DNA of 64,000 nt, taken from NCBI RefSeq assembly GCF_001278845.1, contig NZ_CP012590.1, forward strand, positions 868,001-932,000, written 5' to 3'. The notes below the pieces were generated by a model. The model was not told the DNA's origin and did not search any database. It saw only the letters and a program-made list of their open reading frames with translations. Source of the stretch: Actinomyces sp. oral taxon 414 (lineage in GTDB: Bacteria > Actinomycetota > Actinomycetes > Actinomycetales > Actinomycetaceae). The position numbers and the translations under genes were made by a program. Position 1 is the first letter of the stretch. Each line of letters starts with the position of its first letter. This document shows, in pieces, positions 1 through 64,000 of the stretch.

Positions 1-671
1 GCGATGAAGCCCTTGAAGAGGCGCTGGACGGCAACGATGAGGGCGATGGTCAGCAGCGCGTAGCCCAGGCCCTTGAGCGTCAGGGCGCCCACGAGTGCCT
101 CGGAGGCCCCCTCGGGTGCGCGCTCGCCCGGGGAGACGATGTCCCCGGCGGACACGCTCATGAGGGTGGTGCCCATGACGGTCAGCAGCGTGCCGGTGAC
201 GACCGGCGGGAAGAAGCGCAGGAGCCGCGCGAAGTAGGGGGCGGCGAGGAAGGTGAGGATTCCGGCGACAATGATGGAGCCGTACATGGCGGGCAGGCCC
301 CCGGTCCCCCCGGCGCCGCCGGAGGCGGCCAGGCCGATGGCGATGAGCGGGGACACGGCCGTGAAGGTCACGCCCTGAATGAGGGGCAGGCGCACGCCGA
401 TCTTGGGTCCCAGGCCGGCGGACTGGATGATGGTGGCGATGCCGCAGGTCAGCAGGTCGGCGTTGATGAGGTGGACGGTGGTGGCCCCGTCCAGGCCCAG
501 GCCCTGGGAGATGACCAGGGGCACAATGACGGCCCCGGCGTAGAAGGCGAGCACGTGCTGGACTCCCAGCACGGCCAGGGCGCCCACCGGGGGGACGGCG
601 TCGACCGGGTCGGGCGCGGTGCGGGCGGGGGAGTCGGGGGCTGCGGGCCGGGGTCGGACGTCCTGGGTCAT
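1..671 (-). CDS. NCS2-family nucleobase:cation symporter (xanthine/uracil permease type), 3' part outside window
   Basis: The reverse strand encodes 223 residues from an ATG preceded by an AGGAG ribosome binding site 9 nt upstream, and the frame runs off the left edge, so the C-terminal half is missing. The visible part starts with a Pro/Ala-rich cytoplasmic tail, then several hydrophobic segments. The stretch GPKIGVRLPLIQGVTFTAV resembles the conserved GxxLPxxQGxxF region of uracil/xanthine permeases. Such proteins import nucleobases with protons at the inner membrane. The exact substrate (xanthine, uracil or urate) cannot be read from this part. It lies downstream of the GntR regulator on the same strand, separated by 214 nt, so it is probably a separate transcription unit. 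Confidence 0.85.
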   Translation of the reverse strand, partial: MTQDVRPRPAAPDSPARTAPDPVDAVPPVGALAVLGVQHVLAFYAGAVIVPLVISQGLGLDGATTVHLINADLLTCGIATIIQSAGLGPKIGVRLPLIQGVTFTAVSPLIAIGLAASGGAGGTGGLPAMYGSIIVAGILTFLAAPYFARLLRFFPPVVTGTLLTVMGTTLMSVSAGDIVSPGERAPEGASEALVGALTLKGLGYALLTIALIVAVQRLFKGFI

Positions 672-885
672 GAATGGAGTCTCCTCTGGGCCCCGTCCGT
701 GCGGGGCGGTGGAAGGTCGGAACGACGGAGGCGGACGGGCACATTGTGCCGCGGGGCACACCCGCCCGGGCCGACGGGGCGTGCCGTGGCGGCCCATGGT
801 CCATCTCACATGGGGCCGGCCCGCGGGGCGCGGGGTCGTCGGCTGCGGGCCTTCGTGCGGGCCCGCCCGGGCCCGGGCCCGGCCC

Positions 886-1620
886 TCAGCCGGCCTCGAG
901 GACCCGCAGCAGGGGCGCGTAATGATCGGAGATCGCGGCGCGGTAGGCCTCGACGTCGCCCTTGCGGGCGGCGGAGAGCATGGCGCGGTGGGCGTTGGCG
1001 GTGAGCCTGATGTCCTCGGGGTGGGGGGCGTCGAGCATGGGCACCGTGAGGGTGTGGACGGTCCAGAAGGCGTCGTTGAGGTGACGGAAGAGCTGGTTGG
1101 GCAGGGGCTTGAGGAGCATGGCGTGGAAGATGCGGTCCTGCTCGGTGAAGGTCGAGCCGGCGTCGGCCAGACGTTCCATCTCAATGACGACCTCGTCGAT
1201 GCGCCGGTCCTCGCGCCCGTGCCAGGCGGCGATGACTTCGTCGGCCAGTGCGGAGTCGAGCAGTGTGCGCACCTCGACGACGTCGCGCAGGCTGCGGTAG
1301 TCGTCGCCGGGCTTGAGCAGGCCCCGGAAGACGAGCGACTCGATCATGGGGCGCATGGAGACCTGCCCGACGAACATGCCGTAGCCGTGGCGCACCTGGA
1401 CGATGTCGAGGGCGACGAGGGTGCGCACGGCCTCGCGCACCGAGGAGCGCGAGACGCCCAGGTCGGCGCACAGCCGGGCCTCGGTCGGCAGGGGGTCGCC
1501 GGGTTTGAGGTGGGCCTGGAGGATGTAGTCCTTGATCGCGTTGATGGTCGCGGCAGCCTGCGTCGTTGGCGCCTCGTTGAGGGAGGTGTAGGTTCCGCGC
1601 TTCGATTCCGTGGCAGTCAT
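886..1620 (-). CDS. FCD-domain GntR/FadR-type regulator of the sialic acid cluster (NanR-like)
   Basis: With an ATG at 1620 the product is 244 residues. In-frame ATGs at 1629 and 1638 are also possible, because a GGAG lies near all three. Residues 45-84 form a GntR winged helix (SRSSVREAVRTL recognition helix followed by HGYGMFV wing). The rest is an all-helical FCD domain with histidines in FHAML, AHRAML and DHYAPLL that fit the metal/ligand pocket of that family. The gene is divergent from the sialic acid transport and catabolism operon. FCD regulators called NanR play this role in corynebacteria and E. coli, so control by sialic acid or a ManNAc intermediate is inferred. Two GTCnGAC boxes in the divergent leader are probable binding sites. 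Confidence 0.85.
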   Translation of the reverse strand: MTATESKRGTYTSLNEAPTTQAAATINAIKDYILQAHLKPGDPLPTEARLCADLGVSRSSVREAVRTLVALDIVQVRHGYGMFVGQVSMRPMIESLVFRGLLKPGDDYRSLRDVVEVRTLLDSALADEVIAAWHGREDRRIDEVVIEMERLADAGSTFTEQDRIFHAMLLKPLPNQLFRHLNDAFWTVHTLTVPMLDAPHPEDIRLTANAHRAMLSAARKGDVEAYRAAISDHYAPLLRVLEAG

Positions 1621-1742
1621 TGTGACCATCAACTCCATTGCTCGGTTCTGTCCTGCGGCCCTCCGGACCGGCGCCCGGGGGCCCGGGGGCCGTCGTTGCC
1701 ACAACGTTACTTTCTGAGGGTGGCGGGGGTCCGGTGAGCCCG

Positions 1743-1751
1743 TGCTAGAGT
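1743..1751 (+). promoter_or_regulatory. Extended -10 promoter of the sialic acid operon
   Basis: TGCTAGAGT is an extended -10 element (TGn plus TAGAGT). It places the transcription start near 1758, about 40 nt before the start codon of the binding-protein gene. A convincing -35 box was not found, which is common in high-GC actinobacteria. Confidence 0.5.
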
Positions 1752-1763
1752 CAGCCTATCAAC

Positions 1764-1784
1764 GTCAGACAACAGACGTCCGAC
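1764..1784 (+). promoter_or_regulatory. Probable FadR/GntR operator, two GTCnGAC half-palindromic boxes
   Basis: GTCAGAC (1764-1770) and GTCCGAC (1778-1784) are spaced 14 bp centre to centre, so they lie on nearly the same helix face. Each fits the GTnnnAC core of FadR-subfamily operators. They sit just downstream of the predicted transcription start and before the AGGAGA ribosome binding site (1788-1793), a position suited to a repressor roadblock. Binding by the divergent GntR protein is an inference. Confidence 0.5.
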
Positions 1785-1799
1785 TTCAGGAGATCATCA

Positions 1800-3449
1800 A
1801 TGACGATCATCGCACCCCGCGCCTCCCGGCGCGACTTCATCCGGCTCACCTCCGCCATGGGCCTGGCCGCGGGCTTGGCCGCGACCCTGGCGGCCTGCGG
1901 CGGCGGGAGCGGCTCGACGACGAGCGCGGGGGCCCCCGGAGCGACCGGCGCCCGGGCCAGCGTCGATCCCAGCGCCAACGCCGCGGCCTCCAACCCCGAC
2001 GGCGTCATCACGGCCGGCATCTCCTACGAGCTGGGCACCACCGGCTACGACCCCATGACGACGACGGCGGCGCTGACCGTCGCCGCCAACTGGCACACCA
2101 TGGAGGGCCTGACCGAGCTGCACCCCGTCACGCGCGAGTGCTACGCCGCCCTGGGGGCCGACCTGCCCGTCAAGGTCGACGACACCACCTACGAGGTCGC
2201 CTTGCGCGAGGGCGCCGTCTTCTCCGACGGCACCGCCGTGACCGCCCAGGACGTCGTTTTCTCCTTCGAGCGGGTCCTCGACCCGGCCAACAAGTCCCTC
2301 TACGCCCAGTTCATCGCCTTCATCGCGGGCGTGGAGGCCAAGGACGAGCGGACCGTCACCATTAAGACGTCCCACCCCTACTCGCTGGTCGCCGAGCGCC
2401 TGAGCGTGGTCAAGATCGTCCCCAGGGCCGCCGCCCTGGCCGACCCCGCCGCCTTCGACAAGAACCCCATCGGCACCGGCGCCTACGTCATGAAGGACAA
2501 CGGCGCTGCCAGCCAGACCATTGTCTTCGAGCGCAACGACAAGTACACCGGCGCCCACCCGGCCCTGGCCAAGAGGATGACCTGGCAGATTCTGCCCGAC
2601 GACACCACGCGCACCAACGCGATCACCTCCGGCGCCGTCCAGGCGATCGACGCGGTCCCCGTGGCCAACCTCGCCTCCATGTCCGAGCCCGTCAAGGTCG
2701 CCGCCCAGCAGGGCTTCTCCCTGCTGTTCGCCATGTTCAACAACCGGACCCTCTCCGACGCCAGGGCCCGCCAGGCGATCCTGTACGCCCTGAACTACGA
2801 GGAGATCTGCTCCACCGGCATGGGCACCCTGGCCACCCCGGCCACCTGCTTCGTCCAGGAGGGCCACCCCGCCTACCGGCGGGCGAAGACCGTCTACGGC
2901 TACGACGTCGAGAAGGCCAAGTCGCTGCTCAAGGAGGCCGGCGTCACCACGATCAACCTCCTGTGCACCGACCACGGCTGGTTCTCGGCGGTGCGCCCCA
3001 TTATCCGCGAGAACCTCGAGGCGCTGGGCGTGAGCGTCAACTACGACGAGAAGAAGTCCTCCGACGTCTACTCCTTCGTCGACGGCGACCAGGGCGCCTG
3101 GGACGTGGTCATTGCGCCGGGCGACCCCTCCGTGTTCGGCAACGACGCCGACCTGCTCATGCGCTGGTGGTACGCCGGGGACACCTGGACCGACCAGCGC
3201 ATGCACTGGAAGGGCTCCGAGGCCTACACCACGGTCCAGGCCAAGCTCGACGAGGCCGTCAAGCTCGAGGGCGAGGCGCAGATCTCCACGTGGCAGGAGC
3301 TGTTCGACCTGCTGTCCGAGCAGGTGCCGCTCTACCCGGTCTTCCACCGCAAGACGCCCACCGCCTACAACCCCCAGACGCTGGTCGGCTTCCAGCCGAT
3401 CGCCCTGACGGGGCTGTCCTTCGTGGACATCGGCTCGACCGCGGCCTGA
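1800..3449 (+). CDS. ABC transporter substrate-binding lipoprotein, SBP family 5 (probable sialic acid binding protein, SiaE/SatA-like)
   Basis: The 549-residue product begins with a twin-arginine signal (SRRDFIRL, residues 9-16) and a lipobox LAAC with the lipidated cysteine at residue 33, so it should be a Tat-exported lipoprotein facing the outside. The mature part is a dipeptide/oligopeptide-type (SBP_bac_5) binding protein of normal length. AGGAGA lies 6 nt before the ATG. It heads an operon with two permease domains, two ATPase domains and nanA/nanK/nanE. This layout matches the SiaEFGI transporter of Corynebacterium glutamicum and SatABCD of Haemophilus ducreyi, which use family-5 binding proteins for sialic acid. 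The substrate assignment rests on this context. A peptide or nickel ligand is less likely here. Confidence 0.85.
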   Translation: MTIIAPRASRRDFIRLTSAMGLAAGLAATLAACGGGSGSTTSAGAPGATGARASVDPSANAAASNPDGVITAGISYELGTTGYDPMTTTAALTVAANWHTMEGLTELHPVTRECYAALGADLPVKVDDTTYEVALREGAVFSDGTAVTAQDVVFSFERVLDPANKSLYAQFIAFIAGVEAKDERTVTIKTSHPYSLVAERLSVVKIVPRAAALADPAAFDKNPIGTGAYVMKDNGAASQTIVFERNDKYTGAHPALAKRMTWQILPDDTTRTNAITSGAVQAIDAVPVANLASMSEPVKVAAQQGFSLLFAMFNNRTLSDARARQAILYALNYEEICSTGMGTLATPATCFVQEGHPAYRRAKTVYGYDVEKAKSLLKEAGVTTINLLCTDHGWFSAVRPIIRENLEALGVSVNYDEKKSSDVYSFVDGDQGAWDVVIAPGDPSVFGNDADLLMRWWYAGDTWTDQRMHWKGSEAYTTVQAKLDEAVKLEGEAQISTWQELFDLLSEQVPLYPVFHRKTPTAYNPQTLVGFQPIALTGLSFVDIGSTAA

Positions 3450-3538
3450 GGGCCTCCGGCGCCGGGCGGGCGCGGCGCGACCGAGCCCGCCCGGCACCGG
3501 GCCCCGACCACTGAGCACTGAGCACAAGGAGCACACCC

Positions 3539-4504
3539 GTGTCCACCCTCCTCCGCCTGATCGGCCGGCGCCTCGTGGCCCTGCCCGTCATGGTGCTGGG
3601 CGTGACGCTGCTCGTCTTCGTCGTCATGTCGTTCTCCCCGTCCGACCCGGCGCGCCTGGCGCTGGGGGAGGCCGCGTCGGCGCAGGCGCTCGAGCAGTAC
3701 CGCATCGCCCACCACCTCAACGACCCCCTCCTGGTCCGCTACTGGAACTACCTGGTGGGCCTGGCCCACGGGAGCCTCGGCGAGGCCTCCCACGGCGACA
3801 AGATCTCCGACATGGTCGCCGCGGCCTTCCCCATCACCTTGCAGCTGACCTTCATCGGGATCGCGCTGGCCGTCGTCGCCGCCACCGTCCTGGGCGTCGT
3901 CGCGGCGCTCAACCGCGACCGGTGGCCCGACCAGGTCATCCGGGTCGTGTCCATCGTGTGCCTGGCCACGCCCTCCTTCTGGCTGGCGCTGCTGCTCATC
4001 CAGTGGTTCGGCGACATCCCCGGCGCCACGGGCTCCTTCCCCTCCGTCGTGACCACCTGGGTGCCCTTCAGCCAGGACCCGGCCGCCTACGTCCGCCAGA
4101 TCTTCCTGCCGGCCCTGGCCATTGCCGTGCCCAACACCGGCACCCTCACCCGCGTCGTGCGCACCGCCATGGTCGAGGAGCTCGACCGCGACTACGTGCG
4201 CACCGCCATCGGCGCCGGCATCCCCCGGCGGGTGGTCATCGCCCGCAATGTCCTGCGCAACGCCCTGATCACCCCGCTGACCGTCCTGGGTCTGCGCCTG
4301 GGCTACGCCATGGGCGGCGCCGTCGTCATTGAGATCATCTTCAACATCCAGGGCATGGGCCAGCTCATCTTCAAGGGCATCAAGGACTCCGACGTCAATA
4401 TCGTCCAGGGCGTGTCCATCACCGTGGCGCTGGCCTTCATCATTATCAACATCGTCGTTGACATGCTCTACGTGCTGGTCAACCCGAGGATCAGGAGCGT
4501 CTGA
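3539..4504 (+). CDS. ABC transporter permease, DppB type (probable sialic acid uptake, SiaF-like)
   Basis: The start is a GTG with AAGGAG 7 nt upstream, giving 321 residues. The N-terminal helix (residues about 10-30) and the short extracellular DppB-type domain (SFSPSDPARLALGEAAS) are followed by about five more membrane helices. The EAA loop lies around residues 210-240 (TAIGAGIPRRVVIARNVLRN), the part that docks onto the ATPase. The protein would form one half of the membrane pore. Its stop overlaps the next start in ATGA, which points to translational coupling with the fused permease-ATPase. Confidence 0.9.
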   Translation: MSTLLRLIGRRLVALPVMVLGVTLLVFVVMSFSPSDPARLALGEAASAQALEQYRIAHHLNDPLLVRYWNYLVGLAHGSLGEASHGDKISDMVAAAFPITLQLTFIGIALAVVAATVLGVVAALNRDRWPDQVIRVVSIVCLATPSFWLALLLIQWFGDIPGATGSFPSVVTTWVPFSQDPAAYVRQIFLPALAIAVPNTGTLTRVVRTAMVEELDRDYVRTAIGAGIPRRVVIARNVLRNALITPLTVLGLRLGYAMGGAVVIEIIFNIQGMGQLIFKGIKDSDVNIVQGVSITVALAFIIINIVVDMLYVLVNPRIRSV

Positions 4505-6630
4505 TGCCCCACCGCCGCACACTCGACCGGGTCTCCCGGCCCGGACTGCGCTTCCAGGGCTGGAGGCGGCTGCCCGCGGGGTCCCGCATCGCCGTCGTCA
4601 TCCTGGCCCTCATCGCCGCCATGGCGATCCTCGCCCCCGTGGTGGCCCCCTACGACCCCGGCGATACCGGCCTGGCCAAGGTCGAGCACACCGTCCACGT
4701 CGAGGGGATCGGTGACACCGTCATCTCCGACACCGCCGTCCCGCCCTCGGCCCGCCACCTGTTCGGCACCGACAAGCCCAGCCGCGACATCTTCTCCCGG
4801 GCCGTCTACGGCGCCCGCGTCTCCCTCGTGGTGGGGCTGAGCGCCACCGGGATCGCCCTGGCGCTGGCCGCCGTCCTGGGGGCCGTGGCCGCGACCGGCC
4901 GCAAGTGGGTCGGCGAGATCGTCATGCGCGTGCTGGACGTGCTCATGTCCTTCCCGGGCATTGCCCTGGCCGCCGTCCTGGTTCTGGCCATGGTCAAGCG
5001 CCTGCCGGTGGTGCCCGTCATCATTATCGCCACCGCCGTCGTCTACACCCCCCAGCTGACCCGCGTGGTGCGGGCCAATATCCTTGCCCAGTTCGGCGAG
5101 GACTACGTGGCCGCCTCCAGGGTCATGGGGGCCCGGGTCCCGTGGATCCTGTTCAAGCACGTGGTGCGCAACTGCATTGCGCCGATCATGGTCTACGCCA
5201 CCGTCCTGGTGGCCGACGCCATCGTCTTCGAGGCCTCCCTGTCCTTCCTCAACGCCGGCATCAAGTCGGTCAACACCCCCACCTGGGGCAATATGCTCTC
5301 CGAGGGCAAGGAGCTCCTCCTGTCCGGGCACTGGTGGCCGACCTTCTTCCCCGGCCTGATGATCCTCATCACCACCCTGTGCCTCAATGTCCTGTCCGAG
5401 GGCCTGACCGACGCCATGGCCTCCCCGTCCATACGCGCCCGGGTCGGCGCCGCCGACGTCGAGGCCGACGAGGAGGCCATGCGCGCCGAGGAGGCCGCCG
5501 GTGCCGGGGACAGGGCCGACGACGACGCTGGGGCCGAGACCGCCGGGGCCCGGCCCGGCCCGGCGGGGGACGCCGCCGAGGAGGTGCCGCTCGCCGAACG
5601 CCTGGCCGCCCTGCGCGCCGCCGAACTGGCCCGCACGGACCGCCTGGTCTACCCCACGCCGCAGGCGGAGCCGGTCCTGGAGGTGCGGGGCCTGTCCATC
5701 GCCTTCCCCGACCAGCACGGCGACGTCGACATTGTCGACAACGTCTCCTTCTGCGTGCGCCCCGGCGAGACCATGGGTCTGGTGGGCGAGTCCGGGTGCG
5801 GCAAGTCGATCACCTCCATGGCGGTCATGGGGCTGCTGCCGCCCACCGCCCGCATCACCGGCGAGATCGCCTTCAAGGGCGCGGACATCCTGGCCATGAC
5901 CCCCGCCGAGCACAACGCCCTGCGCGGGCACGAGATGAGCATGATCTACCAGGACGCCCTGTCCTCGCTCAACCCCTCCATGCTCATCCGCTCCCAGATG
6001 AAGCAGCTGACCCGCCGCGGGGGCACCCGCAGCGCCGAGGAGCTCCTGGAACTGGTCGGCCTGGACCCGGCGCGCACCCTCAGGAGCTACCCGCACGAGC
6101 TGTCCGGCGGCCAGCGCCAGCGCGTCCTGATCGCCATGGCCCTGACCCGCGACCCCGCCCTGGTCATCGCCGACGAGCCCACCACCGCCCTGGACGTGAC
6201 CGTCCAGAAGCAGGTCATCGACCTGCTGGGCGAGCTGCGCGAGCGGCTGGGCTTCGCCATGGTCTTCGTCAGTCACGACCTGGCCCTGGTCGCCAAGGTC
6301 GCCCACCGCATCACCGTCATGTACGCCGGGCAGGTGGTCGAGCAGGCCACCACCTCCGAGCTGCTGACCAACCCCGTCCACGAGTACACCCGCGGCCTGC
6401 TGGGGGCGGTCCTGTCCATTGAGTCCGGTTCCCGGCGCCTGCACCAGGTGTGCGGCACGGTCCCCAGTCCCGGGGAGTTCGTCAGGGGCGACCGTTTCGC
6501 CCCGCGTTCGTCCCACCCGGGGGTCGGCCTGGACACCCGGCCCGTCCTCAAGCCCGTGGCCGGGGCGGGCGAGCACTACTACGCCATCACGCCCGAACTC
6601 GAGGCGGTCCTGGCGGGGGAGGCCCACTGA
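4504..6630 (+). CDS. Fused ABC permease-ATPase, DppC-DppD type (probable sialic acid uptake, SiaG-like)
   Basis: This 708-residue protein joins two subunits that are usually separate. Residues 1-305 are a DppC-type permease with about six membrane helices and an EAA loop near residue 205. Residues about 315-385 are an Ala/Asp/Glu-rich linker. Residues 390-708 are an oligopeptide-type ATPase with Walker A GESGCGKS (428-435), signature LSGGQ (533-537), Walker B ending in D557-E558, and the C-terminal oligopeptide-transporter extension. The same fusion is known in the corynebacterial sialic acid transporter, which supports the substrate assignment. It overlaps its neighbours by ATGA upstream and TGATG downstream, so the transporter genes are translationally coupled. 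No membrane signal other than the permease helices is present. Confidence 0.88.
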   Translation: MPHRRTLDRVSRPGLRFQGWRRLPAGSRIAVVILALIAAMAILAPVVAPYDPGDTGLAKVEHTVHVEGIGDTVISDTAVPPSARHLFGTDKPSRDIFSRAVYGARVSLVVGLSATGIALALAAVLGAVAATGRKWVGEIVMRVLDVLMSFPGIALAAVLVLAMVKRLPVVPVIIIATAVVYTPQLTRVVRANILAQFGEDYVAASRVMGARVPWILFKHVVRNCIAPIMVYATVLVADAIVFEASLSFLNAGIKSVNTPTWGNMLSEGKELLLSGHWWPTFFPGLMILITTLCLNVLSEGLTDAMASPSIRARVGAADVEADEEAMRAEEAAGAGDRADDDAGAETAGARPGPAGDAAEEVPLAERLAALRAAELARTDRLVYPTPQAEPVLEVRGLSIAFPDQHGDVDIVDNVSFCVRPGETMGLVGESGCGKSITSMAVMGLLPPTARITGEIAFKGADILAMTPAEHNALRGHEMSMIYQDALSSLNPSMLIRSQMKQLTRRGGTRSAEELLELVGLDPARTLRSYPHELSGGQRQRVLIAMALTRDPALVIADEPTTALDVTVQKQVIDLLGELRERLGFAMVFVSHDLALVAKVAHRITVMYAGQVVEQATTSELLTNPVHEYTRGLLGAVLSIESGSRRLHQVCGTVPSPGEFVRGDRFAPRSSHPGVGLDTRPVLKPVAGAGEHYYAITPELEAVLAGEAH

Positions 6631-7466
6631 TGAGCACGCGTACGAGCACGCCCGCCACCGCCGACTGGAACCCGCGCACCGACCCGGTCATTGAGCTGCG
6701 CCGCGTCCACGTCGTCCACCGCTCGCGCACCGGCGGGCTGCTGCGCCCCGGCACGGTCCACGCCGTCGACGGCGTGTCGCTGGCCGTCCGGCGCGGCGAG
6801 ACTCTCGGCCTGGTGGGCGAGTCCGGGTGCGGCAAGTCCACGACCGCTCGCGTCATGGTGGGCCTCCAGGCCCCCAGCCGCGGCGAAGTCCGCTTCAAGG
6901 GGCGCCGGCTCGGCCGCTCCGCCGCCGAGCGGCGCGAGCTGGGCAGGTCCGTGTCCGTGGTCTTCCAGGACCCGGCCACGGCGCTCAACCCGCGCATGAT
7001 CGTCCACGACGCGCTCATCGACCCGCTCAACGTCCACGGCATCGGCTCGCCCGCCCAGCGCGAGGCCCGGGTCCGCGAACTGCTGCACCTGGTGGGCCTG
7101 CCGCCCAGCGCCCTGGGCGTGCTGCCCCGCCAGATCTCCGGCGGCCAGCGCCAGCGCGTGGCCATCGCCCGGGCCCTGGCCCTGGACCCCGACATTATCG
7201 TCGCCGACGAGCCCACCAGCGCCCTGGACGTGTCCGTGCGCGCCCAGGTCCTCAACCTCCTCCAGGACCTCAAGGCGGCCCTCGGACTGGGCCTGGTCTT
7301 CATCAGCCACGACATCAACACGGTCCGCCACGTCTCGGACCGCATCGCGGTCATGTACCTGGGCCGGATCCTCGAGACGGGCCCGACCGAGGAGATCTTC
7401 GCCCGCCCGCGCCAGGACTACACGCGCACCCTCCTGAGTGCCGTGCCCAGCCTGCTGGGGGCCTGA
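6630..7466 (+). CDS. ABC transporter ATP-binding protein, DppF type (probable sialic acid uptake, SiaI-like)
   Basis: The 278-residue ATPase starts at the ATG that overlaps the previous stop. Walker A is GESGCGKST (residues 63-71), the signature is ISGGQ (169-173), and Walker B ends in D193-E194. The C-terminal part has the oligopeptide/dipeptide transporter extension ending in ARPRQDYTRTLLSAVP. It would pair with the ATPase half of the fused subunit to form the heterodimeric motor. It ends 48 nt before nanA in the same direction, so it belongs to the same operon. Confidence 0.9.
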   Translation: MSTRTSTPATADWNPRTDPVIELRRVHVVHRSRTGGLLRPGTVHAVDGVSLAVRRGETLGLVGESGCGKSTTARVMVGLQAPSRGEVRFKGRRLGRSAAERRELGRSVSVVFQDPATALNPRMIVHDALIDPLNVHGIGSPAQREARVRELLHLVGLPPSALGVLPRQISGGQRQRVAIARALALDPDIIVADEPTSALDVSVRAQVLNLLQDLKAALGLGLVFISHDINTVRHVSDRIAVMYLGRILETGPTEEIFARPRQDYTRTLLSAVPSLLGA

Positions 7467-7514
7467 GCGGCGCCCGCGCCGTCCGCAACCGACCATCCCG
7501 TAGAAAGAAGTCAC

Positions 7515-8432
7515 ATGGACACCCGCTTCACAGGCGTCATCCCCCCGGTCATCACCCCCTTCCGGGACGGGCGCGTTGACCTCGACAGCCTCGACCGCCT
7601 GATCGACCTGCTCATCGGCGCCGGCGTCGACGGCCTGTTCCTCCTGGGTTCCTCCGGCGAGGCCGCCTACCTCACCGATTCCCGGCGCGAGGCCATCGTG
7701 GCCCGCGCCGTGGCCCGCGCCGACGGGCGGGTGCCCGTCCTGGCGGGGGCCATCGACACCACCGCGCCCCGCGTCATCGAGCAGGCCCGGCGCGCCGCGG
7801 CCGCCGGCGCCGACGCCGTCGTGGCCACCTGCCCCTTCTACGCCCTCAACGACGCGGCCGAGATCGAGGACCACTTCCGGGCGATCGGGGCGGGCGTGGA
7901 CGTGCCGCTGTTCGCCTACGACGTGCCCGTGCGCCTGGGCGGGGCCCGGCCGACGGCGGAGGTGCTCGTGCACCTGGGGGCCGACGGCGTGCTGACCGGC
8001 GTCAAGGACTCCTCGGGCGACGACGTCGGCCTGCGCCGCCTGGTGGCCGCCAATGCGGCCGCCGGCCACCCCCTGGCCCTGCTCACCGGCCACGAGTGCG
8101 TTGTCGACGCCATGGCCCTGCTGGGCGCCGACGGCGTCGTGCCCGGCTACGGCAATGTCGAGCCCCGCCCCTACGTTGAGCTGTGGGCGGCCGCCCGGCG
8201 CGGGGACTGGGAGGAGGCCCGCCGCCTCCAGGAGAGGATCTGCGCCGGCTTCGAGATCGTGCGCGTCCCCCGGGGGCGCTCGGCCGACGCCACCGGCATC
8301 GGCGCCTTCAAGACCGTCATGCAGGCCCAGGGCACCATCGCCTCCAATGAGATGGCCTTCCCGGTGCGCGCACTGGAGGGCGAGACCAGGGAGCGGATCC
8401 TGGCCATCGCCCGCTCGCGAGGCCTGATCTGA
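7515..8432 (+). CDS. nanA: N-acetylneuraminate lyase (DapA/NanA superfamily)
   Basis: This 305-residue TIM-barrel aldolase has the Schiff-base lysine K164 (GVKDSSGD) and the catalytic tyrosine Y135 (FAYDVP). The substrate loop is G45-S-S-G-E49. True dihydrodipicolinate synthases carry GTTGE here, as does the DapA paralogue encoded at 62257-63153, while N-acetylneuraminate lyases carry serine, as seen here. The enzyme would split sialic acid into ManNAc and pyruvate in the cytoplasm. An AAAGAAG motif precedes the ATG. The neighbours nanK and nanE provide the next two steps, which makes NanA the best reading. Another keto-acid aldolase of the family cannot be fully excluded. Confidence 0.82.
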   Translation: MDTRFTGVIPPVITPFRDGRVDLDSLDRLIDLLIGAGVDGLFLLGSSGEAAYLTDSRREAIVARAVARADGRVPVLAGAIDTTAPRVIEQARRAAAAGADAVVATCPFYALNDAAEIEDHFRAIGAGVDVPLFAYDVPVRLGGARPTAEVLVHLGADGVLTGVKDSSGDDVGLRRLVAANAAAGHPLALLTGHECVVDAMALLGADGVVPGYGNVEPRPYVELWAAARRGDWEEARRLQERICAGFEIVRVPRGRSADATGIGAFKTVMQAQGTIASNEMAFPVRALEGETRERILAIARSRGLI

Positions 8433-8433
8433 G

Positions 8434-9588
8434 ATGGGGGCGGCCTGCGCCGCCGGAGTGCGGCCATCGCGCGCGCCCCGGCCCGAGGACGCGCCCCGAC
8501 CGCCCGCCGCGGACGGGGCCGTCGTGGGCGTCGACCTGGGCGGCACCAAGATCGCCGCCGCCCTCGTCGGGCCCGACGGCGCCCTGCGGTCGGCCACCCT
8601 CCGGACGCCCACGCCCGCCCGCCGGGGCCCCGACGCCGTCCTCGACGCCGTCGCGGACCTGGTCGAGCGGGTCGTGGCCGGCGCCGCGGCCCCCGGCCGG
8701 CCCGGCGCCGTCGCAGCGGTGGGCATCGGTTCGGCGGGCGTCATCGACGCCGAGCGGGGCGCGGTGCTCTCGGCCACCGACGCGATCACCGGGTGGGCGG
8801 GCACGGACGTGGCCGGCGGCGTGTCCGCCCGCCTGGCGGCCGCCGGCGTCCGGGCCCCCGACGGCGCGGCCCCCCTGGTGCACGTCGACAACGACGTCAA
8901 CGCCCACGCCGCCGGCGAGGCCCGGTTCGGGGCGGGGCGGGGGCGCTCCAGCGCCCTGGTCGTGGCCGTGGGCACGGGCGTGGGCGCGGCCCTCGTCCTG
9001 GACGGGCGCATCCACCGCGGCGCCCACTTCCTGGCCGGGGAGATGGGGCACATGCCCTGCGGGGAGGCGCAGGGGGAGACCTGCACCTGCGGGCGGCCCG
9101 GCCACCTGGAGGCCGTGGCCGCCGGGCCGCAGATCGCCCGCCGCTACCGGCGGGCCACCGGGGACGAGACGGTGACCGGCGCCGCGCAGGTCGAGCGCCT
9201 CGCCGAGGCCGGCGACGCCGTCGCCCGACGGGTCTACCGGCGGGCCGCCCTCGCCCTGGGCCGGGCCCTGGCCGGGGCCGTCACCGTCCTGGACCCCGAG
9301 GTCGTCATTGTCTCCGGCGGTCTGGCCCGCTCCGGCGGGCTGTGGTGGGGGCCCCTGCGCCGGACCCTGCGCGGCGAGCTCGTCGACCTGGTCGCCGAGC
9401 GGATCGAGATCCTGCCCGCCGCCCTGGGCGGTGCCGCTCCCATTATTGGCGCGGCCCACGAGGCCCGCCTGCGCCTGGGGGCGGCCCCCGGTCCCGGTCC
9501 CGACGCCGGGCCCGGCCCCGCCCGCCCCGGCACCGGTTCCGACACCGGCCCCGACCCCGACACCCGACCCCGACAGGAGGCGCCATGA
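8434..9588 (+). CDS. nanK: ROK-family sugar kinase, N-acetylmannosamine kinase
   Basis: The 384-residue product starts two bases after the nanA stop. After a Pro/Arg-rich N-terminus of about 28 residues comes the ATP phosphate loop VDLGGTKIAAAL. The substrate region is HVDNDVNAHAAGEA, and the ROK zinc motif runs from GEMGHMPCG to CTCGRPGHLE. The core is a normal ROK kinase of about 310 residues. The last 35 or so residues are a low-complexity Pro/Gly/Asp tail that is unusual for the family. Between nanA and nanE, phosphorylation of ManNAc to ManNAc-6-P is the expected reaction. Its stop overlaps the nanE start in ATGA. Confidence 0.85.
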   Translation: MGAACAAGVRPSRAPRPEDAPRPPAADGAVVGVDLGGTKIAAALVGPDGALRSATLRTPTPARRGPDAVLDAVADLVERVVAGAAAPGRPGAVAAVGIGSAGVIDAERGAVLSATDAITGWAGTDVAGGVSARLAAAGVRAPDGAAPLVHVDNDVNAHAAGEARFGAGRGRSSALVVAVGTGVGAALVLDGRIHRGAHFLAGEMGHMPCGEAQGETCTCGRPGHLEAVAAGPQIARRYRRATGDETVTGAAQVERLAEAGDAVARRVYRRAALALGRALAGAVTVLDPEVVIVSGGLARSGGLWWGPLRRTLRGELVDLVAERIEILPAALGGAAPIIGAAHEARLRLGAAPGPGPDAGPGPARPGTGSDTGPDPDTRPRQEAP

Positions 9589-10274
9589 GCCCACTCCACC
9601 CCGTTCTCGAGCGCCTGCGCGGCGGCCTCATCGCTTCGGCCCAGGCCTACCCCGGCGAGCCCATGCGCGACCCGCGCACCATGGACCAGGTGGCCCGGGC
9701 CTGCGCGGCCGGCGGCGCCGCCGGCATACGCGCCCAGGGCCTGGCGGACCTGGCCCTGATCACCCAGCACGTGGACGTGCCCGTCATCGGCCTGTGGAAG
9801 GACGGCCACGACGGCGTCTTCATCACCCCCACCCTCACGCACGCCATCGCCGTGGCCGCCACCGGCTGCCAGATCGTGGCCCTCGACGCCACCGGGCGCC
9901 CGCGGCCCGACGGCCTGAGCCTGGCCCGCACCATCGCGGGCCTCAAACAGGCCCGCCCGGACGTGCTCGTCATGGCCGACTGCGGCTGCCTGGACGACGC
10001 CCGGGCGGCCCAGGACGCAGGTGCGGACGTGCTGGGCACTACGCTGGCCGGCTACACGGGCGAGCGGCCCGCGACCGAGGGCCCCGACCTCGAGCTCGTC
10101 GACCAGGTGGCGGCCATCGCCGAGGTCCCCCTTATCGCCGAGGGGCGCGTTCACACCCCGGCCCAGGCGGCGGCGGCCCTGGAGCACGGGGCCTTCGCCG
10201 TCGTCGTCGGCACCGCCATCACCCACCCCACGACCATCACCTCCTGGTTCGTCCAGGCCCTGCGGTCGCGCTGA
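9585..10274 (+). CDS. nanE: N-acetylmannosamine-6-phosphate 2-epimerase
   Basis: This 229-residue TIM-barrel protein matches NanE throughout, with LIASAQAYPGEPMRDP at the N-terminus, K72 in IGLWKDG and E186 in IAEGRVHTP. Those two residues are the catalytic lysine and glutamate of the family, and TTLAGYTG is the phosphate-binding segment. It converts ManNAc-6-P to GlcNAc-6-P. Start choice: the ATG overlaps the nanK stop and has AGGAGG 7 nt upstream. GlcNAc-6-P then needs NagA (not in this window) and NagB (13573-14313). Confidence 0.93.
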   Translation: MSPLHPVLERLRGGLIASAQAYPGEPMRDPRTMDQVARACAAGGAAGIRAQGLADLALITQHVDVPVIGLWKDGHDGVFITPTLTHAIAVAATGCQIVALDATGRPRPDGLSLARTIAGLKQARPDVLVMADCGCLDDARAAQDAGADVLGTTLAGYTGERPATEGPDLELVDQVAAIAEVPLIAEGRVHTPAQAAAALEHGAFAVVVGTAITHPTTITSWFVQALRSR

Positions 10275-10406
10275 GCGGGCGGCGCGCCGATCCGCTCGGG
10301 TCCGACGGCCCGCCCCGCCGATCGGTGACGCGTGTGACTGGTGATGCTCCAGATGTGATTAAGAGATCTCAATTCGACGGCACGCCGTGAGAGAACGCCG
10401 TCATAT

Positions 10407-10436
10407 CTGACAAAACGGGCGGTTTGTGCATAGCGT
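10407..10436 (+). promoter_or_regulatory. Candidate promoter of the HU gene
   Basis: CTGACA (10407-10412) and TAGCGT (10431-10436) are 18 bp apart in a 219-nt intergenic region. A start near 10443 gives a leader of about 50 nt before the HU gene. Confidence 0.35.
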
Positions 10437-10493
10437 TACCGCCAGCGGCGCCCACCGGGCGCCCGTCCGCAATCGACATCGAGAGGCAGATAC

Positions 10494-10775
10494 ATGTCCG
10501 TCAACCGCACCGAGCTCATCGCAGCCATCGCCGAGAAGGCCGGCCTGACCAAGACCGACGCCGACGCCTTCCTCGGCGCGTTCCAGGACGTCCTGGTGGA
10601 GAACGTCGCCAAGGGCGAGACCGTCAAGATCACCGGGCTGATGGGCGTCGAGCGGGTCGAGCGCGCCGCCCGCACCGGCCGCAACCCCCGCACCGGCGAG
10701 GAGATCCAGATCCCCGCCGGCTACGGCGTCAAGCTGACCGTCGGCTCCGCCCTGAAGAAGGCCGTCGCCAAGTGA
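10494..10775 (+). CDS. hup: HU-family histone-like DNA-binding protein
   Basis: The 93-residue product is a full-length HU protein. It has the N-terminal helical body (MSVNRTELIAAIAEKAGL), the beta-arm with GRNPRTGEEIQIP, and the terminal helix ending in KKAVAK. HU dimers bend and compact DNA in the nucleoid. It lacks the long Lys/Ala/Pro C-terminal tail of mycobacterial HupB. It has its own upstream region and a strong terminator downstream, so it is a single-gene unit inside the sialic acid region. Confidence 0.95.
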   Translation: MSVNRTELIAAIAEKAGLTKTDADAFLGAFQDVLVENVAKGETVKITGLMGVERVERAARTGRNPRTGEEIQIPAGYGVKLTVGSALKKAVAK

Positions 10776-10817
10776 GCGCATGACCGGCCCCGCGCCGGCA
10801 CCGCCTCGCGGCCGGGA

Positions 10818-10857
10818 CCGGGGGCGCACCACCGAATGGTGGCGCGCCCCCGGCGTT
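10818..10857 (+). terminator. Intrinsic terminator after hup
   Basis: Arms 10818-10833 and 10838-10853 form a 16-bp stem with one mismatch and a GAAT loop, followed by CGTTT. It lies 43 nt after the hup stop codon. Confidence 0.75.
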
Positions 10858-10983
10858 TGCCCGCCGGCCCCGGGGCCGGGGATGGGGCGGCCGCCGCGCG
10901 CCCGGCCCCGGATGAGACCGGGGGAGGAGGCCTCGGGCGGGCCCCTCGTCCCGGCGGATGAGGCCCCGGTCTCACCGGCCGCC

Positions 10984-10989
10984 TAGCCT
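10984..10989 (+). promoter_or_regulatory. -10 box TAGCCT, probable leaderless promoter of the ABC ATPase gene
   Basis: TAGCCT ends 6 nt before the ATG at 10996, and no Shine-Dalgarno sequence is present. Transcription would therefore begin at or next to the start codon. Confidence 0.5.
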
Positions 10990-10995
10990 GGGGCC

Positions 10996-11808
10996 ATGAA
11001 CAGCCCCGGGGACGCCCCCCGCCCCGCGCCCGCCGGCGCGCCGCCGTCGGCCCCCGCCCTGGTCTGCCAGGGCCTGGCCAAGGCCTTCGGCCAGAAGATC
11101 GCCGTCAATATGCTCGACCTCGTCGTGCCGACCGGCTCCATCTACGGCGTCGTGGGCCCCAACGGCGCCGGCAAGACGACGACCCTGTCCATGGCCACCG
11201 GGCTCCTGGCCCCCGACGCCGGGCGCGCCCTGGTCCACGGCGTGGACGTGTGGGCCCACCCCCTGCGCGCCAAGGCGCTCCTGGGCGTGCTGCCCGACGG
11301 CCTGCGCACCTTCGACCGGCTCAACGGCCTGGAGCTGGTCACCTACTCCGGCCTCCTGCGCGGCCTGGGACGCGACGTCGTCGTCCCCCGCGCCACCCAG
11401 CTCCTCCACGTCCTGGGCCTGTGGGAGGCCGGCACCACCCTCGTGGCCGACTACTCCGCCGGCATGCGCAAGAAGGTCCACCTGGCCTGCGCCCTGGTGC
11501 ACTCGCCCTCCGTGCTCGTCCTGGACGAGCCCTTCGAGGCCGTCGACCCCATCTCCGCCCGCACCATCCGCAGCATCCTGACCGACTTCGCCGCCGCGGG
11601 CGGCACCGTCGTCATCTCCAGCCACGTCATGGCCACCGTGCAGCGCCTGTGCACCCACGTGGCCATTATCGCCCGCGGGCGGGTCCTCACCGCCGGGACG
11701 ACGGCGCAGGTGGCCGCCGGCGCCGACCTGGAGGACCGCTTCACCCAGCTCGTCGGCGGACCGGACGCCAGGGAGGAACTGTCGTGGTTGCGACCCTCGT
11801 CCGACTGA
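10996..11808 (+). CDS. ABC transporter ATP-binding protein (ABC-2 exporter type)
   Basis: The 270-residue ATPase has an N-terminal Pro/Ala-rich extension of about 22 residues, then Walker A GPNGAGKTT, a variant signature YSAGMRKK and Walker B LVLDEPFEAVDP. This single-domain pattern is typical of ATPases that pair with ABC-2 permeases for export of lipids, drugs or peptides. The following permease gene starts 25 nt before this one ends, so the two form a unit. The exported substrate is unknown. Although they sit between nanE and nagB, nothing in the sequence ties them to amino-sugar metabolism. Confidence 0.88.
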   Translation: MNSPGDAPRPAPAGAPPSAPALVCQGLAKAFGQKIAVNMLDLVVPTGSIYGVVGPNGAGKTTTLSMATGLLAPDAGRALVHGVDVWAHPLRAKALLGVLPDGLRTFDRLNGLELVTYSGLLRGLGRDVVVPRATQLLHVLGLWEAGTTLVADYSAGMRKKVHLACALVHSPSVLVLDEPFEAVDPISARTIRSILTDFAAAGGTVVISSHVMATVQRLCTHVAIIARGRVLTAGTTAQVAAGADLEDRFTQLVGGPDAREELSWLRPSSD

Positions 11809-13505
11809 AGTGGCGCCTGACCCTCAACTCGCTCAAGAACAACATCTGGGCCCTCATCGGCACCGCCGTGGGGACCCTGTACGGGCTCGGGCTGCTCCTG
11901 GCGCTCGTGGCCGGGGCCATCGGCCTGGGCCGCCTGGGCGCCGACACGGCGGCCCCAGTCCTGGCCGCCGCCGGCGCCCTCACCGTCCTGGGCTGGACCC
12001 TCGTCCCACTCATGCTCACCGGCGTCGACTCCACCCTCGACCCCAGGGCCATGGCCGCCTGGACGGCCCCCTCCCGGCCCCTGGTCATCGGACTCGCCGT
12101 CGCCGCGGCCACCGGCGTGCCCGGCCTGTTCACGGGGGCGGGCCTGCTCCTGCCCGTCCTCGTGTGGGCCGTCGCCGGACAGTGGGGGGCCGCGCTCCTC
12201 GCCCTCGCCCTGGCCCCCGCCGCCCTGGCCACCTGCGTCCTGCTCAGCCGCGTCGTCGTCATCGGCGCCGGCGTCTCGACGTCGCGGCGCGGGCGCGACC
12301 GGGCCGGAGTGATCGCCGTCCTGGTGGTCTTCCTCGTCTCCCTGGCGCCCTCCCTCCTCAACCTCGGCGCCCGGCTCGACAGCGGGATCGGCCCGCAGGG
12401 CCTGCGCACGGCCGCCCGGGTGGCCGGGCTGACGCCCTTCGGGTGGGCGCTGGCCGCCCCCGGCCACCTGGCCCGGGGCGAGGCGGTCGCCGCCATCGGG
12501 CTGGCCGCGGCGGCCCTCGCGCTGCCCGCGGCGCTGGCGCCCGTGTGGGGGCGGGTCGTGGGGCGCGTCATGACCGGCCCGGCGCGCTCCGACGCGCGCT
12601 CGCGGGCCTACGACGGCGGCGCGCAAGCGGACGCGGGCGGGGGCGGCGCGGGCGCGGCGGCGGGCGCCGCCCGCGTCCTGCCCTGGCACCGGCGGCTGGA
12701 GCGGATCATGCCCTCCCCGGCGGCCGCCGTCGCCGCGCGCTGCCTGCGCTACTGGCGCACCGACCCGCGCTACCTCGTCCAGGTCATCACCCTGGTGGTC
12801 ATGCCCGTCCTCACGCCCGTCATGATCGCCCTGGGGCGGGCCTCGGCCATCGACGTGGGCGAGACCTCCCTGGCCCCGGGGCGGGCCTCGGCGGTGCTCC
12901 TGGCCGCGCCGGCCCTGGCGGCCCTCCTGTGCGGCTGGGGCCTGCACAACGACCTCGCCTTCGACTCCACCGCGCTGTGGACGCAGGTGTCCGCCTCCGT
13001 GCGCGGGCGCGACGACCGGCTCGGGCGCCTGGCGGCGGCCGCCCTGTGGCAGGGGCCCGTCATCGTGGTGCTCGCCCTGGTCGGCGGGGTGTGGACCGGC
13101 CTGTGGCACGCCCTGCCGGCGGTGGGCGGGCTGAGCGCGGCGATCTACGGCTGCGCCCTGGCCTGGTCGAGCCTGACCAGCGCCCTGCTGCCCTACGAGG
13201 CGAACGCCCCGGGGGACAGCCCCATGAAGTCGCGGACCTCGGGCACGGCCTTCCTCGCCGCGCTCGTGCAGATGGTCGGCATGGGGGTCATCTGCCTGGC
13301 CGCCGCGCCCGTCGTCGCCGGCTTCACCGCCGCGGCGCTGGCCGGGGCCTGGGACTGGGGCTGGCCGCTCCTGGCCGGAGGGGCCCTGTGGGGCGCGGGG
13401 GCGGCCTGGGCGGGCGCCGTCGTCGGCGGGCGCCTGCTGGACTCGCGCGGGGTCCGGATCCTGACCGCCATCCGCTCCTGGCCGGGCCACGAGCAGGCCC
13501 GCTAA
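11784..13505 (+). CDS. ABC-2-like exporter permease, 573 residues
   Basis: The start is taken as the GTG with GGAGG 7 nt upstream, which overlaps the ATPase gene by 25 nt. The product is very hydrophobic, with about twelve predicted membrane segments in two halves. They are separated by a Gly/Ala-rich cytoplasmic loop (around residues 270-295) and the segment PWHRRLERIMPSPAAA. This two-half layout resembles large ABC-2 permeases that pair with the single ATPase upstream. No substrate motif was recognised. The stop codon overlaps the TAACCT -10 candidate of nagB. Confidence 0.8.
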   Translation: MVATLVRLKWRLTLNSLKNNIWALIGTAVGTLYGLGLLLALVAGAIGLGRLGADTAAPVLAAAGALTVLGWTLVPLMLTGVDSTLDPRAMAAWTAPSRPLVIGLAVAAATGVPGLFTGAGLLLPVLVWAVAGQWGAALLALALAPAALATCVLLSRVVVIGAGVSTSRRGRDRAGVIAVLVVFLVSLAPSLLNLGARLDSGIGPQGLRTAARVAGLTPFGWALAAPGHLARGEAVAAIGLAAAALALPAALAPVWGRVVGRVMTGPARSDARSRAYDGGAQADAGGGGAGAAAGAARVLPWHRRLERIMPSPAAAVAARCLRYWRTDPRYLVQVITLVVMPVLTPVMIALGRASAIDVGETSLAPGRASAVLLAAPALAALLCGWGLHNDLAFDSTALWTQVSASVRGRDDRLGRLAAAALWQGPVIVVLALVGGVWTGLWHALPAVGGLSAAIYGCALAWSSLTSALLPYEANAPGDSPMKSRTSGTAFLAALVQMVGMGVICLAAAPVVAGFTAAALAGAWDWGWPLLAGGALWGAGAAWAGAVVGGRLLDSRGVRILTAIRSWPGHEQAR

Positions 13506-13508
13506 CCT
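13503..13508 (+). promoter_or_regulatory. -10 box TAACCT upstream of nagB
   Basis: The hexamer lies inside the permease stop region and would give a short leader of about 55 nt before nagB, which unlike its neighbours has a real ribosome binding site (AGGGAG). Confidence 0.35.
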
Positions 13509-13572
13509 AGGGGCCGAATGAACCTGCGCGGGCCCGGTGCGCCGGGACCGCCGACCGACCAGAGGGAGAACC

Positions 13573-14313
13573 ATGGAGCTCATCGTCCTGGACACCGCGT
13601 CCCAGATCGCCGACCGGGCCGCCGACGCCATTGAGGACCTGCTCGCGCGCAAACCCGACGCAGTACTGGGGACCGCCACCGGATCGAGCCCGCTGCCCCT
13701 GTACGACGAGCTCGCCCGGCGCTGCCGGGCCGGGCGGATCTCCTTCGCGAAGGTCACCGGCTTCATGCTCGACGAGTACGTGGGCCTGCCCGAGGACCAC
13801 CCGGAGCGCTACGCCACCTTCATGGAGCGCAACCTGCGCTCGCGCGTGGACATGCGGCCCGGCGCGCTGCACGGCCCCGACGCCCTCAACCCCGACCTCC
13901 AGGCCGCCTGCGAGGACTACGAGGCGGCCATGGCCGCGGCCGGCTACTGCGACCTGCAGATCCTGGGCATCGGCTCCGACGGACACATCGGCTTCAACGA
14001 GCCCGGCGGCCCGCTCGACTCGCGCACCCACGTGGGCGTCCTGACGGAGCAGACACGCCGCGACAACGCCCGCTTCTTCGACGACGACATCGACGCCGTC
14101 CCCACGCACTGCCTCACCCAGGGCCTGGCCACGATTATGGAGGCGGACGCCCTCGTCCTCATTGCCACGGGCTCGAACAAGGCCGAGGCGATCGCCCACC
14201 TCGTCGAGGGCGAGGTGAGCGAGGACTGGCCCGCCTCCGTCATGCAGCGCCACCCCGACGCGCTGGTCCTGGTCGACGCCGACGCCGCCTCCCGTCTGAG
14301 CCGGGTGGGCTGA
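13573..14313 (+). CDS. nagB: Glucosamine-6-phosphate deaminase
   Basis: With the ATG that follows AGGGAG the protein has 246 residues. It carries D67 in FMLDEYVGL and the catalytic group D136-G-H138-I-G-F-N-E143, the proton-relay residues of NagB. It isomerises and deaminates GlcN-6-P to fructose-6-P and ammonia. It is slightly shorter than E. coli NagB (266 residues) and lacks the C-terminal allosteric segment, as other actinobacterial forms do. It closes the sialic acid route whose earlier steps are encoded by nanA, nanK and nanE. Confidence 0.93.
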   Translation: MELIVLDTASQIADRAADAIEDLLARKPDAVLGTATGSSPLPLYDELARRCRAGRISFAKVTGFMLDEYVGLPEDHPERYATFMERNLRSRVDMRPGALHGPDALNPDLQAACEDYEAAMAAAGYCDLQILGIGSDGHIGFNEPGGPLDSRTHVGVLTEQTRRDNARFFDDDIDAVPTHCLTQGLATIMEADALVLIATGSNKAEAIAHLVEGEVSEDWPASVMQRHPDALVLVDADAASRLSRVG

Positions 14314-14406
14314 GGCCCCGCCCGGCTCCCCCTCCCCTCCGCCGGTCCCGGCGAAGGGGAGACGGTTCCCACAGAATCGCCGAAGTTCGGACCCGCGGGC
14401 CGGGCC

Positions 14407-14412
14407 TAGACT
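14407..14412 (+). promoter_or_regulatory. -10 box TAGACT, probable leaderless promoter of the DUF3039 gene
   Basis: TAGACT ends 7 nt before the ATG at 14420 and no ribosome binding site is present. Confidence 0.5.
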
Positions 14413-14419
14413 GACCGTC

Positions 14420-14806
14420 ATGAGCGAGCCTCTCGAGCCGATCGCCGTCGGCACCGATACCGCTGATCCCTCCGGCCCCGCCGAACCCGGTCGGCCGCTC
14501 TCCGAACCCTCCCGCTCCGCGGGCACCGCCGTCCTGGAGCGCGAGGAGCTCCAGTCCACCGACGACGGCGACGCCGACCGCTTCGCCCACTACGTCCGCA
14601 AGGACAAGATCGCCGCGGCGGCCGCCACCGGCCGCCCCGTCGTCGCCCTGTGCGGCAAGGTCTGGACGCCGGGACGCGACCCGTCGAAGTACCCGGTGTG
14701 CCCCACGTGCAAGCAGATCTACGAGGAGATGCGGCCCGGCGGCCCGGGCTCGGGCGGCAAGGGCCCCCGCTTCCCGCGCCCGCCCTTCGGCCGAGGCGGT
14801 CAGTGA
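14420..14806 (+). CDS. DUF3039 family protein
   Basis: The 128-residue protein has a disordered N-terminal third. The conserved actinobacterial DUF3039 core follows: DRFAHYVRKDKI, then VVALCGKVWTPGRDPSKYP, then VCPTCKQIYEEM. The three cysteines and the GKxWxPxRDP motif suggest a small metal-binding fold, but no biochemical role is established. The C-terminus is a Gly/Pro/Arg tail. Its stop overlaps the GTG of the helicase gene (GTGA), and this pairing of DUF3039 with an SF2 helicase recurs in actinobacteria, which suggests a joint function in nucleic acid metabolism (inference). Confidence 0.88.
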   Translation: MSEPLEPIAVGTDTADPSGPAEPGRPLSEPSRSAGTAVLEREELQSTDDGDADRFAHYVRKDKIAAAAATGRPVVALCGKVWTPGRDPSKYPVCPTCKQIYEEMRPGGPGSGGKGPRFPRPPFGRGGQ

Positions 14807-16620
14807 GCCCCGTCCGCGGGTCCCGGACGCACGGCTCGCCCTCCCAGCCCTCCATCTTCGCCGCGGAGAGCCTCCCCCCGGCCTACCCGCGGCGCGCCGC
14901 CCGGGGCACGGCCGGGTCGCTGCGGGCCTGGCAGGCCGCGGCGCTGAGGAAGTACCTGTCCGCCATGCCGCAGGACTTCCTCGCCGTGGCCACCCCCGGG
15001 TCGGGCAAGACCACCTTCGCCCTGCGCGTGGCCACCGAGCTGCTCGCCGCCGGCGACGTCCACCGGGTCACCATCGTGTGCCCCACCGAGCACCTGAAGT
15101 ACCAGTGGGCGGAGGCGGCCGCCCGCGTGGGCATCCGCATCGACCCCAGCTACACCAACTCCCAGGCCGCGCTCGGCTCGCGCTTCAACGGCGTCGCCCT
15201 GACCTACGCGCAGGTCGCCGCCAACGCCAACCTCCACCGCGCCCGCACCGACGCCCACCGGACCCTGGTCGTCCTCGACGAGATCCACCACGGCGGGGAC
15301 GCCCTGAGCTGGGGCGAGGCGATCCGCGAGGCCTTCACCCCGGCCCGCCGCCGCCTGGCCCTGACCGGCACGCCCTTCCGCTCCGACGCCGCCCCCATCC
15401 CCTTCGTGCGCTACGTCGAGGAGGGCGGAGGGGTCAAGCGCTCCCGGGCCGACTACTCCTACGACTACGCCCACGCCCTGCGCGACGGCGTCGTGCGCCC
15501 CGTCATGTTCCTGAGCTACTCCGGGCAGATGCGCTGGCGCACCCGCACCGGCGAGGAGATCGCCGCACGCCTGGGCGAGCCGCTGACCAAGGACATGCAG
15601 GCCCAGGCCTGGCGCACCGCCCTGGACCCGGACGGGGAGTGGATCCCCGCGGTGCTGGCCGCCGCCGACCAGCGCCTGACCGAGGTCCGCCGCCAAATGC
15701 CCGACGCCGGGGGCCTCGTCATCGCCTCCGACCAGACCAGGGCCCGCGCCTACGCGGCCCGGCTGCGGACCATCACCGGCGAGGAGCCCACGGTCGTCCT
15801 GTCCGACGACACCGGCGCCTCCAGCCGCATTGAGACCTTCGCCGCATCCACGGACCGCTGGATGGTGGCCGTGCGCATGGTCTCCGAGGGCGTCGACGTG
15901 CCCCGCCTGGCCGTCGGCGTCTACGCCACCTCGACCTCCACGCCGCTGTTCTTCGCCCAGGCGGTGGGCCGCTTCGTGCGCTCGCGCGCCAAGGGCGAGA
16001 CCGCCAGCGTCTTCCTACCCTCGGTGGCCCCGCTGCTGGCGCTGGCGGGCGAACTGGAGGTCGCCCGCGACCACGTCCTGGGCCGGCCCCCCTCCGAGGA
16101 GGACCGCCTGTTCGCCGGCCCCGAGGACCGGCTCATCGCCGAGGCCAACAGGCAGGAGCGGGCCTCCGCGGACCTCCTGGGCGCCTTCGAGGCAATGGGC
16201 TCCACCGCCGAGTTCGACCGCGTGCTCTTCGACGGCGGCGAGTTCGGCACGGGCGCCGTGGTCGGCAGCGCCGAGGAGCAGGAGTACCTGGGACTGCCCG
16301 GGCTGCTCGAACCCGAGCAGGTCACCGCCCTGCTGCGCCAGCGCCAGAATAAGCAGATCGAGGCCCGCAGGCGCCAGTCGGCGGCCTCGGCCGGGCGGCG
16401 CGCCGGCTCCGGGGCCGACGACGCCCGGCGCCGCGCCGCCGCCCGCAAGGAGCTCTCCCAGCTCGTGTCCGCCTGGGCCCGGCGCTCCGGCCAGCCCCAC
16501 GGCGTCGTCCACAACGACCTGCGGCGCGCATGCGGCGGGCCGCAGGTGGCGGCCGCCTCCACCGAGGAGATCGTCGAGCGGGTGGAGACGCTGCGCCGCT
16601 GGTTCGTCGGCAGGCGCTGA
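14803..16620 (+). CDS. SF2 DEAD/DEAH-type helicase, 605 residues
   Basis: The start is the GTG overlapping the DUF3039 stop. The protein has Walker A TPGSGKTT (residues 64-71), a DEIH box (D159-H162), motif III TGTPF, the helicase C motif SEGVDVPRLAVGVYATS, and an arginine-finger motif Q386-AVGRFVRS. The domains are a RecA-like pair (about 40-440) and an Arg/Ala-rich C-terminal region ending in a small helical domain (about 530-605). It resembles the XPB/type III restriction branch of SF2, so ATP-driven DNA translocation or unwinding is likely. No nuclease or methylase is nearby, so it is not a restriction enzyme. It is probably co-expressed with DUF3039. Confidence 0.88.
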   Translation: MSPVRGSRTHGSPSQPSIFAAESLPPAYPRRAARGTAGSLRAWQAAALRKYLSAMPQDFLAVATPGSGKTTFALRVATELLAAGDVHRVTIVCPTEHLKYQWAEAAARVGIRIDPSYTNSQAALGSRFNGVALTYAQVAANANLHRARTDAHRTLVVLDEIHHGGDALSWGEAIREAFTPARRRLALTGTPFRSDAAPIPFVRYVEEGGGVKRSRADYSYDYAHALRDGVVRPVMFLSYSGQMRWRTRTGEEIAARLGEPLTKDMQAQAWRTALDPDGEWIPAVLAAADQRLTEVRRQMPDAGGLVIASDQTRARAYAARLRTITGEEPTVVLSDDTGASSRIETFAASTDRWMVAVRMVSEGVDVPRLAVGVYATSTSTPLFFAQAVGRFVRSRAKGETASVFLPSVAPLLALAGELEVARDHVLGRPPSEEDRLFAGPEDRLIAEANRQERASADLLGAFEAMGSTAEFDRVLFDGGEFGTGAVVGSAEEQEYLGLPGLLEPEQVTALLRQRQNKQIEARRRQSAASAGRRAGSGADDARRRAAARKELSQLVSAWARRSGQPHGVVHNDLRRACGGPQVAAASTEEIVERVETLRRWFVGRR

Positions 16621-16623
16621 CCC

Positions 16624-16662
16624 GCGAAACCGGCGGAAACGACACGCGAAACCGGCGGAAAC
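16624..16662 (+). repeat. Tandem GAAACCGGCGGAAA units (repeat family R22), left of the IS481 element
   Basis: Two units of about 22 bp follow the helicase stop directly. The same units continue on the other side of the IS (17953-18010), so the IS appears to have entered this repeat. Other copies are at 37933-37995 and, inverted, at 53851-53923. Confidence 0.8.
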
Positions 16663-16667
16663 TGTCA

Positions 16668-17923
16668 TGTCTCATGACTTCTGGCAGTGCCAGATGTTGT
16701 GATACGTCTCGGGCGATCCTGGGGTATGGCGCGTGAGATCAGTCTTTCCAAGCGGTTGAAGATCGTGGAGTTCGTCCCCTCGGGCCCCGGGAGTACACGG
16801 GCGTTCTGCCGGCGCATGGGCGTCTCGCTGCGCAGTTTCTACCGCATCCGCTCCCGGTGGTCGGGATCGGGGACGTCCTGGCTCCACCCGGCCTCACGCG
16901 CGCCCCGGCGCCCCCGCCGCCGCTACGGGCCCGACGTGGAGGCGGCCGTGGCGGCCGGGCACGCCGAACTGACCGGCCGGGGCCTGGATGCGGGCGGCAT
17001 CACCATCCGCTTCCACCTCCAGCAGCAGGGGATGGACCCCCTGCCCAGCGTCGCCACCATCAACCGGATCCTGGCCCGCAACGGCCCCTCCCGCGTCCAA
17101 CGGGCCAAGCGTCCCCGCTCGTCCCACAACCCGCTTCGCCCGATCCCGGACCTGCGAACTGTGGCAGCCCGACGCCTTCGAAGTGGCCCTGACCGGCGGG
17201 GACAGGGCCACCGTCTACCAGATCATCGACGACGCCTCCCGGTTGTGCATCGCCCTGACCGCCCGGACGCGGGCGGCCAACCCCGCCGACGCCATTGACG
17301 TCCTGGCCCGGGCCATCGCCGCTCACGGGCGGCCCGTAGCGGTCTTGACCGACAACGGGGCGGCCCCCGACACCCACCGCCGGGGCCTGCCCTCCAGCAC
17401 CGAGCTCTACCTGGCGTCTTTGGGAGTGGCGCCCATCTCCGGATCTCCCCGGACACCCCCAGACCCAGGGCAAGACCGAACGCTCCCACCACCCCGCCCG
17501 CAAATGGCTCGCGGCGCACCCCGCCACCACCCTCACCGACCTTCAGATCGTCCTGAACGAGCTTTCGCGACGTCTACAACAATCACCGCCCCCACCAGGC
17601 GTTCAGCCCCGTATGCACCCCGGCCGCGGCCTGGGCGAGGATGAGCCGGGCGCCCGAACCCACCGCCCCCATCGACCCCGACGATCTGCTCGCCGCCCCC
17701 GAGCACACCACTCGCACGGTCCGCTCGCGCGGCGTACTGTCCTACCAGGGTCACACCCTCTACCTCGGCATCCAGTGGGCCGGCGAACCCATCCGACTGA
17801 CCCACGCCCCCGGCCGACTCACCCTGACCCACGCGACCACCAAACGCCACCTCACCACCATCACCTGGCCGCCCCCCACCCCCTACACCAACCTCACCGA
17901 CCACTGCCAGAAGTCATGAGACA
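16668..17923. mobile_element. IS481-family insertion sequence, decayed, with perfect 22-bp terminal inverted repeats
   Basis: The element is 1256 bp long. Its ends are exact inverted copies of each other: 16668-16689 begins TGTCTCATGACTTCTGG and 17902-17923 is its complement. It carries one transposase gene that is broken by at least three frameshifts, so it cannot move by itself. Perfect ends with a decayed gene suggest either recent loss of function or selection on the ends. No clear target duplication was seen. Confidence 0.88.
16726..17919 (+). pseudogene. IS481-family DDE transposase, frameshifted
   Basis: Reading three frames in turn restores a normal transposase. The first frame, from ATG 16726, encodes a helix-turn-helix (LSKRLKIVEFV, then GVSLRSFYRIRSRW). 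A shift near 17155 leads to IIDDASRLCIALTA and AVLTDNGA, which hold the two catalytic aspartates. A shift near 17455 leads to GHPQTQGKTERSHHPARKWL with the catalytic glutamate. A further shift near 17562 leads to RDVYNNHRPHQAF and the C-terminal beta domain ending in NLTDHCQKS. All DDE residues survive, so inactivation is due to the frame breaks. Confidence 0.88.
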
Positions 17924-17928
17924 AACCT

Positions 17929-17948
17929 CTGCCAGAAGTCATGAGACA
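17929..17948 (+). repeat. Second copy of the IS481 right end
   Basis: The 20 bp CTGCCAGAAGTCATGAGACA repeats the outer part of the right terminal repeat, five bases after the complete one. This looks like a remnant of an earlier or nested insertion of the same element. Confidence 0.8.
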
Positions 17949-17952
17949 ACAC

Positions 17953-18010
17953 AAAACCGGCGGAAACGACACGCGAGACCGGCGGAAAGTGCACATCCTG
18001 TGGATAACTC
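17953..18010 (+). repeat. R22 tandem repeat ending in a DnaA box
   Basis: Two AACCGGCGGAAA units are followed by GTGCACATCC and TGTGGATAA (17999-18007), a perfect match to the DnaA box (TTATCCACA on the other strand). The same module, including the box, recurs at 37933-37995. Confidence 0.7.
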
Positions 18011-18212
18011 GGGCCTCCCCGACTGCCCCCGGATGCCCACCTACGCGCTCGCGGAACCGGGCCACCCGGCTCGGCCCGGGCCGGCGGGCCTCAGACACTA
18101 TGGGGGTTGGTGGGGTTCTGGGTCTTGCGGGCCAGGGCCCCGCGTATGCAGATTCGTGGATCATCACCGGTCGTGGAGGGCGGCCGGGATGCCGACATGC
18201 ATAGGAGGCCCT

Positions 18213-19319
18213 GTGTTCACCGAGCGTACAGGCGTGGGTCTGGATGTCCACGCCCGCAGTGTGGCAGCCGCTGCGATCGACACCGTCACCGGCGAGGTGA
18301 TCGAGCGGAGACTGGACGGCGACTACGGGTCCGTGATCGACCTCGCCCACCGCCTGGAGGCCGGGCACGGCCCGCTGCGCATCACCTACGAGGCCGGCCC
18401 CACCGGGTTCGGCCTGGCCCGCGAGCTGGCCGCGGCCGGTCTGACTGTGCAGGTCGCCGCACCGTCCAGGCTGCTGCGCCCGGCCGGGCAGCGGGTCAAG
18501 ACCGACCGCACCGACGCGATGCTCCTGGCGCGCCTGACCATCAACGACGACATCGTCGCGGTGCGAGTGCCCACCCTGTCCCAGGAGTCGGCCCGCGACC
18601 TGGTGCGCGCCCGCGACGACGCCCGGGCGGACCTGATGAGGGCCCGCCACCGTCTGAGCAAGATGATGCTGCGCCGCGGGTGGGTCTACCCCGGACGCAC
18701 CACCTGGGGCCCCGCCCACGACGCCTGGCTGCGCCGCATCCGCACCAATGACGTGCCGGCTCTGGGATCCGGGGCCGCGGCCGCCTTCGACGACGCCTAC
18801 GACGCCGTCGCCCACGCCCTGGCCCGCCGCGACCGCCTCGACGAGGCGATCACGGCCCTGGCCGCCGACTGCGAGTTCACCGACACCACCACCCGCCTGT
18901 CCTGCCTGCGCGGGATCTCGACCCTGACCGGCTTCGCCCTGGCCGTGGAGATCGGCGACTGGAACCGCTTCACCGGCGCCACCATCGCCTCCTACCTCGG
19001 CCTGGTGCCCTGCGAGCACTCCTCCGGACAGACCCGCAGCCAGGGGGGCATCACCAAGACCGGCAACACCCACGCCCGCCGCCTGCTGATCGAGTCCGCC
19101 TGGCAGCACAAGCCCGCCTGGCGGCCCGGCCCGACCCTGCGCGCGGCCTGGGCCAAGGCCCCCGCCGTCGTCGCCGAGCGGGCCGACAGGGGCAACCGAC
19201 GCCTGCACAGGCGCTGGACGGCCCTGGCCGCCCGCCACAAGCGCCACGCCGTGGCCAACACCGCCATCGCCCGCGAACTGGCCGGCTGGTGCTGGTCACT
19301 GGCGACCATGGACGCGTAA
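18213..19319 (+). CDS. IS110-family transposase (DEDD recombinase)
   Basis: The start is a GTG with AGGAGG 6-7 nt upstream, giving 368 residues; an ATG at 18189 is in frame but lacks a ribosome binding site. The N-terminal RuvC-like domain has GLDVHARSV with the first Asp, YEAGPTGFGLARELAAAG with the Glu, and KTDRTDAMLLARL with the last acidic pair. After a coiled linker, the C-terminal Transposase_20 domain has LRGISTLTGFALAVEIGDW and EHSSGQTRSQGGITKTGNTHARRLL, which includes the conserved serine region. The frame is uninterrupted, so the enzyme is probably active. IS110 enzymes are guided by an RNA made from the element's own non-coding end. Confidence 0.93.
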   Translation: MFTERTGVGLDVHARSVAAAAIDTVTGEVIERRLDGDYGSVIDLAHRLEAGHGPLRITYEAGPTGFGLARELAAAGLTVQVAAPSRLLRPAGQRVKTDRTDAMLLARLTINDDIVAVRVPTLSQESARDLVRARDDARADLMRARHRLSKMMLRRGWVYPGRTTWGPAHDAWLRRIRTNDVPALGSGAAAAFDDAYDAVAHALARRDRLDEAITALAADCEFTDTTTRLSCLRGISTLTGFALAVEIGDWNRFTGATIASYLGLVPCEHSSGQTRSQGGITKTGNTHARRLLIESAWQHKPAWRPGPTLRAAWAKAPAVVAERADRGNRRLHRRWTALAARHKRHAVANTAIARELAGWCWSLATMDA

Positions 19320-19600
19320 CCCCCATGAGCCGCGCACGCCACGCCCCGCAGCGGGACGCAGCGTGAGGAGGCCACCGGCGACACGACTGTGGGCGGCCCC
19401 GCACGAGGGCCACGCCCGACCTCAGACAAGCCCGCGCCTCCCACCGAAAACCAGCGTCATGCGGTAACCAACCCGCGCATATCAGACTGACCACGCGTCG
19501 CACACGACACGCAGCCCCGCCCCGCCCCATGGCGTACGCCGAAGCGGGGGGCGCCCGCCGGCCATCGGGCGCCCCCCACTTCACCCTGCCCACTTGACAA
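19320..19600 (+). ncRNA. Candidate bridge RNA region in the right end of the IS110-family element
   Basis: This 281-nt stretch has no gene and is the longer of the two non-coding ends. IS110-family elements encode a structured bridge RNA in the longer end (left in the IS110 group, right in the IS1111 group). A perfect 12-bp hairpin at 19546-19577 (8-nt loop) could be its last stem or a terminator. The RNA boundaries and its target-binding and donor-binding loops could not be assigned by eye. The shorter left end (18111-18212) remains an alternative. Confidence 0.3.
19546..19577. terminator. Perfect 12-bp hairpin near the IS110/pncB junction
   Basis: GGGGGGCGCCCG (19546-19557) and its exact complement (19566-19577) flank an 8-nt loop. 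It lies 37 nt beyond the pncB stop on the other strand, so it may terminate transcripts of either the IS or pncB. There is no T-run. Confidence 0.45.
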
Positions 19601-19613
19601 CAAACCCCACATA

Positions 19614-21008
19614 TCAGCCGTGCAGCGCCGTGCGCCCGTCCAGCTCCAGGTGGCGGGTCGGCACGGCCGGCTCGCCCTCGCTCAGGCGCCAGGCGTCGTA
19701 GGGCAGTTCGGTGCGGGAGGCCCGGTGCCGCTCGGCGGCCTGCCTGAGCGCCCCGGGCCCGCGGTGGGCCTCGACGATCTCGCCGTCGCGCACGAGCTCG
19801 ACCTGGAGGGGGCGCGCCCCCGCCCGCTCCAGGGCCTCCAGCGCCTCAGCGCGCTCGCGGGCGGAGACGACCAGCTCCTCGACGGCGGTCCCCGCGGCGT
19901 CCAGGACCCGTCCGGCCCACTTGCGCCCGCCGACGGTGGCCTTGCCCCCCTCGGAGAACTTGGCGACCTCCTGCATGACGCCGTCGGCGCCGGCCCGCTC
20001 GACGAGCTTGTAGACCAGCGCCGCCGTCGGGCGCCCCGAACCGGTGACGAGCTTGGTCCCCACGCCGTAGGAGTCCACCGGGGCGGCCCCCAGGCCGGCG
20101 ATGGCGTACTCGTCCAGGTCGTTGGTCACCGTGATCCTCGTGCTCGTGGCCCCCAGGGCGTCGAGCTGGGCACGGGCCTTGAAGGCCTCGGCCACCAGGT
20201 CGCCCGAGTCCAGGCGCACCGCCCCCAGCTCCCCGCCGCCGGCGCGGGCCGCGGCCACGGCCCGCTCGATGCCCCGGGTGATGTCGTAGGTGTCGACCAG
20301 GATCGTCGTGCCCGGCCCCAGCGAGGCGACCTGCGCTGCGAAGGCCTCCTCCTCGGTGTCGTGCAGGAGCGTGAAGGAGTGGGCGGAGGTGCCCACCGTG
20401 GGGATGCCGTAGCGCATGCCCGCCTCCAGGTCGCTCGTGCCGGCGAAGCCGCCCACGACGGCGGCGCGGGCGGCGGACACGGCGGCGTGCTCGTGGGCGC
20501 GGCGCGCCCCGAACTCCACGCAGGGCCGCCCGTGCGCGGCGATGGTCATGCGGGAGGCCGCCGCGGCGACGGCGCAGTCGTAGTTGTAGATGGACAGCGC
20601 CAGGGTCTCCAGGATGCAGGCCTCGGCGAAGGTCCCCTCGACCGTGAGCAGGGGGGAGCCGGAGAAGTAGCACTCGCCCTCGGCGTAGCCGCGGATCGTG
20701 CCCGAGAAGCGGTAGTCGCGCAGGTAGTCCAGGGTGGCGTCGTCGACCACCTGTGCGGCGCGCAGGAAGTCGATCTGGGCGGGCGTGAAGGTGAAGGCCT
20801 CGACGGCGTCCAGAAGGCGCCCCGTCCCGGCCACGACGCCGTAGCGGCGCGAGGCGGGCAGTTTGCGCCCGAACAGTTCGAAGACGCAGCGGCGCTGCGC
20901 GGTGCCCGCGCGCAGGGCGCCCTGCAGCATGGTCAGCTCGTACTTGTCGGTGAGCAGGGCCGTCGACGGGGAGCCCTGGTCGGGGACCGGGATCTGTGTA
21001 GGTGTCAT
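19614..21008 (-). CDS. pncB: Nicotinate phosphoribosyltransferase
   Basis: The 464-residue protein starts MTPTQIPV and shows LLTDKYELTMLQGALRAG near the N-terminus. The core has EFGARRAHEH, GTSAHSFTLLHDTEEEAF, LVDTYDITRGIERAV and VRLDSGDL, all hallmarks of the NAPRTase family. It converts nicotinate and PRPP to nicotinate mononucleotide for NAD salvage. It is divergent from clpS over 69 bp, the same order as Rv1330c/Rv1331 in Mycobacterium tuberculosis. The IS110-family element has inserted just past its stop codon, so the native terminator was probably displaced. Confidence 0.95.
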   Translation of the reverse strand: MTPTQIPVPDQGSPSTALLTDKYELTMLQGALRAGTAQRRCVFELFGRKLPASRRYGVVAGTGRLLDAVEAFTFTPAQIDFLRAAQVVDDATLDYLRDYRFSGTIRGYAEGECYFSGSPLLTVEGTFAEACILETLALSIYNYDCAVAAAASRMTIAAHGRPCVEFGARRAHEHAAVSAARAAVVGGFAGTSDLEAGMRYGIPTVGTSAHSFTLLHDTEEEAFAAQVASLGPGTTILVDTYDITRGIERAVAAARAGGGELGAVRLDSGDLVAEAFKARAQLDALGATSTRITVTNDLDEYAIAGLGAAPVDSYGVGTKLVTGSGRPTAALVYKLVERAGADGVMQEVAKFSEGGKATVGGRKWAGRVLDAAGTAVEELVVSARERAEALEALERAGARPLQVELVRDGEIVEAHRGPGALRQAAERHRASRTELPYDAWRLSEGEPAVPTRHLELDGRTALHG

Positions 21009-21015
21009 GACTGAT

Positions 21016-21021
21016 AACCTA
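21016..21021 (-). promoter_or_regulatory. -10 box TAGGTT, probable leaderless promoter of pncB
   Basis: On the reverse strand TAGGTT ends 7 nt before the ATG. The divergent clpS promoter lies only 45 bp away. Confidence 0.5.
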
Positions 21022-21065
21022 GCGCCGTCGGGGCGCGCTCGCACCGGCCATCCGCCGATACCCCT

Positions 21066-21071
21066 TACCCT
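21066..21071 (+). promoter_or_regulatory. -10 box TACCCT, probable leaderless promoter of clpS
   Basis: TACCCT ends 6 nt before the ATG at 21078 and there is no ribosome binding site. Confidence 0.45.
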
Positions 21072-21077
21072 TGACCC

Positions 21078-21419
21078 ATGTCAGCCAGCGCCCCCGTGTC
21101 CTCGCCCGAGACCCGGACCGAGGACCGCGCGATCCCGCTGCGCCGCTGGTGCACGGTGGTCCACGACGACCCGGTCAACACCATGGACTACGTCGTGTGG
21201 GTCTTCCGCAGCTACTTCGGCTTCCCCCGCCTCCTGGCCGAGCGGCGCATGATGCAGGTGCACACCACGGGTCGCGCCGTCGTGTCCCGGGGGGCGCGCG
21301 AGCGCATGGAGGTCGACGTCACCGCCATGCACTCCTACGGGCTGCGGGCCACGATCGAGCCGGAGGCCGGCGCCGACGACGGCGACGCCCCCGGCCCGGG
21401 CGCGGGGGGTGCGGCGTAA
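21078..21419 (+). CDS. clpS: ClpS adaptor of the Clp protease
   Basis: The 113-residue protein has the ClpS core: VVHDDPVNTMDYVVWVF, then MMQVHTTGRAVVSRGARERMEVDVTAMHSYGLRATIE. DD and N of the first motif bind the N-terminal residue of N-degron substrates, which ClpS delivers to ClpA or ClpC. A Gly/Asp-rich tail of about 18 residues follows. Its TAA overlaps the DUF2017 start (TAATG), as in mycobacteria where these two genes are paired. Confidence 0.95.
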   Translation: MSASAPVSSPETRTEDRAIPLRRWCTVVHDDPVNTMDYVVWVFRSYFGFPRLLAERRMMQVHTTGRAVVSRGARERMEVDVTAMHSYGLRATIEPEAGADDGDAPGPGAGGAA

Positions 21420-22195
21420 TGCGCGGTTTCAAGGCGGTAGACGGCGGCTGGGAGAGCCCGCTGGAGGACTGGGAGCTGGAGTTCCTCGCCGACCTGCTCG
21501 CCCAGGTCCTGGTGATCCTGGACAGCGCCGCCCCGCCCGGCCCCCGCCCCGGACGGCCGGCGGGCGCCGCCCCGCCCGGTCCCGGCGGGCCGCGCGCCGC
21601 CGAGTCCGCCCGCGACGCCGAGATCCTCGCGGCCCTGGACTTCGATATTGAGGAGCCCGGCGACGCGGGGGAGCCCGGGCCCGGCGGGGCCGGCACCGGC
21701 CCCGACGTCGGCCGCCGCGACTGGACCGGGAGCGCCGACTGGGCCGGCAGCGCCGCCCCGCCTGCGGCGTCGGCCGCCCTCGCGCCCCTGATCGAGGCGC
21801 TCCTGCCCGACGCCTCCGAGGACCCCGACGTCGCCGTCGAGGTGGCCGCCATGACCCGCGGCCGCCTGCGCGCCCTCAAGAGCGAGCGTGCCCGACGGGT
21901 CATGGCCGAGCTGATCGAACCCACGGGCGCGCGCGGCGCGGTGCGCGTGAGCGCCGGGACCGAGCAGGACTGGCTCGGCGCCCTCAACGACCTGCGCCTG
22001 GTCCTGGCCCAGCGCCTGGGCATCGACTCCGCCGAGGCCGCCGAGGACGTCCACGCCATCGCCCGGGAGGAGCCGCCCCCGCACGAGAGTGACGAATTCC
22101 GCTGGCGGCGGGGCGTCGCCCTGTCCTACGACATGCTCACCTGGTGGCAGGAATCACTGCTCCGTGTACTGCTGCGCGGTCAGGGCCCCGCCTAG
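21419..22195 (+). CDS. DUF2017 family protein
   Basis: The 258-residue product starts [19 protein letters not shown], followed by the helix [14 protein letters not shown] long low-complexity Pro/Gly/Ala insert (about residues 40-115) is not present in most relatives. The conserved part [27 protein letters not shown] and [14 protein letters not shown] closes the family signature. Function is unknown. The constant position next to clpS suggests a link to regulated proteolysis (inference). The stop codon TAG is also part of the murI -10 box. Confidence 0.88.
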
Positions 22196-22198
22196 TCT
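22193..22198 (+). promoter_or_regulatory. -10 box TAGTCT, probable leaderless promoter of murI
   Basis: TAGTCT ends 7 nt before the GTG start of murI. Its first three bases are the stop codon of the DUF2017 gene. Confidence 0.5.
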
Positions 22199-22205
22199 CG
22201 ACGAC

Positions 22206-23144
22206 GTGAATGACGCGCCCATCGGGATGTTCGACTCCGGCGTCGGCGGCCTGACGGTGGCGCGAGCGGTCCTCAACCAGCTCCCCGACGAGCAGATCCT
22301 CTACATCGGCGACACCGCGCACAGCCCCTACGGACCCCGCCCCATCGAGGAGGTGCGCCGGCTCGCCCTGGGCGTCATGGACGAGCTCGTCGACTCCGGG
22401 GTCAAAATGCTCGTCATCGCGTGCAACACCGCCTCCGCCGCCGTCCTGCACGACGCCCGCAGCCGCTACACGCAGGGCAAGGGGGTGCCCGTCGTCGAGG
22501 TCATCCACCCCGCCGCCCGGGCCGCCGCCCGCGTCACCCACAACGGGAGGATCGGGCTGATCGCCACCCAGGGGACCGTCGACTCGCGCGCCTACGCCGA
22601 CGCGCTCGAGGCCGTGCCGGGCGTCGAGCTGCTGTCCGTGGCCTGCCCCCGCTTCGTCGAGCTCGCCGAGCGGGGCGTGACCACCGGCCCCGAGGTCATG
22701 GCCACCGCCGAGGAGTACCTCGTGCCCATGCGCCAGGCCGGCGTCGACACCCTCATCCTCGGCTGCACCCACTACCCGCTGCTCATCGGGCCGATCTCCT
22801 ACGTCATGGGGCAGGACGTGACCCTCGTGACCTCCAGCGAGGAGACCGCCAAGGACGTCTACCGCGAACTCGCCGGAAGCGGCCTCCTGCGCAGGGCGGG
22901 CGCACCGGCGCCGGTGCACGAGTTCCGCTCCACCGGGGACCCCGCGTCCTTCGCCGTCCTGGCGCACCGCTTCCTCGGCCCCGAGGTCGGGCGCGTCAGG
23001 CGCACGGGCCTCGTGCCCGGCAGCTCCCATATGGTCTTCTCCTCGGACGTGCCCGCCCCCGCCCCCATTGTCGTGTCCGACGACGACGCCGCTGGCGCCC
23101 CCGGCGGCTCCGCCGCTCCCGCCGCCCCCGACCGCCCGTCCTGA
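22206..23144 (+). CDS. murI: Glutamate racemase
   Basis: From the GTG start the protein has 312 residues. D10-S11 in [13 protein letters not shown] and the two catalytic cysteines C73 (ACNTAS) and C187 (GCTHYP) are present. It makes D-glutamate for peptidoglycan. A C-terminal extension of about 40 Ser/Pro/Ala-rich residues exceeds the usual 260-270. The GTG is preferred to an upstream in-frame ATG because it matches family N-termini and lies 7 nt after the -10 box. Confidence 0.95.
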
Positions 23145-23180
23145 CCCGCCGATGCCGACCCCGCCCCCAAGGATCCCCGT

Positions 23181-23996
23181 ATGAAGCTCACCATCATCGG
23201 CTGCACCGGCTCCATGTCCGGCCCCGACGCCCCCGCCTCCTGCTACCTCGTCCAGGCCAGGGGCGCCGGCCCGGACGGCGGGGAGCGGCTCTTCTCCCTC
23301 GTCCTGGACATGGGGCCCGGCTCAATGGGCCAGCTGCTCAACCACGTCGACCCGGCCGAGCTGGACGCGATCGCCATCTCCCACTGCCACGCCGACCACA
23401 TGGTCGACCTGGTCGGCATGCACGTCTACCGCCGCTGGAACCCCGCCGGGGCGCTGAGGCCCGTGCTCACCCTGGGGCCGGCCGAGCTGCCCGCGCGCCT
23501 CAACGGGGTCAACGGCTCGCCCAGCACGGAGGCCTACGCCACCGAATTCCTCTTCCGCACCGCCGTGCCCGGCCAGAGCGTGCGCGTCGGCCCCCTGACG
23601 ATCACCCCCTTCACCGCCCTGCACCCGGTCGAGGCCTACGGCTACCGCGTCGAGGGCCCCGCCGAGGACGGCTCGGGCATGGCGACCATGGCCTTCACCG
23701 GCGACACGGACCTGTGCGAGACCATGGCGGAGATGGCCGACGGCGTCGACCTGCTGCTCGCCGAGGCCGCCTTCGTCGAGGGGCGGGACCCGCTGCGCGG
23801 AATGCACCTGACGGGGCGGCGCGCCGGCGAGCTGGCGGCCGGGACCGGCGGACGGATCCCCCGCGCGGCGGTGGGTCACCTCGTGCTCACCCACATCCAG
23901 CCGTGGACCGATCCGGGCATCCCGCTGCGCAACGCCGCGCAGGTGTACGCCGGGCCCCTGGAGGCGGCCACGGCCGGTGCGAGCTGGGAGCTCTGA
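23181..23996 (+). CDS. Metallo-beta-lactamase-fold hydrolase, Rv1339-like (possible cyclic nucleotide phosphodiesterase)
   Basis: The 271-residue protein carries the metal motif S-H68-C-H70-A-D72-H73, FTGDTDLCE with the bridging aspartate, and the downstream HLTGRRAGELA and VLTHIQPWTDP. It follows murI just as Rv1339 follows Rv1338 in M. tuberculosis, and the motifs agree with that family, which has been described as an atypical cAMP phosphodiesterase. It is likely cytoplasmic and binds two metal ions. The substrate in this organism is an inference. The rph gene that follows in mycobacteria is replaced here by a membrane protein. Confidence 0.85.
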   Translation: MKLTIIGCTGSMSGPDAPASCYLVQARGAGPDGGERLFSLVLDMGPGSMGQLLNHVDPAELDAIAISHCHADHMVDLVGMHVYRRWNPAGALRPVLTLGPAELPARLNGVNGSPSTEAYATEFLFRTAVPGQSVRVGPLTITPFTALHPVEAYGYRVEGPAEDGSGMATMAFTGDTDLCETMAEMADGVDLLLAEAAFVEGRDPLRGMHLTGRRAGELAAGTGGRIPRAAVGHLVLTHIQPWTDPGIPLRNAAQVYAGPLEAATAGASWEL

Positions 23997-24005
23997 GCCC
24001 GCGCC

Positions 24006-24605
24006 ATGGTCGACGGCGGACCGAGGCGCCTCGGCTTCACCCCGCGCGTCCCGGATGGCCCCGACCGGCCCTGGACGCGCGGGCGGCGCACCCGCTGGTG
24101 GCTGGTGGTGCCCGCCGACCTGGCCGTGGTCGGCGCGACCTGCCTGTTCGCCTCGGCCGCGGTGCACGACGCGTCGCGGACCCTGGGCCTGGCAGCGGGC
24201 GGCGCCGCGGCGATCGCCGCGGGATGGCTCGTCGCCCGGGCCGTGCGCCGCCGCGACGACCACCTGGAGGTGGTCTGGCCCGACGGCGCGCTCGTCCTGG
24301 CGGTGTGCTGGGCCGTGTGGACGGCCTCGCAGTGGGTGATCGCGCCCTGGGCGGCCCGCGCGGACGCCCAGGGCACGGGCGGCGGCCCGTCGTCCGTCGC
24401 GCCGTCGTCCATCGCGCTCGTGCTCGCCTGCTTCCTCGCGGTCCTGGGAGGCGGGTGGCGCCGCCTCTACGGCTTCGCCAAGGCCCACGACTCCCTGGTC
24501 CCCAAGGGCGTCCAGCGCCGACTCGACGCCCAGGCGGATGCGGGCCTTTCAGCGGGCGTGCCTCCGCCGGACGGCGCCGGGGCGGACGCCGCCGGCGGGG
24601 ACTGA
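24006..24605 (+). CDS. Small integral membrane protein, unknown function
   Basis: The 199-residue product starts 9 nt after the hydrolase stop. It has a charged N-terminus and four predicted membrane helices (about residues 32-50, 57-75, 92-115 and 135-155). A cytoplasmic tail with YGFAKAHDSLVPKGVQ and a disordered Ala/Gly/Asp end follows. No domain was recognised. It is probably co-transcribed with the hydrolase. Confidence 0.65.
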   Translation: MVDGGPRRLGFTPRVPDGPDRPWTRGRRTRWWLVVPADLAVVGATCLFASAAVHDASRTLGLAAGGAAAIAAGWLVARAVRRRDDHLEVVWPDGALVLAVCWAVWTASQWVIAPWAARADAQGTGGGPSSVAPSSIALVLACFLAVLGGGWRRLYGFAKAHDSLVPKGVQRRLDAQADAGLSAGVPPPDGAGADAAGGD

Positions 24606-24652
24606 CGCCGGCGTCGGGGAGGACGGCACCGGCGGGGACTGACGCCGGCGTC
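24592..24652. repeat. 24-bp direct repeat between convergent genes
   Basis: Two copies of a 24-bp unit (24592-24615 and 24629-24652) each contain the palindrome GACGCCGGCGTC. They span the tails of two convergent membrane-protein genes and may act as a bidirectional terminator. Confidence 0.55.
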
Positions 24653-25106
24653 AGGTGCGGCGGGCTGCCCGGCGCAGGAGGGCCAGGACGGCGACGGCGG
24701 AGGCCAGGGCGTAGACGACGGCGGCGACCGGCTCCGCCCGCCCCGCGAGCGCGCCGCGCACGAGGATCGGAATCGAGCACCACAGGCACAGGGGCAGGAC
24801 CCAGCGCCACACGCGCCGCGCGCTCGCGGGCGGCGCCAGGGGATCGCGCCGCGCGCCCGGGGGCGCGAGGTCGCGGCGTCGGACGAGCGCCCATGCGCAC
24901 GCCGCGACGAGCAGGCCCGCACTCGCCCACGCGGCGGCGGACGAGCGGAACATGAGGCAGCCCAGCGACGCCCCGAACAGGACCGAGAAAACCCCGAGCG
25001 TCCAGGGACGGGGGCGCCATCGCCCGTCCCGCTCAACCGCCCCGGCCCCGTCCGGCGGGAGTCGGGCGGAGTCGGGGGATGCGTCGTGGATGCGGTCGTC
25101 GGTCAT
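24651..25106 (-). CDS. Small membrane protein, unknown function
   Basis: The reverse strand encodes 151 residues from an ATG at 25106. Acidic and Arg-rich termini flank four hydrophobic segments (TLGVFSVLFGASLGCLMF, AAAWASAGLLVAACAWAL, VWRWVLPLCLWCSI, VAAVVYALASAVAVLALL). The gene is convergent with the preceding membrane-protein gene and divergent from proS. No family was recognised. Base composition is like the neighbours. Confidence 0.6.
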   Translation of the reverse strand: MTDDRIHDASPDSARLPPDGAGAVERDGRWRPRPWTLGVFSVLFGASLGCLMFRSSAAAWASAGLLVAACAWALVRRRDLAPPGARRDPLAPPASARRVWRWVLPLCLWCSIPILVRGALAGRAEPVAAVVYALASAVAVLALLRRAARRT

Positions 25107-25169
25107 GGTCCTCACCCTGCTTTGCGCTGCGGCGAGTGTACGGCGTCCGCCGTCGTCGCTCTGAGCACG

Positions 25170-25175
25170 TAGGAT
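25170..25175 (+). promoter_or_regulatory. -10 box TAGGAT, probable leaderless promoter of proS
   Basis: TAGGAT ends 6 nt before the GTG start, with no ribosome binding site. Confidence 0.5.
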
Positions 25176-25181
25176 CGCCCC

Positions 25182-27056
25182 GTGCTTCAGACTCTGTCCA
25201 CCGCCTTCATCCGCACCCTGCGCGAGGACCCGGCCGACGCCGAGGTCGCCGGCCACAGGCTCCTCGTGCGCGCCTGCTACATCCGGCGTACGGCCCCGGG
25301 CGTCTACACCTGGCTGCCGCTGGGCCTGCGCGTGCTGCGCAAGATCGAGGCCGTCGTGCGCGAGGAGATGAACCGCATGGGCGGCCAGGAGGTCCACTTC
25401 CCGGCCCTGCTGCCCGCCGACCCCTACAAGGCCACCGGCCGTTGGCAGGAGTACGGGCCCACCCTGTTCACGCTGGCCGACCGCAGGGGCAACGACTACC
25501 TCCTCGCCCCCACGCATGAGGAGGTGTTCACCCTGCTGGCCAAGGACATGTGCTCCTCGTACAAGGACCTGCCGCTGACCCTCTATCAGATCCAGACCAA
25601 GTACCGCGACGAGGCGCGCCCCCGCGCCGGCCTCATCCGCGGGCGCGAGTTCATTATGAAGGACTCCTACTCCTTCGACGTGGACGAGACGGGCCTGGAC
25701 GCCTCCTACCGGGCGCACCGCCGCGCCTACGAGCGCATCTTCACCCGCCTGGGCCTGGAGTACGTCGTCGTCAATGCCATGGCCGGGGCCATGGGCGGGT
25801 CCCATTCCGAGGAGTTCCTCCACCCCTCGCCCATTGGCGAGGACACCTTCGTGCGCTCACCCGGCGGTTACGCCGCCAACGCCGAGGCCGTGACCACCCC
25901 GGCGCCCGAGAGTCTCGACGCGAGCGCCGAGCCCGCCGCCCGCGTGGTGGACACCCCCGACTGCCCGACCATCGACACCCTCGTTGAACTGTGCAACACC
26001 GCCCATCCCCGCGCCGACGGCCGGGCGTGGACGGCCGCCGACACCCTCAAGAACGTCGTCGTCGCCCTCACCCATCCCGACGGCGGGCGCGAGCTGCTCG
26101 TCATCGGCGTGCCCGGCGACCGCGAGGTGGACATGAAGCGCCTGGGGGCCGCCGTCGCCCCCGCCGAGGTCGAGATGGCCACCGACGAGGACTTCGCGGC
26201 CCACCCCGAGCTCGTGCGCGGCTATATCGGCCCCGCCGCCGTCGGCCCCAACTCGCCGGCGCGGCGCGTCGAGGTCGGCGAGGACGGGCGCGAGGTCCTC
26301 ACCGGCTCCGTGCGCTACCTGCTCGACCCGCGCGTGGTGGACGGCTCCAGCTGGGTCACCGGCGCCGACGAGGAGCGGCGCCACGTCCTGCACCTGGTCA
26401 AGGGGCGCGACTTCACCGCCGACGGCACCATTGAGGCCGCCGAGGTCCGCGACGGCGACCCCGCCCCGGACGGCTCGGGCGCCTTGAGCCTGGCCCGCGG
26501 TATCGAGATCGGCCACATCTTCGCCCTGGGGCGCAAGTACGCCCAGTCCCTGGGGCTGACGGTCCTGGATGAGAACGGCCGGGCCCGCGTGGTGACCATG
26601 GGCTCCTACGGTATTGGCGTCTCCCGGGTCATGGCGGCGCTGGCGGAGGCCAATCACGACTCGCGCGGCCTGATCTGGCCCATCCAGGTCGCCCCCTACC
26701 ACGTGCAGGTCCTGGCCACCGGCAAGGACGACGCCGTGTTCTCCACCGCCGCCGCCCTGGCGGGGGAGCTGGACGCCGCCGGCTTCGAGGTCCTCTACGA
26801 CGACCGCCGCAGAGTCTCCGCCGGGGTCAAGTTCGCCGACTCCGAGCTGCTGGGCGTGCCCTTCACGGTCGTCGTCGGCCGCGACCTGGCCAGGGAGGGC
26901 ACGGTCGAGATCCGCGACCGGCGCAGCGGCGGGAGGCGGTCGGTGCCGGCGGGCGACGCCGCCGCCGAGGTGGGCGCCGAGCTGCGCGCGGCGCTGGCGC
27001 GGGTGCCCGACGGCGCTGGCCGCCTGGACTCGGAGCCCGCGTCCGGGCGGGGCTGA
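25182..27056 (+). CDS. proS: Prolyl-tRNA synthetase, bacterial type with editing domain
   Basis: The 624-residue class II synthetase shows motif 1 near [16 protein letters not shown], motif 2 [22 protein letters not shown], and motif 3 [15 protein letters not shown]. The INS editing domain lies between motifs 2 and 3 (about residues 225-410), followed by the anticodon-binding domain ([13 protein letters not shown] to [15 protein letters not shown]). It charges tRNA-Pro and clears mischarged alanine. Length and domain order are normal. A repeat-rich 1.2-kb gap follows. Confidence 0.97.
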
Positions 27057-27095
27057 GCCAGGGGGCGGGCCCCGACCGACTCCCGGGCGCCGTGG

Positions 27096-27172
27096 CCCGC
27101 GAGCACGTCACTTAACCCGCGAGCACGTACCTCTAGCAGACGTTCTCGCGGGTTAAGTGACGTGCTCGCGGG
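27096..27172. repeat. Fold-back palindrome, 33-bp arms, loop ACCTCTAGCAG
   Basis: Arms 27096-27128 and 27140-27172 pair with one mismatch at the apex (GAGCAC against GTTCTC). The arm contains two tandem units CCCGCGAGCACGT(CACTTAA). The same loop occurs at 38151-38161 and 63820-63830. Confidence 0.9.
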
Positions 27173-27427
27173 TTACCCGGCGATCTCGGCGCTGGTCCCG
27201 CCTCGACAAAACGCTCCGCGGGTGAGCCCCTTGGCGTGGTGGCGGTTCCCGCGGGGATGCCCGGTCGACAGCTCCCGCTGTCGCGGCCCGGGCGCGCCAC
27301 CGGGTCTGCGCGGGATGATCTCGCGCGCCGTCGCCGGGCTCCAGCAGCACCACGCCATCGGGTCCGCTCGGGGATGACCCCCTCTGCGGCGCCCCCGACG
27401 TCGTCGTCCGGGGCGTCGGCGGCGCGG

Positions 27428-27557
27428 AAAAGGTGGCCGGCGCATACTTTTCGGGTGCGCGGCGGCTCCTGCGTTCATGAGAAATGGCGTCATTGCACCA
27501 TTTCGGGACGGGAGGGGTGCGGGACGGAGGGTGAAAGATATGCGCCGGCCACCTTTT
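27428..27557. repeat. 130-bp segment bounded by a perfect 19-bp inverted repeat
   Basis: AAAAGGTGGCCGGCGCATA (27428-27446) is exactly repeated in inverse at 27539-27557. The 92 bp between the arms have no gene. The form is that of a small non-autonomous mobile element, but no transposase with such ends is in the window. Confidence 0.6.
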
Positions 27558-27664
27558 TGAGCCGCTGGGTCATCCGCCACTGGCGCGCGCACCCGCGGCG
27601 GGGAAGCCCCGCGGGAATCGCCGCCACGCTGAGAAACGCACCCAGAACCGTGCCCCGCATCCTT

Positions 27665-27738
27665 CCTCCGCTACGCTCCTTTTCCTTTACTACGCCTCTT
27701 CGCCCTTCACTGTACGAGAAAAAGGAGCGTAGCGGAGG
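27665..27738. repeat. Hairpin-forming inverted repeat, 18-bp arms
   Basis: CCTCCGCTACGCTCCTTT (27665-27682) is exactly complementary to 27721-27738, with a 38-nt loop. The surrounding DNA is more AT-rich than the window average. Confidence 0.6.
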
Positions 27739-27875
27739 GTCAAAGAGCGCAGTGGAGAGAAAAGGGCGTAGCAGACGAGTCGACGCGGCCTCTCGCGGCG
27801 GCCTTCCGCGGGCTCCGGGGCCGCTGAACAGTGCCCCGCGGTGCCACCGCGCCGAGGGACTCGCCCGCGGTGGGG

Positions 27876-28031
27876 CGGGTGGGGCTCCTGGGACGGTCTG
27901 AGGCGGGGCTTGTCCAAATCTGCCACAAAGGCGCTCCACGGCGAAGTCGGCCGCGAGAAGAAGCGCGGAATATCAACGATTCTCTTCGTGCACCCCGGCT
28001 CGATCCGGGCCTTTGTGGCAGATTTGGACAA
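27876..28031 (+). repeat. Terminal-inverted-repeat element TIR122, copy 1
   Basis: The core (27910-28031) begins TTGTCCAAATCTGCCACAAAG and ends with its exact complement. The interior holds GCGGAATATCAACGATTCT, shared by all copies. A conserved flank of about 35 bp (GTGGGGCTCCTGGGACGGTC) precedes the left end only, which defines the orientation. Further copies are at 38296, 58253 and 63274. Confidence 0.85.
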
Positions 28032-28219
28032 CCGGGGTCGCCACGGCCCCGGGTGATGTCTCAGGACTTCGGTGACGGTTCTGTATCAGGACATCGGTGA
28101 CGGTTCGGCGGGTCCTGGTGGTGCGGGGCGGGGGAGGTCTTCGGGACCCATGGTATCGACGTCGCCGGCGGGTCCTGGTGGTGCGGGGCGGGGCGCGCCG
28201 CTCGGGGGCCTATGATCGG

Positions 28220-28489
28220 TTGCATGCACCCGGCAGCAGTGTCCTCATCATCGCCCTGGCGGTTCTGGCCCTGGACCGCCTCGGGCTGTGGGCCGAGTCC
28301 CGCGGTTGGATCTACTGGCGCAGGCGCAGGCCCGAGGCGTCGGGCGCCGTGCTGAACCCGCTCGTGGACGTCTTCCAGCCCGGTCACGTCCACGTCGTCG
28401 AGGCGCAACAGGACCGGGATGTGCTCGTGCGCACCGACGCCGCCGGCGCCGGCCGCCCGGACCCGGAGTCCGCGTCCGGGCGGGACTGA
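28220..28489 (+). CDS. DUF6191-like small membrane protein
   Basis: The likely product of about 89 residues has one N-terminal membrane helix (SSVLIIALAVLALDRLGLW). The charged segment AESRGWIYWRRRRPEASGAVLNPLVDVFQPGHVHVVEAQQDRDVL follows in the pieces GWIYWRRRRP and PGHVHVVE, typical of DUF6191 proteins. The start is uncertain: TTG 28220 is the best in-frame choice and lies close behind a TATGAT -10 candidate (28211-28216). Function unknown. It directly precedes the large helicase gene, possibly as a unit. Confidence 0.55.
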   Translation: MHAPGSSVLIIALAVLALDRLGLWAESRGWIYWRRRRPEASGAVLNPLVDVFQPGHVHVVEAQQDRDVLVRTDAAGAGRPDPESASGRD

Positions 28490-28507
28490 GGGGCCGGGCG
28501 GAACCCG

Positions 28508-31498
28508 ATGGCGGGCGGGTCGGACGGCCGTGCGGGGCCGGACCCGCCGCGCCCGCTGGCGGCCTGGCGGCTGACGGAGCCCCTGCGCGCCTACCAGGAG
28601 GACCTTCTGGCCGCCGTTGACCCCGCCGACGGCGCCACCCTCCACATTGTCGCCCCGCCGGGGGCCGGCAAGACCCTCCTGGGTCTGGCCCTGGCCGCCG
28701 CCAACGGGCGCCGCGCCCTGGTCCTGGCCCCGACGACGATTGTGCGCGCCCAGTGGGCCGAGCAGGCCCGGCGCTTCTTCCGCGTCCCCGCCGGAGCTCC
28801 GCCCGACGCCTCATCCGACGCCCCCGCCAGCGCCCCGCCCGTCGCCGACGCCCCGCCGGTCCCGGGACGGAGCGCCGCCCATCTCACGGCCCTGACCTAC
28901 CAGTCGCTCGCCGTCGTCGACGACTCGGGCCCCTGGCAGGAGGCGGCCCGGCGACGCTGGATCGACGAGCTCGCCCGCGACGGGCGCAACCCCGCCCGGG
29001 CGTGCGCCTGGCTCGACGAACTCGCCGCCTCCAACCGGAGCGCCTACACCCGGGGCATCCGCTCGCGGGCCGCCGCCGTGCGCGCCGGCGTCGACGAGCT
29101 CGACGACGCGGCCGTCGCCGCCCTCCTGTCGCCGTCGGCCAGGGAGCGCCTGGACGCCCTCGTCGACGCCGGCGTCGCCACCATCGTCGTCGACGAGTGC
29201 CACCACCTGCGTGCCCACTGGGCCGTCGTCGTGCGCTACCTGAGCCGGCGGCTGGCCGCGGCGGGGCGCGCGCCGACCCTCATCGGGCTGACCGCCACCG
29301 CCCCGAGCAGCGAGGACCCCTCCTACGCGCGCTACCACGCCCTCCTGGGCGAGGTCGACGCCGAGGTGCCCGTGCCCGCCGTCATCCGCGCCGGGTGCCT
29401 CGCGCCGGCCCGGGAGCTGGCGTGGTTCACCCTCCCCGCCCCGGAGGAGACCGGCTTCCTGGCCACGGCCGGCGCCGAGCTGCGCCATCGCGTCGCCCAG
29501 ATCCTGCTCGCCCCCGACGGCGTGGACTACCTCCTGGGCGTCATCGCCCCCGGGGCGCCCGCCGACGTCCGCGCGGCGGACGATCCGCGGCTCGTGGGCG
29601 CCATCGTCGCCGGCTTCGACGCCGATCCCCGTCTGGCCGCGGCGGCCGCCGCCCTCCTGCGCCGCACCGGCGACTACGTTCCCACGCCGCTGAGCGTCCT
29701 GGCCGTCCCGCTCCTGCCCGCCCTCGACGCCCTCGACGTCGACGAGGAGCTCCACCTCCTGGCCCGCTACGCCCTCGACCGCCTCCTGCCCGACGCCGAC
29801 CGGCGGGGGGAGTGGGACGCAGTGCGCGAGACCCTGCGCGGCTTCGGAATGCACCTGACCGACGCCGGCATTCGCGCCGGGCGCTCCCCGGTGGATGTCA
29901 TCACCGCCGGATCGCGCGCCAAGGACGTGGCCGCCGTCGACATACTGCGCCGCGAGCTGGCCGCCCTGGGGGAGCGGATGCGGGCCGTCGTCGTCACCGA
30001 CGCCGCCGAGCGCTCCGCCGTCCACCGCGCCCTGGACGTCCTGGCCGCCCCCGACCGCACCGGCGCCGCCGGCGGCGCGCTCCGCTGCTACGAGGTGCTC
30101 CTGTCCGACGCCGACCTGCGCGCCCTGAACCCGGTCCTGCTCACCGGCCGCGAGGTGCGCGTGCCCCACGGCCAGGACGGGCTCCTGGCGGAGCTGCGCG
30201 AGCGCACCGGGCTGGACCTGCCCGCCCGCGACGACGGCTGGTCGCTGCGCGCGGCTACGGGCGCCGGTCGGGCCGAACTCGTCCTGGCGGTCAGCGGGCT
30301 GGTCGCCGCCGGGCGTGTGCACCTGGTCGTCGGCACCCGGGGACTGCTCGGCGAGGGCTGGGACTGCCCGGCCGTCAACACGCTCGTCGACCTGACCACC
30401 GTCACCACCTCCACGGCCGTCGCGCAGCTGCGCGGGCGCTCCATGAGGCTGGACCCGGCCTGGCCCGGCAAGGTCGCCCACGTCTGGTCGGTCACCTGCC
30501 TCCTGCCCGCCGGCGCGGGACTGCGCTCGAGCACCGACCTGGACCGGCTGCGCCGCAAGGCGGAGAGCACCTGGTCCGTGGCCCCGCGGCCGGGGGAGGA
30601 GGACGGCCCCGCGGACCCGGCGGACGAATCCGAGGCCGGGGACCCGGCGGGTGGGCCCGGGGCCGCGAATCCGGTGGTCGAGACGGGGCTCGTCGCGGTC
30701 CTGGGGCCCGCGCGGCTGCGGACGCTCGAGCGCCTCGCCGCCGGCGCCGCGCCCGCCGACGTCGAGGCGCTCAACGCGGACATCGCCGCCGGGCTCGACG
30801 ACCGGGCGGGGGAACGGTGCCGGTGGCTGGCCGGAGCGGCCGTCGGTCCGGATCGGCGCGGGCGGCACGGCGCGGTCCTGGAGGCGGTCGCCATTACGGG
30901 TGCGGCCGGGCTGCTCCGCCGGGGCTCGCCCGGTGTCTTCTGGTCCGCGGCGGCCCTCGCCGTCCTGGACGTCATGATCGCCACCGGCCGGGTCGACGGC
31001 GGCGCCGCGGACCGGCCGGGGCCCGAGCTGCTCGTCCTGGACGCCGGCGGCGCGGCGGGCGGACCCGGGGCGGAGACGGTCGTCGCCCTGACCGGCGTCG
31101 GCGCGGCGCCCGGCGCCCGCTATGCCGAGGCCCTGTGCACGCTGCTGTCCGTCCCCGTGCGTCGGCCGCGCTTCGTCCTGGAGGTCGCCCCCCTGACCCT
31201 GGCCCGGACCGGTTTCAGCCCGCCGGGGCCGCTGCGCCGGTGGCTGGCCGGCCTGCTCGGCTGCCGCGACTGGGGCCCGGGCGGGCGCAGCCTGTACCTG
31301 GCCGTGCCCCGGGCCCTGGCCTCCTCCCGCGCCGACGTCGAGATCTTCCTGGCCGCCTGGGAGCGGAGGGTCGGACCGTGCCGGCTCCACCTCGTCTCCG
31401 ACGCCGAGGCCGCCGACGCCCTCCTGGCCAGCCGGGGCGGCCGGGGAGTGGGGGGCCGGGTGAGTGCGAGGCGCACACGCCGCTGGGCCGAGCGCTGA
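28508..31498 (+). CDS. Large SF2 DEAD/DEAH-type helicase, 996 residues
   Basis: Walker A is APPGAGKT (residues 49-56), the Walker B box is DECHH (D229-H233), motif III is GLTATAP, and the C-terminal RecA domain ends in GEGWDCPAVNTLVDLT and Q640-LRGRSMR. The helicase core is interrupted by a long helical insert (about residues 300-520). After residue 700 comes a C-terminal region of about 290 residues with LEVAPLTLARTGFSPPGPLRRWLAGLL that was not recognised. The layout suggests a stand-alone DNA or RNA translocase. No nuclease or methylase partner is adjacent. The upstream DUF6191 gene is 18 nt away. Confidence 0.85.
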   Translation: MAGGSDGRAGPDPPRPLAAWRLTEPLRAYQEDLLAAVDPADGATLHIVAPPGAGKTLLGLALAAANGRRALVLAPTTIVRAQWAEQARRFFRVPAGAPPDASSDAPASAPPVADAPPVPGRSAAHLTALTYQSLAVVDDSGPWQEAARRRWIDELARDGRNPARACAWLDELAASNRSAYTRGIRSRAAAVRAGVDELDDAAVAALLSPSARERLDALVDAGVATIVVDECHHLRAHWAVVVRYLSRRLAAAGRAPTLIGLTATAPSSEDPSYARYHALLGEVDAEVPVPAVIRAGCLAPARELAWFTLPAPEETGFLATAGAELRHRVAQILLAPDGVDYLLGVIAPGAPADVRAADDPRLVGAIVAGFDADPRLAAAAAALLRRTGDYVPTPLSVLAVPLLPALDALDVDEELHLLARYALDRLLPDADRRGEWDAVRETLRGFGMHLTDAGIRAGRSPVDVITAGSRAKDVAAVDILRRELAALGERMRAVVVTDAAERSAVHRALDVLAAPDRTGAAGGALRCYEVLLSDADLRALNPVLLTGREVRVPHGQDGLLAELRERTGLDLPARDDGWSLRAATGAGRAELVLAVSGLVAAGRVHLVVGTRGLLGEGWDCPAVNTLVDLTTVTTSTAVAQLRGRSMRLDPAWPGKVAHVWSVTCLLPAGAGLRSSTDLDRLRRKAESTWSVAPRPGEEDGPADPADESEAGDPAGGPGAANPVVETGLVAVLGPARLRTLERLAAGAAPADVEALNADIAAGLDDRAGERCRWLAGAAVGPDRRGRHGAVLEAVAITGAAGLLRRGSPGVFWSAAALAVLDVMIATGRVDGGAADRPGPELLVLDAGGAAGGPGAETVVALTGVGAAPGARYAEALCTLLSVPVRRPRFVLEVAPLTLARTGFSPPGPLRRWLAGLLGCRDWGPGGRSLYLAVPRALASSRADVEIFLAAWERRVGPCRLHLVSDAEAADALLASRGGRGVGGRVSARRTRRWAER

Positions 31499-31577
31499 GG
31501 CGCCGTCGGCCTGCGAGCCGAGGCGCCCGGGCGCGCGGCTGTCGTCCGGGGTTTCGGGCGTGGGCGCAGGCCGGCGG

Positions 31578-32525
31578 TTACAGGCCGGGCAGGGCGTCGT
31601 CGACGGGCGCGCCCCAGGCGCGGGCGCGCACGGCGGCGTCCAGGGCCGCGTCAACGGCGGCGGTCGAGGCCGCCCCGCCCGCGCCGCCGACGCCGGCGAT
31701 CTCCGCGTCCACGACCGCCGTCCACGCCCGGCGGGCCCAGGTCGTGTCCAGACTCGCGTCGGCGTCGGCCTCCGCCGGCGGGGCGTAGGCGGCCAGGCGG
31801 GTGTCCGTCCCGCCCAGCGCCACCGAGGCGTTCACGATCGCCTTGGCGACGGCCGCGTCGGCGACCGCCGAGGCGCGGGCGGCGTCGACGGCGCGGGCGG
31901 CGATCACCTCCATCGCGTAGCGGACGGCGTCGTAGGCGAGCAGCGTCTGGCCGGGCAGGGGCGCGGTCATAGCGGCGGTGTCCCGCCCGGTCGCCGGCAC
32001 GGCGCCCGGGTCGAGCCGGAGGGCCTCCAGGGACCAGGCGACGGCGAGCGAGGCGTAGAGCCTCGCCGCGGCCTCCCCGGTCTCCTCGCCGCAGGCCGTG
32101 CGCGCCTGGTCCGCGCCGTCGGCCAGCGCCGCCACCAGGTCGGCGGCGGTCGCGTCGTCGGCGGCGCCGGCCACGGGGGAGGCGGTCGGGTAGCTCGTGG
32201 GCACCGCCGTCGCCCAGGGCTGCCACACTCCGCCGAGCGCGTCGAGCTGGGTCTGGGCGGCGGTGCCCGCCGTCGTCGCCGACGGGTCGGCCGCGGCCAC
32301 CACCTGCGCGGTGGAGGCGATGAGCGAGGCCCGGCGGGCCAGGGCGTCGCGCCGGGCCTCGGCCGGGGAGGGGGTCGGCAGCGACTGGAGTGCCGAGGCC
32401 GAGTGAGTCAGGCCGCAGGCGCCGGCCCCCGCCACGGCGAGGACCGCGGCGGCGACGTGGGCGCCCGTCACCAGCAGTCGGCGACGCGGCAGTGGGGCGG
32501 GGCGGGGGGCGGGTGAGTGCGTCAC
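31578..32525 (-). CDS. DUF4439 ferritin-like exported protein
   Basis: The GTG start with GGGAGG 8 nt upstream gives 315 residues. PRRRLLVTGAHVAAAVLAVAG is a signal sequence with a twin-arginine character, and GACG could serve as a weak lipobox. The mature protein is Ala-rich and helical, with the DUF4439 region in the C-terminal part (LLAYDAVRYAMEVIAARAVDAA). The gene is divergent from rimP, as Rv2844 is next to rimP-nusA in mycobacteria. Function is unknown. The ferritin-like fold suggests a helical bundle without a confirmed metal site. Confidence 0.8.
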   Translation of the reverse strand: MTHSPAPRPAPLPRRRLLVTGAHVAAAVLAVAGAGACGLTHSASALQSLPTPSPAEARRDALARRASLIASTAQVVAAADPSATTAGTAAQTQLDALGGVWQPWATAVPTSYPTASPVAGAADDATAADLVAALADGADQARTACGEETGEAAARLYASLAVAWSLEALRLDPGAVPATGRDTAAMTAPLPGQTLLAYDAVRYAMEVIAARAVDAARASAVADAAVAKAIVNASVALGGTDTRLAAYAPPAEADADASLDTTWARRAWTAVVDAEIAGVGGAGGAASTAAVDAALDAAVRARAWGAPVDDALPGL

Positions 32526-32624
32526 GCGGTGATCCTCCCACGGACGGGTAGCATGAGGGCGACTGACCACGCCCGATGGCGATCTGAGACGTCGCCGACG
32601 GATACACCGACCCGGGAGGACCCC

Positions 32625-33077
32625 ATGACCGATGCGCTTGCGAGCACGCTCGTCGAGCTCCTCACCCCCGTGGCGGCCGACGCCGGGCTCCTCCTGGAAA
32701 CGGTGGAGGTCGTGCGGGCCGGGCGCCACTCCACCGTCCGCGTCGTCGTGGACCTGCCCGACGGCCGGGGCGACGTCGGCGTGGACGACATCGCCGTGGC
32801 GGCCCGGGCCATCTCGGAGGCGCTGGACCGGGCCGACCCGATCAAGGGCCGCTACACCCTGGAGGTCTCCAGCCCCGGGGCCGAGCGCGAGCTGTCCGCG
32901 CCGCGCCACTTCCGCCGCGCCGTCGGCCGTGACGTCCGTCTGACGACCGGGACCGGCGAGGTCACCGGCACGGTGCTCCGCGCGGACGAGGAGTCGGTCA
33001 CGGTCGACGTCGGCGGTCAGGAGCGCGCCATCGCCTACGCGGATCTGACCGGGGCCCGCGTGCTCGTCCGCCTGTAG
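32625..33077 (+). CDS. rimP: Ribosome maturation factor RimP
   Basis: The ATG preceded by GGGAGGA gives 150 residues. The N-terminal domain has ETVEVVRAGRHSTVRVVVDLP and DVGVDDIAVAARAISEALD. YTLEVSSPGAERELSAPRHFRRAVGRDVRL is the typical RimP junction, and an SH3-like C-terminal domain follows. RimP assists maturation of the 30S subunit. It opens the rimP-nusA-ylxR-infB operon. Confidence 0.95.
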   Translation: MTDALASTLVELLTPVAADAGLLLETVEVVRAGRHSTVRVVVDLPDGRGDVGVDDIAVAARAISEALDRADPIKGRYTLEVSSPGAERELSAPRHFRRAVGRDVRLTTGTGEVTGTVLRADEESVTVDVGGQERAIAYADLTGARVLVRL

Positions 33078-33157
33078 GACGCCATCCACGACACCAGGCC
33101 CCCGGCGCGGCCCCGTCCGCAGGGGTCGTTCCCGAGCAGAGAGGACACCGAGGAACC

Positions 33158-34204
33158 ATGGACATCAACATGCCGGAGCTGCGAGGCGCCGCCGAGGAGC
33201 TGGGCATCGACCTGGACGACCTCCTGCCCGCCATCGAGGCCGCCATCCTCGGCGCCTACGCCAAGGTGCCCGGGGCCATCCGCGGCGCCCGCGTGGAGAT
33301 TGACCGCCGCACCGGTCACATGACGGTCCTGGCGCCGGAGGTCGACGAGGAGGACCGGCCCACCGGCGAGTACTTCGACGACACCCCCGACGACTTCGGG
33401 CGCATTGCCCAGTCCACCGCCCGCTCCGTCATCGTCCAGCGCATCCAGGACCGGCGCGACTTCAAGGTCCTGGGGGCCTTCAAGGACAAGGCCGGCGAGC
33501 TCATCTATGGGACCGTGGAGCAGGGGCGGGACCCGAGCAACGTCTATGTGCGGCTCGACGAGGAGCACGAGGGCGTCATGCCCCCGGACGAGCAGGTCCC
33601 CGGCGAGCGCTACCGCCACGGCGACCGCATCCGCGTCTACGTCACTGAGGTCTTCCGCGGGGCCAAGGGCGCCCAGATCAACCTCTCGCGCACCCACCCC
33701 GGCCTGGTGCGCAAGCTCTTCGAGCGCGAGGTCCCCGAGCTCTCCTCCGGCGACGTCGAGATCGTCGCCATCGCCCGCGAAGCGGGGCACCGCACGAAGA
33801 TGGCGGTGCGTTCGCGCCAGCGCGGCGTCAATGCCAAGGGCGCCTGCATCGGCCCCATGGGGCAGCGCGTGCGGGCCGTCATGGCCGACCTGGGCGGGGA
33901 GAAGATCGACATCGTCGACTACTCCGAGGAGCCGGCGCGCTTCGTCGCCAACGCCCTGTCCCCGGCGCGGGTGTCCTCGGTGCACATCCTTGACGCCGAC
34001 GAGCAGACCGCCCGCGCCGTCGTCCCCGACTTCCAGCTGTCCCTGGCGATCGGCAAGGAGGGTCAGAACGCCCGCCTGGCCGCGCGACTGACCGGGTGGA
34101 AGATCGATATCCACTCCGACGCCGAGTCCGGCGAGGTCGCCCCCGGCCGGGTGTCGCGGGCCGACGACGTGACAGGTCCCTCAGCTCCGGGCGACGAGGC
34201 CTGA
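33158..34204 (+). CDS. nusA: Transcription factor NusA
   Basis: The 348-residue protein has the NusA N-terminal domain (residues 1-125), an S1 domain (about 130-200, with EGVMPPDEQVPGERYRHGDRI), and two KH domains (about 225-340) containing VNAKGACIGPMGQRVRAVM and LSLAIGKEGQNARLAARLTGW. It ends without the extra acidic repeats of proteobacterial NusA, which is normal for actinobacteria. It controls pausing, termination and antitermination. Confidence 0.97.
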   Translation: MDINMPELRGAAEELGIDLDDLLPAIEAAILGAYAKVPGAIRGARVEIDRRTGHMTVLAPEVDEEDRPTGEYFDDTPDDFGRIAQSTARSVIVQRIQDRRDFKVLGAFKDKAGELIYGTVEQGRDPSNVYVRLDEEHEGVMPPDEQVPGERYRHGDRIRVYVTEVFRGAKGAQINLSRTHPGLVRKLFEREVPELSSGDVEIVAIAREAGHRTKMAVRSRQRGVNAKGACIGPMGQRVRAVMADLGGEKIDIVDYSEEPARFVANALSPARVSSVHILDADEQTARAVVPDFQLSLAIGKEGQNARLAARLTGWKIDIHSDAESGEVAPGRVSRADDVTGPSAPGDEA

Positions 34205-34314
34205 GCGCCGGACCGCTAAACTTCTGACGGGTTCCCTGCGGGCGCCCGTCCGCCTGTGCGGCCGACGGGTCCGCCCGGCGGACGATCGGGTGAGCGGAAG
34301 GACGTGTCGAGACG

Positions 34315-34647
34315 GTGGCGACCACCTCGCACGTTCCCGTGCGCACCTGCATCGGCTGCCGCATCAGGGCCCAGCGGGCGCAGCTGCTGCGCCTGGTGAA
34401 CGACGATGGCCGGCTCGCCGTCGACGCCCGCGCGGTCGCGCCCGGGCGCGGCGCGTGGATCCACCCGGATCCGACGTGCCTGGAGCTGGCCGAGCGCAGG
34501 CGCGCCCTCGGGCGGGCGCTGCGCGTGAGCGGGCCGCTGGATGCGGCCCCCGTGCGCGAGTGGTTCGACTCCTTCCGGGGCCGGCCCCCGGCGCACGCCG
34601 ACCGGTCCCGCAGCGGGGCCGGCAAGACCGATTGCGAAGGCGGGTAG
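34315..34647 (+). CDS. YlxR/RnpM family protein (DUF448)
   Basis: This 110-residue protein starts with a GTG. It has the YlxR signature RTCIGCRIRAQRAQLLRLV and PGRGAWIHPDPTCLELAERRRALGRALR. YlxR is an RNA-binding protein, and in Bacillus it has been described as a modulator of RNase P (RnpM). Its position between nusA and infB is the standard one. The C-terminal 25 residues are disordered. Confidence 0.93.
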   Translation: MATTSHVPVRTCIGCRIRAQRAQLLRLVNDDGRLAVDARAVAPGRGAWIHPDPTCLELAERRRALGRALRVSGPLDAAPVREWFDSFRGRPPAHADRSRSGAGKTDCEGG

Positions 34648-34698
34648 GAAGCCGATGGGCACCCGATGAGTACCCAGCGATGAGCTGCCTCAACTGAC

Positions 34699-34722
34699 GC
34701 CCACCCCTGTTCCGGGGTGGGC
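34699..34722 (+). terminator. Hairpin between ylxR and infB
   Basis: GCCCACCCC and GGGGTGGGC pair perfectly around a 6-nt loop, 18 nt before the infB start. No T-run follows, so it is more likely an attenuator or mRNA-stability element than a full terminator. Confidence 0.45.
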
Positions 34723-34739
34723 AACCGGACAGGAGAAAA

Positions 34740-37700
34740 GTGGCAAAACCACGCGTTCACGAGCTCGCGAAGGAGCTCGACCCCACTGGCAAGAAGATCA
34801 CCTCGAAGATGATCTTGGCCTGGCTCAAGGATCAGGGGGAGTTCGTCAAGGCGGCGTCCTCCGCCGTCGAGCCCCCCGTCGCTCGCCGGGTCCGCGAGCA
34901 CTTCGCCGCCAAGCCCAACAACGCCGCGGGAGGCAGGGGCAGGGACGGCGCCAAGCCCGGCCCGCGCCGGCCCGCCGCCCCCGGGCCCAAGGCCCCGGCC
35001 GGGGCGGGCGCGCCGACGCCCTCGGCGCCCCGGCCCAAGGCGCCCGCCCCCAAGGGCGGCCCCAAGCCGAAGGCCCCCGCGCCCAAGGGCGCTCCGACCC
35101 CCAGGGCGCCCAGGGGCGGGCCCGGGCCCAAGGCCCCGACTCCCAGGCCGCCCGCGCCCAAGGCGGGTCCGACGCCGGGGGGCGGTCCCTCGCCCAAGGC
35201 CCCGTCCCGCAAGGCGCCCTCCACCCAGGCCCCGGTCCCCTCGGATCCGCGCGCCTCCAAGGCGGGGCGCAGGCCGACGCCCGGCCCGCGCCCGGCCGCT
35301 CCGACGCCCCGGCCCAAGCCCTCGGGGGCGACCCCGGGCCCGCGTCTGAGCGCGCCCACGCCCGGTCCGCGGCCGAGCGCGCCGCGTCCGGGCAACAACC
35401 CCTTCGCCTCCGCCCAGGGCATGCCCCGTCCCGGCGGTTCGGGCGGCCCGCGCCCCGGTGGTTCGGGCGGCCCGCGCCCTGGTGGTTCGGGTGGTCCGCG
35501 CCCCGGCGGCGGTCGGGGCGCAGGCCCGCGTCCGAGCGCGCCGCGTCCGGGCAACAACCCCTTCGCCTCCGCCCAGGGCATGCCCCGTCCCGGCGGTTCG
35601 GGCGGTCCGCGCCCCGGCGGCGGTCGGGGCGCAGGCCCGCGGCCCGGTCCGCGTCCCGGCGGCGCGCGGGCGCAGGGCGCCGGTTCGACCGGGGCGCGCC
35701 CCGGCGGCGCGCGTCCCGGTCCGCGTCCCGGCGGCCAGCGCCCGAACCCCGGCATGATGCCCGGGCAGTCCTCCATCGGTCGTCCCGGCGCCCCGGCCCG
35801 CAGCGGCCCGGGCGGACGCGGCGGCCGTCCGGGCAGCGGCGGACGCGGCGGCCCGGGCGGTCCCGGCGCCGGCCCCCGCAGCGGCGGGGGAGGCTTCGGC
35901 GGCCCGCGCGGCGGCCGCGGCGGGCGCGGCTCGACCCAGGGCGCCTTCGGCCGCGGTGGCGGCGCGCCCCGGGGGCGCAAGTCCAAGCGCACCAAGCGCC
36001 AGGAGTTCGAGCAGCAGAGCGCGCCGTCGATCGGCGGCGTCATCGTCCCGCGCGGCGACGGCACGACGCCGGTGCGCGTGCGCCAGGGCGCCACGCTCAC
36101 GGACCTGGCGGAGAAGATCGACGCCAACCCCGCCGCCCTGGTCACCGTCCTGTTCCACCTGGGCGAGATGGCCACGGCCACCCAGTCCCTGGACGAGGAC
36201 ACCTTCGCCCTCCTGGGTGCCGAGCTGGGCTACAACGTCCAGATCGTCTCGCCCGAGGACGAGGACCGCGAGCTGCTGGAGTCCTTCGACATCGACCTGG
36301 AGGCCGAGGAGGCCGAGGAGGACGACGCCGATCTGCTGCCGCGCCCGCCCGTGGTCACGGTCATGGGCCACGTCGACCACGGCAAGACCAAGCTGCTGGA
36401 CGCCATCCGCTCCACCGACGTGGTGGCGGCCGAGGCCGGCGGCATTACGCAGTCCATCGGCGCCTACCAGGTGCGCGTGCACCTGAACGACGAGGAGCGT
36501 CCGATCACCTTCATCGACACCCCCGGGCACGAGGCCTTTACGGCCATGCGGGCCCGCGGCGCGGAGGTCACTGACATCGCGATCCTCGTGGTCGCCGCGG
36601 ACGACGGCGTCATGCCCCAGACCGTGGAGGCCCTCAACCACGCTCAGGCCGCGAAGGTGCCGATCGTGGTGGCGGTCAACAAGATCGACAAGGAGGGCGC
36701 CAACCCGGAGAAGATCCGCGGTCAGCTCACCGAGTACGGTCTGGTCCCCGAGGAGTATGGCGGCGACACCATGTTCGTCGACATCTCCGCCAAGCAGCAC
36801 CTGCACATCGACGACCTGCTCGAGGCCGTCCTGCTCACCGCCGACGCGGCCCTGGACCTGCGCGCCAACCCGGACTCCGACGCGCGCGGCGTGACCATCG
36901 AGGCGAAGCTGGACAAGGGCCGCGGCGCGGTCTCGACCATCCTGGTCGAGCGCGGCACGCTGCACGTGGGCGACCCGATCGTGGCCGGCAGCGCCTACGG
37001 GCGCGTGCGCGCCATGTTCGACGAGCACGGGAACACCCTGGACGCCGTCGGGCCCGCCCGTCCCGCCCAGGTCCTGGGCCTGACCAGCGTGCCCAGCGCC
37101 GGCGACTCCTTCATCGTCGCCCCCGACGACCGCACGGCCCGCCAGATCGCCGACAAGCGCGAGGCCGCCGAGCGCGCCGCCCTGCTGGCCAAGCGCCGCA
37201 AGCGCGTGAGCCTGGAGAACCTCACCGACGTGCTCAAGGAGGGCAAGGTCGACACCCTCAACCTCATCCTCAAGGGCGACAGCTCGGGTGCGGTCGAGGC
37301 GCTGGAGGACTCCCTGCTCAAGATCGACGTGGGCGAGGAGGTCGCGCTGCGTGTCATCCACCGCGGGGTGGGTGCTATCACGCAGAACGACGTCAACCTG
37401 GCCACGGTCGACAACGCCGTCATTATCGGCTTCAACGTGCGCCCCGCCGAGCGGGTGGCCGAGTTGGCCGACCGCGAGGGCGTGGACATGAAGTTCTACT
37501 CGGTCATCTACAACGCGATCGACGACGTCGAGGCCGCCATGAAGGGCATGCTCAAGCCCGTCTACGAGGAGGTCGGGCTCGGCACCGCCGAGATCCGCCA
37601 GATCTTCCACTCCTCGAAGTTCGGCTCCATCGCGGGTTCGATCGTCCGTTCGGGCACCATTAAGCGCGGCGCCAAGGCGCGCCTGGTGCGCGGCGGCGTC

Positions 37701-37862
37701 GTGATCGCGGGTGACCTGAGCGTGGAGACGCTGCGCCGCGAGAAGGACGATGTCACCGAGGTCCGCGAGGGCTACGAGTGCGGTATCAACCTGGGCTTCA
37801 AGGACCTCGCCGAGGGCGACGTCATCGAGACCTGGGAGATGCGCGAGAAGCCACGCGACTGA
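34740..37862 (+). CDS. infB: Translation initiation factor IF-2
   Basis: The GTG start with AGGAG upstream gives 1040 residues. The N-terminal IF2_N domain (1-60) is followed by about 360 residues of Pro/Gly/Arg/Ala low complexity. These include a duplicated block with [19 protein letters not shown] and several GGPRPGGS units. A second IF2_N segment comes at about 440-490. The G domain starts with GHVDHGKT (543-550), then DTPGHEA and NKID, and the EF-Tu-like domain II and IF2 domains III and IV complete the protein. It brings initiator tRNA to the 30S subunit. The linker is longer than in most bacteria but typical of actinobacteria. Confidence 0.97.
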
Positions 37863-37891
37863 GCCCGGCCCGGGAACGGCCGGCGGGGCTC

Positions 37892-37927
37892 GGCGGGGCC
37901 GTCCACCTCGTGGTGGGCGGCCCCGCC
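37892..37927 (+). terminator. Intrinsic terminator after infB
   Basis: GGCGGGGCCG and CGGCCCCGCC form a 10-bp stem, extended by CCAC/GTGG in the loop, followed by CCCCCTTC. It lies 30 nt after the stop and closes the rimP-infB operon. Confidence 0.65.
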
Positions 37928-37932
37928 CCCTT

Positions 37933-37995
37933 CGCCGAAACCGGCGGAAAAGGCACGCGAAACCGGCGGAAACTGCACATCCTGTGGATAACTCG
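37933..37995 (+). repeat. R22 tandem repeat ending in a DnaA box, second location
   Basis: Two GAAACCGGCGGAAA units are followed by CTGCACATCC and TGTGGATAA (37983-37991). Over this length it is nearly identical to 17953-18010. Confidence 0.75.
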
Positions 37996-38028
37996 GCGCA
38001 GTCTGCCGGTCTCCTGAGCGCCTCCTTT

Positions 38029-38101
38029 GCCGAGACGTGCACTTCGCTCTCGAACGGGCAGTTCCAGCCGTCGTTCTCGAGAGCAAAGTGCACGTCTCGG
38101 C
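38029..38101. repeat. Fold-back palindrome, about 30-bp arms, locus-specific arm sequence
   Basis: The left arm starting GCCGAGACGTGCACTT (38029-38056) pairs with 38072-38101 apart from one substitution and a 2-nt difference at the apex. The apex ends in CGTTCTCGAG, similar to the other fold-back palindromes, but the arm sequence is unique in the window. Confidence 0.85.
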
Positions 38102-38137
38102 GTCGGGGGTCCTCAAGGGAACCGGGATGAGCCGGGC

Positions 38138-38195
38138 CCGCGAGCACGTACCTCTAGCAGACGTTCTCGCGGGTCAAGCGACGTGCTCGCGCGTG
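38138..38195. repeat. Fold-back palindrome with loop ACCTCTAGCAG, left outer arm missing
   Basis: CCCGCGAGCACGT, the loop and ACGTTCTCGCGGG match 27116-27152 exactly. The right side continues as at 27153-27172 with small changes, but the left outer unit is absent, so this is a half copy. Confidence 0.85.
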
Positions 38196-38295
38196 GGGGT
38201 GCGTTCCCGTGGACCCCGTCCGACCGCCGGGGTGTTCGCATGGTCGCCGTCCGGCAGATGGCGCTCCTCCTCCGAAGGCCTCGCGACGGCGCAGA

Positions 38296-38455
38296 TTATC
38301 CAAATCTGTTGCAAAGGCCCGGATCGCGCCAGAGTGCCGAAATAGAATCGTTGATATTCCGCGCTTTGTCCGTGGTCGATCCCGGACCGGGGCGCCTTTG
38401 CAGCAGATTCGGACACGTCCCCGCCCCGGCCCGCTTCAGGAGTCCCACGCGCACC
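38296..38455 (-). repeat. TIR122 element, copy 2 (inverted orientation)
   Basis: The core spans 38296-38416 with ends TTATCCAAATCTGTTGCAAAG and CTTTGCAGCAGATTCGGACA. The interior AGAATCGTTGATATTCCGCG is the complement of the copy 1 interior. The conserved one-sided flank (here CCCGCCCCGG to AGTCCCAC) lies to the right. Both ends carry the TTG/CAA(G) variant instead of CCA/TGG. Confidence 0.85.
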
Positions 38456-38659
38456 ATTCCGTGCCCGTTCTTCCCGCACCGCTGCACCGGTCCCCGCCCC
38501 CCGAGCCGCCGTTCCCGGTGAGAAAGGCTCGATGGGTCGAGATCGTGCCACAGCATCGTCCCAGCGGAAATCGACGGGAACTGGAGATGCGTGCAGGGAC
38601 AAATGGGAGGCGGGCGACGTGCGGGGGTCGTTCGGGCGCTGACGGCCCTGCCCGGTTTT

Positions 38660-39289
38660 CTATATGACCGTATAACCGATCCGGGGTGCCAAGTGCGCCA
38701 GAAGAGCGTATATGGTCGAGTCCGTCAGCGGCACCGAATCACGCGGGCGGAGCGGGATGCTGTTGGCGGCGGGAGCGAAGAGCACAGTCATCCCGCGTCC
38801 GGTCATAGTGGATCGCACGGCCAGACCATCCAGATCCGGCGCCTGCTCGCGCACGGCCCTCGCCCAGGCTCGGCAGGTCGATCGAGGCGCGCTGTCCAGG
38901 GCTGCGGATGCGCCGTTGCGCAGGGCCCACTGGCCGCCCAGGTCGAGCAGCCTCATCGCGCGGGTGGCTTGCCAGATCTGCAGGACGGGAGTGTCGCACC
39001 GGGTGTCGATGACGCGGGTGTCGGCGAAGACCTCGGCGACGCAGGTCATGAGGTCCCCCGCCGTGTAGAGAACGCCCTCGCCGGGATGATCCCCGGGCGG
39101 CTCCGGGTGTGGGTCCCAGCGGCACCGCGCCACCGGGCCCCAGGATCGCAATCTCCCCCATGCTAGTGCGAAAGGGCTCGAGGCGAAGGTTATCCGGAAT
39201 AGTTCGGCGCCATCGACGATGCGGATGTCCTGTGGACCAATGGATAACGGCCCCGGGGGTCTGACCGGGTTCTTGGGCCGTGTGCTCAC
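38660..39289 (-). CDS. RES-domain toxin (probable NAD+ phosphorylase/hydrolase)
   Basis: The start is the GTG overlapping the antitoxin stop, giving 209 residues. The RES features are visible: LFRITFASSPFALAWGR with the conserved Arg, GVLYTAGDLMTCVAEVFAD with the catalytic Tyr and Glu, and the Arg/Ser-containing segment LAVRSTMTGRGMTVLFAP near the end. RES toxins such as MbcT of M. tuberculosis deplete NAD+ and stop growth. The gene follows a DNA-binding antitoxin gene with translational coupling, the usual order for this family. Confidence 0.85.
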   Translation of the reverse strand: MSTRPKNPVRPPGPLSIGPQDIRIVDGAELFRITFASSPFALAWGRLRSWGPVARCRWDPHPEPPGDHPGEGVLYTAGDLMTCVAEVFADTRVIDTRCDTPVLQIWQATRAMRLLDLGGQWALRNGASAALDSAPRSTCRAWARAVREQAPDLDGLAVRSTMTGRGMTVLFAPAANSIPLRPRDSVPLTDSTIYALLAHLAPRIGYTVI

Positions 39290-40197
39290 CGGCGGTCCAT
39301 CTCGGTCAGGACTCGCGTCGCCTCCGCTGGATCGCTGCCGTGCGCGAGCCACTCCACGGGGCTGAGACCGTCGAGGATCTCGGGGTCAGTGCAGGTCATC
39401 CGCGCCTCTACGGTCATCGGCGTCAGGCCCTCGCGCAGGGCCGGAACCACCGTGGCCAGTCCCGGCAGCGGACGGCCGTCGTCGTCGAACTGCCAGGTGG
39501 GGAAGCGCAGGCTCCGTCCGAGGTGGTAGGCGTACAGGCTCCGCCCCGCGGACCGGGTGATCGCGGCGGGAGACCTTCCTGTCATATCGGCCACTTCGCG
39601 GGTGCTCAGCGAGCGGGCCAGGGCGCTGGCAGACACCAGCGCCCGGTGCCGGGCGGTGACAAGTTCCGCGTACTCGGGATCTTCGAGGATACGCCTCACC
39701 TCGCGGGCGTCATCGTCGTCGAGTCCGGGCAGCGTGGTGCGGGCGAGTAAGTCCGCGGTGGACGCGGACAGAGGAACTGCGCTGGCATTGCTGTGGGCGA
39801 GCGCCGGGGCATCAAGTTCTCCGGCACCATCGCGAAGATTCTGTCTCGCCCTGCGACCTTCCTGGTGAGAAATACGCATCATCTCATGTTCGGCTTCCTG
39901 TAAAATACTATCGAGAAGTTTGGATAATTCATCGATTTGTTGGTAGTAGAAATCCGCTTCACGAGGAGGGAGGTTGGATGCTTTCTGAATAAGGTCCAGT
40001 TTCATAGTGAGGTTACGGCACGCAAGTTCGTAGATGAGTTCGCGTTGGCGTACGCGAATAAGTTCGCACTGGTGCGCCTGAGTGTGAGAATTGTACAGAA
40101 ATTCCCGGATGAAGTCCAGCGCCCGGTCCAGGTCGGGTGGTATAGTAGCGTCCATAGCGGTCATAAACTTCAGGATACCACAGTGAGCCTTTCTCAT
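39286..40197 (-). CDS. RES-associated antitoxin with DNA-binding domain
   Basis: The ATG at 40197 has GGAGG 8 nt upstream, giving 303 residues; ATGs at 40164 and 40155 lack good ribosome binding sites. The N-terminal 120 residues are helical and coiled-coil-like, encoded by DNA clearly poorer in GC than the neighbours. The C-terminal half has a helix-turn-helix (LSTREVADMTGRSPAAITRSA), FPTWQFDDDGRPLPGL, and the toxin-binding end LSPVEWLAHGSDPAEATRVL, a pattern common in antitoxins paired with RES toxins. It should neutralise the toxin and autoregulate the operon. The long coiled N-terminus is unusual. Confidence 0.8.
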   Translation of the reverse strand: MRKAHCGILKFMTAMDATIPPDLDRALDFIREFLYNSHTQAHQCELIRVRQRELIYELACRNLTMKLDLIQKASNLPPREADFYYQQIDELSKLLDSILQEAEHEMMRISHQEGRRARQNLRDGAGELDAPALAHSNASAVPLSASTADLLARTTLPGLDDDDAREVRRILEDPEYAELVTARHRALVSASALARSLSTREVADMTGRSPAAITRSAGRSLYAYHLGRSLRFPTWQFDDDGRPLPGLATVVPALREGLTPMTVEARMTCTDPEILDGLSPVEWLAHGSDPAEATRVLTEMDRR

Positions 40198-40362
40198 CAG
40201 GAGGACCTCCGGACTGGCCAGGATCGGCGTGATGGTACAGGAGAGCCTGGGGCAACGCAGGGCGGTGCGACCCCGTGCGCGCCACACCCACGCTGCATCC
40301 ATTCCTTCCCGCAGCACCGTGCCGATCCTGGCCAGTCCGTGGATCTTTCTGGTGAAAGAAGC
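40188..40362. repeat. Large imperfect palindrome in the toxin-antitoxin leader
   Basis: A perfect 19-bp core CGGACTGGCCAGGATCGGC (40210-40228 with 40321-40339) is extended outwards by imperfect pairing to the antitoxin start codon on one side. The inner 92 bp have no gene. In the antitoxin mRNA one arm ends next to the ribosome binding site. With 40363-40617 this forms a 420-nt gene-free stretch, in which nothing else was found apart from the AGGAGG before rbfA. Confidence 0.7.
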
Positions 40363-40617
40363 TCAGTGGAGGTGCGGTCTTCATATTCGCGTCCGAAAGG
40401 GCGCTCGGCGGGATACAGGTCCTGCGGACTCGGCCCGGCCCCTTGCACCCTGCCCGGCGACGGGCCCGACGGCGAGTCGGGTTCCGCCCGGCGCTCCGGT
40501 GCGTGCCCCCGCCGCCCGGGTTCCGTAGGATGGCGGGGCGCGCCGCAGCGGTGCGCCCGAATCCGGCGGTCGCCCGGCCTGCGGGCCCGGCCCGCCCCGA
40601 CCACCAGGAGGACCACC

Positions 40618-41265
40618 ATGGCCGACGCCGCCCGCGCCCGCAAGGTCGCCGACCGCATCCACGAGACCGTCGCCCGTCTCCTGCAGGGGCGCATCAAGGA
40701 CCCGCGCCTGGGGTTCGTCACCATCACCGACGTCCGCGTCACCGGCGACCTCCAGCAGGCCACCGTCTTCTACACCGTCTACGGCACCGACAAGGACCGC
40801 CGCAACAGCGCCGCGGCCCTCAAGTCCGCCACCGGGCTCATCCGCTCCGAGGTCGGCCGGGCCCTGGGCATCCGCCTGACCCCCTCGATCGCCTTCCAGC
40901 TCGACGCCCTGCCCGACCAGGCCAAGACCTTCGAGGACGCCCTGGCCCGCGCCCGGGCCCGGGACGAGGAGATCGCCCGCACCTACGCCGGCGCCGCCCC
41001 CGCGGGCGACGCCGACCCCTACCGCCGCACCGACGAGGGCGGGGCCGGCGGAATCGAGGGCGGTGACGGCGACGAGGATTACGAGGACGAGTCCGACGCC
41101 GACGACTCCGAGGGCGAGTTCGGCGACGAGGGGCCCGACGACGACTCCGCGGGCGAGGGGCCCGACGACGATGGGCCCGATGACGATGGGAGGGCGGGGG
41201 CCTCCGCCGGGTCCGCCGACGAACCCGACGAGGAGGACGACTTCGATCCCGAGGTCATCGCGTGA
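40618..41265 (+). CDS. rbfA: Ribosome-binding factor A with acidic C-terminal tail
   Basis: From the ATG behind AGGAGG the protein has 215 residues. The KH-like RbfA core is residues 1-120 (RIHETVARLLQGRIKDPRLGFVTITDVRVT, seen as RIKDPRLGFVTITDV, then FQLDALPDQA). The remaining 95 residues are a strongly acidic Asp/Glu/Gly tail with repeated GPDDD units. RbfA binds the 30S subunit during late maturation of 16S rRNA. The tail is far longer than usual. Its stop overlaps the truB start. Confidence 0.95.
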   Translation: MADAARARKVADRIHETVARLLQGRIKDPRLGFVTITDVRVTGDLQQATVFYTVYGTDKDRRNSAAALKSATGLIRSEVGRALGIRLTPSIAFQLDALPDQAKTFEDALARARARDEEIARTYAGAAPAGDADPYRRTDEGGAGGIEGGDGDEDYEDESDADDSEGEFGDEGPDDDSAGEGPDDDGPDDDGRAGASAGSADEPDEEDDFDPEVIA

Positions 41266-42392
41266 GCCGACCGGCCCCGGCCGCCGGGAGTCCCGGTGCC
41301 AGCCGCCCGCGCTGCGCGGTCACCGCCGCCGACGGCCTGCTCCTGGTCGACAAGCCCTCCGGCCCCACCAGCCACGACGTCGTCGCCGCCGTCCGGCGCC
41401 TGGCCGCCACCCGCAGGGTCGGCCACGCCGGCACCCTCGACCCCATGGCCACCGGCCTGCTGGTGCTGGGCGTCGGGCGGGCCACCCGGCTGCTGACCCA
41501 CCTGGTGGGGGCCGACAAGACCTACGAGGCCACAGTGCGCCTGGGCCAGGAGACCCTCACCGAGGACGCCCAGGGCGAGGTCACGGCGTCGGTCGGCTGC
41601 CCCGCCCCCGCCGCGCGGCCCGGGGGAGAGGCGGGCCTCGTCCGGCGCCTGGACGACGCGCTGCGCGCCCTGACCGGCGAGATCATGCAGGTGCCCAGCG
41701 CCGTGTCCGCCATCAAGGTCGACGGCGTGCGAGCCTACGCCCGGGTGCGCAGCGGACAGAAGGTGGATCTGCCCGCGCGGGCGGTGAGCATCCGCGCCCT
41801 GACACGGCGGGGCGATCCGCGCCCCGCCCGGGCCGGAGACGGCACGGACGTGGTCGACGTCGACCTGCACGTGGACTGCTCCTCGGGGACCTATGTGCGT
41901 GCCCTCGCCAGGGACCTGGGCGCCGCCCTGGGCTGCGGGGCCCACCTGACGGCGCTGCGGCGCACCCGGGTCGGCCCCTTCGACGTCGGCGAGGCCGCCA
42001 CCCTGGACGCGCTCGGCGCCCGGGTGGAGGCCGACGCCGCCACCGCCCGGCCGCAGGGTCTGGATGTGCTGTCCATGGCCGCGGCGGCGCGCCGCTGCTT
42101 CGCCTCGGTGGAGCTCACCGCGGACGAGGCGCGCGCCCTCGGCCACGGCCAGACACTGTCGGCCTCCCTCCTGGACCGAGCCCGGCCCCCCGAGCGACCC
42201 GTCGCCTGTGCGGCCCCGGCCCCGGAGGGCGCAGAGGCGGGCGATCACGGGCCGGGCGATTACGGGCCGGGCGATTACGGGCCGGGCGGGCGCGGAGTGA
42301 CCGCGGGATTCGCCCCGGACGGCGCCGTCGTGGCGCTGCTGGTCCGCGAGGGCCCCCGCGCCCGACCCGTCACGGTCCTCGCCCCGGCGTGA
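41262..42392 (+). CDS. truB: tRNA pseudouridine synthase B (Psi55)
   Basis: The GTG start overlaps the rbfA stop. The 376-residue protein has GLLLVDKPSGPTSHDVV, then GHAGTLDPMATGLLVLGVGRATR with the catalytic Asp, then KTYEATVRLG and the KVDGVRAYARVRSG loop. A C-terminal extension (about residues 300-360) includes a 15-bp repeat coding GDYGP units. It makes pseudouridine 55 in tRNA. Position between rbfA and ribF is standard. Confidence 0.95.
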   Translation: MSRPAPAAGSPGASRPRCAVTAADGLLLVDKPSGPTSHDVVAAVRRLAATRRVGHAGTLDPMATGLLVLGVGRATRLLTHLVGADKTYEATVRLGQETLTEDAQGEVTASVGCPAPAARPGGEAGLVRRLDDALRALTGEIMQVPSAVSAIKVDGVRAYARVRSGQKVDLPARAVSIRALTRRGDPRPARAGDGTDVVDVDLHVDCSSGTYVRALARDLGAALGCGAHLTALRRTRVGPFDVGEAATLDALGARVEADAATARPQGLDVLSMAAAARRCFASVELTADEARALGHGQTLSASLLDRARPPERPVACAAPAPEGAEAGDHGPGDYGPGDYGPGGRGVTAGFAPDGAVVALLVREGPRARPVTVLAPA

Positions 42393-42465
42393 GCGGGCGC
42401 GGCGGGCCCGACGACGCCGTCGGGCCCGAAGGACGGCCCCGTGATTGCACCCCTCATGACGCCTC

Positions 42466-43128
42466 CTATGACACCTCCTCCGCGGACCCCGTCGGGCGCC
42501 GCCCCGTCGTCGGGCGCCGCGCCGCGATGGGCGCCAGGGCGCCGGGCTCGCAGCCCAGCAGCGTCTCCGCGGCGTGCACGAGCCCGGCGGTGCGGCGAGG
42601 GATCTCCTGCCCCTCGCCGGTGAAGATCCCCTCGTCCAGGAGCATTCCGGCGCTGGTCAGGAGGATCTCGATCGTCTCGCGGGGGTGCTCGGTGGAGAAG
42701 ACGCCCTCGGCGACGCCCTGCTCGACGACGCCGGTGAGGATCGGGGTGAGGCGGCGGACCGTCTCCACAATGGTCAGGACGTGGAACTCGGCGTTGTTCG
42801 GGGCGTGGAGCTCCTCGGCCAGGGCGAGTTCGGGCTCGTCCACGCGGGCGGCGGACATAATAGCCAGGAACTTGCGCACCGCGGGCTCCGGCCCGGCGGC
42901 GATGGCTCCGGCCCGCTCGGCGATGCCGTCGGCGATGCGCGCGATGAGGGCCCGCAGGATCTCCTCCTTGGAGGAGAAGTGGTAGTACAGGGTGCCCTTG
43001 GCAATGCCGATCTGCGTGAGGATGTCCTCCACGGAGGTGGACTGGTACCCCCGGGTGATGAACAGGCGCTGGGCGGTGTCGAGGATCTCCGCGCGGCGCT
43101 GCGGGGCGGGTTTGGCTGTGCGTGGCAT
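42466..43128 (-). CDS. TetR/AcrR-family transcriptional regulator
   Basis: The 220-residue regulator has a helix-turn-helix at residues 12-58 (AEILDTAQRLFITRGYQSTSVEDILTQ in part, then GIAKGTLYYHFSSKEEIL). An all-helical ligand domain and a short disordered tail ARRPTTGRRPTGSAEE follow. It is divergent from ribF, and a 23-bp palindrome in between is its likely operator. Its regulon is unknown. The gene has been placed between truB and ribF, which are adjacent in many relatives. Confidence 0.9.
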   Translation of the reverse strand: MPRTAKPAPQRRAEILDTAQRLFITRGYQSTSVEDILTQIGIAKGTLYYHFSSKEEILRALIARIADGIAERAGAIAAGPEPAVRKFLAIMSAARVDEPELALAEELHAPNNAEFHVLTIVETVRRLTPILTGVVEQGVAEGVFSTEHPRETIEILLTSAGMLLDEGIFTGEGQEIPRRTAGLVHAAETLLGCEPGALAPIAARRPTTGRRPTGSAEEVS

Positions 43129-43231
43129 GGGTGCCTCATGGTTCTCGTTCGGGCGGTCCGGGCGGTCCGGATGGACCCGGATCCCGGCCGGCGGCGTTGG
43201 CGACGTCGGACGGCGTAGGACCCGGATGAAT

Positions 43232-43254
43232 TACTGACTGACCGTCAGTCGGTA
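43232..43254. promoter_or_regulatory. TetR-type operator palindrome
   Basis: TACTGACTGACCGTCAGTCGGTA is symmetrical about its central C apart from one outer pair. TGACTGAC-n-GTCAGTCA-like palindromes are typical TetR/AcrR operators. It lies 104 bp upstream of the TetR start. The rest of the 351-nt gap to ribF (43129-43479) shows no other signal, and no FMN riboswitch was recognised before ribF. Confidence 0.7.
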
Positions 43255-43479
43255 GTCAGGTTAAGCCCGTCGCGGGAGGCGGTCAAGACCTCGAGCCGAT
43301 CTCGCGGAGACCTCGGGCCGATCGCGCGGACTGCACGGTCGGGCGACCCGTCCGTGCGGCGCCGCGGCGGACCCGGGCCGTCCGGTTCGCGCGGGGCCGG
43401 GCGGACGTGGCAGTGTTTGACCCGCAAGACCGGCGGGCCGCGGCGCCCGCCGGGTGGATGGAGAACAGGATTGCCCGCG

Positions 43480-44517
43480 GTGGAGGTCTGGTACGGCGCC
43501 GAGCAGGTGCCCGCGACATTGAGCGAGCCCGGGGGGCCGGGCAGCGTGGTGACCATCGGCGTCTTCGACGGCGTGCACCGCGGGCACCAGGCGATCCTGG
43601 GCCGCGTCGTGGAGCGCGCCCACGAGCTCGCCGAGCCCGCCGGCGGCGGGCGGCGCCCCCTGGCGGTGGCGGTCACCTTCGACCCGCACCCGCGCCGCGT
43701 CCACCGCCCCGAGGAGGACCTGCCCCTCATCGCCTCCCTGACCGACCGTCTGTCCTCCCTGGAGGGGGTCGGCCTGGACGCCGTGCTCGTCATCGCCTAC
43801 GACCTGGACTTCGCCGCCCAGGGCCCCCGGGAGTTCGTGCGCACCTGGCTCGAGGGGCTGCTCGGCGTGCGCGCCCTCGTCGTCGGCGGCGACGTGCGCT
43901 TCGGGCGCTCCAACTCCGGGGACGCCGCCACCCTGGAGGAGATCGGCGCCGCCGACGGCTTCGAGGTGGAGATCCTCGGCGAGATCCGCTCGGACGGGGG
44001 CCGCCGCTGGTCGTCGACCTGGGTGCGCCAGTGCCTGGGGGACGGGCGGGTGCGCGAGGCCGCCGACGTCCTGGGCCGCCCCCACCGCCTGCGCGGCACC
44101 GTGGTCCACGGGCGCCGTCGCGGGCGCGAGCTGGGCTTCCCCACCGCCAACCTGGAGGCCGCCACCGCCGGCGTCGTGCCCCCCGACGGCGTCTACGCCG
44201 GGTGGCTGGTGCGCCACCGCCGGGCCGGGGGGGAGGCGGGGGAGGAGCACCTGCCCGCCGCGATCTCCATCGGCACCAACCCCACCTTCGACGACGTGCC
44301 CCGGCGCACCGTGGAGGCCCACGTGCTGGGCCGGGCCGACCTCGACCTGTACGGCGAGGAGATCGGCGTCGAGCTCGTCGAGCGCCTGCGCCCCATGCTC
44401 GCCTTCGACGGGCTGGAGCCGCTGCTGGCGCAGATGCGCGACGACGTCGCCCGGACCGCCCGGATCCTGAACGTGCCGGTGCCCGGCCCCATCCGCCCCG
44501 AGGACGTCACCGCCTGA
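43480..44517 (+). CDS. ribF: Bifunctional riboflavin kinase/FAD synthetase
   Basis: The GTG that begins [11 protein letters not shown] fits relatives best and gives 345 residues; a TTG three codons upstream is an alternative. The FAD synthetase domain has [17 protein letters not shown] and [13 protein letters not shown] (residues 20-70) and the [13 protein letters not shown] region. The riboflavin kinase domain has [20 protein letters not shown] and [10 protein letters not shown] (about 210-275). It makes FMN and FAD. Length and domain order are normal. Confidence 0.93.
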
Positions 44518-44692
44518 GGGGCGCGGATCCCCCTCGCCCCGTCCGCGCGGGCTGTGCCGGTTCCCACAGGCCCCGACGGGAGGGTGCGGGCGTCGCGCTG
44601 GTAATGTGAGCCCGCCGTCGATCGGCCGCGGATGTGTCATGCCCGGGAGAACCAGCCCCGGCGCTCCGCGCAACGAGGAAAGAGGAGCGACC

Positions 44693-44962
44693 GTGTCGGT
44701 TACCCCCGAGCGCAAGCAGCAGATCATCGCCGAATACGCCACTCACGAGGGCGACACGGGCTCTCCCGAGGTCCAGATCGCCGTCCTGTCCGAGCGCATC
44801 GCCAATCTCACCGAGCACTTCAAGACCCACGCGCACGACCACCACTCGCGCCGCGGCCTCTACCTGCTCATCGGCAAGCGCCGCCGTCTGCTCGACTACC
44901 TCATGAAGGAGGACATCGAGCGCTACCGCTCGCTCATCTCCCGCCTGGGCATTCGCCGCTGA
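44693..44962 (+). CDS. rpsO: 30S ribosomal protein S15
   Basis: The GTG after AGAGGAG gives 89 residues. [40 protein letters not shown] and [12 protein letters not shown] are the S15 signature, and the usual C-terminus SRLGIRR is intact. S15 binds the 16S rRNA central domain. It is followed by a strong terminator. In most actinobacteria pnp comes next, but here 6.2 kb intervene. Confidence 0.97.
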
Positions 44963-44979
44963 GCGCCCCGAGCGCAGTG

Positions 44980-45016
44980 CTCCGGCCCCGCCACCGCTCC
45001 GGTGGCGGGGCCGGAG
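44980..45016 (+). terminator. Intrinsic terminator after rpsO
   Basis: A perfect 16-bp stem (44980-44995 with 45001-45016) with a 5-nt loop is followed by TCGTTCT. This is the strongest terminator hairpin in the window. Confidence 0.8.
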
Positions 45017-45215
45017 TCGTTCTGGGCGGGGCCGGGGTCGTTCGAAGCGGGGCCTGAGCCGTCCTGGACGGGACCGGCGCCGGCGCCATTGTCGGAATGG
45101 CTGAATCTTGGGGAGCACACACCGGCACGGTGCCTTGCGTCCGCGCACGCGAGCGACGACGATGAACCGGACCGGCTCAGCACGCGCTGGCACCCCGACG
45201 AGGAGGAGCAAGACC

Positions 45216-46034
45216 ATGGGCATTCTCGACTGGTTCCGCGCACGCCGGCGGCCCACCGGGGCGACCCCCGGCGTGAGCTGGCCCGAAGGACAGGCCCCCG
45301 CCGGAGCGTTCGGCCCGGCCGCCCTCGAGATCACGCCCACGGCGCCGCGCCGCTCGTTCGTCGACGCCGGGATCCAATTCGACCGCAGCCTGTTCGGGGA
45401 CGTCTTCTCCGCCTGCCTGGCGCCGTCGACGGTGATCCAGGATGCGTGCGCCGGGTTCGTCCTCGACGCCCCCCGGTGGTTCGTCGACTTCGAGACCGGC
45501 ACCCTGTCCTTCGGGGAGAACTCCTACCCGGTGCAGTTCCTGGGCAGCGAGTCCACGCTTGACGACACGTGGATGTGGGGCTGGAACAATATCAACGACT
45601 TCCCCCCGTCGGTCCTGACAATGGCCGAATGGATGCGCGACATCGGCCAGCAGTGGGGCCTGAAGGAGCTGAGCACCGCCACCTTCCCGCTGGCCCAGGG
45701 GCTCAGCGGCCGCGAGCTCGCCATGGTCTCCACCGTGCTGGCCCCCGGATCCTCCTGCTACTACCGGGGACCGCATGACACCGGGGCCGTGCTCCTGGCC
45801 TTCTCCGGTCTGCCCGAGAGCGTCTTCGCACCCGTCGACGTGGTCCGCTTCGCCCGCGTCCTGTCCGACTGCCTCCAGATCCCCTGCGACCACCGGATCC
45901 TCACCGAGAGCTTCCTGGCGTGGAACGGCACCGCCTACGAGTGGGAGGAGCGGCGGATCGTCGCCCACTTCCCCGCCCGGCTGATCATGGAGTTCGACGA
46001 GGTCATGCGCCTGACGAAGATCATGAGCGCCTGA
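45216..46034 (+). CDS. DUF6882-like protein
   Basis: The ATG behind AGGAGGAG gives 272 residues. The middle has FVDFETGTLSFGENSYPVQFLGS in part, then DDTWMWGWNNINDFPPSVLTMA, which matches the W-x-W-x-W-x-N pattern of DUF6882 proteins. No signal peptide or membrane segment is seen, so it is likely cytoplasmic. Function unknown. It converges with the ABC export cassette on the other strand, from which it is separated by 12 bp. Confidence 0.7.
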   Translation: MGILDWFRARRRPTGATPGVSWPEGQAPAGAFGPAALEITPTAPRRSFVDAGIQFDRSLFGDVFSACLAPSTVIQDACAGFVLDAPRWFVDFETGTLSFGENSYPVQFLGSESTLDDTWMWGWNNINDFPPSVLTMAEWMRDIGQQWGLKELSTATFPLAQGLSGRELAMVSTVLAPGSSCYYRGPHDTGAVLLAFSGLPESVFAPVDVVRFARVLSDCLQIPCDHRILTESFLAWNGTAYEWEERRIVAHFPARLIMEFDEVMRLTKIMSA

Positions 46035-46046
46035 GGGAGGGCCGCC

Positions 46047-46835
46047 TCACACGGAGCGGCGCTGCAGGGCCTCGGAGACGGCGGACAGGCGCTGCGCGGC
46101 CCGGGCCTCCTCGTACTCGCCCAGCGCCAGGTCCTCCGCAATGCAGCCGTCGACGAGCACCAGCACCCGATCGGCCCGGGCCGCCACCCGGGCGTCGTGG
46201 GTGACCATGACGAGGGTCGTCCCCGAGGCGTGCACCTGGCCGAGCAGGTCGAGGATCTGCAGCGCGGTAGCCGAGTTGAGGGCCCCGGTGGGCTCGTCGG
46301 CGAAGACGATCCCGGGGTCGTTGATGAGCGCCCGGCAGATGCCGGCCCGCTGCAGCTGGCCGCCGGAGACCTCGGTGACGCCGCTGGCGGCCTGCTCGGA
46401 GATCCCCATGCGCTCCATGAGCCTGCGGCCCCGCGCCGTGATCTCCGGGCGCGGGCGCAGCCCGGCCAGGTAACCCGGCAGGACGATATTGTCCAGCAGG
46501 CACAGGGTGGGCATCAGGTGAGCCTGCTGGAAGACGAATCCGAAGCGCGTCAGCCGCAGTGCCGCCAACTCCTTCTCGCTCAAGGAGGTGATCTCGGTGT
46601 CGCCCAGGAGCACTGAACCGCCGCTGGGCCGGTCCATGCCGCTCAGGCAGTGCAGGAGGGTGGACTTCCCGGATCCGGAGGGCCCCATAATCGCGACGAA
46701 CTGGCCCTGCTCGATGTCCAGATCGAGGTTGTCCAGGACGGGGGAGCGGTAACTCTTCGACAGGCCTCTGGCGCGCAGCACCGGAGGAGCGGATCCGCTC
46801 TTCGTCATGGTGCTCGACGGGGTCGAGGTATGCAT
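46047..46835 (-). CDS. ABC transporter ATP-binding protein, MacB/LolD type
   Basis: An ATG with GAGGAAA upstream gives 262 residues; an ATG at 46850, which overlaps the permease stop, is an alternative. Walker A is GPSGSGKST, the signature is VSGGQLQR, and Walker B is IVFADEPTGALNS, the pattern of ATPases that work with FtsX/MacB-type permeases. Such pairs export peptides, macrolides or lipoproteins mechanically. Since the partner permease gene has a frameshift, the transporter may be inactive. Confidence 0.9.
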   Translation of the reverse strand: MHTSTPSSTMTKSGSAPPVLRARGLSKSYRSPVLDNLDLDIEQGQFVAIMGPSGSGKSTLLHCLSGMDRPSGGSVLLGDTEITSLSEKELAALRLTRFGFVFQQAHLMPTLCLLDNIVLPGYLAGLRPRPEITARGRRLMERMGISEQAASGVTEVSGGQLQRAGICRALINDPGIVFADEPTGALNSATALQILDLLGQVHASGTTLVMVTHDARVAARADRVLVLVDGCIAEDLALGEYEEARAAQRLSAVSEALQRRSV

Positions 46836-46846
46836 GTGATCTTTCC

Positions 46847-49152
46847 TCATTCGCTGGTCGGGGTCATGGACAGGGGCATGGCGCGCAGGCGTCTGAGGGC
46901 CAGGGCGACGGCGCCGGTGACGGTGGCCAGCAGGGCTCCTGGCAGGATCACTCCCACCAGCCACGGGTCGGGGAGGAGCTGGAGATCGGGCGCTCCCCGG
47001 GTGGCCATGATCGCCCCGATCGCGGATTGCCCCGCCGTGAAGGCCACCAGGAGCCCCAACGCGACTCCCGTCAGGGCGAGCACGCCGAAACGGACGAGGT
47101 ACTGGCCCGCGATGGCGCGTCCGGTGCAGCCCAGGGCCCGCAGCACCCCCACCTGGAGTCTCTCCCGGGACAGGATCAGGATGGTGAACAGGACCGTAAT
47201 GAGGAAGGACAGCCCCAGCGCGATGGCGCAGGCCATCATGGTGATGAGACGGACCTGGGAGCCGGTGGCCCCGAAGAACTGGGAGGCGTACTCGTCCATG
47301 CCGATCGCCTGGACTCCCGTGAACTCCTGGCTCAGGTCGTGGGCGACGCCGTCGGCCTGGTCCTCGTTGTGCACATCGGCGTAGATGATCTGCCACAGCG
47401 CCGGGGCGCCGTCGTCGAAAGCGGCCTTGGCGGTCAGCCCGTTGTTGGTGATGTCCTGGTAGACGCCCGTGACCGTGAGGTCCTTATTCCCCTGCGCCGT
47501 CCGCACGGTGACGGTGGAGCCCTCCTCGGCGCCGGCGGCCCGGGCCTGGCTGTAGGACAGGGAGACCTCGTCGTCGGAGGCGGGGCCGCGGCCGGAGATG
47601 TACCTCACGGGAAAGGCCTCGTGATCGCCGACGTCGATGAGCACCGTCTCCCACGTGCCGCTGCTCGTGGCCATCTTGTAGTTGCGGCGCAGCACGGTGG
47701 CGTGCCGGCTGACCCGGGGGTCGGAGTCGACCGCCCTCTCCACGACGGCCAGGTCCTGGACCCCGGTGCGCACGTCGATGCGCAGATCCGCCCGGCCGAC
47801 ACCCAGGTAGGTGGCGATCCGCGGGTTGCTCAAGGTGGTGGAGACGTTGGCCGGCAGTACCATGGTGACGGTGCACAGCGCCAGGACGCCCAGCAGCAGC
47901 GCGTTGGAGGGACGCAGGGCCTCGCGCGCCCCGAGCCACACTTGGACCGGAAGCCGGTGCACACCGGTCAGCCGCCACCGCTGGCGGCGCGGGCGCAGAG
48001 TCCCGCTGGTCCCGCTGCGCAGGGCTTCGATCGCCGAGATGCGCCCGATGCGCCGCAGGGAGGCCCATGTGGAGGCGATGATGGTCGCGGCCAGCACCAG
48101 GACCGCGAGGACGGGCAGTCCCAGGCTCCAGACGGTGGTGGGCGGTGAGCCCAGGTAGAGCGTCGTCGGGGCCTCCAGCGCCGCTGCCAGCGGCTGTCCC
48201 GCCGCGTAGCCCACGACGGCGCCCACCGCTGACAGCGCCAGGTACTTGAGCACGTAGAGGCGGCGTATCCGGCTCTGCGGTTGAGCACCGCGATCTGGGC
48301 CAGGTCCATCTCAATGGCCGCCAGCACCGTGTAGCGCAGGGCGAGCATGGCGACGACCGCGAGGACGACGGCGACGATGAGGGCGACGGCCACGATGAGC
48401 ATGGCGTTGAGGGAATTCATGAACCGGATCATCGAGGCGCTGACGTTGATGCCGTTGCCGGGCAGGCCCGCCTCCTTGTAGTCGTCGATGACGGCGCCGG
48501 GACGGGCGGAGTCGGCCAGGGCGAATTCGATGAGGTACTCGGGCTCGGTGATCTGCTGCTCCAGGGCGGAGAAGTCCTCGGGGCTGACCACCAGGCGCTT
48601 GGAGGGGATGATGGCGGCGTTCATCTGCGCGTCCCGCATGAAGCCCGCCACCGTCAGCTCGGTCCTCGTCCCCCCGGCGTTCACGGTGACCGCGTCCCCG
48701 ACGTCCGCCGCTCCGATGACCCGGTAGTGGATCGGCAGGAACACCTCGCCCGGGCCCGGGCGGACCGGGTCGCCGTTGTCGTCCAGCAGCAGGTCGAGGT
48801 GCTCGGGGGAGGTGACGAAGGCGGGCTCGCTGTAGGAGTCGGACTGGGCGACTCCGTTGATCGAGAGCTCCTGGCGCGGCACCGGCAGGGTCTTGATGAC
48901 CTCGTGGTCGGTGATGTCGCCGCGCGCGGCGGCCCACTGGTCGATGGCCCCGCGATCGGCCTGCCCGGCGTGCATCTGGACCAGGTCCGGCAGCTTGGCT
49001 CGCGTGGAGAGCCGGCTGGTCGCCGACAGGCTGTCCACGATGAGGCAGGTGCCGGCCGACATCAGGGTGGCGGCCAGCGCGATGAGGGCGGTCAGGGTGG
49101 CGGCAACGACGGCGCCGCGTGCCAGGTCGGCCCTGAGCAGTCGTCTCAGCAC
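46847..49152 (-). pseudogene. FtsX/MacB-type ABC permease, frameshifted
   Basis: The reverse strand encodes one permease of about 768 codons split over two frames. The N-terminal part starts with GTG at 49152 (overlapping the MFS stop). It has a first membrane helix, a MacB-like periplasmic domain and FtsX helices up to MDLAQIAVLNR. The C-terminal part resumes in another frame at RRLYVLKYLALSAVGAVVGYAAG. It continues through a second helical set, a second extracellular domain, and FtsX helices ending at 46847. The break lies near 48260-48285, and the length of 2306 nt is one short of a multiple of three. A one-base deletion, a sequencing error or programmed shifting could explain it. Confidence 0.8.
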
Positions 49153-50525
49153 GGTGCGGCCTTCGCGCTCGTCCGCGTCGCGCACTCCGTCCGCTCCGCC
49201 TGCGCCGCTGTCCGGGGATCGGCCGTCCCGGTTCGGGCCTGCGTCTGCGGGAACTCCTGTCCATCGGCGGGGGAGGGCGGGGTCAGGGACCGGCGCCGCG
49301 AGTGGATGAGGGCTGCCAGGCCGATGGTGACCAGGCCCGCCAGGGCCACCAGCAGAGCCGCGCCGCGCCCCGCCCCGGTGCCCATGACCGCGCCCAGGCT
49401 GTGGGCCAGTGCGCCGTCGGACGTGAGAAGGGGCTGGAGGACGCGGTCGGCCAGGGGGCCGGCGCTCACGTAGGCCACGACGTATCCCATCTGGGAGACG
49501 AGGCTGATCGTCCCCCAGGCCCGGGCCTGATGGTCCTTGTCCACGCTCGTGCGCACCAGCGTCTCGGCTCCGGCATTGCACAGGGCCAGGCTGGCGAAAA
49601 CGGCGAATCCGGTGGCCGCCGCCCACCAGGGCCATACGCGCAGGGACAGGAGCACCATGGCCGCGCCCGCGCCCGCCGTCCCCAGGGTCAGCAGGGCGGT
49701 GGGGCGCAGGCGCGCCAGGGCGGTCACCAGGCCGGCGCCGGCGAGGATGCCGGTGGCCGCCACGGTCTCCAGCTGGCCCATGGTGGTTGCGCCCACGTGG
49801 GGGAGCAGGATGGGCTTGAGCAGCACCTGCAGCGTGCCGATAGTCAGGGTCACGAAGGTCATGAGGGCCACGAGGCCGCTCACGCTGGGCCGTGCCGTGA
49901 TGGCGCGCCAGCCGCCCAGGAGATGGTCGGCCGGGGAGGCGTCGCCCCGCTCGCCGGTGCTTCGACGCCCGACGGCGTGCATGACGATGACCGAGCAGGT
50001 CACGGTCACCAGGCAGGTGGAGGCGTCCAGGGTCAGAAGGCCCCGCAGCCCCACCAGGGGCAGCAGGAGGCCGGCCAGCAGCGGGGACAGCAGGTAGCGG
50101 GCGGAGGAGGCGGCCTGCAGCATGCCGGCGCTGCGCAGGTAGTCCTTCTCGTCGACCAGGTCGGTCACGGAGGCGCGCAGCGCGGGCTCGGTCAGGGCCG
50201 CCAGGCAGGAGGAGGCCGTCATGCCCGCCAGGATGTGACCGAGTCGGGGCGAGGGCGTGCTCAGCACCAAGATGACGGCGATGAGCCCGAGCACGGATCC
50301 GCCGTCGCCGATGATCATCATGAGCCTGCGGTCGAAGTGGTCCGCCAGGGCTCCGGCCACCGGGGCCAGGAGGATGATCGGGGCGAAGGAGCACAGCTGG
50401 ACCAGGGCCACGGACGAGGCCGTCCCATAGGCGGAGTAGGCGAAGACGGCCAGGCCGAAGGCGCTCAGTCCGCTGCCCACGGAATTGACGAGCGTGCCGA
50501 TCAGCAGCAGGCGGAGGTGCTTCAT
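49146..50525 (-). CDS. MFS-family efflux transporter
   Basis: The 459-residue protein has twelve hydrophobic segments and the MFS loop 2-3 motif GALADHFDRRLMM. LQVLLKPILLPHVGA and GISLVSQMGYVVAYVSAGPLADR-like segments follow in the second half (TISLVSQMGYVVAYVSAG). It resembles macrolide- and drug-type MFS exporters of Gram-positive bacteria. A C-terminal tail of about 50 residues is disordered. It is the first full gene of the cassette MFS-permease-ATPase, all overlapping, so joint export or self-resistance is plausible. Confidence 0.87.
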   Translation of the reverse strand: MKHLRLLLIGTLVNSVGSGLSAFGLAVFAYSAYGTASSVALVQLCSFAPIILLAPVAGALADHFDRRLMMIIGDGGSVLGLIAVILVLSTPSPRLGHILAGMTASSCLAALTEPALRASVTDLVDEKDYLRSAGMLQAASSARYLLSPLLAGLLLPLVGLRGLLTLDASTCLVTVTCSVIVMHAVGRRSTGERGDASPADHLLGGWRAITARPSVSGLVALMTFVTLTIGTLQVLLKPILLPHVGATTMGQLETVAATGILAGAGLVTALARLRPTALLTLGTAGAGAAMVLLSLRVWPWWAAATGFAVFASLALCNAGAETLVRTSVDKDHQARAWGTISLVSQMGYVVAYVSAGPLADRVLQPLLTSDGALAHSLGAVMGTGAGRGAALLVALAGLVTIGLAALIHSRRRSLTPPSPADGQEFPQTQARTGTADPRTAAQAERTECATRTSAKAAPC

Positions 50526-50698
50526 CGCTCACCGCCCCGGGTCGACGCCGCAGAACCGGGTGCGACTCCCGAAGGGGCCCGGCCGATGTGCGCGACGACG
50601 GCGATGCGGCACGCCCGGTCCGCCCCGTCGGTGACGGCGATCATTCGGAGGCGATCCGGCGGGCCACCGGAGACTGATGTGCGTGCGTTGAGGATCAT
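50522..50698 (-). CDS. Possible short upstream peptide before the MFS gene, 58 residues
   Basis: A small frame starting at ATG 50698 ends in ATGA, overlapping the MFS start. AGGAG lies only two bases before the ATG, which is tight. The peptide MILNARTSVSGGPP onward has no known motif and no leader or core pattern of a modified peptide. It could be a translated leader coupling ribosomes into the MFS gene, or chance. Confidence 0.3.
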   Translation of the reverse strand: MILNARTSVSGGPPDRLRMIAVTDGADRACRIAVVAHIGRAPSGVAPGSAASTRGGER

Positions 50699-50796
50699 GG
50701 CTCCTCGCGGTGTGTCGAGCGGGCCCGTGCCGGGCTCCGGGGCGGATGGGCTGATAAGCGCCGATCGGCGGGCGGAACGCGTTGGATCACCTCCCA

Positions 50797-50809
50797 ACCG
50801 ACCGTCGGT
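50797..50809. promoter_or_regulatory. Palindrome ACCGACCGTCGGT, likely TetR-type operator of the export cassette
   Basis: This 13-bp palindrome has a central C like the operator at 43232-43254 (GACnGTC core in both). It lies about 270 bp before the MFS gene. No regulator gene is adjacent, so the TetR protein encoded at 42466-43128 is a candidate. Confidence 0.45.
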
Positions 50810-50957
50810 CTAGATCGAGGATAGCGGCTCCCCCGGGGCCGGTCAACCCGGCCTGGCGCGCCGCCCGCCCGTTCGGCCGGCCCGGCGCCCGGCCGCGGCG
50901 CGGCAGATCTCACGTCGTCGTGACCACGGGTTCACATCCCCCCACCCGCCCCCACGG

Positions 50958-50963
50958 TAGGAT
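50958..50963 (+). promoter_or_regulatory. -10 box TAGGAT, candidate pnp promoter
   Basis: It would give a pnp leader of about 245 nt. The gene-free stretch 50830-51215 holds this box and the hairpin at 51019-51043; nothing else was recognised in it. Confidence 0.4.
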
Positions 50964-51018
50964 CGACGCGCCCGCGTGCGCGCAGACCCGTGACCACAGG
51001 TGCAGGTCCGGCGCGCCC

Positions 51019-51043
51019 GGGCGCCGGCGAGGTGCCGGCGCCC
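51019..51043 (+). promoter_or_regulatory. Hairpin in the pnp leader
   Basis: GGGCGCCGGC and GCCGGCGCCC pair perfectly around GAGGT. Polynucleotide phosphorylase mRNAs often carry a leader hairpin used for autoregulation, which would fit here. Confidence 0.4.
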
Positions 51044-51215
51044 CGCGGGAGCGCGCACGAGGCAGGCCCCCGTGCGCCCAGGCGGCAACCGTCGGTTTTC
51101 GGTGGTGGCCTCCGGAGCGCCGCGCCCGCGCGTAGCGGGGACGAGCCGGTTCCGTGGGCCTCGATCGAAGGCCACGGGAGGCGCCCCAGATCGACTAGAA
51201 AGAGACACATCGCAG

Positions 51216-53582
51216 ATGTTCGTTGATGACCCCGAGGTCACCGCTGCGGAGGCCGTGATCGACAACGGCCCCTTCGGCAAGCGCGTGGTGCGCTTCGAGA
51301 CCGGACGCCTGGCCAGACAGGCCGCAGGAAGCGCCATGGCCTACCTCGACGGCGAGACCGTCGTCCTGTCGGCGACCACCGTGGGCAAGCACCCCAAGGA
51401 CCAGTTCGACTTCTTCCCGCTGACCGTCGACGTCGAGGAGCGCCAGTACGCGGCCGGCCGCATCCCCGGCTCCTTCTTCCGCCGCGAGGGCCGCGCCGGC
51501 ACCGCCGCCATCCTCGCCTGCCGCCTCATCGACCGCCCGCTGCGCCCGTCCTTCGTCAAGGGCCTGCGCAACGAGGTCCAGGTCGTCGAGACCGTCCTGG
51601 CGATCCACCCCGACGACGCCTACGACGCCCTGGCGATCAACGCGGCCTCCATGTCCACCCAGATCGCCGGACTGCCCTTCTCCGGGCCCGTGGCCGGCAC
51701 CCGCCTGGCCCTCATCGACGGCCAGTGGGTCGCCTTCCCCCGCTACTCCGAGCTCGAGCGCGCCACCTTCCAGATGGTCGTGGCCGGCCGGGTCCTGGAG
51801 AGCGGCGACGTCGCCATTATGATGGTCGAGGCCGGCGCCACCGAGAACGCCTGGGACCTCATCGCCGACGGCGCCGTCGCCCCCACCGAGCCGGTCGTGG
51901 CCGAGGCCTTGGAAGCCGCCAAGCCGCACATCAAGGCCCTGTGCGAGGCCCAGATGGAGGTCGCCGCTCACACCTCCAAGCCCACCGCCGAGTTCCCCCT
52001 CTACCTGGACTACACCGACGAGCAGTACGACGCCGTCGAGAAGGCCGCGCAGGCCCACGACCTGGCCGGCGCCATCGCCACCGAGGGCAAGCAGGCCCGC
52101 GACGCGGCCATCGACGCGGTGCGCGAGGCCGTCCTGGCCGACCTCGCCGAGCAGTACGGCACGGAGGAGGACGTCAAGGCCCTCAAGGCCGCCTTCCGCT
52201 CCGTGACCAAGAGGATCGTGCGCCACCGCACCCTCACCGAGGGCGTGCGCATGGACGGGCGCGGCCTGAGGGACATCCGCACGCTCGGCGCCGAGGTCGA
52301 GGTCCTGCCCCGCGTCCACGGCTCGGCCATCTTCGAGCGCGGCGAGACCCAGATCCTGGGCGTGACCACCCTCAATATGCTGCGCATGGAGCAGCAGATC
52401 GACGACCTGTCGCCGGTCACCCACAAGCGCTACATGCACCAGTACGTCTTCCCGCCCTTCTCCACCGGCGAGACCGGGCGCGTGGGCGCCCCCAAGCGCC
52501 GCGAGATCGGCCACGGCGCGCTGGCGGAGCGGGCCCTGGTGCCCGTGCTGCCCGACCGCGACGACTTCCCCTACGCCATCCGCCAGGTCTCCGAGGCCCT
52601 GGGCTCCAACGGCTCGACCTCCATGGGCTCGGTGTGCGCCTCCACCCTGTCGATGCTCAACGCCGGCGTGCCGCTGCGCGCGCCCGTGGCCGGCATCGCC
52701 ATGGGCCTCATGCACGAGGAGATCGACGGCGAGACCAAGTGGGCCACGCTCACCGACATCCTCGGAAGCGAGGACGCCTTCGGCGACATGGACTTCAAGG
52801 TCGCCGGCACCCGCGACTTCATCACGGCCCTCCAGCTCGACACCAAGCTCGACGGCCTGCCCTCCGAGATCCTGGCCGGCGCCCTCGACCAGGCCCGCGA
52901 CGCCCGCTTCTACATCCTCGACATTATGGCCCGGGCCATTGACTCCCCCGACGAGATGGCCCCCACGGCCCCGCGCGTTCTGACCGTCCACATCCCCGTG
53001 GACAAGATCGGCGAGGTCATCGGCCCCAAGGGCAAGATGATCAACCAGATCCAGGACGACACCGGCGCGGAGCTGACGGTCGAGGACGACGGCACCGTCT
53101 ACATCGGCGCCTCCGACGGGCCGTCGGCCGAGGCCGCGCGCGACGCCGTCAACGCCATCGCCAACCCGCAGATGCCCGAGATCGGCGAGCGCTTCATCGG
53201 CACCGTGGTCAAGACCACGACCTTCGGCGCCTTCGTCTCGCTGACCCCCGGCAAGGACGGGCTGCTGCACATCTCGCAGATCCGCCGGCTGGTGGGCGGC
53301 AAGCGCGTGGAGAACGTCGAGGACGTCCTGGGCGTGGGCGACAAGGTCCAGGTCGAGCTGGCGGAGATCGACCAGCGCGGCAAGCTGAGCCTGCACGCGG
53401 TCCTCAACGAGGAGCAGCTGGCCGCCGAGCAGGAGGCCAAGTCCTCCCGCGAGGCCGAGGAGGGCGGCCGCCGCGAGCGCCGCCCCCGCCGCGAGCGCGC
53501 CGAGGCGGACGGGGAGCGCCGCGAGCGCCGCCCGCGCCGTCGTCGCACCCGCACCATTGCGGAGTCCTCCGAGGAGGAGTGA
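51216..53582 (+). CDS. pnp: Polynucleotide phosphorylase (guanosine pentaphosphate synthetase type)
   Basis: The ATG at 51216 gives 788 residues. The first RNase PH domain (about 15-150) has [28 protein letters not shown] in its middle. The helical domain and the second RNase PH domain (about 340-555) follow, with [23 protein letters not shown] and [22 protein letters not shown] domain (about 590-650, [15 protein letters not shown]) and an S1 domain (about 660-735) come next, then an Arg/Glu-rich tail. It degrades and tails RNA with phosphate as co-substrate. No good ribosome binding site precedes the ATG. Confidence 0.97.
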
Positions 53583-53742
53583 TGCCGCCCGCCGCCCCGT
53601 GTCCGCGGTGCGCGCGGTGCGCGCGGGTGGGGCGGCGATCCTCGCGGCCGGGGCCGGGAGTCCGTCGGGGCGCCCGGCCCCGGCCCGGTTGCGCCTGGGT
53701 CGGGATCGTCGTCGGGTCGCGTCGGCCTGAGCCCGCCCGGCG

Positions 53743-53817
53743 CCGCGAGCGCGCAGGTTTCCAGTCGAACGCGTACCTCCCGCCCGCGCGTTCGACTGGA
53801 AACCTGCGCGCTCGCGG
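53743..53817. repeat. Perfect fold-back palindrome, 31-bp arms
   Basis: Arms 53743-53773 and 53787-53817 match exactly. The arm contains GCAGGTTTCCAGTCGAAC and the 13-nt loop is TACCTCCCGCCCG, which resembles the TACCTCTAGCAG loop of the other palindromes. It lies 160 bp after pnp. Confidence 0.9.
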
Positions 53818-53850
53818 ACGACAACGGGACGAGGCCGACCGGCCGGCCGC

Positions 53851-53923
53851 AGGATGTGCAGTTTCCGCCGGTTTCGCGTGACTTTTCCGCCGGTTTCGCG
53901 TGTCGTTTCCGCCGGTTTCGGCG
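53851..53923 (-). repeat. R22 tandem repeat, inverted, three units, without DnaA box
   Basis: Three TTTCCGCCGGTTTCGCG units, the complement of the units at 16624 and 37933, are joined to GGATGTGCAG. The TGTGGATAA part seen in two other copies is missing. The array lies just upstream of the M16 peptidase promoter. Confidence 0.75.
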
Positions 53924-53959
53924 AGGGGGAGGCGGGGTCGGCCGGGGCCCGACGGTCGG

Positions 53960-53965
53960 TAGGCT
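53960..53965 (+). promoter_or_regulatory. -10 box TAGGCT, probable leaderless promoter of the M16 peptidase gene
   Basis: TAGGCT ends 6 nt before the GTG start at 53972 and no ribosome binding site is present. Confidence 0.5.
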
Positions 53966-53971
53966 GGCCCG

Positions 53972-55378
53972 GTGATCACTCCCGCAGCAACCGGTCCGAC
54001 GTCGTGGCACGCGTCCTCGGCGGCCGAGCCCGCCGTCGTCTCTGCCACCAACTACTCCGAGGTCGAGCTCGAACGCGGCTGCGCGGGCGCCGGGGGCACC
54101 GAACTGGAGCTGACCGACGACGGCGCTGCGCTGCGCCGCTCGATCCTGCCCGGCGGCGTGCGGGTGATCACCGAGTCCGTGCCGGGTCTGCGCTCGACGG
54201 GCCTGGGCATGTGGTTCGGCGTCGGCTCGCGCGACGAGGAGGCCGGTCAGGAGGGTTCCACCCACTTCCTGGAGCACCTGCTGTTCAAGGGCACCGCCAG
54301 GCGCGACGCCCGCGCCATCGCCGAGGCCTTCGACTTCATCGGCGGGGAGTCCAACGCCGCCACATCCAAGGAGCACACCTCCTACTACGCCCGGGTCCAG
54401 GGGCAGGACTGCCTGGAGGCCCTCGACGTGCTCGCCGACATGGTCACCTCCTCCCTCCTGGATCCCCGGGACGTGGAGACCGAGCGCGGCGTCATCATCT
54501 CCGAGCTGGCCGATGCGGCCGACGACCCGCTCGACGTCGCCCAGGAGGCCTTCGCCCGCGCGGCCTTCGGCGAGGGCACGCCGCTGGGCCGCCCCATCGG
54601 GGGCACGCCGGAGGCGGTGGCCGCCGTCCCGCGCGACGCCGTGTGGGACCACTACCGGCGCACCTACGACGCCGACTCGCTGGTCGTGGCGGCCGCGGGC
54701 GCCGTCGAGCACGAGGAGGTCTGCGAGCGAGTGGCCGCCGATCTGGAGGCGGCCGGCTGGGACGCGAGCGCCTCGGCCCGGCCGCGCGAGCGCCGCTTCG
54801 AGACCGTCGTCCCGGCGCCGTCGGCGATGACGGACGTCGAGATCGTGCGCGAGTGCGAGCAGTCGCACGTTTATCTCGCCTGCCCGGGCATCGGGGTGCG
54901 CGACGAGCGTCGCTGGCCCATGAGCGTGCTCACCACGATCCTGGGCGGGGGCATGTCCTCGCGCCTGTTCCAGGAGGTCCGCGAGAAGCGCGGCCTGGCC
55001 TACTCCACCTACGCCTTCGACTCGTCCTTCGCGGGCGCGGGGGCTTTCGGGCTCTACGCGGGCTGCGCGCCGCGCGACGTCGAGGAGGTGTGCGCGGTCA
55101 TGGTCGGGGAGTTCGAGCGGCTCGCGGCCGACGGCGTGAGCGAGCGCGAGCTGTGCCGGGCCCGCGGGCAGATCCGCGGGGCCATGGTGCTGGGCGGCGA
55201 GGACTCCCTGTCGCGCATGGGGCGGTTGGGGCGCGGGGAGGTCGTCACCGGGCGGCTGCGCTCCATGGAGGAGAACCTGCGGCTGCTCGACGCCGTGACC
55301 GCCGAGCAGGTGCGAGAGCTGGCCGCCTGGCTGGTGGGCCGCGAGCGCGTCCGCGTCCTCGTCGGCCCCAGGGCCTGA
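53972..55378 (+). CDS. M16-family zinc peptidase (processing-peptidase-like)
   Basis: The 468-residue protein carries the inverted zinc motif HFLEH (in STHFLEHLLFKGT), with the third ligand expected in the ERGVIISELADAADDP segment. The second, inactive M16 half has LTTILGGGMSSRLFQEVREKRGLAYS. It sits after pnp as in mycobacteria and streptomycetes. Cytoplasmic location is expected, as no signal peptide is seen, and the substrate is unknown. The GTG start is supported by the -10 box 6 nt upstream. Confidence 0.92.
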   Translation: MITPAATGPTSWHASSAAEPAVVSATNYSEVELERGCAGAGGTELELTDDGAALRRSILPGGVRVITESVPGLRSTGLGMWFGVGSRDEEAGQEGSTHFLEHLLFKGTARRDARAIAEAFDFIGGESNAATSKEHTSYYARVQGQDCLEALDVLADMVTSSLLDPRDVETERGVIISELADAADDPLDVAQEAFARAAFGEGTPLGRPIGGTPEAVAAVPRDAVWDHYRRTYDADSLVVAAAGAVEHEEVCERVAADLEAAGWDASASARPRERRFETVVPAPSAMTDVEIVRECEQSHVYLACPGIGVRDERRWPMSVLTTILGGGMSSRLFQEVREKRGLAYSTYAFDSSFAGAGAFGLYAGCAPRDVEEVCAVMVGEFERLAADGVSERELCRARGQIRGAMVLGGEDSLSRMGRLGRGEVVTGRLRSMEENLRLLDAVTAEQVRELAAWLVGRERVRVLVGPRA

Positions 55379-55480
55379 GCCGAGAATCGACGGCTTCCGA
55401 CGACCGACGGGGGCCGACGGCGCGCTGCAACGTGCAGTGCACCGTCGGCCCTGGTGCTACCGGTTCGCGCGGGCCTTCGG

Positions 55481-56383
55481 TCAGCGGCGCAGGCCGAAGG
55501 CGGCGCCGATGAGGCGGTCGAAGGCGCGGTCGGGCAGGATGCGGCGTGCGGCGATGAGGGGCCTGGCCATGAAGCCCACGGCGTAGCGGGTTCGGGGGCG
55601 GCGGGCGGTGACGATCTTTCCGATGGCGCGGGCGATGGCCTCGGGCGGGGAGTAGCGCCGCTGGTTCGACTCGCTGCGCATGGTGCCGGCCACGGCCCTG
55701 ATCTGGTCGGCGTAGGCGCTGCCCGAGGCGGTCGCCTCCAGGTGGTCGGCGGCGATCGCCCACCATGCGGTGCGGATGCAGCCGGGCTCGACCACGACGA
55801 CGTCGATGCCGAAGGGGCGCAGCTCCATGCGCAGGGCGTCGCTGAGGGCCTCGACGGCGTACTTGGTGGCGTGGTACCAGCCGCCCAGCGGCGTGGTCAG
55901 CCTCCCGCCGATGGAGGAGATGTTGATGATGGTGCCCGAGCCCTGGGCGCGCATGTGCGGGGCCACCAGCTGGGTGAGGCGGGCCAGGCCGAAGACGTTG
56001 ACCTCGAACTGGCGGCGGGCCTCGTCCATCGGGACGTCCTCGATGGCCCCGAAGGAGCCGTAGCCGGCGTTGTTGACCAGGACGTCGATGCGGCCGGTCT
56101 CCTCCAGGATGCGGTCGACGCCGGCGCTCATGGAGGCGTCGTCGGTGACGTCCATGGGCAGCGGGTGGATGCCGTCGGCGGCCAGGGCCCGGAGGCGGTC
56201 GGTGCGGCGGGCCGCGCCGTAGACGGTGTATCCCAGCGCTTGGAGCTTACGGGCGGTGTCCTGGCCGATGCCGGAGGAGGCGCCGGTGACGAGCGCGGTG
56301 CGGGTGGCGCCGTGGTCCGCGGAGCTCTCGGGGGAGTTCTCGGTGGAGGTGCCGGGGGTCTTGGTGGGCGCGGTGGTCGTCAT
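55481..56383 (-). CDS. Short-chain dehydrogenase/reductase
   Basis: The ATG with GAGGAAAAGG upstream gives 300 residues. A disordered N-terminus of about 25 residues precedes TALVTGASSGIGQDTA, the cofactor-binding TGxxxGIG. NNAGYGSFGAIEDV and the catalytic S-Y-K (ISSIGG, then WYHATKYAVEALS) are present. It is a classical SDR oxidoreductase of unknown substrate. It is divergent from a TetR gene over a 38-bp palindrome, so it is the likely target of that regulator. Confidence 0.92.
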   Translation of the reverse strand: MTTTAPTKTPGTSTENSPESSADHGATRTALVTGASSGIGQDTARKLQALGYTVYGAARRTDRLRALAADGIHPLPMDVTDDASMSAGVDRILEETGRIDVLVNNAGYGSFGAIEDVPMDEARRQFEVNVFGLARLTQLVAPHMRAQGSGTIINISSIGGRLTTPLGGWYHATKYAVEALSDALRMELRPFGIDVVVVEPGCIRTAWWAIAADHLEATASGSAYADQIRAVAGTMRSESNQRRYSPPEAIARAIGKIVTARRPRTRYAVGFMARPLIAARRILPDRAFDRLIGAAFGLRR

Positions 56384-56409
56384 CGTTCGGCCTTTTCCTC
56401 TCGCTAACA

Positions 56410-56447
56410 TGAATCGTCGTTCAGGTATCATCGTGAACGATGATTCA
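56410..56447. promoter_or_regulatory. Operator palindrome between SDR and TetR genes
   Basis: TGAATCGTCGTTCA (56410-56423) and TGAACGATGATTCA (56434-56447) are inverted copies with one mismatch and a 10-bp spacer. The region is AT-rich compared with its surroundings and lies between the two divergent starts. Binding by the adjacent TetR protein is inferred. Confidence 0.7.
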
Positions 56448-56504
56448 CCTTTGTGCAAGTGAGATACTCGGCACGGTGCGGAGCAGGACGGGGGGCGCGG
56501 GAGC

Positions 56505-57221
56505 ATGGCTCGGGCAACGGATAGTGCGGCTGGGCGGGGTCACTGCGGCGCGGCTGGGCGGGCGGCGACCACTGCGACGAAGACGGCGGCGACCGGGACG
56601 TCGCCGGGGCCGCCGTCGAGGCGCGCCGACGCGGTGCGCAACCGGGCCGGCATCCTCAAGGCCGCCAGGCGCCTGGTGACCGAGAGGGGGACCGACGTGG
56701 CCATGGGGGAGATCGCCCGGGCCTCCGGCGTCGCCGTCGGCACCCTCTACCGGCACTTCCCCAATAAGGCGGATCTGCTCGCCGCCGTCGTCACCCAGTA
56801 CGTCGAGGTCCTGGCCGAGGACGCCCAGGACGCCTGGGCGCGCGTCGAGGCCGGTCGGGCCGACGCCGCCCAGGAGCTCCTGGAGTTCCTGGAGCGGGCC
56901 CTGGAGATGATCTCCAGGAGCCATGCCGCCAAGGCCGTCGCTCAGGTGCTGGGCGCGCAGGTGGAGTACTCCGAGCCGGAGACCCGCGCCACCGAGGCGC
57001 TGGAGCGCCTCATCGAGGCGGGGCGGGCGAGCGGGCGACTGCGGGACGACCTCGCCGTCTCCGACCTCTACATCCTCATGGTCTTCTACCCCGGAGACGG
57101 CCCGGCCGAGGTCCGCCGGCGCTGGCTGGAGCTCATCCGCCCCGGCCTGCTGGGAGCGGGCGCGCAGAAGGAGCGAACGTGCGAGGAGGGCGCGTCCCGG
57201 TCGACGTCCGACGGGGTTTGA
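56505..57221 (+). CDS. TetR-family transcriptional regulator
   Basis: The 238-residue protein has an unusually long Ala/Thr/Gly N-terminal extension (about 40 residues). The helix-turn-helix follows: ILKAARRLVTERGTDVAMGEI and ASGVAVGTLYRHFPNKADLL. The C-terminal domain has the TetR_C form with a helical bundle. A downstream start is possible, since the extension is not conserved-looking and no ribosome binding site was found. Control of the divergent SDR gene is expected. Confidence 0.88.
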   Translation: MARATDSAAGRGHCGAAGRAATTATKTAATGTSPGPPSRRADAVRNRAGILKAARRLVTERGTDVAMGEIARASGVAVGTLYRHFPNKADLLAAVVTQYVEVLAEDAQDAWARVEAGRADAAQELLEFLERALEMISRSHAAKAVAQVLGAQVEYSEPETRATEALERLIEAGRASGRLRDDLAVSDLYILMVFYPGDGPAEVRRRWLELIRPGLLGAGAQKERTCEEGASRSTSDGV

Positions 57222-57318
57222 CGGACGGGCTGCGCCTCGCGGCGGGCGGGGGAGTGGCAGCGCACGAGGAATCGGCCCGCTACCGCTCGCGCTCCGCCCC
57301 ATGGAGCGGGGGAGTCGT

Positions 57319-57324
57319 TAGGGT
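57319..57324 (+). promoter_or_regulatory. -10 box TAGGGT, probable leaderless promoter of dapB
   Basis: TAGGGT ends 7 nt before the ATG at 57332. Confidence 0.5.
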
Positions 57325-57331
57325 GGGGGCC

Positions 57332-58084
57332 ATGACGATTCGCGTAGCTGTTGTAGGCGCCGCCGGGCGCATGGGATCGACCGTCTGCCAGGCGGTTCAG
57401 GACGCCGAGGGCCTGGAGCTCGTCGCCCGCCTCGACGTGGGGGACCGGATCGTGCCCGCCACCCTGGGGGGCGCGCAGGTCGCCGTCGACTTCACCGTTC
57501 CGGACGTGACCGAGGCCAATGTCCACGCCCTCATCGAGGCCGGCGTCGACGCCGTCGTGGGCACCACCGGCTGGACCGAGGAGTCCTACGCCCGCGTCGC
57601 CGAGCACCTGGCGCGCCCCGAGGCCGCCGGGCGCGCCGTCCTCATCGCCCCGAACTTCGCCCTGTCCGCCGTGCTCGCCATGGGATTCGCGGCCCGGGCG
57701 GCCCGCTACTTCGAGTCGGTGGAGGTCATCGAGCTCCACCACCCCGACAAGGTCGACGCCCCCTCGGGCACGGCGGCGGCCACGGCCAGGGCCGTCGCGG
57801 CGGCCCGCGCCGAGGCGGGGCTGGGCGTGAGCCCGGACGCCACGCGGACCGACCCGCTCGGCGCGCGGGGCGCGGTCGTCGACGGCGTCCACGTCCACGC
57901 CGTGCGGCTGCGCGGGCTCACCGCCCACGAGGAGGTCGTGCTGGGCAACTCCGGCGAGCAGCTCACCATCCGCACGGACTGCTTCGACCGCTCCAGCTTC
58001 ATGCCCGGCGTCATCCTCGCCGTGCGCGAGGTGGGCGCACGGCCGGGGCTGACGATCGGCCTGGACCGGCTGCTCGACCTGTGA
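57332..58084 (+). CDS. dapB: 4-hydroxy-tetrahydrodipicolinate reductase
   Basis: The 250-residue enzyme has the nucleotide-binding VVGAAGRMGSTVCQAV, VDFTVPDV, GTTGWTEE, APNFALSAVLAM, and the active-site ELHHPDKVDAPSGTA with the catalytic His and Lys. It reduces the DapA product on the lysine/diaminopimelate path. The start is supported by the TAGGGT box. A dapA gene lies 4.2 kb downstream beyond a block of IS remnants, whereas in relatives the two are close. Confidence 0.96.
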   Translation: MTIRVAVVGAAGRMGSTVCQAVQDAEGLELVARLDVGDRIVPATLGGAQVAVDFTVPDVTEANVHALIEAGVDAVVGTTGWTEESYARVAEHLARPEAAGRAVLIAPNFALSAVLAMGFAARAARYFESVEVIELHHPDKVDAPSGTAAATARAVAAARAEAGLGVSPDATRTDPLGARGAVVDGVHVHAVRLRGLTAHEEVVLGNSGEQLTIRTDCFDRSSFMPGVILAVREVGARPGLTIGLDRLLDL

Positions 58085-58252
58085 GCCCGGCCAGCGCCGT
58101 CCCCGGCCGGGTGCGGTCGGGGACCGGTGGCCGGGCCGCGGCTCCCGGGACCTTGCCGGATTGCCTCGGAATGTCCCATAAGGCCCACGAGCCCCATGCG
58201 CCTCATCGGGGTCGGGATCCGAGGATGCTCGTTCAATCTACCGGAGGGTCGG

Positions 58253-58417
58253 TTGTCCAAATCTGTTGCAAAGACCCGGATCGGGCCGGAGCGCCGGAAG
58301 AGAATCGTTGATATTCCGGGCTTTTATTCTCGGCCGATCCGGTCGCGGGGCGCCTTTGCAACAGATTTGGACACGCCCCGCCCCGGACCGTCCCAGGAGC
58401 CCCACCCGCACCACCCC
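58253..58417 (-). repeat. TIR122 element, copy 3 (inverted orientation)
   Basis: The core spans 58253-58374 with ends TTGTCCAAATCTGTTGCAAAG and CTTTGCAACAGATTTGGACA, fully complementary in the TTG/CAA variant. The one-sided flank to the right (CCCGCCCCGGACCGTCCCAG) is the complement of the left flank of copy 1. Confidence 0.88.
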
Positions 58418-58424
58418 GCGCCCG

Positions 58425-58515
58425 TCAGCAGCCTGCGGGCCGACTCGTCCCCGCGCACGGCTCACACCAGCAGGACGCGGGCGCCGTCGGCGCGGGCGTG
58501 GCCGGCGGCCGGATC
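58425..58515 (-). pseudogene. GNAT acetyltransferase C-terminal fragment
   Basis: The reverse strand reads AGHARADGARVLLV, then a stop, then AVRGDESAR. This matches ADHARADGARVLLVWAVRGDESVR of the intact gene at 61278-61910, with a stop in place of Trp. About 90 bp are preserved. It is a partial duplication left next to TIR122 copy 3. Confidence 0.75.
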
Positions 58516-58579
58516 GAACCGGCTGCGGTAGTCGATCTCCTGCAGGCGGCCCGGGACCTCGCGCTCGGCGTCGGCGTCC

Positions 58580-58777
58580 GTGGCGGTAGCGGGTGGGCGT
58601 AGCGGCGCACCCCGCCTGATCGGATCCGTCCTGCTCGAACAGCACGAGGAGTGGCAGTACGGCGAACGCCGATATCTCTCCCAGACCTCACTGCAGCGCC
58701 TGACCGACATGCTCCACACCGACAACAGCACTGGCGGCGCCGGCAGTCATCCCGCCCCGCCCGCCATCACCACCTGA
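58580..58777 (+). pseudogene. IS256-family (mutator-type) transposase, C-terminal fragment
   Basis: The stretch LIGSVLLEQHEEWQYGERRYLS and the tail LQRLTDMLHT, read in two pieces here, correspond to the C-terminal end of IS256-family transposases (VLxEQxxEW..RRY). The upstream catalytic part is absent. The region downstream (58778-58830) may be the old right end of that IS. Confidence 0.6.
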
Positions 58778-58910
58778 CCGGAAGAACACCACACCAAAAG
58801 ACTTGACCGAACCCGACCGCGGCCCGTGTCGCCGAGGACCCCGGGCGGCAGAATGACCGGGGAAGCGCTTGTCCCAACTAGACGGAATGGTGCGGTGACA
58901 CTGCGGGGGA

Positions 58911-60026
58911 TCATCCCACCCGCAGTGTCACCTTCACCAAACCATGTACCGCTGCAAGCCGCGCGGCTGCATCCTCCAGCACCTTGGACGGCGGCGCCTG
59001 CTCACCTGGAAACAGGGTGACGATAAGATACCCGTCATTCATCTCCCAGACGCCGGTGATCCGCCCACCCTGGGTCAGGACGGGAGCGATCCAACCCGCA
59101 GCCTTGCTCACCCGCGAGCGATGCTTGTTCGCCAGCATGTGAGTGTCCTTAGTCCCAGGACCAAGGACGAACTGGTCGAACGCTCCTAGGAGGTGAGTAG
59201 CGCGGCTGGGCTGGGTGGCCGCGAGCTCGTCCTCATGCTCGGCGAGCAGATATCGTGTCTCATCCTTCACCCGCACCTCGACGATTTGCTCGCCAAGACT
59301 GGCGAACCAGCTCTTGAGCGTTGACTTCTTGTTGCTGTTGCGAGAAAGCCATGCGTCAAAGGTTTCAGGGGACGCTGGACCATAGGCGGAGAGGTATCGT
59401 TTAATGACAGCCGGTGCTGCCTCCGCAGGATCGGGTAGCCCATTCCAGTTCTTCAGAAAACTGGCAGGGTTAGTGAATGTGACCTTCGAAGAACGGCTCG
59501 GGCCATAGCACAAGACGCCCTGCCATGCGAGAGGCTTGAGCAGAGCACCCCACCCGGAACGCAGTTGTTCTTCCATCCCCTTGAACCGTTTGTCCTGAAC
59601 CAGTTCGCTCACCAGTTCATCGCGAGACAGCACTTGACCGTCGAGGAGGTCAGCGACAGACTCCGTCAGTTGCTCGATCTCCTCTGGCGTGGCGCCGAAG
59701 TGCCGCGACCAGGCGGGCTTGGTCCACGTACGAGCGCCGGCTAGCAGCGATAGGTACTCCGCTACGTCTGCAGACCGCATCGCGTGCAGCGTTCCGCGCA
59801 TCGCCCAAGTCTTGACAAGCGAGCGGTCGGAGTACGCGCGCTTGACCCCTTCAGGTCGCGGGTTGCGTTGTCGTAAGGCGATAGCGGTCTCAGCAGCGGA
59901 AGCCACCTGCGCCTGCGCACCGCAGAGCCGTCCGACGATCTCAACAGGACCTGTGTCCGTCAACGGTTCCAGGTACTGCCTGTGCAGCCTCCATGCGAGC
60001 ACCTGTTCGGCGGAAACCTCGATCAA
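58911..60026 (-). CDS. Winged-helix DNA-binding domain protein (HTH_42 family)
   Basis: The 371-residue protein fits the winged-helix family also called DUF1006/HTH_42. It has VLAWRLHRQYL at the N-terminus, LVKTWAMRGTLHAMRSAD, GLPDPAEAAPAVIKRYLSAYGPASPETFDAWL in pieces, and LLGAFDQFVLGPG with a C-terminal beta-rich part. Some members protect against or repair DNA cross-links (AlkX/YcaQ group), but this one cannot be assigned. Its GC content is clearly lower than the surroundings and it sits among IS remnants, so recent transfer is likely. The 5' flank has no clear ribosome binding site. Confidence 0.82.
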   Translation of the reverse strand: MIEVSAEQVLAWRLHRQYLEPLTDTGPVEIVGRLCGAQAQVASAAETAIALRQRNPRPEGVKRAYSDRSLVKTWAMRGTLHAMRSADVAEYLSLLAGARTWTKPAWSRHFGATPEEIEQLTESVADLLDGQVLSRDELVSELVQDKRFKGMEEQLRSGWGALLKPLAWQGVLCYGPSRSSKVTFTNPASFLKNWNGLPDPAEAAPAVIKRYLSAYGPASPETFDAWLSRNSNKKSTLKSWFASLGEQIVEVRVKDETRYLLAEHEDELAATQPSRATHLLGAFDQFVLGPGTKDTHMLANKHRSRVSKAAGWIAPVLTQGGRITGVWEMNDGYLIVTLFPGEQAPPSKVLEDAAARLAAVHGLVKVTLRVG

Positions 60027-60109
60027 CGTCGTCCCCTCTCGGCGTTACCGTCAGATTCTAAGCCTATTCGGGGACCTTCGCAATTCAGGCTATTCGCAGT
60101 CGAGGGTGT

Positions 60110-61000
60110 GGTCGGGGTCTGAATCCGCCGGTTTCGAGCAGCGCCGCTCCCGGTGAGAAAGGCTCAGTGATCTGGCGATGCAGTTGGTGAAGTTTCTAAA
60201 TCCGAGTGCTGAGCCGCACAGGTGCTCGAGTCGGCCGTTGATCGCCTCGGTCGGTCCGTTGGATGCGCCGGACCGGTCGAAGCGGGCCGGCGCGTCGACG
60301 GCCCGCTTCTTGGGCGTCCTGCCCGGGGTGATGATCTCGGCCGGCGACTTGGGCGCTCCGCTGCTGATCGAGTTATCGGCTTGACCATCGATGCGCGTCC
60401 CCGGCGGCGATCGGCGTGCCGGTGGGCCGCGATCATCCGCTGGTGGATCGACCATGTCATCTCGACCTCGATGCGGGCGGGGCGGCGAACAGCGCCTCGA
60501 GCCGGTTCTGCTGCTTCTCGGTGAGGGGATCTGCACCGATGCGCAGGGTCCGCCGCGCTCGGTGCGTCTCCGCGCGTGCTCGTCCACGCCGATCGCGGTG
60601 ACGCCGTCGAACTGGTCGGGGTGATCGATCAGCGCCCGCTTCCCCTCGGCCAGGACCGCGTCATTCGCCGTATGCCACGCGACCCCGGGGCCCTCGGCTC
60701 GGCCGCGCGGCCGGCGTCTTGACGTCATGCGCGCCCGCAGCCGGTGCGCCGGTGACGGCGCCGGGCCGCCTCCGGCGCGGCCGGCCGCCACCCGAACGGC
60801 TCGTGCGCCGGCCTCCGGATCGCACTGTCACGCGGCGCGCCCTCACGGCCGCACCGGCGACGCCACCGGCCGGGACCGACGACACGGCGAGCCGGCACCG
60901 CGCGGTCGGGTCCGAGCCGCCGCCCCGCGACCTCAGGGCCAGGCCCGTCAAGCCGACGCAACGCGGTCGGGTCAGGGCGGGCGAAGATGACGTCGGGCAT
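60110..61000 (-). pseudogene. ISL3-family transposase, degenerate
   Basis: The reverse strand starts MPDVIFARPDPTALRRLDG, then a zinc-ribbon remnant (RRRCGREGAPRDSAIRRPAHEPFGW), then in another frame AWHTANDAVLAEGKRALI and IGVDEHARRR with the first catalytic Asp-Glu. A large central part is missing. The end FDRSGASNGPTEAINGRLEH and GFRNFTNCIARS is typical of ISL3 transposases. Frame breaks and the deletion make it inactive. Confidence 0.78.
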
Positions 61001-61048
61001 GTCGAGGCCCCGCGGATGGACGGCGTCAGAACCCCCACCCCCGGGAGA

Positions 61049-61136
61049 CCCCGACTCCCACACTGGGAACGACGCGGAATTCCTTGCCGTCCTCAATGGG
61101 CCAGCCAGCCCCGACCCCCACACTGGGAACGACGCG
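61049..61136. repeat. 28-bp direct repeat, period 60 bp
   Basis: CCCCGACyCCCACACTGGGAACGACGCG in two copies differing at one base, inside the right end of the ISL3 remnant. The remaining 61157-61277 has no feature. Confidence 0.7.
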
Positions 61137-61277
61137 CCGGCCCCGACCACACCCTCAAACACGAAGAACCCGGAAACCCACTCGCAAACACGCGGACAGG
61201 ACGCCGCCGGCCGACCCTGCACCCACATGCCGACCCGGTCGGGATTCTGGACCGCCCCGACGATGAAATCTTGAGGC

Positions 61278-61910
61278 TTACAGTGCTGCGCCCCAGCACT
61301 CCTCGGTGACGCCCCGGCCCACGGGCAGTTCGCGGCGCGAAGGCGTGAGCTCCAGCCCCGCGCCCGCCAGCAGCCCGCGGACCGACTCGTCCCCGCGAAC
61401 GGCCCACACCAGCAGGACGCGGGCGCCGTCGGCGCGGGCGTGGTCGGCGGCCGCCGCGAGCAGGCGCGAGCCGTGCCCGGAGCGCTGACGGGTCGGATCG
61501 ACGCCGAGGGCCGTGATCTCGACCGCCGATTCCGGCTCGGCGCCGGGATCCCCCTGCGCCAGCCCCTGGGTGGGGGCCAGGCCGAGGAGCCCGACCACCT
61601 CGCCGCCCTCGGTCGCCACCAGCACGCGGTGGCGGGGCGAGGGCGGGGCCAGCACCGCCCGCTCCCACCCGGCGGCGAGCACGGGCGCGGCGATCATGGC
61701 GACGACGCCGGCGGGCAGTGGCGCGCCGTCGTGGGCCGCGGCGTGGGCGACGCGCAGGGAGGCCAGCATCGACGCGGCGTGCACGCGCCCAATCGCCTCC
61801 AGGTCGTTTCCCGTCGCCTCGCGCACGAACCCGCCCGCCCCGGCGGGCGGATCGGCGGGCCGGCCGGCCTCGAAGGCGGTGGGGCGGGTGGGCGCATCGC
61901 GGTCTGCCAT
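61278..61910 (-). CDS. GNAT-family N-acetyltransferase
   Basis: The ATG at 61910 gives 210 residues. The GNAT core has FVREATGNDLEAIGRVHAAS, RVLVATEGGEVVGLLGLAPT, and the acetyl-CoA loop LGVDPTRQRSGHGSRLLAAAADHARADGA (seen in parts), with the pyrophosphate-binding RxxGxG as R-Q-R-S-G-H-G. The substrate is unknown. The start is supported by a TAGGCT box 7 nt upstream. A fragment of this gene is duplicated at 58425-58515. Confidence 0.85.
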   Translation of the reverse strand: MADRDAPTRPTAFEAGRPADPPAGAGGFVREATGNDLEAIGRVHAASMLASLRVAHAAAHDGAPLPAGVVAMIAAPVLAAGWERAVLAPPSPRHRVLVATEGGEVVGLLGLAPTQGLAQGDPGAEPESAVEITALGVDPTRQRSGHGSRLLAAAADHARADGARVLLVWAVRGDESVRGLLAGAGLELTPSRRELPVGRGVTEECWGAAL

Positions 61911-61917
61911 GGGAGCG

Positions 61918-61923
61918 AGCCTA
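61918..61923 (-). promoter_or_regulatory. -10 box TAGGCT, probable leaderless promoter of the GNAT gene
   Basis: On the reverse strand TAGGCT ends 7 nt before the ATG. Confidence 0.5.
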
Positions 61924-61926
61924 ACG

Positions 61927-62076
61927 GCCCGCCGGCTGGCGGCACGCCGCGGCATCCCGGCGCCCGTCGGCGCCGCCGGGCTCATGCAGCTGGTCCAGGC
62001 CCACGCCCAGGGCCTCGGCCGGAAGGACGCCAACGCCGTCTACAAGACGGTCCGCGCGCGCGACGAGCGCCGCTGA
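61927..62076 (+). pseudogene. C-terminal fragment resembling a 3-hydroxyisobutyrate/6-phosphogluconate dehydrogenase-type protein
   Basis: The forward strand encodes RGIPAPVGAAGLMQLVQAHAQ and LGRKDANAVYKTV before a stop. This resembles the last 45 residues of NAD-dependent beta-hydroxyacid dehydrogenases. No start or Rossmann domain precedes it, because the GNAT promoter lies immediately upstream. It is probably the tail of a deleted gene. Confidence 0.4.
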
Positions 62077-62134
62077 CGCCGCGGGCGGGGCGTCGGAGCC
62101 CGGGCGCCGTTGAGGCCGCGCCCGCACCGCAGCC

Positions 62135-62240
62135 GCCCCGCCGGGCACACCGGGCCCGCAATCGGCCCGCCGTACCCGCCCCGCCGGGCGCACCGGGCCC
62201 GCAATCGGCCCGCCGTACCCGCCCCGCCGGGCGCGCCGCG
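62135..62240. repeat. 43-bp tandem repeat, about 2.5 copies, before dapA
   Basis: Units at 62135-62177 and 62178-62220 differ at one or two bases; a third is cut off by the dapA promoter. Each contains CACCGGGCCCGCAATCGGCC. Confidence 0.85.
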
Positions 62241-62244
62241 CCGG

Positions 62245-62250
62245 TAGGCT
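62245..62250 (+). promoter_or_regulatory. -10 box TAGGCT, probable leaderless promoter of dapA
   Basis: TAGGCT ends 6 nt before the ATG at 62257, directly after the tandem repeat. Confidence 0.5.
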
Positions 62251-62256
62251 GACTCC

Positions 62257-63153
62257 ATGAGCGCTCTCCCGACCCGTCCCTTCGGCTCCGTCGGAGTCGC
62301 CATGGTCACCCCCTTCACCCCCGACGGCGCCATCGACGTCGAGGCGGCCCAGTCCCTGGCGGTCACCCTCATCGACGACGGGGCGGACATGATCCTGCTG
62401 GCCGGCACCACCGGCGAGGCCCCCACCACCCACCTGCCGGAGAAGCAGACGCTCCTGCGGGAGGTCGGCGACGCCATCGGCGGGCGCGCCATGCTCGTGG
62501 CCGGCGCCGGCTCCAACGACACCGCCCACGCCGTGCGCATCGGAGTGGGATCCCAGCAGGCCGGGGCGCAGGGCCTGCTCATCAACGCCCCCTACTACAA
62601 CCGCCCCAGCGCCGAGGGTGTCTACCGCCACATCATGGCGGTCGTCGAGGCCACCGACCTGCCCGTCATGGTCTACGACATCCCCGGGCGCACCGGCGTG
62701 AGGATCACCGACGACACCCTCGCCCGCCTGGCCGAGCACGAGCGGGTCCTGGCGGTCAAGGACGCCACCGGCGACGTCGAGCAGGCCTTCCGGCGCATGG
62801 AGGCCACGGGCCTGGCGTACTACTCGGGCGACGACGGCCTCAACTTCGCCTTCCTGGCGCACGGGGCCAGCGGCGTCGTCTCCGTGGTCGCCCACGCCGA
62901 CGCCCACTCCTGGCGGGAGATGATCACCGAGGTCGACGCCGGCGACCTGCCCGGCGCCCGAGCCGTGGCCCGGCGCATGCGACCCCTGGTGGCCGCCATA
63001 ATGGGCGGCGGGCAGGGGGCCGTCATGGCCAAGGAGGCGCTGCTGCTCCAGGGGCGCATCCCCGGCGCCGACGTGCGCCTGCCGCTCGTGCGCGCCGAGG
63101 CCGACGAGGTGGCGGCCCTGCGCGAGGTCCTGGCCGAGCTCGGCCTGCTGTGA
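62257..63153 (+). CDS. dapA: 4-hydroxy-tetrahydrodipicolinate synthase
   Basis: The 298-residue aldolase has the DHDPS signature G50-T-T-G-E54, Y140 in VYDIPGRTG with the substrate-binding R145, and the Schiff-base lysine K168 in AVKDATGD. It condenses pyruvate with aspartate semialdehyde, just before the DapB step. Compared with the nanA product, the TT loop and the arginine mark it as the true lysine-pathway enzyme. Genes for RNase J and FtsK often follow dapA in actinobacteria, but within this window only repeats follow. Confidence 0.95.
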   Translation: MSALPTRPFGSVGVAMVTPFTPDGAIDVEAAQSLAVTLIDDGADMILLAGTTGEAPTTHLPEKQTLLREVGDAIGGRAMLVAGAGSNDTAHAVRIGVGSQQAGAQGLLINAPYYNRPSAEGVYRHIMAVVEATDLPVMVYDIPGRTGVRITDDTLARLAEHERVLAVKDATGDVEQAFRRMEATGLAYYSGDDGLNFAFLAHGASGVVSVVAHADAHSWREMITEVDAGDLPGARAVARRMRPLVAAIMGGGQGAVMAKEALLLQGRIPGADVRLPLVRAEADEVAALREVLAELGLL

Positions 63154-63230
63154 GGCGGGCGGCGGCCCCGCCCGCCGTCGGCCCGGACCCGGCTCGCCCA
63201 CGTCCTGGAAGGTTATTCTGGGGGTGTCTG

Positions 63231-63393
63231 TGTGGTGCTGGTGGGGCTCTTGTGGCGACTCGGGGCGGCGTCGTGTCCAAATCTGCCACAAAGGCGCTCC
63301 GGGCCGGGATCGGCCGCGAAGAAAAGCGCGGAATATCAACGATTCTTCTCGCGCGCTCCGGCTCAATACGGGTCTTTGTGGCAGATTTGGACA
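63231..63393 (+). repeat. TIR122 element, copy 4
   Basis: The core spans 63274-63393 with TGTCCAAATCTGCCACAAAG and its exact complement at the ends. The interior GCGGAATATCAACGATTCT is identical to copy 1, and the one-sided flank (GTGGTGCTGGTGGGGCTC) lies on the left as in copy 1. Confidence 0.88.
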
Positions 63394-63610
63394 AACGGCG
63401 CCGCCGCGGGCCCCGGGCGGGGGCGTCACGGGCCGGCGCTCCCGCGGGCCCGACGGGGTCGCCCAGGCGAGCACCGGTCCCACAAGCCTCGCGAATCCCA
63501 CGGATCTCGCGGGCCCCACGGGTCCCGCGGGGGCGCCGCCCCTTGCACGCCATTATGCCGATCCCGCCCCTCGGACCACCGCCTCCGGACGAGAAGGACC
63601 CGATGACGAC

Positions 63611-63715
63611 GGGGGTTGACCCATGAGCACGGGGGTTGACCCGTGAGCACGGGGGTTGACCCATGAGCACGGGTGCTAAACCCTCGTTCTCATGGGTCAA
63701 CCCCCGTGCTCACGG
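63611..63715. repeat. Three 20-bp tandem units plus fold-back arm
   Basis: The unit GGGGGTTGACCCATGAGCAC occurs three times (63611-63670; the middle one has CCGTG for CCATG). Positions 63686-63715 are the inverted copy of 63641-63670 with a single mismatch at the apex (GAGCAC against GTTCTC), the same mismatch as in the palindrome at 27096. Confidence 0.88.
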
Positions 63716-63749
63716 ACCGGAGGCGGCGCGGCGGCGGTCGCCGCGGTCC

Positions 63750-63862
63750 GTGAGATCGCCGGGTAACCCTCGAGATCGTCACTTAACCGCCGAGAACGTC
63801 ACTTAACCCGCGAGAACGTACCTCTAGCAGACGTTCTCGCGGGTTAAGTGACGTTCTCGCGG
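63750..63862. repeat. Modular palindrome, loop ACCTCTAGCAG
   Basis: Two or more 20-bp units ending CGTCACTTAA (63760-63805) lead into arms 63788-63819 and 63831-63862 around the loop 63820-63830. The arms carry GAGAACGT/ACGTTCTC where the copy at 27096 has GAGCACGT/ACGTGCTC in the outer unit, so both strands changed together. Confidence 0.88.
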
Positions 63863-64000
63863 ATCGGGGCGCCTGCGTCGGCCCCGCGGAGGCGCTCGGG
63901 CGGGGCCAGCACGGTCGAACAGGGCACCCACCCGGTCCACGATCGCCCGCCTCGCCGGTGCCCGCGCCGGCGCCGACGCCATGAACCTCGCCGAGACGGA

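Follow-up and report, generated by a model that had tools for sequence, protein, structure and literature searches.

The four repeats found in a 64,000-nucleotide stretch of the chromosome of Actinomyces sp. oral taxon 414 (hereafter the window, C1:868001-932000 of G000, a single-contig genome of 3.84 Mb) belong to a large family of 120-bp elements that keep their length, are conserved in place and show, at fixed loci, a shift of end sequence between species. The ends of the elements follow a genome-wide consensus. With moderate confidence, we regard the element as an old site in the DNA, apparently non-coding and fixed in its geometry, at which a putative DNA-binding or recombining protein would act.

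All four copies lie in the window where a preliminary description had placed them: copy 1 at 27910..28031 (plus strand, 122 bp), copy 2 at 38296..38416 (minus strand), copy 3 at 58253..58374 (minus strand) and copy 4 at 63274..63393 (plus strand). Ends of this type occur eight times in the window with up to three mismatches (0.11 expected from shuffles), and the shared interior motif occurs four times (0.01 expected). The variable triplets are those described, CCA/TGG in copies 1 and 4 and TTG/CAA in copy 3. Copy 2 is of the TTG type and one base short, with the small drift ascribed to it: TTG is kept, TATCC stands at one end and TCCGAATCTGCTG at the other, and the right end reads CTG inward. 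The common layout stands as well, but copies 2 and 3 are oppositely oriented, with the interior motif on the minus strand. Copy 3 has an ortholog in G021 (L233:4001) with 95% interior identity. The 5' extension of copy 4 (63207..63273, plus strand) starts with an IS5-type terminal repeat, GAAGGTTATTCTGG at 63208-63221; that of copy 1 (GTGGGGCGGGTGGGGCTCCTGGGACGG..., plus strand, limits approximately 27866..27909) is without an IS5-type end. In the middle of copy 1 (27948..27993, plus strand), the conserved centre GCGGAATATCAACG is surrounded by spacers fixed in length and variable in sequence. Downstream from copy 1, a remnant of a 1,492-bp IS-like repeat (71 bp, 96% identical) occupies 28053..28123 on the minus strand, and a short stretch, GGCGGGTCCTGGTGGTGCGGGGCGGGG, is present twice between 28107 and 28186.

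A family of four copies, as first proposed, is far too small: 123 elements were extracted from 1.15 Mb of G000 (1,146,590 bases around matches, including the contiguous 3,107,101-3,836,419 and the window), and a count over the whole genome gives 131 forward and 130 reverse ends at no more than two mismatches. From TCC to GGA, the length is 116 bp in 121 of the 123 elements, 115 in one and 114 in one. Adding the outer TG and CA yields a unit of 120 bp; a further outer purine/pyrimidine pair, which in other genomes is present in 94 of the 108 copies measuring 119-122 bp, gives the 122 bp of the preliminary description. Orientations are balanced (59 plus and 64 minus), and the interior shows no clear bias with chromosome half (21 plus/30 minus and 38 plus/34 minus, the halves being assumed).

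The conserved parts of the element are the 20-bp inverted ends, with the consensus RTGTCCAAATC-NG-NNN-CAAAG, and the centre. The order is end, about 30 bp of free spacer, centre (of the CGGAATCATGCGG type), spacer and end, and both spacers are variable. The centre is GCGGAATATCAACG in G000 and CGCGGAATCATGCGG in most other copies read. Within each end, a CAAA motif occurs twice at a distance of 11 bp, about one helical turn, a feature clearest in another genus (see below). In G000, some 65 bp located 5' of the core are also conserved, to about -68 (column statistics leave out two of the 123 copies, of other length, and flank profiles leave out three). In two copies of G000 (1703944 and 2605876), the orientations of interior and flank seem discordant, as would result from an inversion of the segment lying between the ends.

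The covariance-model search that had been proposed finds the family widespread across the genus. The model (R1) was built from a gap-free alignment of 32 copies from several genomes (A2), and at E <= 0.001 it finds matches in 38 of the 49 genomes of the genus (some of the genomes searched also supplied seed copies), 35 of them with a best E < 1e-9; the matches in G024, G031 and G016 are weaker. Under strict filters, 11 of the 49 have no match, which implies that the system is dispensable, lost or missed there. Matches per genome are not copy numbers, since the number of candidates scored is capped and a palindrome can match on both strands. A search of 151 genomes of the family, likewise under strict filters and with capped candidates, gave matches in 14, of which ten belong to Actinomyces and four to three other genera; these four comprise two strong matches (genus g49) and two weak ones. 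In one g49 genome, the seven copies read are all of 120 bp, and 19-20 of the 20 end pairs match in each. Their ends are TGTCCAAATCCCGTCCAAAC, with two GTCCAAA motifs 11 bp apart (three copies are one base off at one end), and the centre reads CGGAATCATGCGG or the complementary sequence, apart from one-base variants. Leaving out G000 and G021, 113 unique copies were recognized by end pattern in 145 loci of other genomes: 92 have 120 bp, 15 have 121, and lengths of 96, 122, 123, 129, 131 and 132 occur once each, some of them perhaps mis-registered. With copy 1 as query, plasmid and phage collections contain no matching record. A phage or plasmid origin was rejected, the sole match to a viral contig being a lone end in A+T-rich sequence that looks like chance. 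No account of this element was found among listings of open-licence papers.

The conservation in place is best followed between G010 and G025, whose loci were taken from search matches (16 loci with 17 elements and 18 loci with 19 elements, respectively). Fourteen of the 16 G010 loci match a sampled G025 locus, and 13 contain a whole element in both species, giving 14 element pairs. When 12 of these are ranked by interior identity (two with a 121-bp member are left out), 11 pairs rank first and one second, with identities of 0.74-0.97 for those ranked first against a baseline mean of 0.54; the pairs are therefore orthologs. Over the 14 pairs, the elements have accumulated 233 substitutions and 5 indel events, and a single pair differs in net length, whereas the 120-bp flanks show 569 substitutions and 114 indel events. 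The ratio of indels to substitutions is thus 0.021 in elements and 0.20 in flanks (Fisher p = 8e-11), and indels are about ten times rarer in the elements, a comparison that depends on the alignments used and in which some flank is coding. Change per site is 0.208 in the spacers, 0.16 and 0.20 in the flanks, 0.083 in the centre and 0.098 in the ends. With so few indels and spacers diverging at the rate of the flanks, the length of the element is kept where its sequence is not. Conserved spacing at fixed loci together with free spacer sequence, as expected of a protein site, is thus observed in 14 pairs from two species.

The same loci reveal how the ends change. Both arms switch at six of the 12 pairs, from ATA..TGT in G010 to TGA or CGA..TCA or TCT in G025, and a seventh pair shows a partial difference at both arms. 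The six switched pairs all have T.G in G010, and two are fully complementary in G025. The positions of the elements are not wholly fixed either, as judged from differences in presence between relatives: one G025 copy is absent from G010, and copy 1 of the window is absent from an A. dentalis contig (A. dentalis being the nearest named record found, with a protein 82% identical to one encoded in the window). At L337 of G010, the left end and the centre are kept and the right end is cut off, while the G025 ortholog (L358) is whole. In G010, the ATA/ACA copies at L323, L325, L326, L328, L331 and L332 carry ATA on the contig-left arm in 7/7 cases, for any gene direction; the pattern comes from only three contigs and is possibly due to chance, possibly linked to the direction of replication. 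An RNA signature in the wobble side of the G010 copies was rejected, as the ATA arm lies contig-left regardless of gene direction.

It had been claimed that the two ends changed together and that their pairing is maintained. Matching ends are indeed the rule in G000 and G021, where 155 copies include 101 CCA/TGG, 52 TTG/CAA, two single-base deviants and no mixed copy; but in G007, 8 of 14 elements found by end pattern carry unlike triplets at their two ends. After dereplication (118 copies), the ends are in perfect linkage across 91 bp (r2 = 1). In the interior, r2 falls to background by about 12 bp, and r2 with the triplet has a mean of 0.04 and a largest value of 0.16. The copies look mosaic: where two of them have the same left half (32 pairs), the right halves differ by at least five bases in 53% of cases. 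Tightly linked swaps do occur in this otherwise little-linked interior, at intermediate frequency, at columns 27/29 and 76/77 of the G000 and G021 copies (G.C or C.G; CG or GC).

Across genomes, both members of the pair vary at columns 11, 13, 14 and 15 of A2, where between two and four Watson-Crick types occur, and columns 13 and 14 present all four; column 13 is unpaired in 7 of the 32 sequences. For the 56-pair palindrome of A2, the percentage paired and the covariation score exceed those of 500 shuffles. There is no excess of pairs changed on both sides (33 vs. 32.9 in shuffles) nor of further pair types (96 vs. 95.3). Maintained pairing is not the best account of the matching ends. In G000, the end match reflects two populations, CCA and TTG, the former often carried by IS5-type MITEs, and among the six both-arm switches between G010 and G025, full complementarity is attained in only two G025 copies and in none of G010.

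The main rival to a protein site, which we consider possible if somewhat doubtful, is a relic of the ERIC or RUP kind, i.e., a non-autonomous transposable element whose transposase is lost or was not found. The copies would be mostly old and inherited, and their length would be conserved since only full-length copies moved or recombined. The 20-bp inverted ends, the intergenic location, the many copies in either orientation, the varying presence between species and the presence/absence differences among relatives are all consistent with it, and so are size, location and copy number, which come close to those of ERIC (127 bp) and RUP (107 bp) in the excerpts consulted (PMC2229807, PMC10969869). 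Like a MITE, the bare 120-bp element is short, apparently non-coding and bounded by terminal inverted repeats. However, comparison of three candidate sites yielded neither a target duplication for bare copies nor a clean example of the empty sites that had been suggested as a check, the intergenic sequence having diverged at all three. Nor does the 1.15 Mb sampled of G000 contain an autonomous transposon bearing the ends of the element, and the length is kept at orthologous sites where the copies stayed put. In 35 relatives, most of the ends listed are paired about 100 bp apart, with lone ends in G003 (C46, C72) and G014.

Within the sample of G000, unpaired ends stand an IS length apart in a single case, around the 1,492-bp IS-like repeat mentioned above. 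Its seven sampled copies in G000 (L128 1082861-1084352, L143 1704092-1705582, L156 2230332-2231822, L166 2606024-2607514, L170 2682107-2683598, L175 2829056-2830547 and L181 3011485-3012975) are 99.7-100% identical, and each lies 23-34 bp from the end of an element. The repeat ends in TGT...ACA, with a 15-bp direct repeat seen at one site. One element beside it is cut short, and the G021 ortholog of one of the sites (L228:4125) is without the repeat. The flank of the element looks like a preferred target of this repeat; regions around elements are over-represented in the sample, but these reach 2 kb, and the repeats cluster far more closely than that.

Among known repeats, REPINs are tied to a RAYT gene of the Y1 type. 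A RAYT/REPIN system was rejected, since PF01797 is found in none of the 49 genus genomes and is positive in 5 of 14 control genomes; in addition, the ends of the 120-bp element, unlike REPINs, are not themselves hairpins. The likeness lies in short-repeat populations that persist for long inside genomes, in the part of the source consulted (PMC8049555). ERIC (also IRU or RU-1) is likewise intergenic, of 127 bp and present in tens to hundreds of copies, according to excerpts of two sources (PMC2229807, PMC10969869). It differs in being enterobacterial, and thus of another phylum, and in the inverted ends listed for it, of 7 bp against 20 bp here (PMC2229807, in part). ERIC also has TA termini and target duplications in the same excerpt (PMC2229807), none being shown here, a comparison made by description only. 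The Correia/NEMIS repeats of Neisseria and RUP of pneumococcus resemble the element in their size of about 105-160 bp, inverted ends and copy number of about 100, in the portions of the sources used (PMC2229807, PMC10969869). They differ in the TA termini and target duplications described in those pages (PMC2229807), none of which were found here, and RUP is thought, according to the same text, to be mobilised by IS630-Spn1 (PMC2229807).

Structured RNA is the weakest of the roles put forward in the preliminary description, and we consider it unlikely. The ends would form in transcripts a 20-bp stem affecting termination or processing, as reported for NEMIS/Correia of Neisseria. Folding of the whole element is indeed much stronger than that of shuffles (mean z -6.7 to -7.5 over 37 copies), and columns 13 and 14 of the stem show every pair type. 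That fold, however, stems from the inverted ends, and the interior is without conserved pairing: columns 22-49 are mostly unpaired with columns 72-99 in A2, so that a conserved interior hairpin was rejected, and a 6-bp central stem is present in about half to two thirds of the 32 copies. The mean z of the interior is -0.5 to -1.0 against shuffles, though 28% of 25 G000 copies fall below -2 on the forward strand. In addition, the ends within one G007 copy are often unlike, and Rfam gives no match in the window at the gathering score. An RNA seldom needs an exact loop length.

The gene setting offers the RNA reading some support. No called gene overlaps any of the 123 G000 copies. Among the 95 that could be classed with a crude gene caller (28 of the 123 being left unclassed), 46 lie between co-directional, 37 between convergent and 12 between divergent genes, while the corresponding shares of intergenic bases in a 0.73-Mb contiguous stretch are about 49, 28 and 23%; the copies are thus over-represented between convergent and under-represented between divergent genes. 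A coding function is unlikely, since no frame is free of stops in all copies and three-base periodicity is absent; the most open reverse frame is nearly open, with stops in 3/121, 3/34 and 6/17 copies.

The history of the element in G000 is mixed with that of IS5-type MITEs. Their terminal sequence, GAAGGTTATTC, is found at about -68 in 59 of the 123 copies, and 33 copies are flanked on both sides by such ends, as units of 359-628 bp. Exact 3-bp duplications border 14 of these 33 composites (mean 3.0 and maximum 9 in 5000 side shuffles), and the composite form thus has both the ends and the 3-bp duplication of an IS5-family MITE. Related elements some 880 bp long, bounded by ends of this type, code for a transposase (Pfam DDE_Tnp_4, E 8e-29), which NCBIfam IS5 models match below cut-off. 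The association depends on the end type: 58 of 99 CCA copies carry an IS5-type end vs. 1 of 22 TTG copies, and the ends are perfect outside the triplet in 88 of 99 CCA vs. 9 of 22 TTG copies. The possibility, named beforehand as refuting, that all copies are fragments of one longer ordinary IS is thus borne out only in part: it holds for 33 of the 123 G000 copies but fails beyond this genome, as an IS5-type end within 130 bp is found in 1 of 34 G021 copies and in none of 113 copies from other genomes. Moreover, although these MITEs carry part of the G000 copies, their ends are unrelated to those of the element, TGTCCAAATC.

Among the composites, those of 531-533 bp number 13, and their 3' flank is shared by 16 copies. 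This 531-533 bp composite, with both IS5-type ends (230736, 266272, 592543, 3032471 and nine others), carries the element and also a second TIR-like end, inverted, near its other end. Class-specific 3' modules of G000 (for example after 165496, 349608 and 932040; 287606 and 374816) contain additional long inverted repeats, GAGAACGTCTGCTAGAGGTACGTTCTC as well as GTAGGTTTCTAGTCGAACGCGCA with its complement. That the element in G000 is cargo of IS5-type MITEs, its covariation being the history of two lineages and its own function nil, agrees with the IS5-type ends, the 3-bp duplications, the CCA bias and the 13 composites, but is very improbable, being contradicted as a full explanation by the bare copies elsewhere, by an element of the same length in another genus and by the preservation of length between orthologous copies; it still accounts for part of what happened in G000.

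That history can be read from G021, whose flanks matching G000 are mostly 88-98% identical. TTG is found in 31 of 34 G021 copies, which were picked by perfect ends outside NNN, so that their end integrity is not evidence (G021 holds more copies). Twenty-one sites were compared between the two genomes, assigned from flank matches, with L239 counted three times against two G000 copies. In nine TTG-TTG comparisons, interior identity is 0.84-1.00; in eight of them the G000 copy comes first among 121, and in the ninth it is 22nd. Of eleven TTG-CCA comparisons, two place the G000 copy first and one second, and the remaining eight place it between 31st and 91st; the single CCA-CCA site ranks 78th. 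The TTG copies are therefore largely inherited, and most CCA copies have replaced or joined them. The TTG copies of G000 are bare, older, partly shared with the nearest relative and decaying. The CCA type was also captured by IS5-type MITEs (ends GAAGGTTATTC) and thereby multiplied; some G000 copies evidently were multiplied by an IS, and the repeat status is thus partly explained without function.

For the protein site that we favour, a protein complex would bind both ends and probably the centre too, so that spacing would matter and spacer sequence would not. The ends of all copies in a genome would follow the binding preference of that protein. The copies recombine among themselves as well, which leaves their interiors mosaic, and gene conversion between copies, which the mosaics suggest, could purge indels and homogenise ends without selection. 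More tentatively, Actinomyces and the related genus may possess chromosome-wide sites of fixed geometry for a candidate complex, bound at two ends and the centre, with the ends rewritten in concert and in place across the sites of a genome as the protein preference changes, and with a role in organising the chromosome or in site-specific recombination.

The usual view of small repeats in bacteria is that they are dead MITEs. Here, length is retained at orthologous sites while the spacers drift as fast as the flanks, and at many sites the ends differ between species although the copies stayed where they were. Together these observations provide a testable case for intergenic repeats as a maintained site system. 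The family also illustrates how such a site can be captured by an IS-type MITE and amplified within a single lineage. The set of elements offers clean sites for fishing out the putative protein. If the reading as chromosome-wide sites is true, the family would represent the concerted evolution, in bacteria, of a whole population of binding sites.
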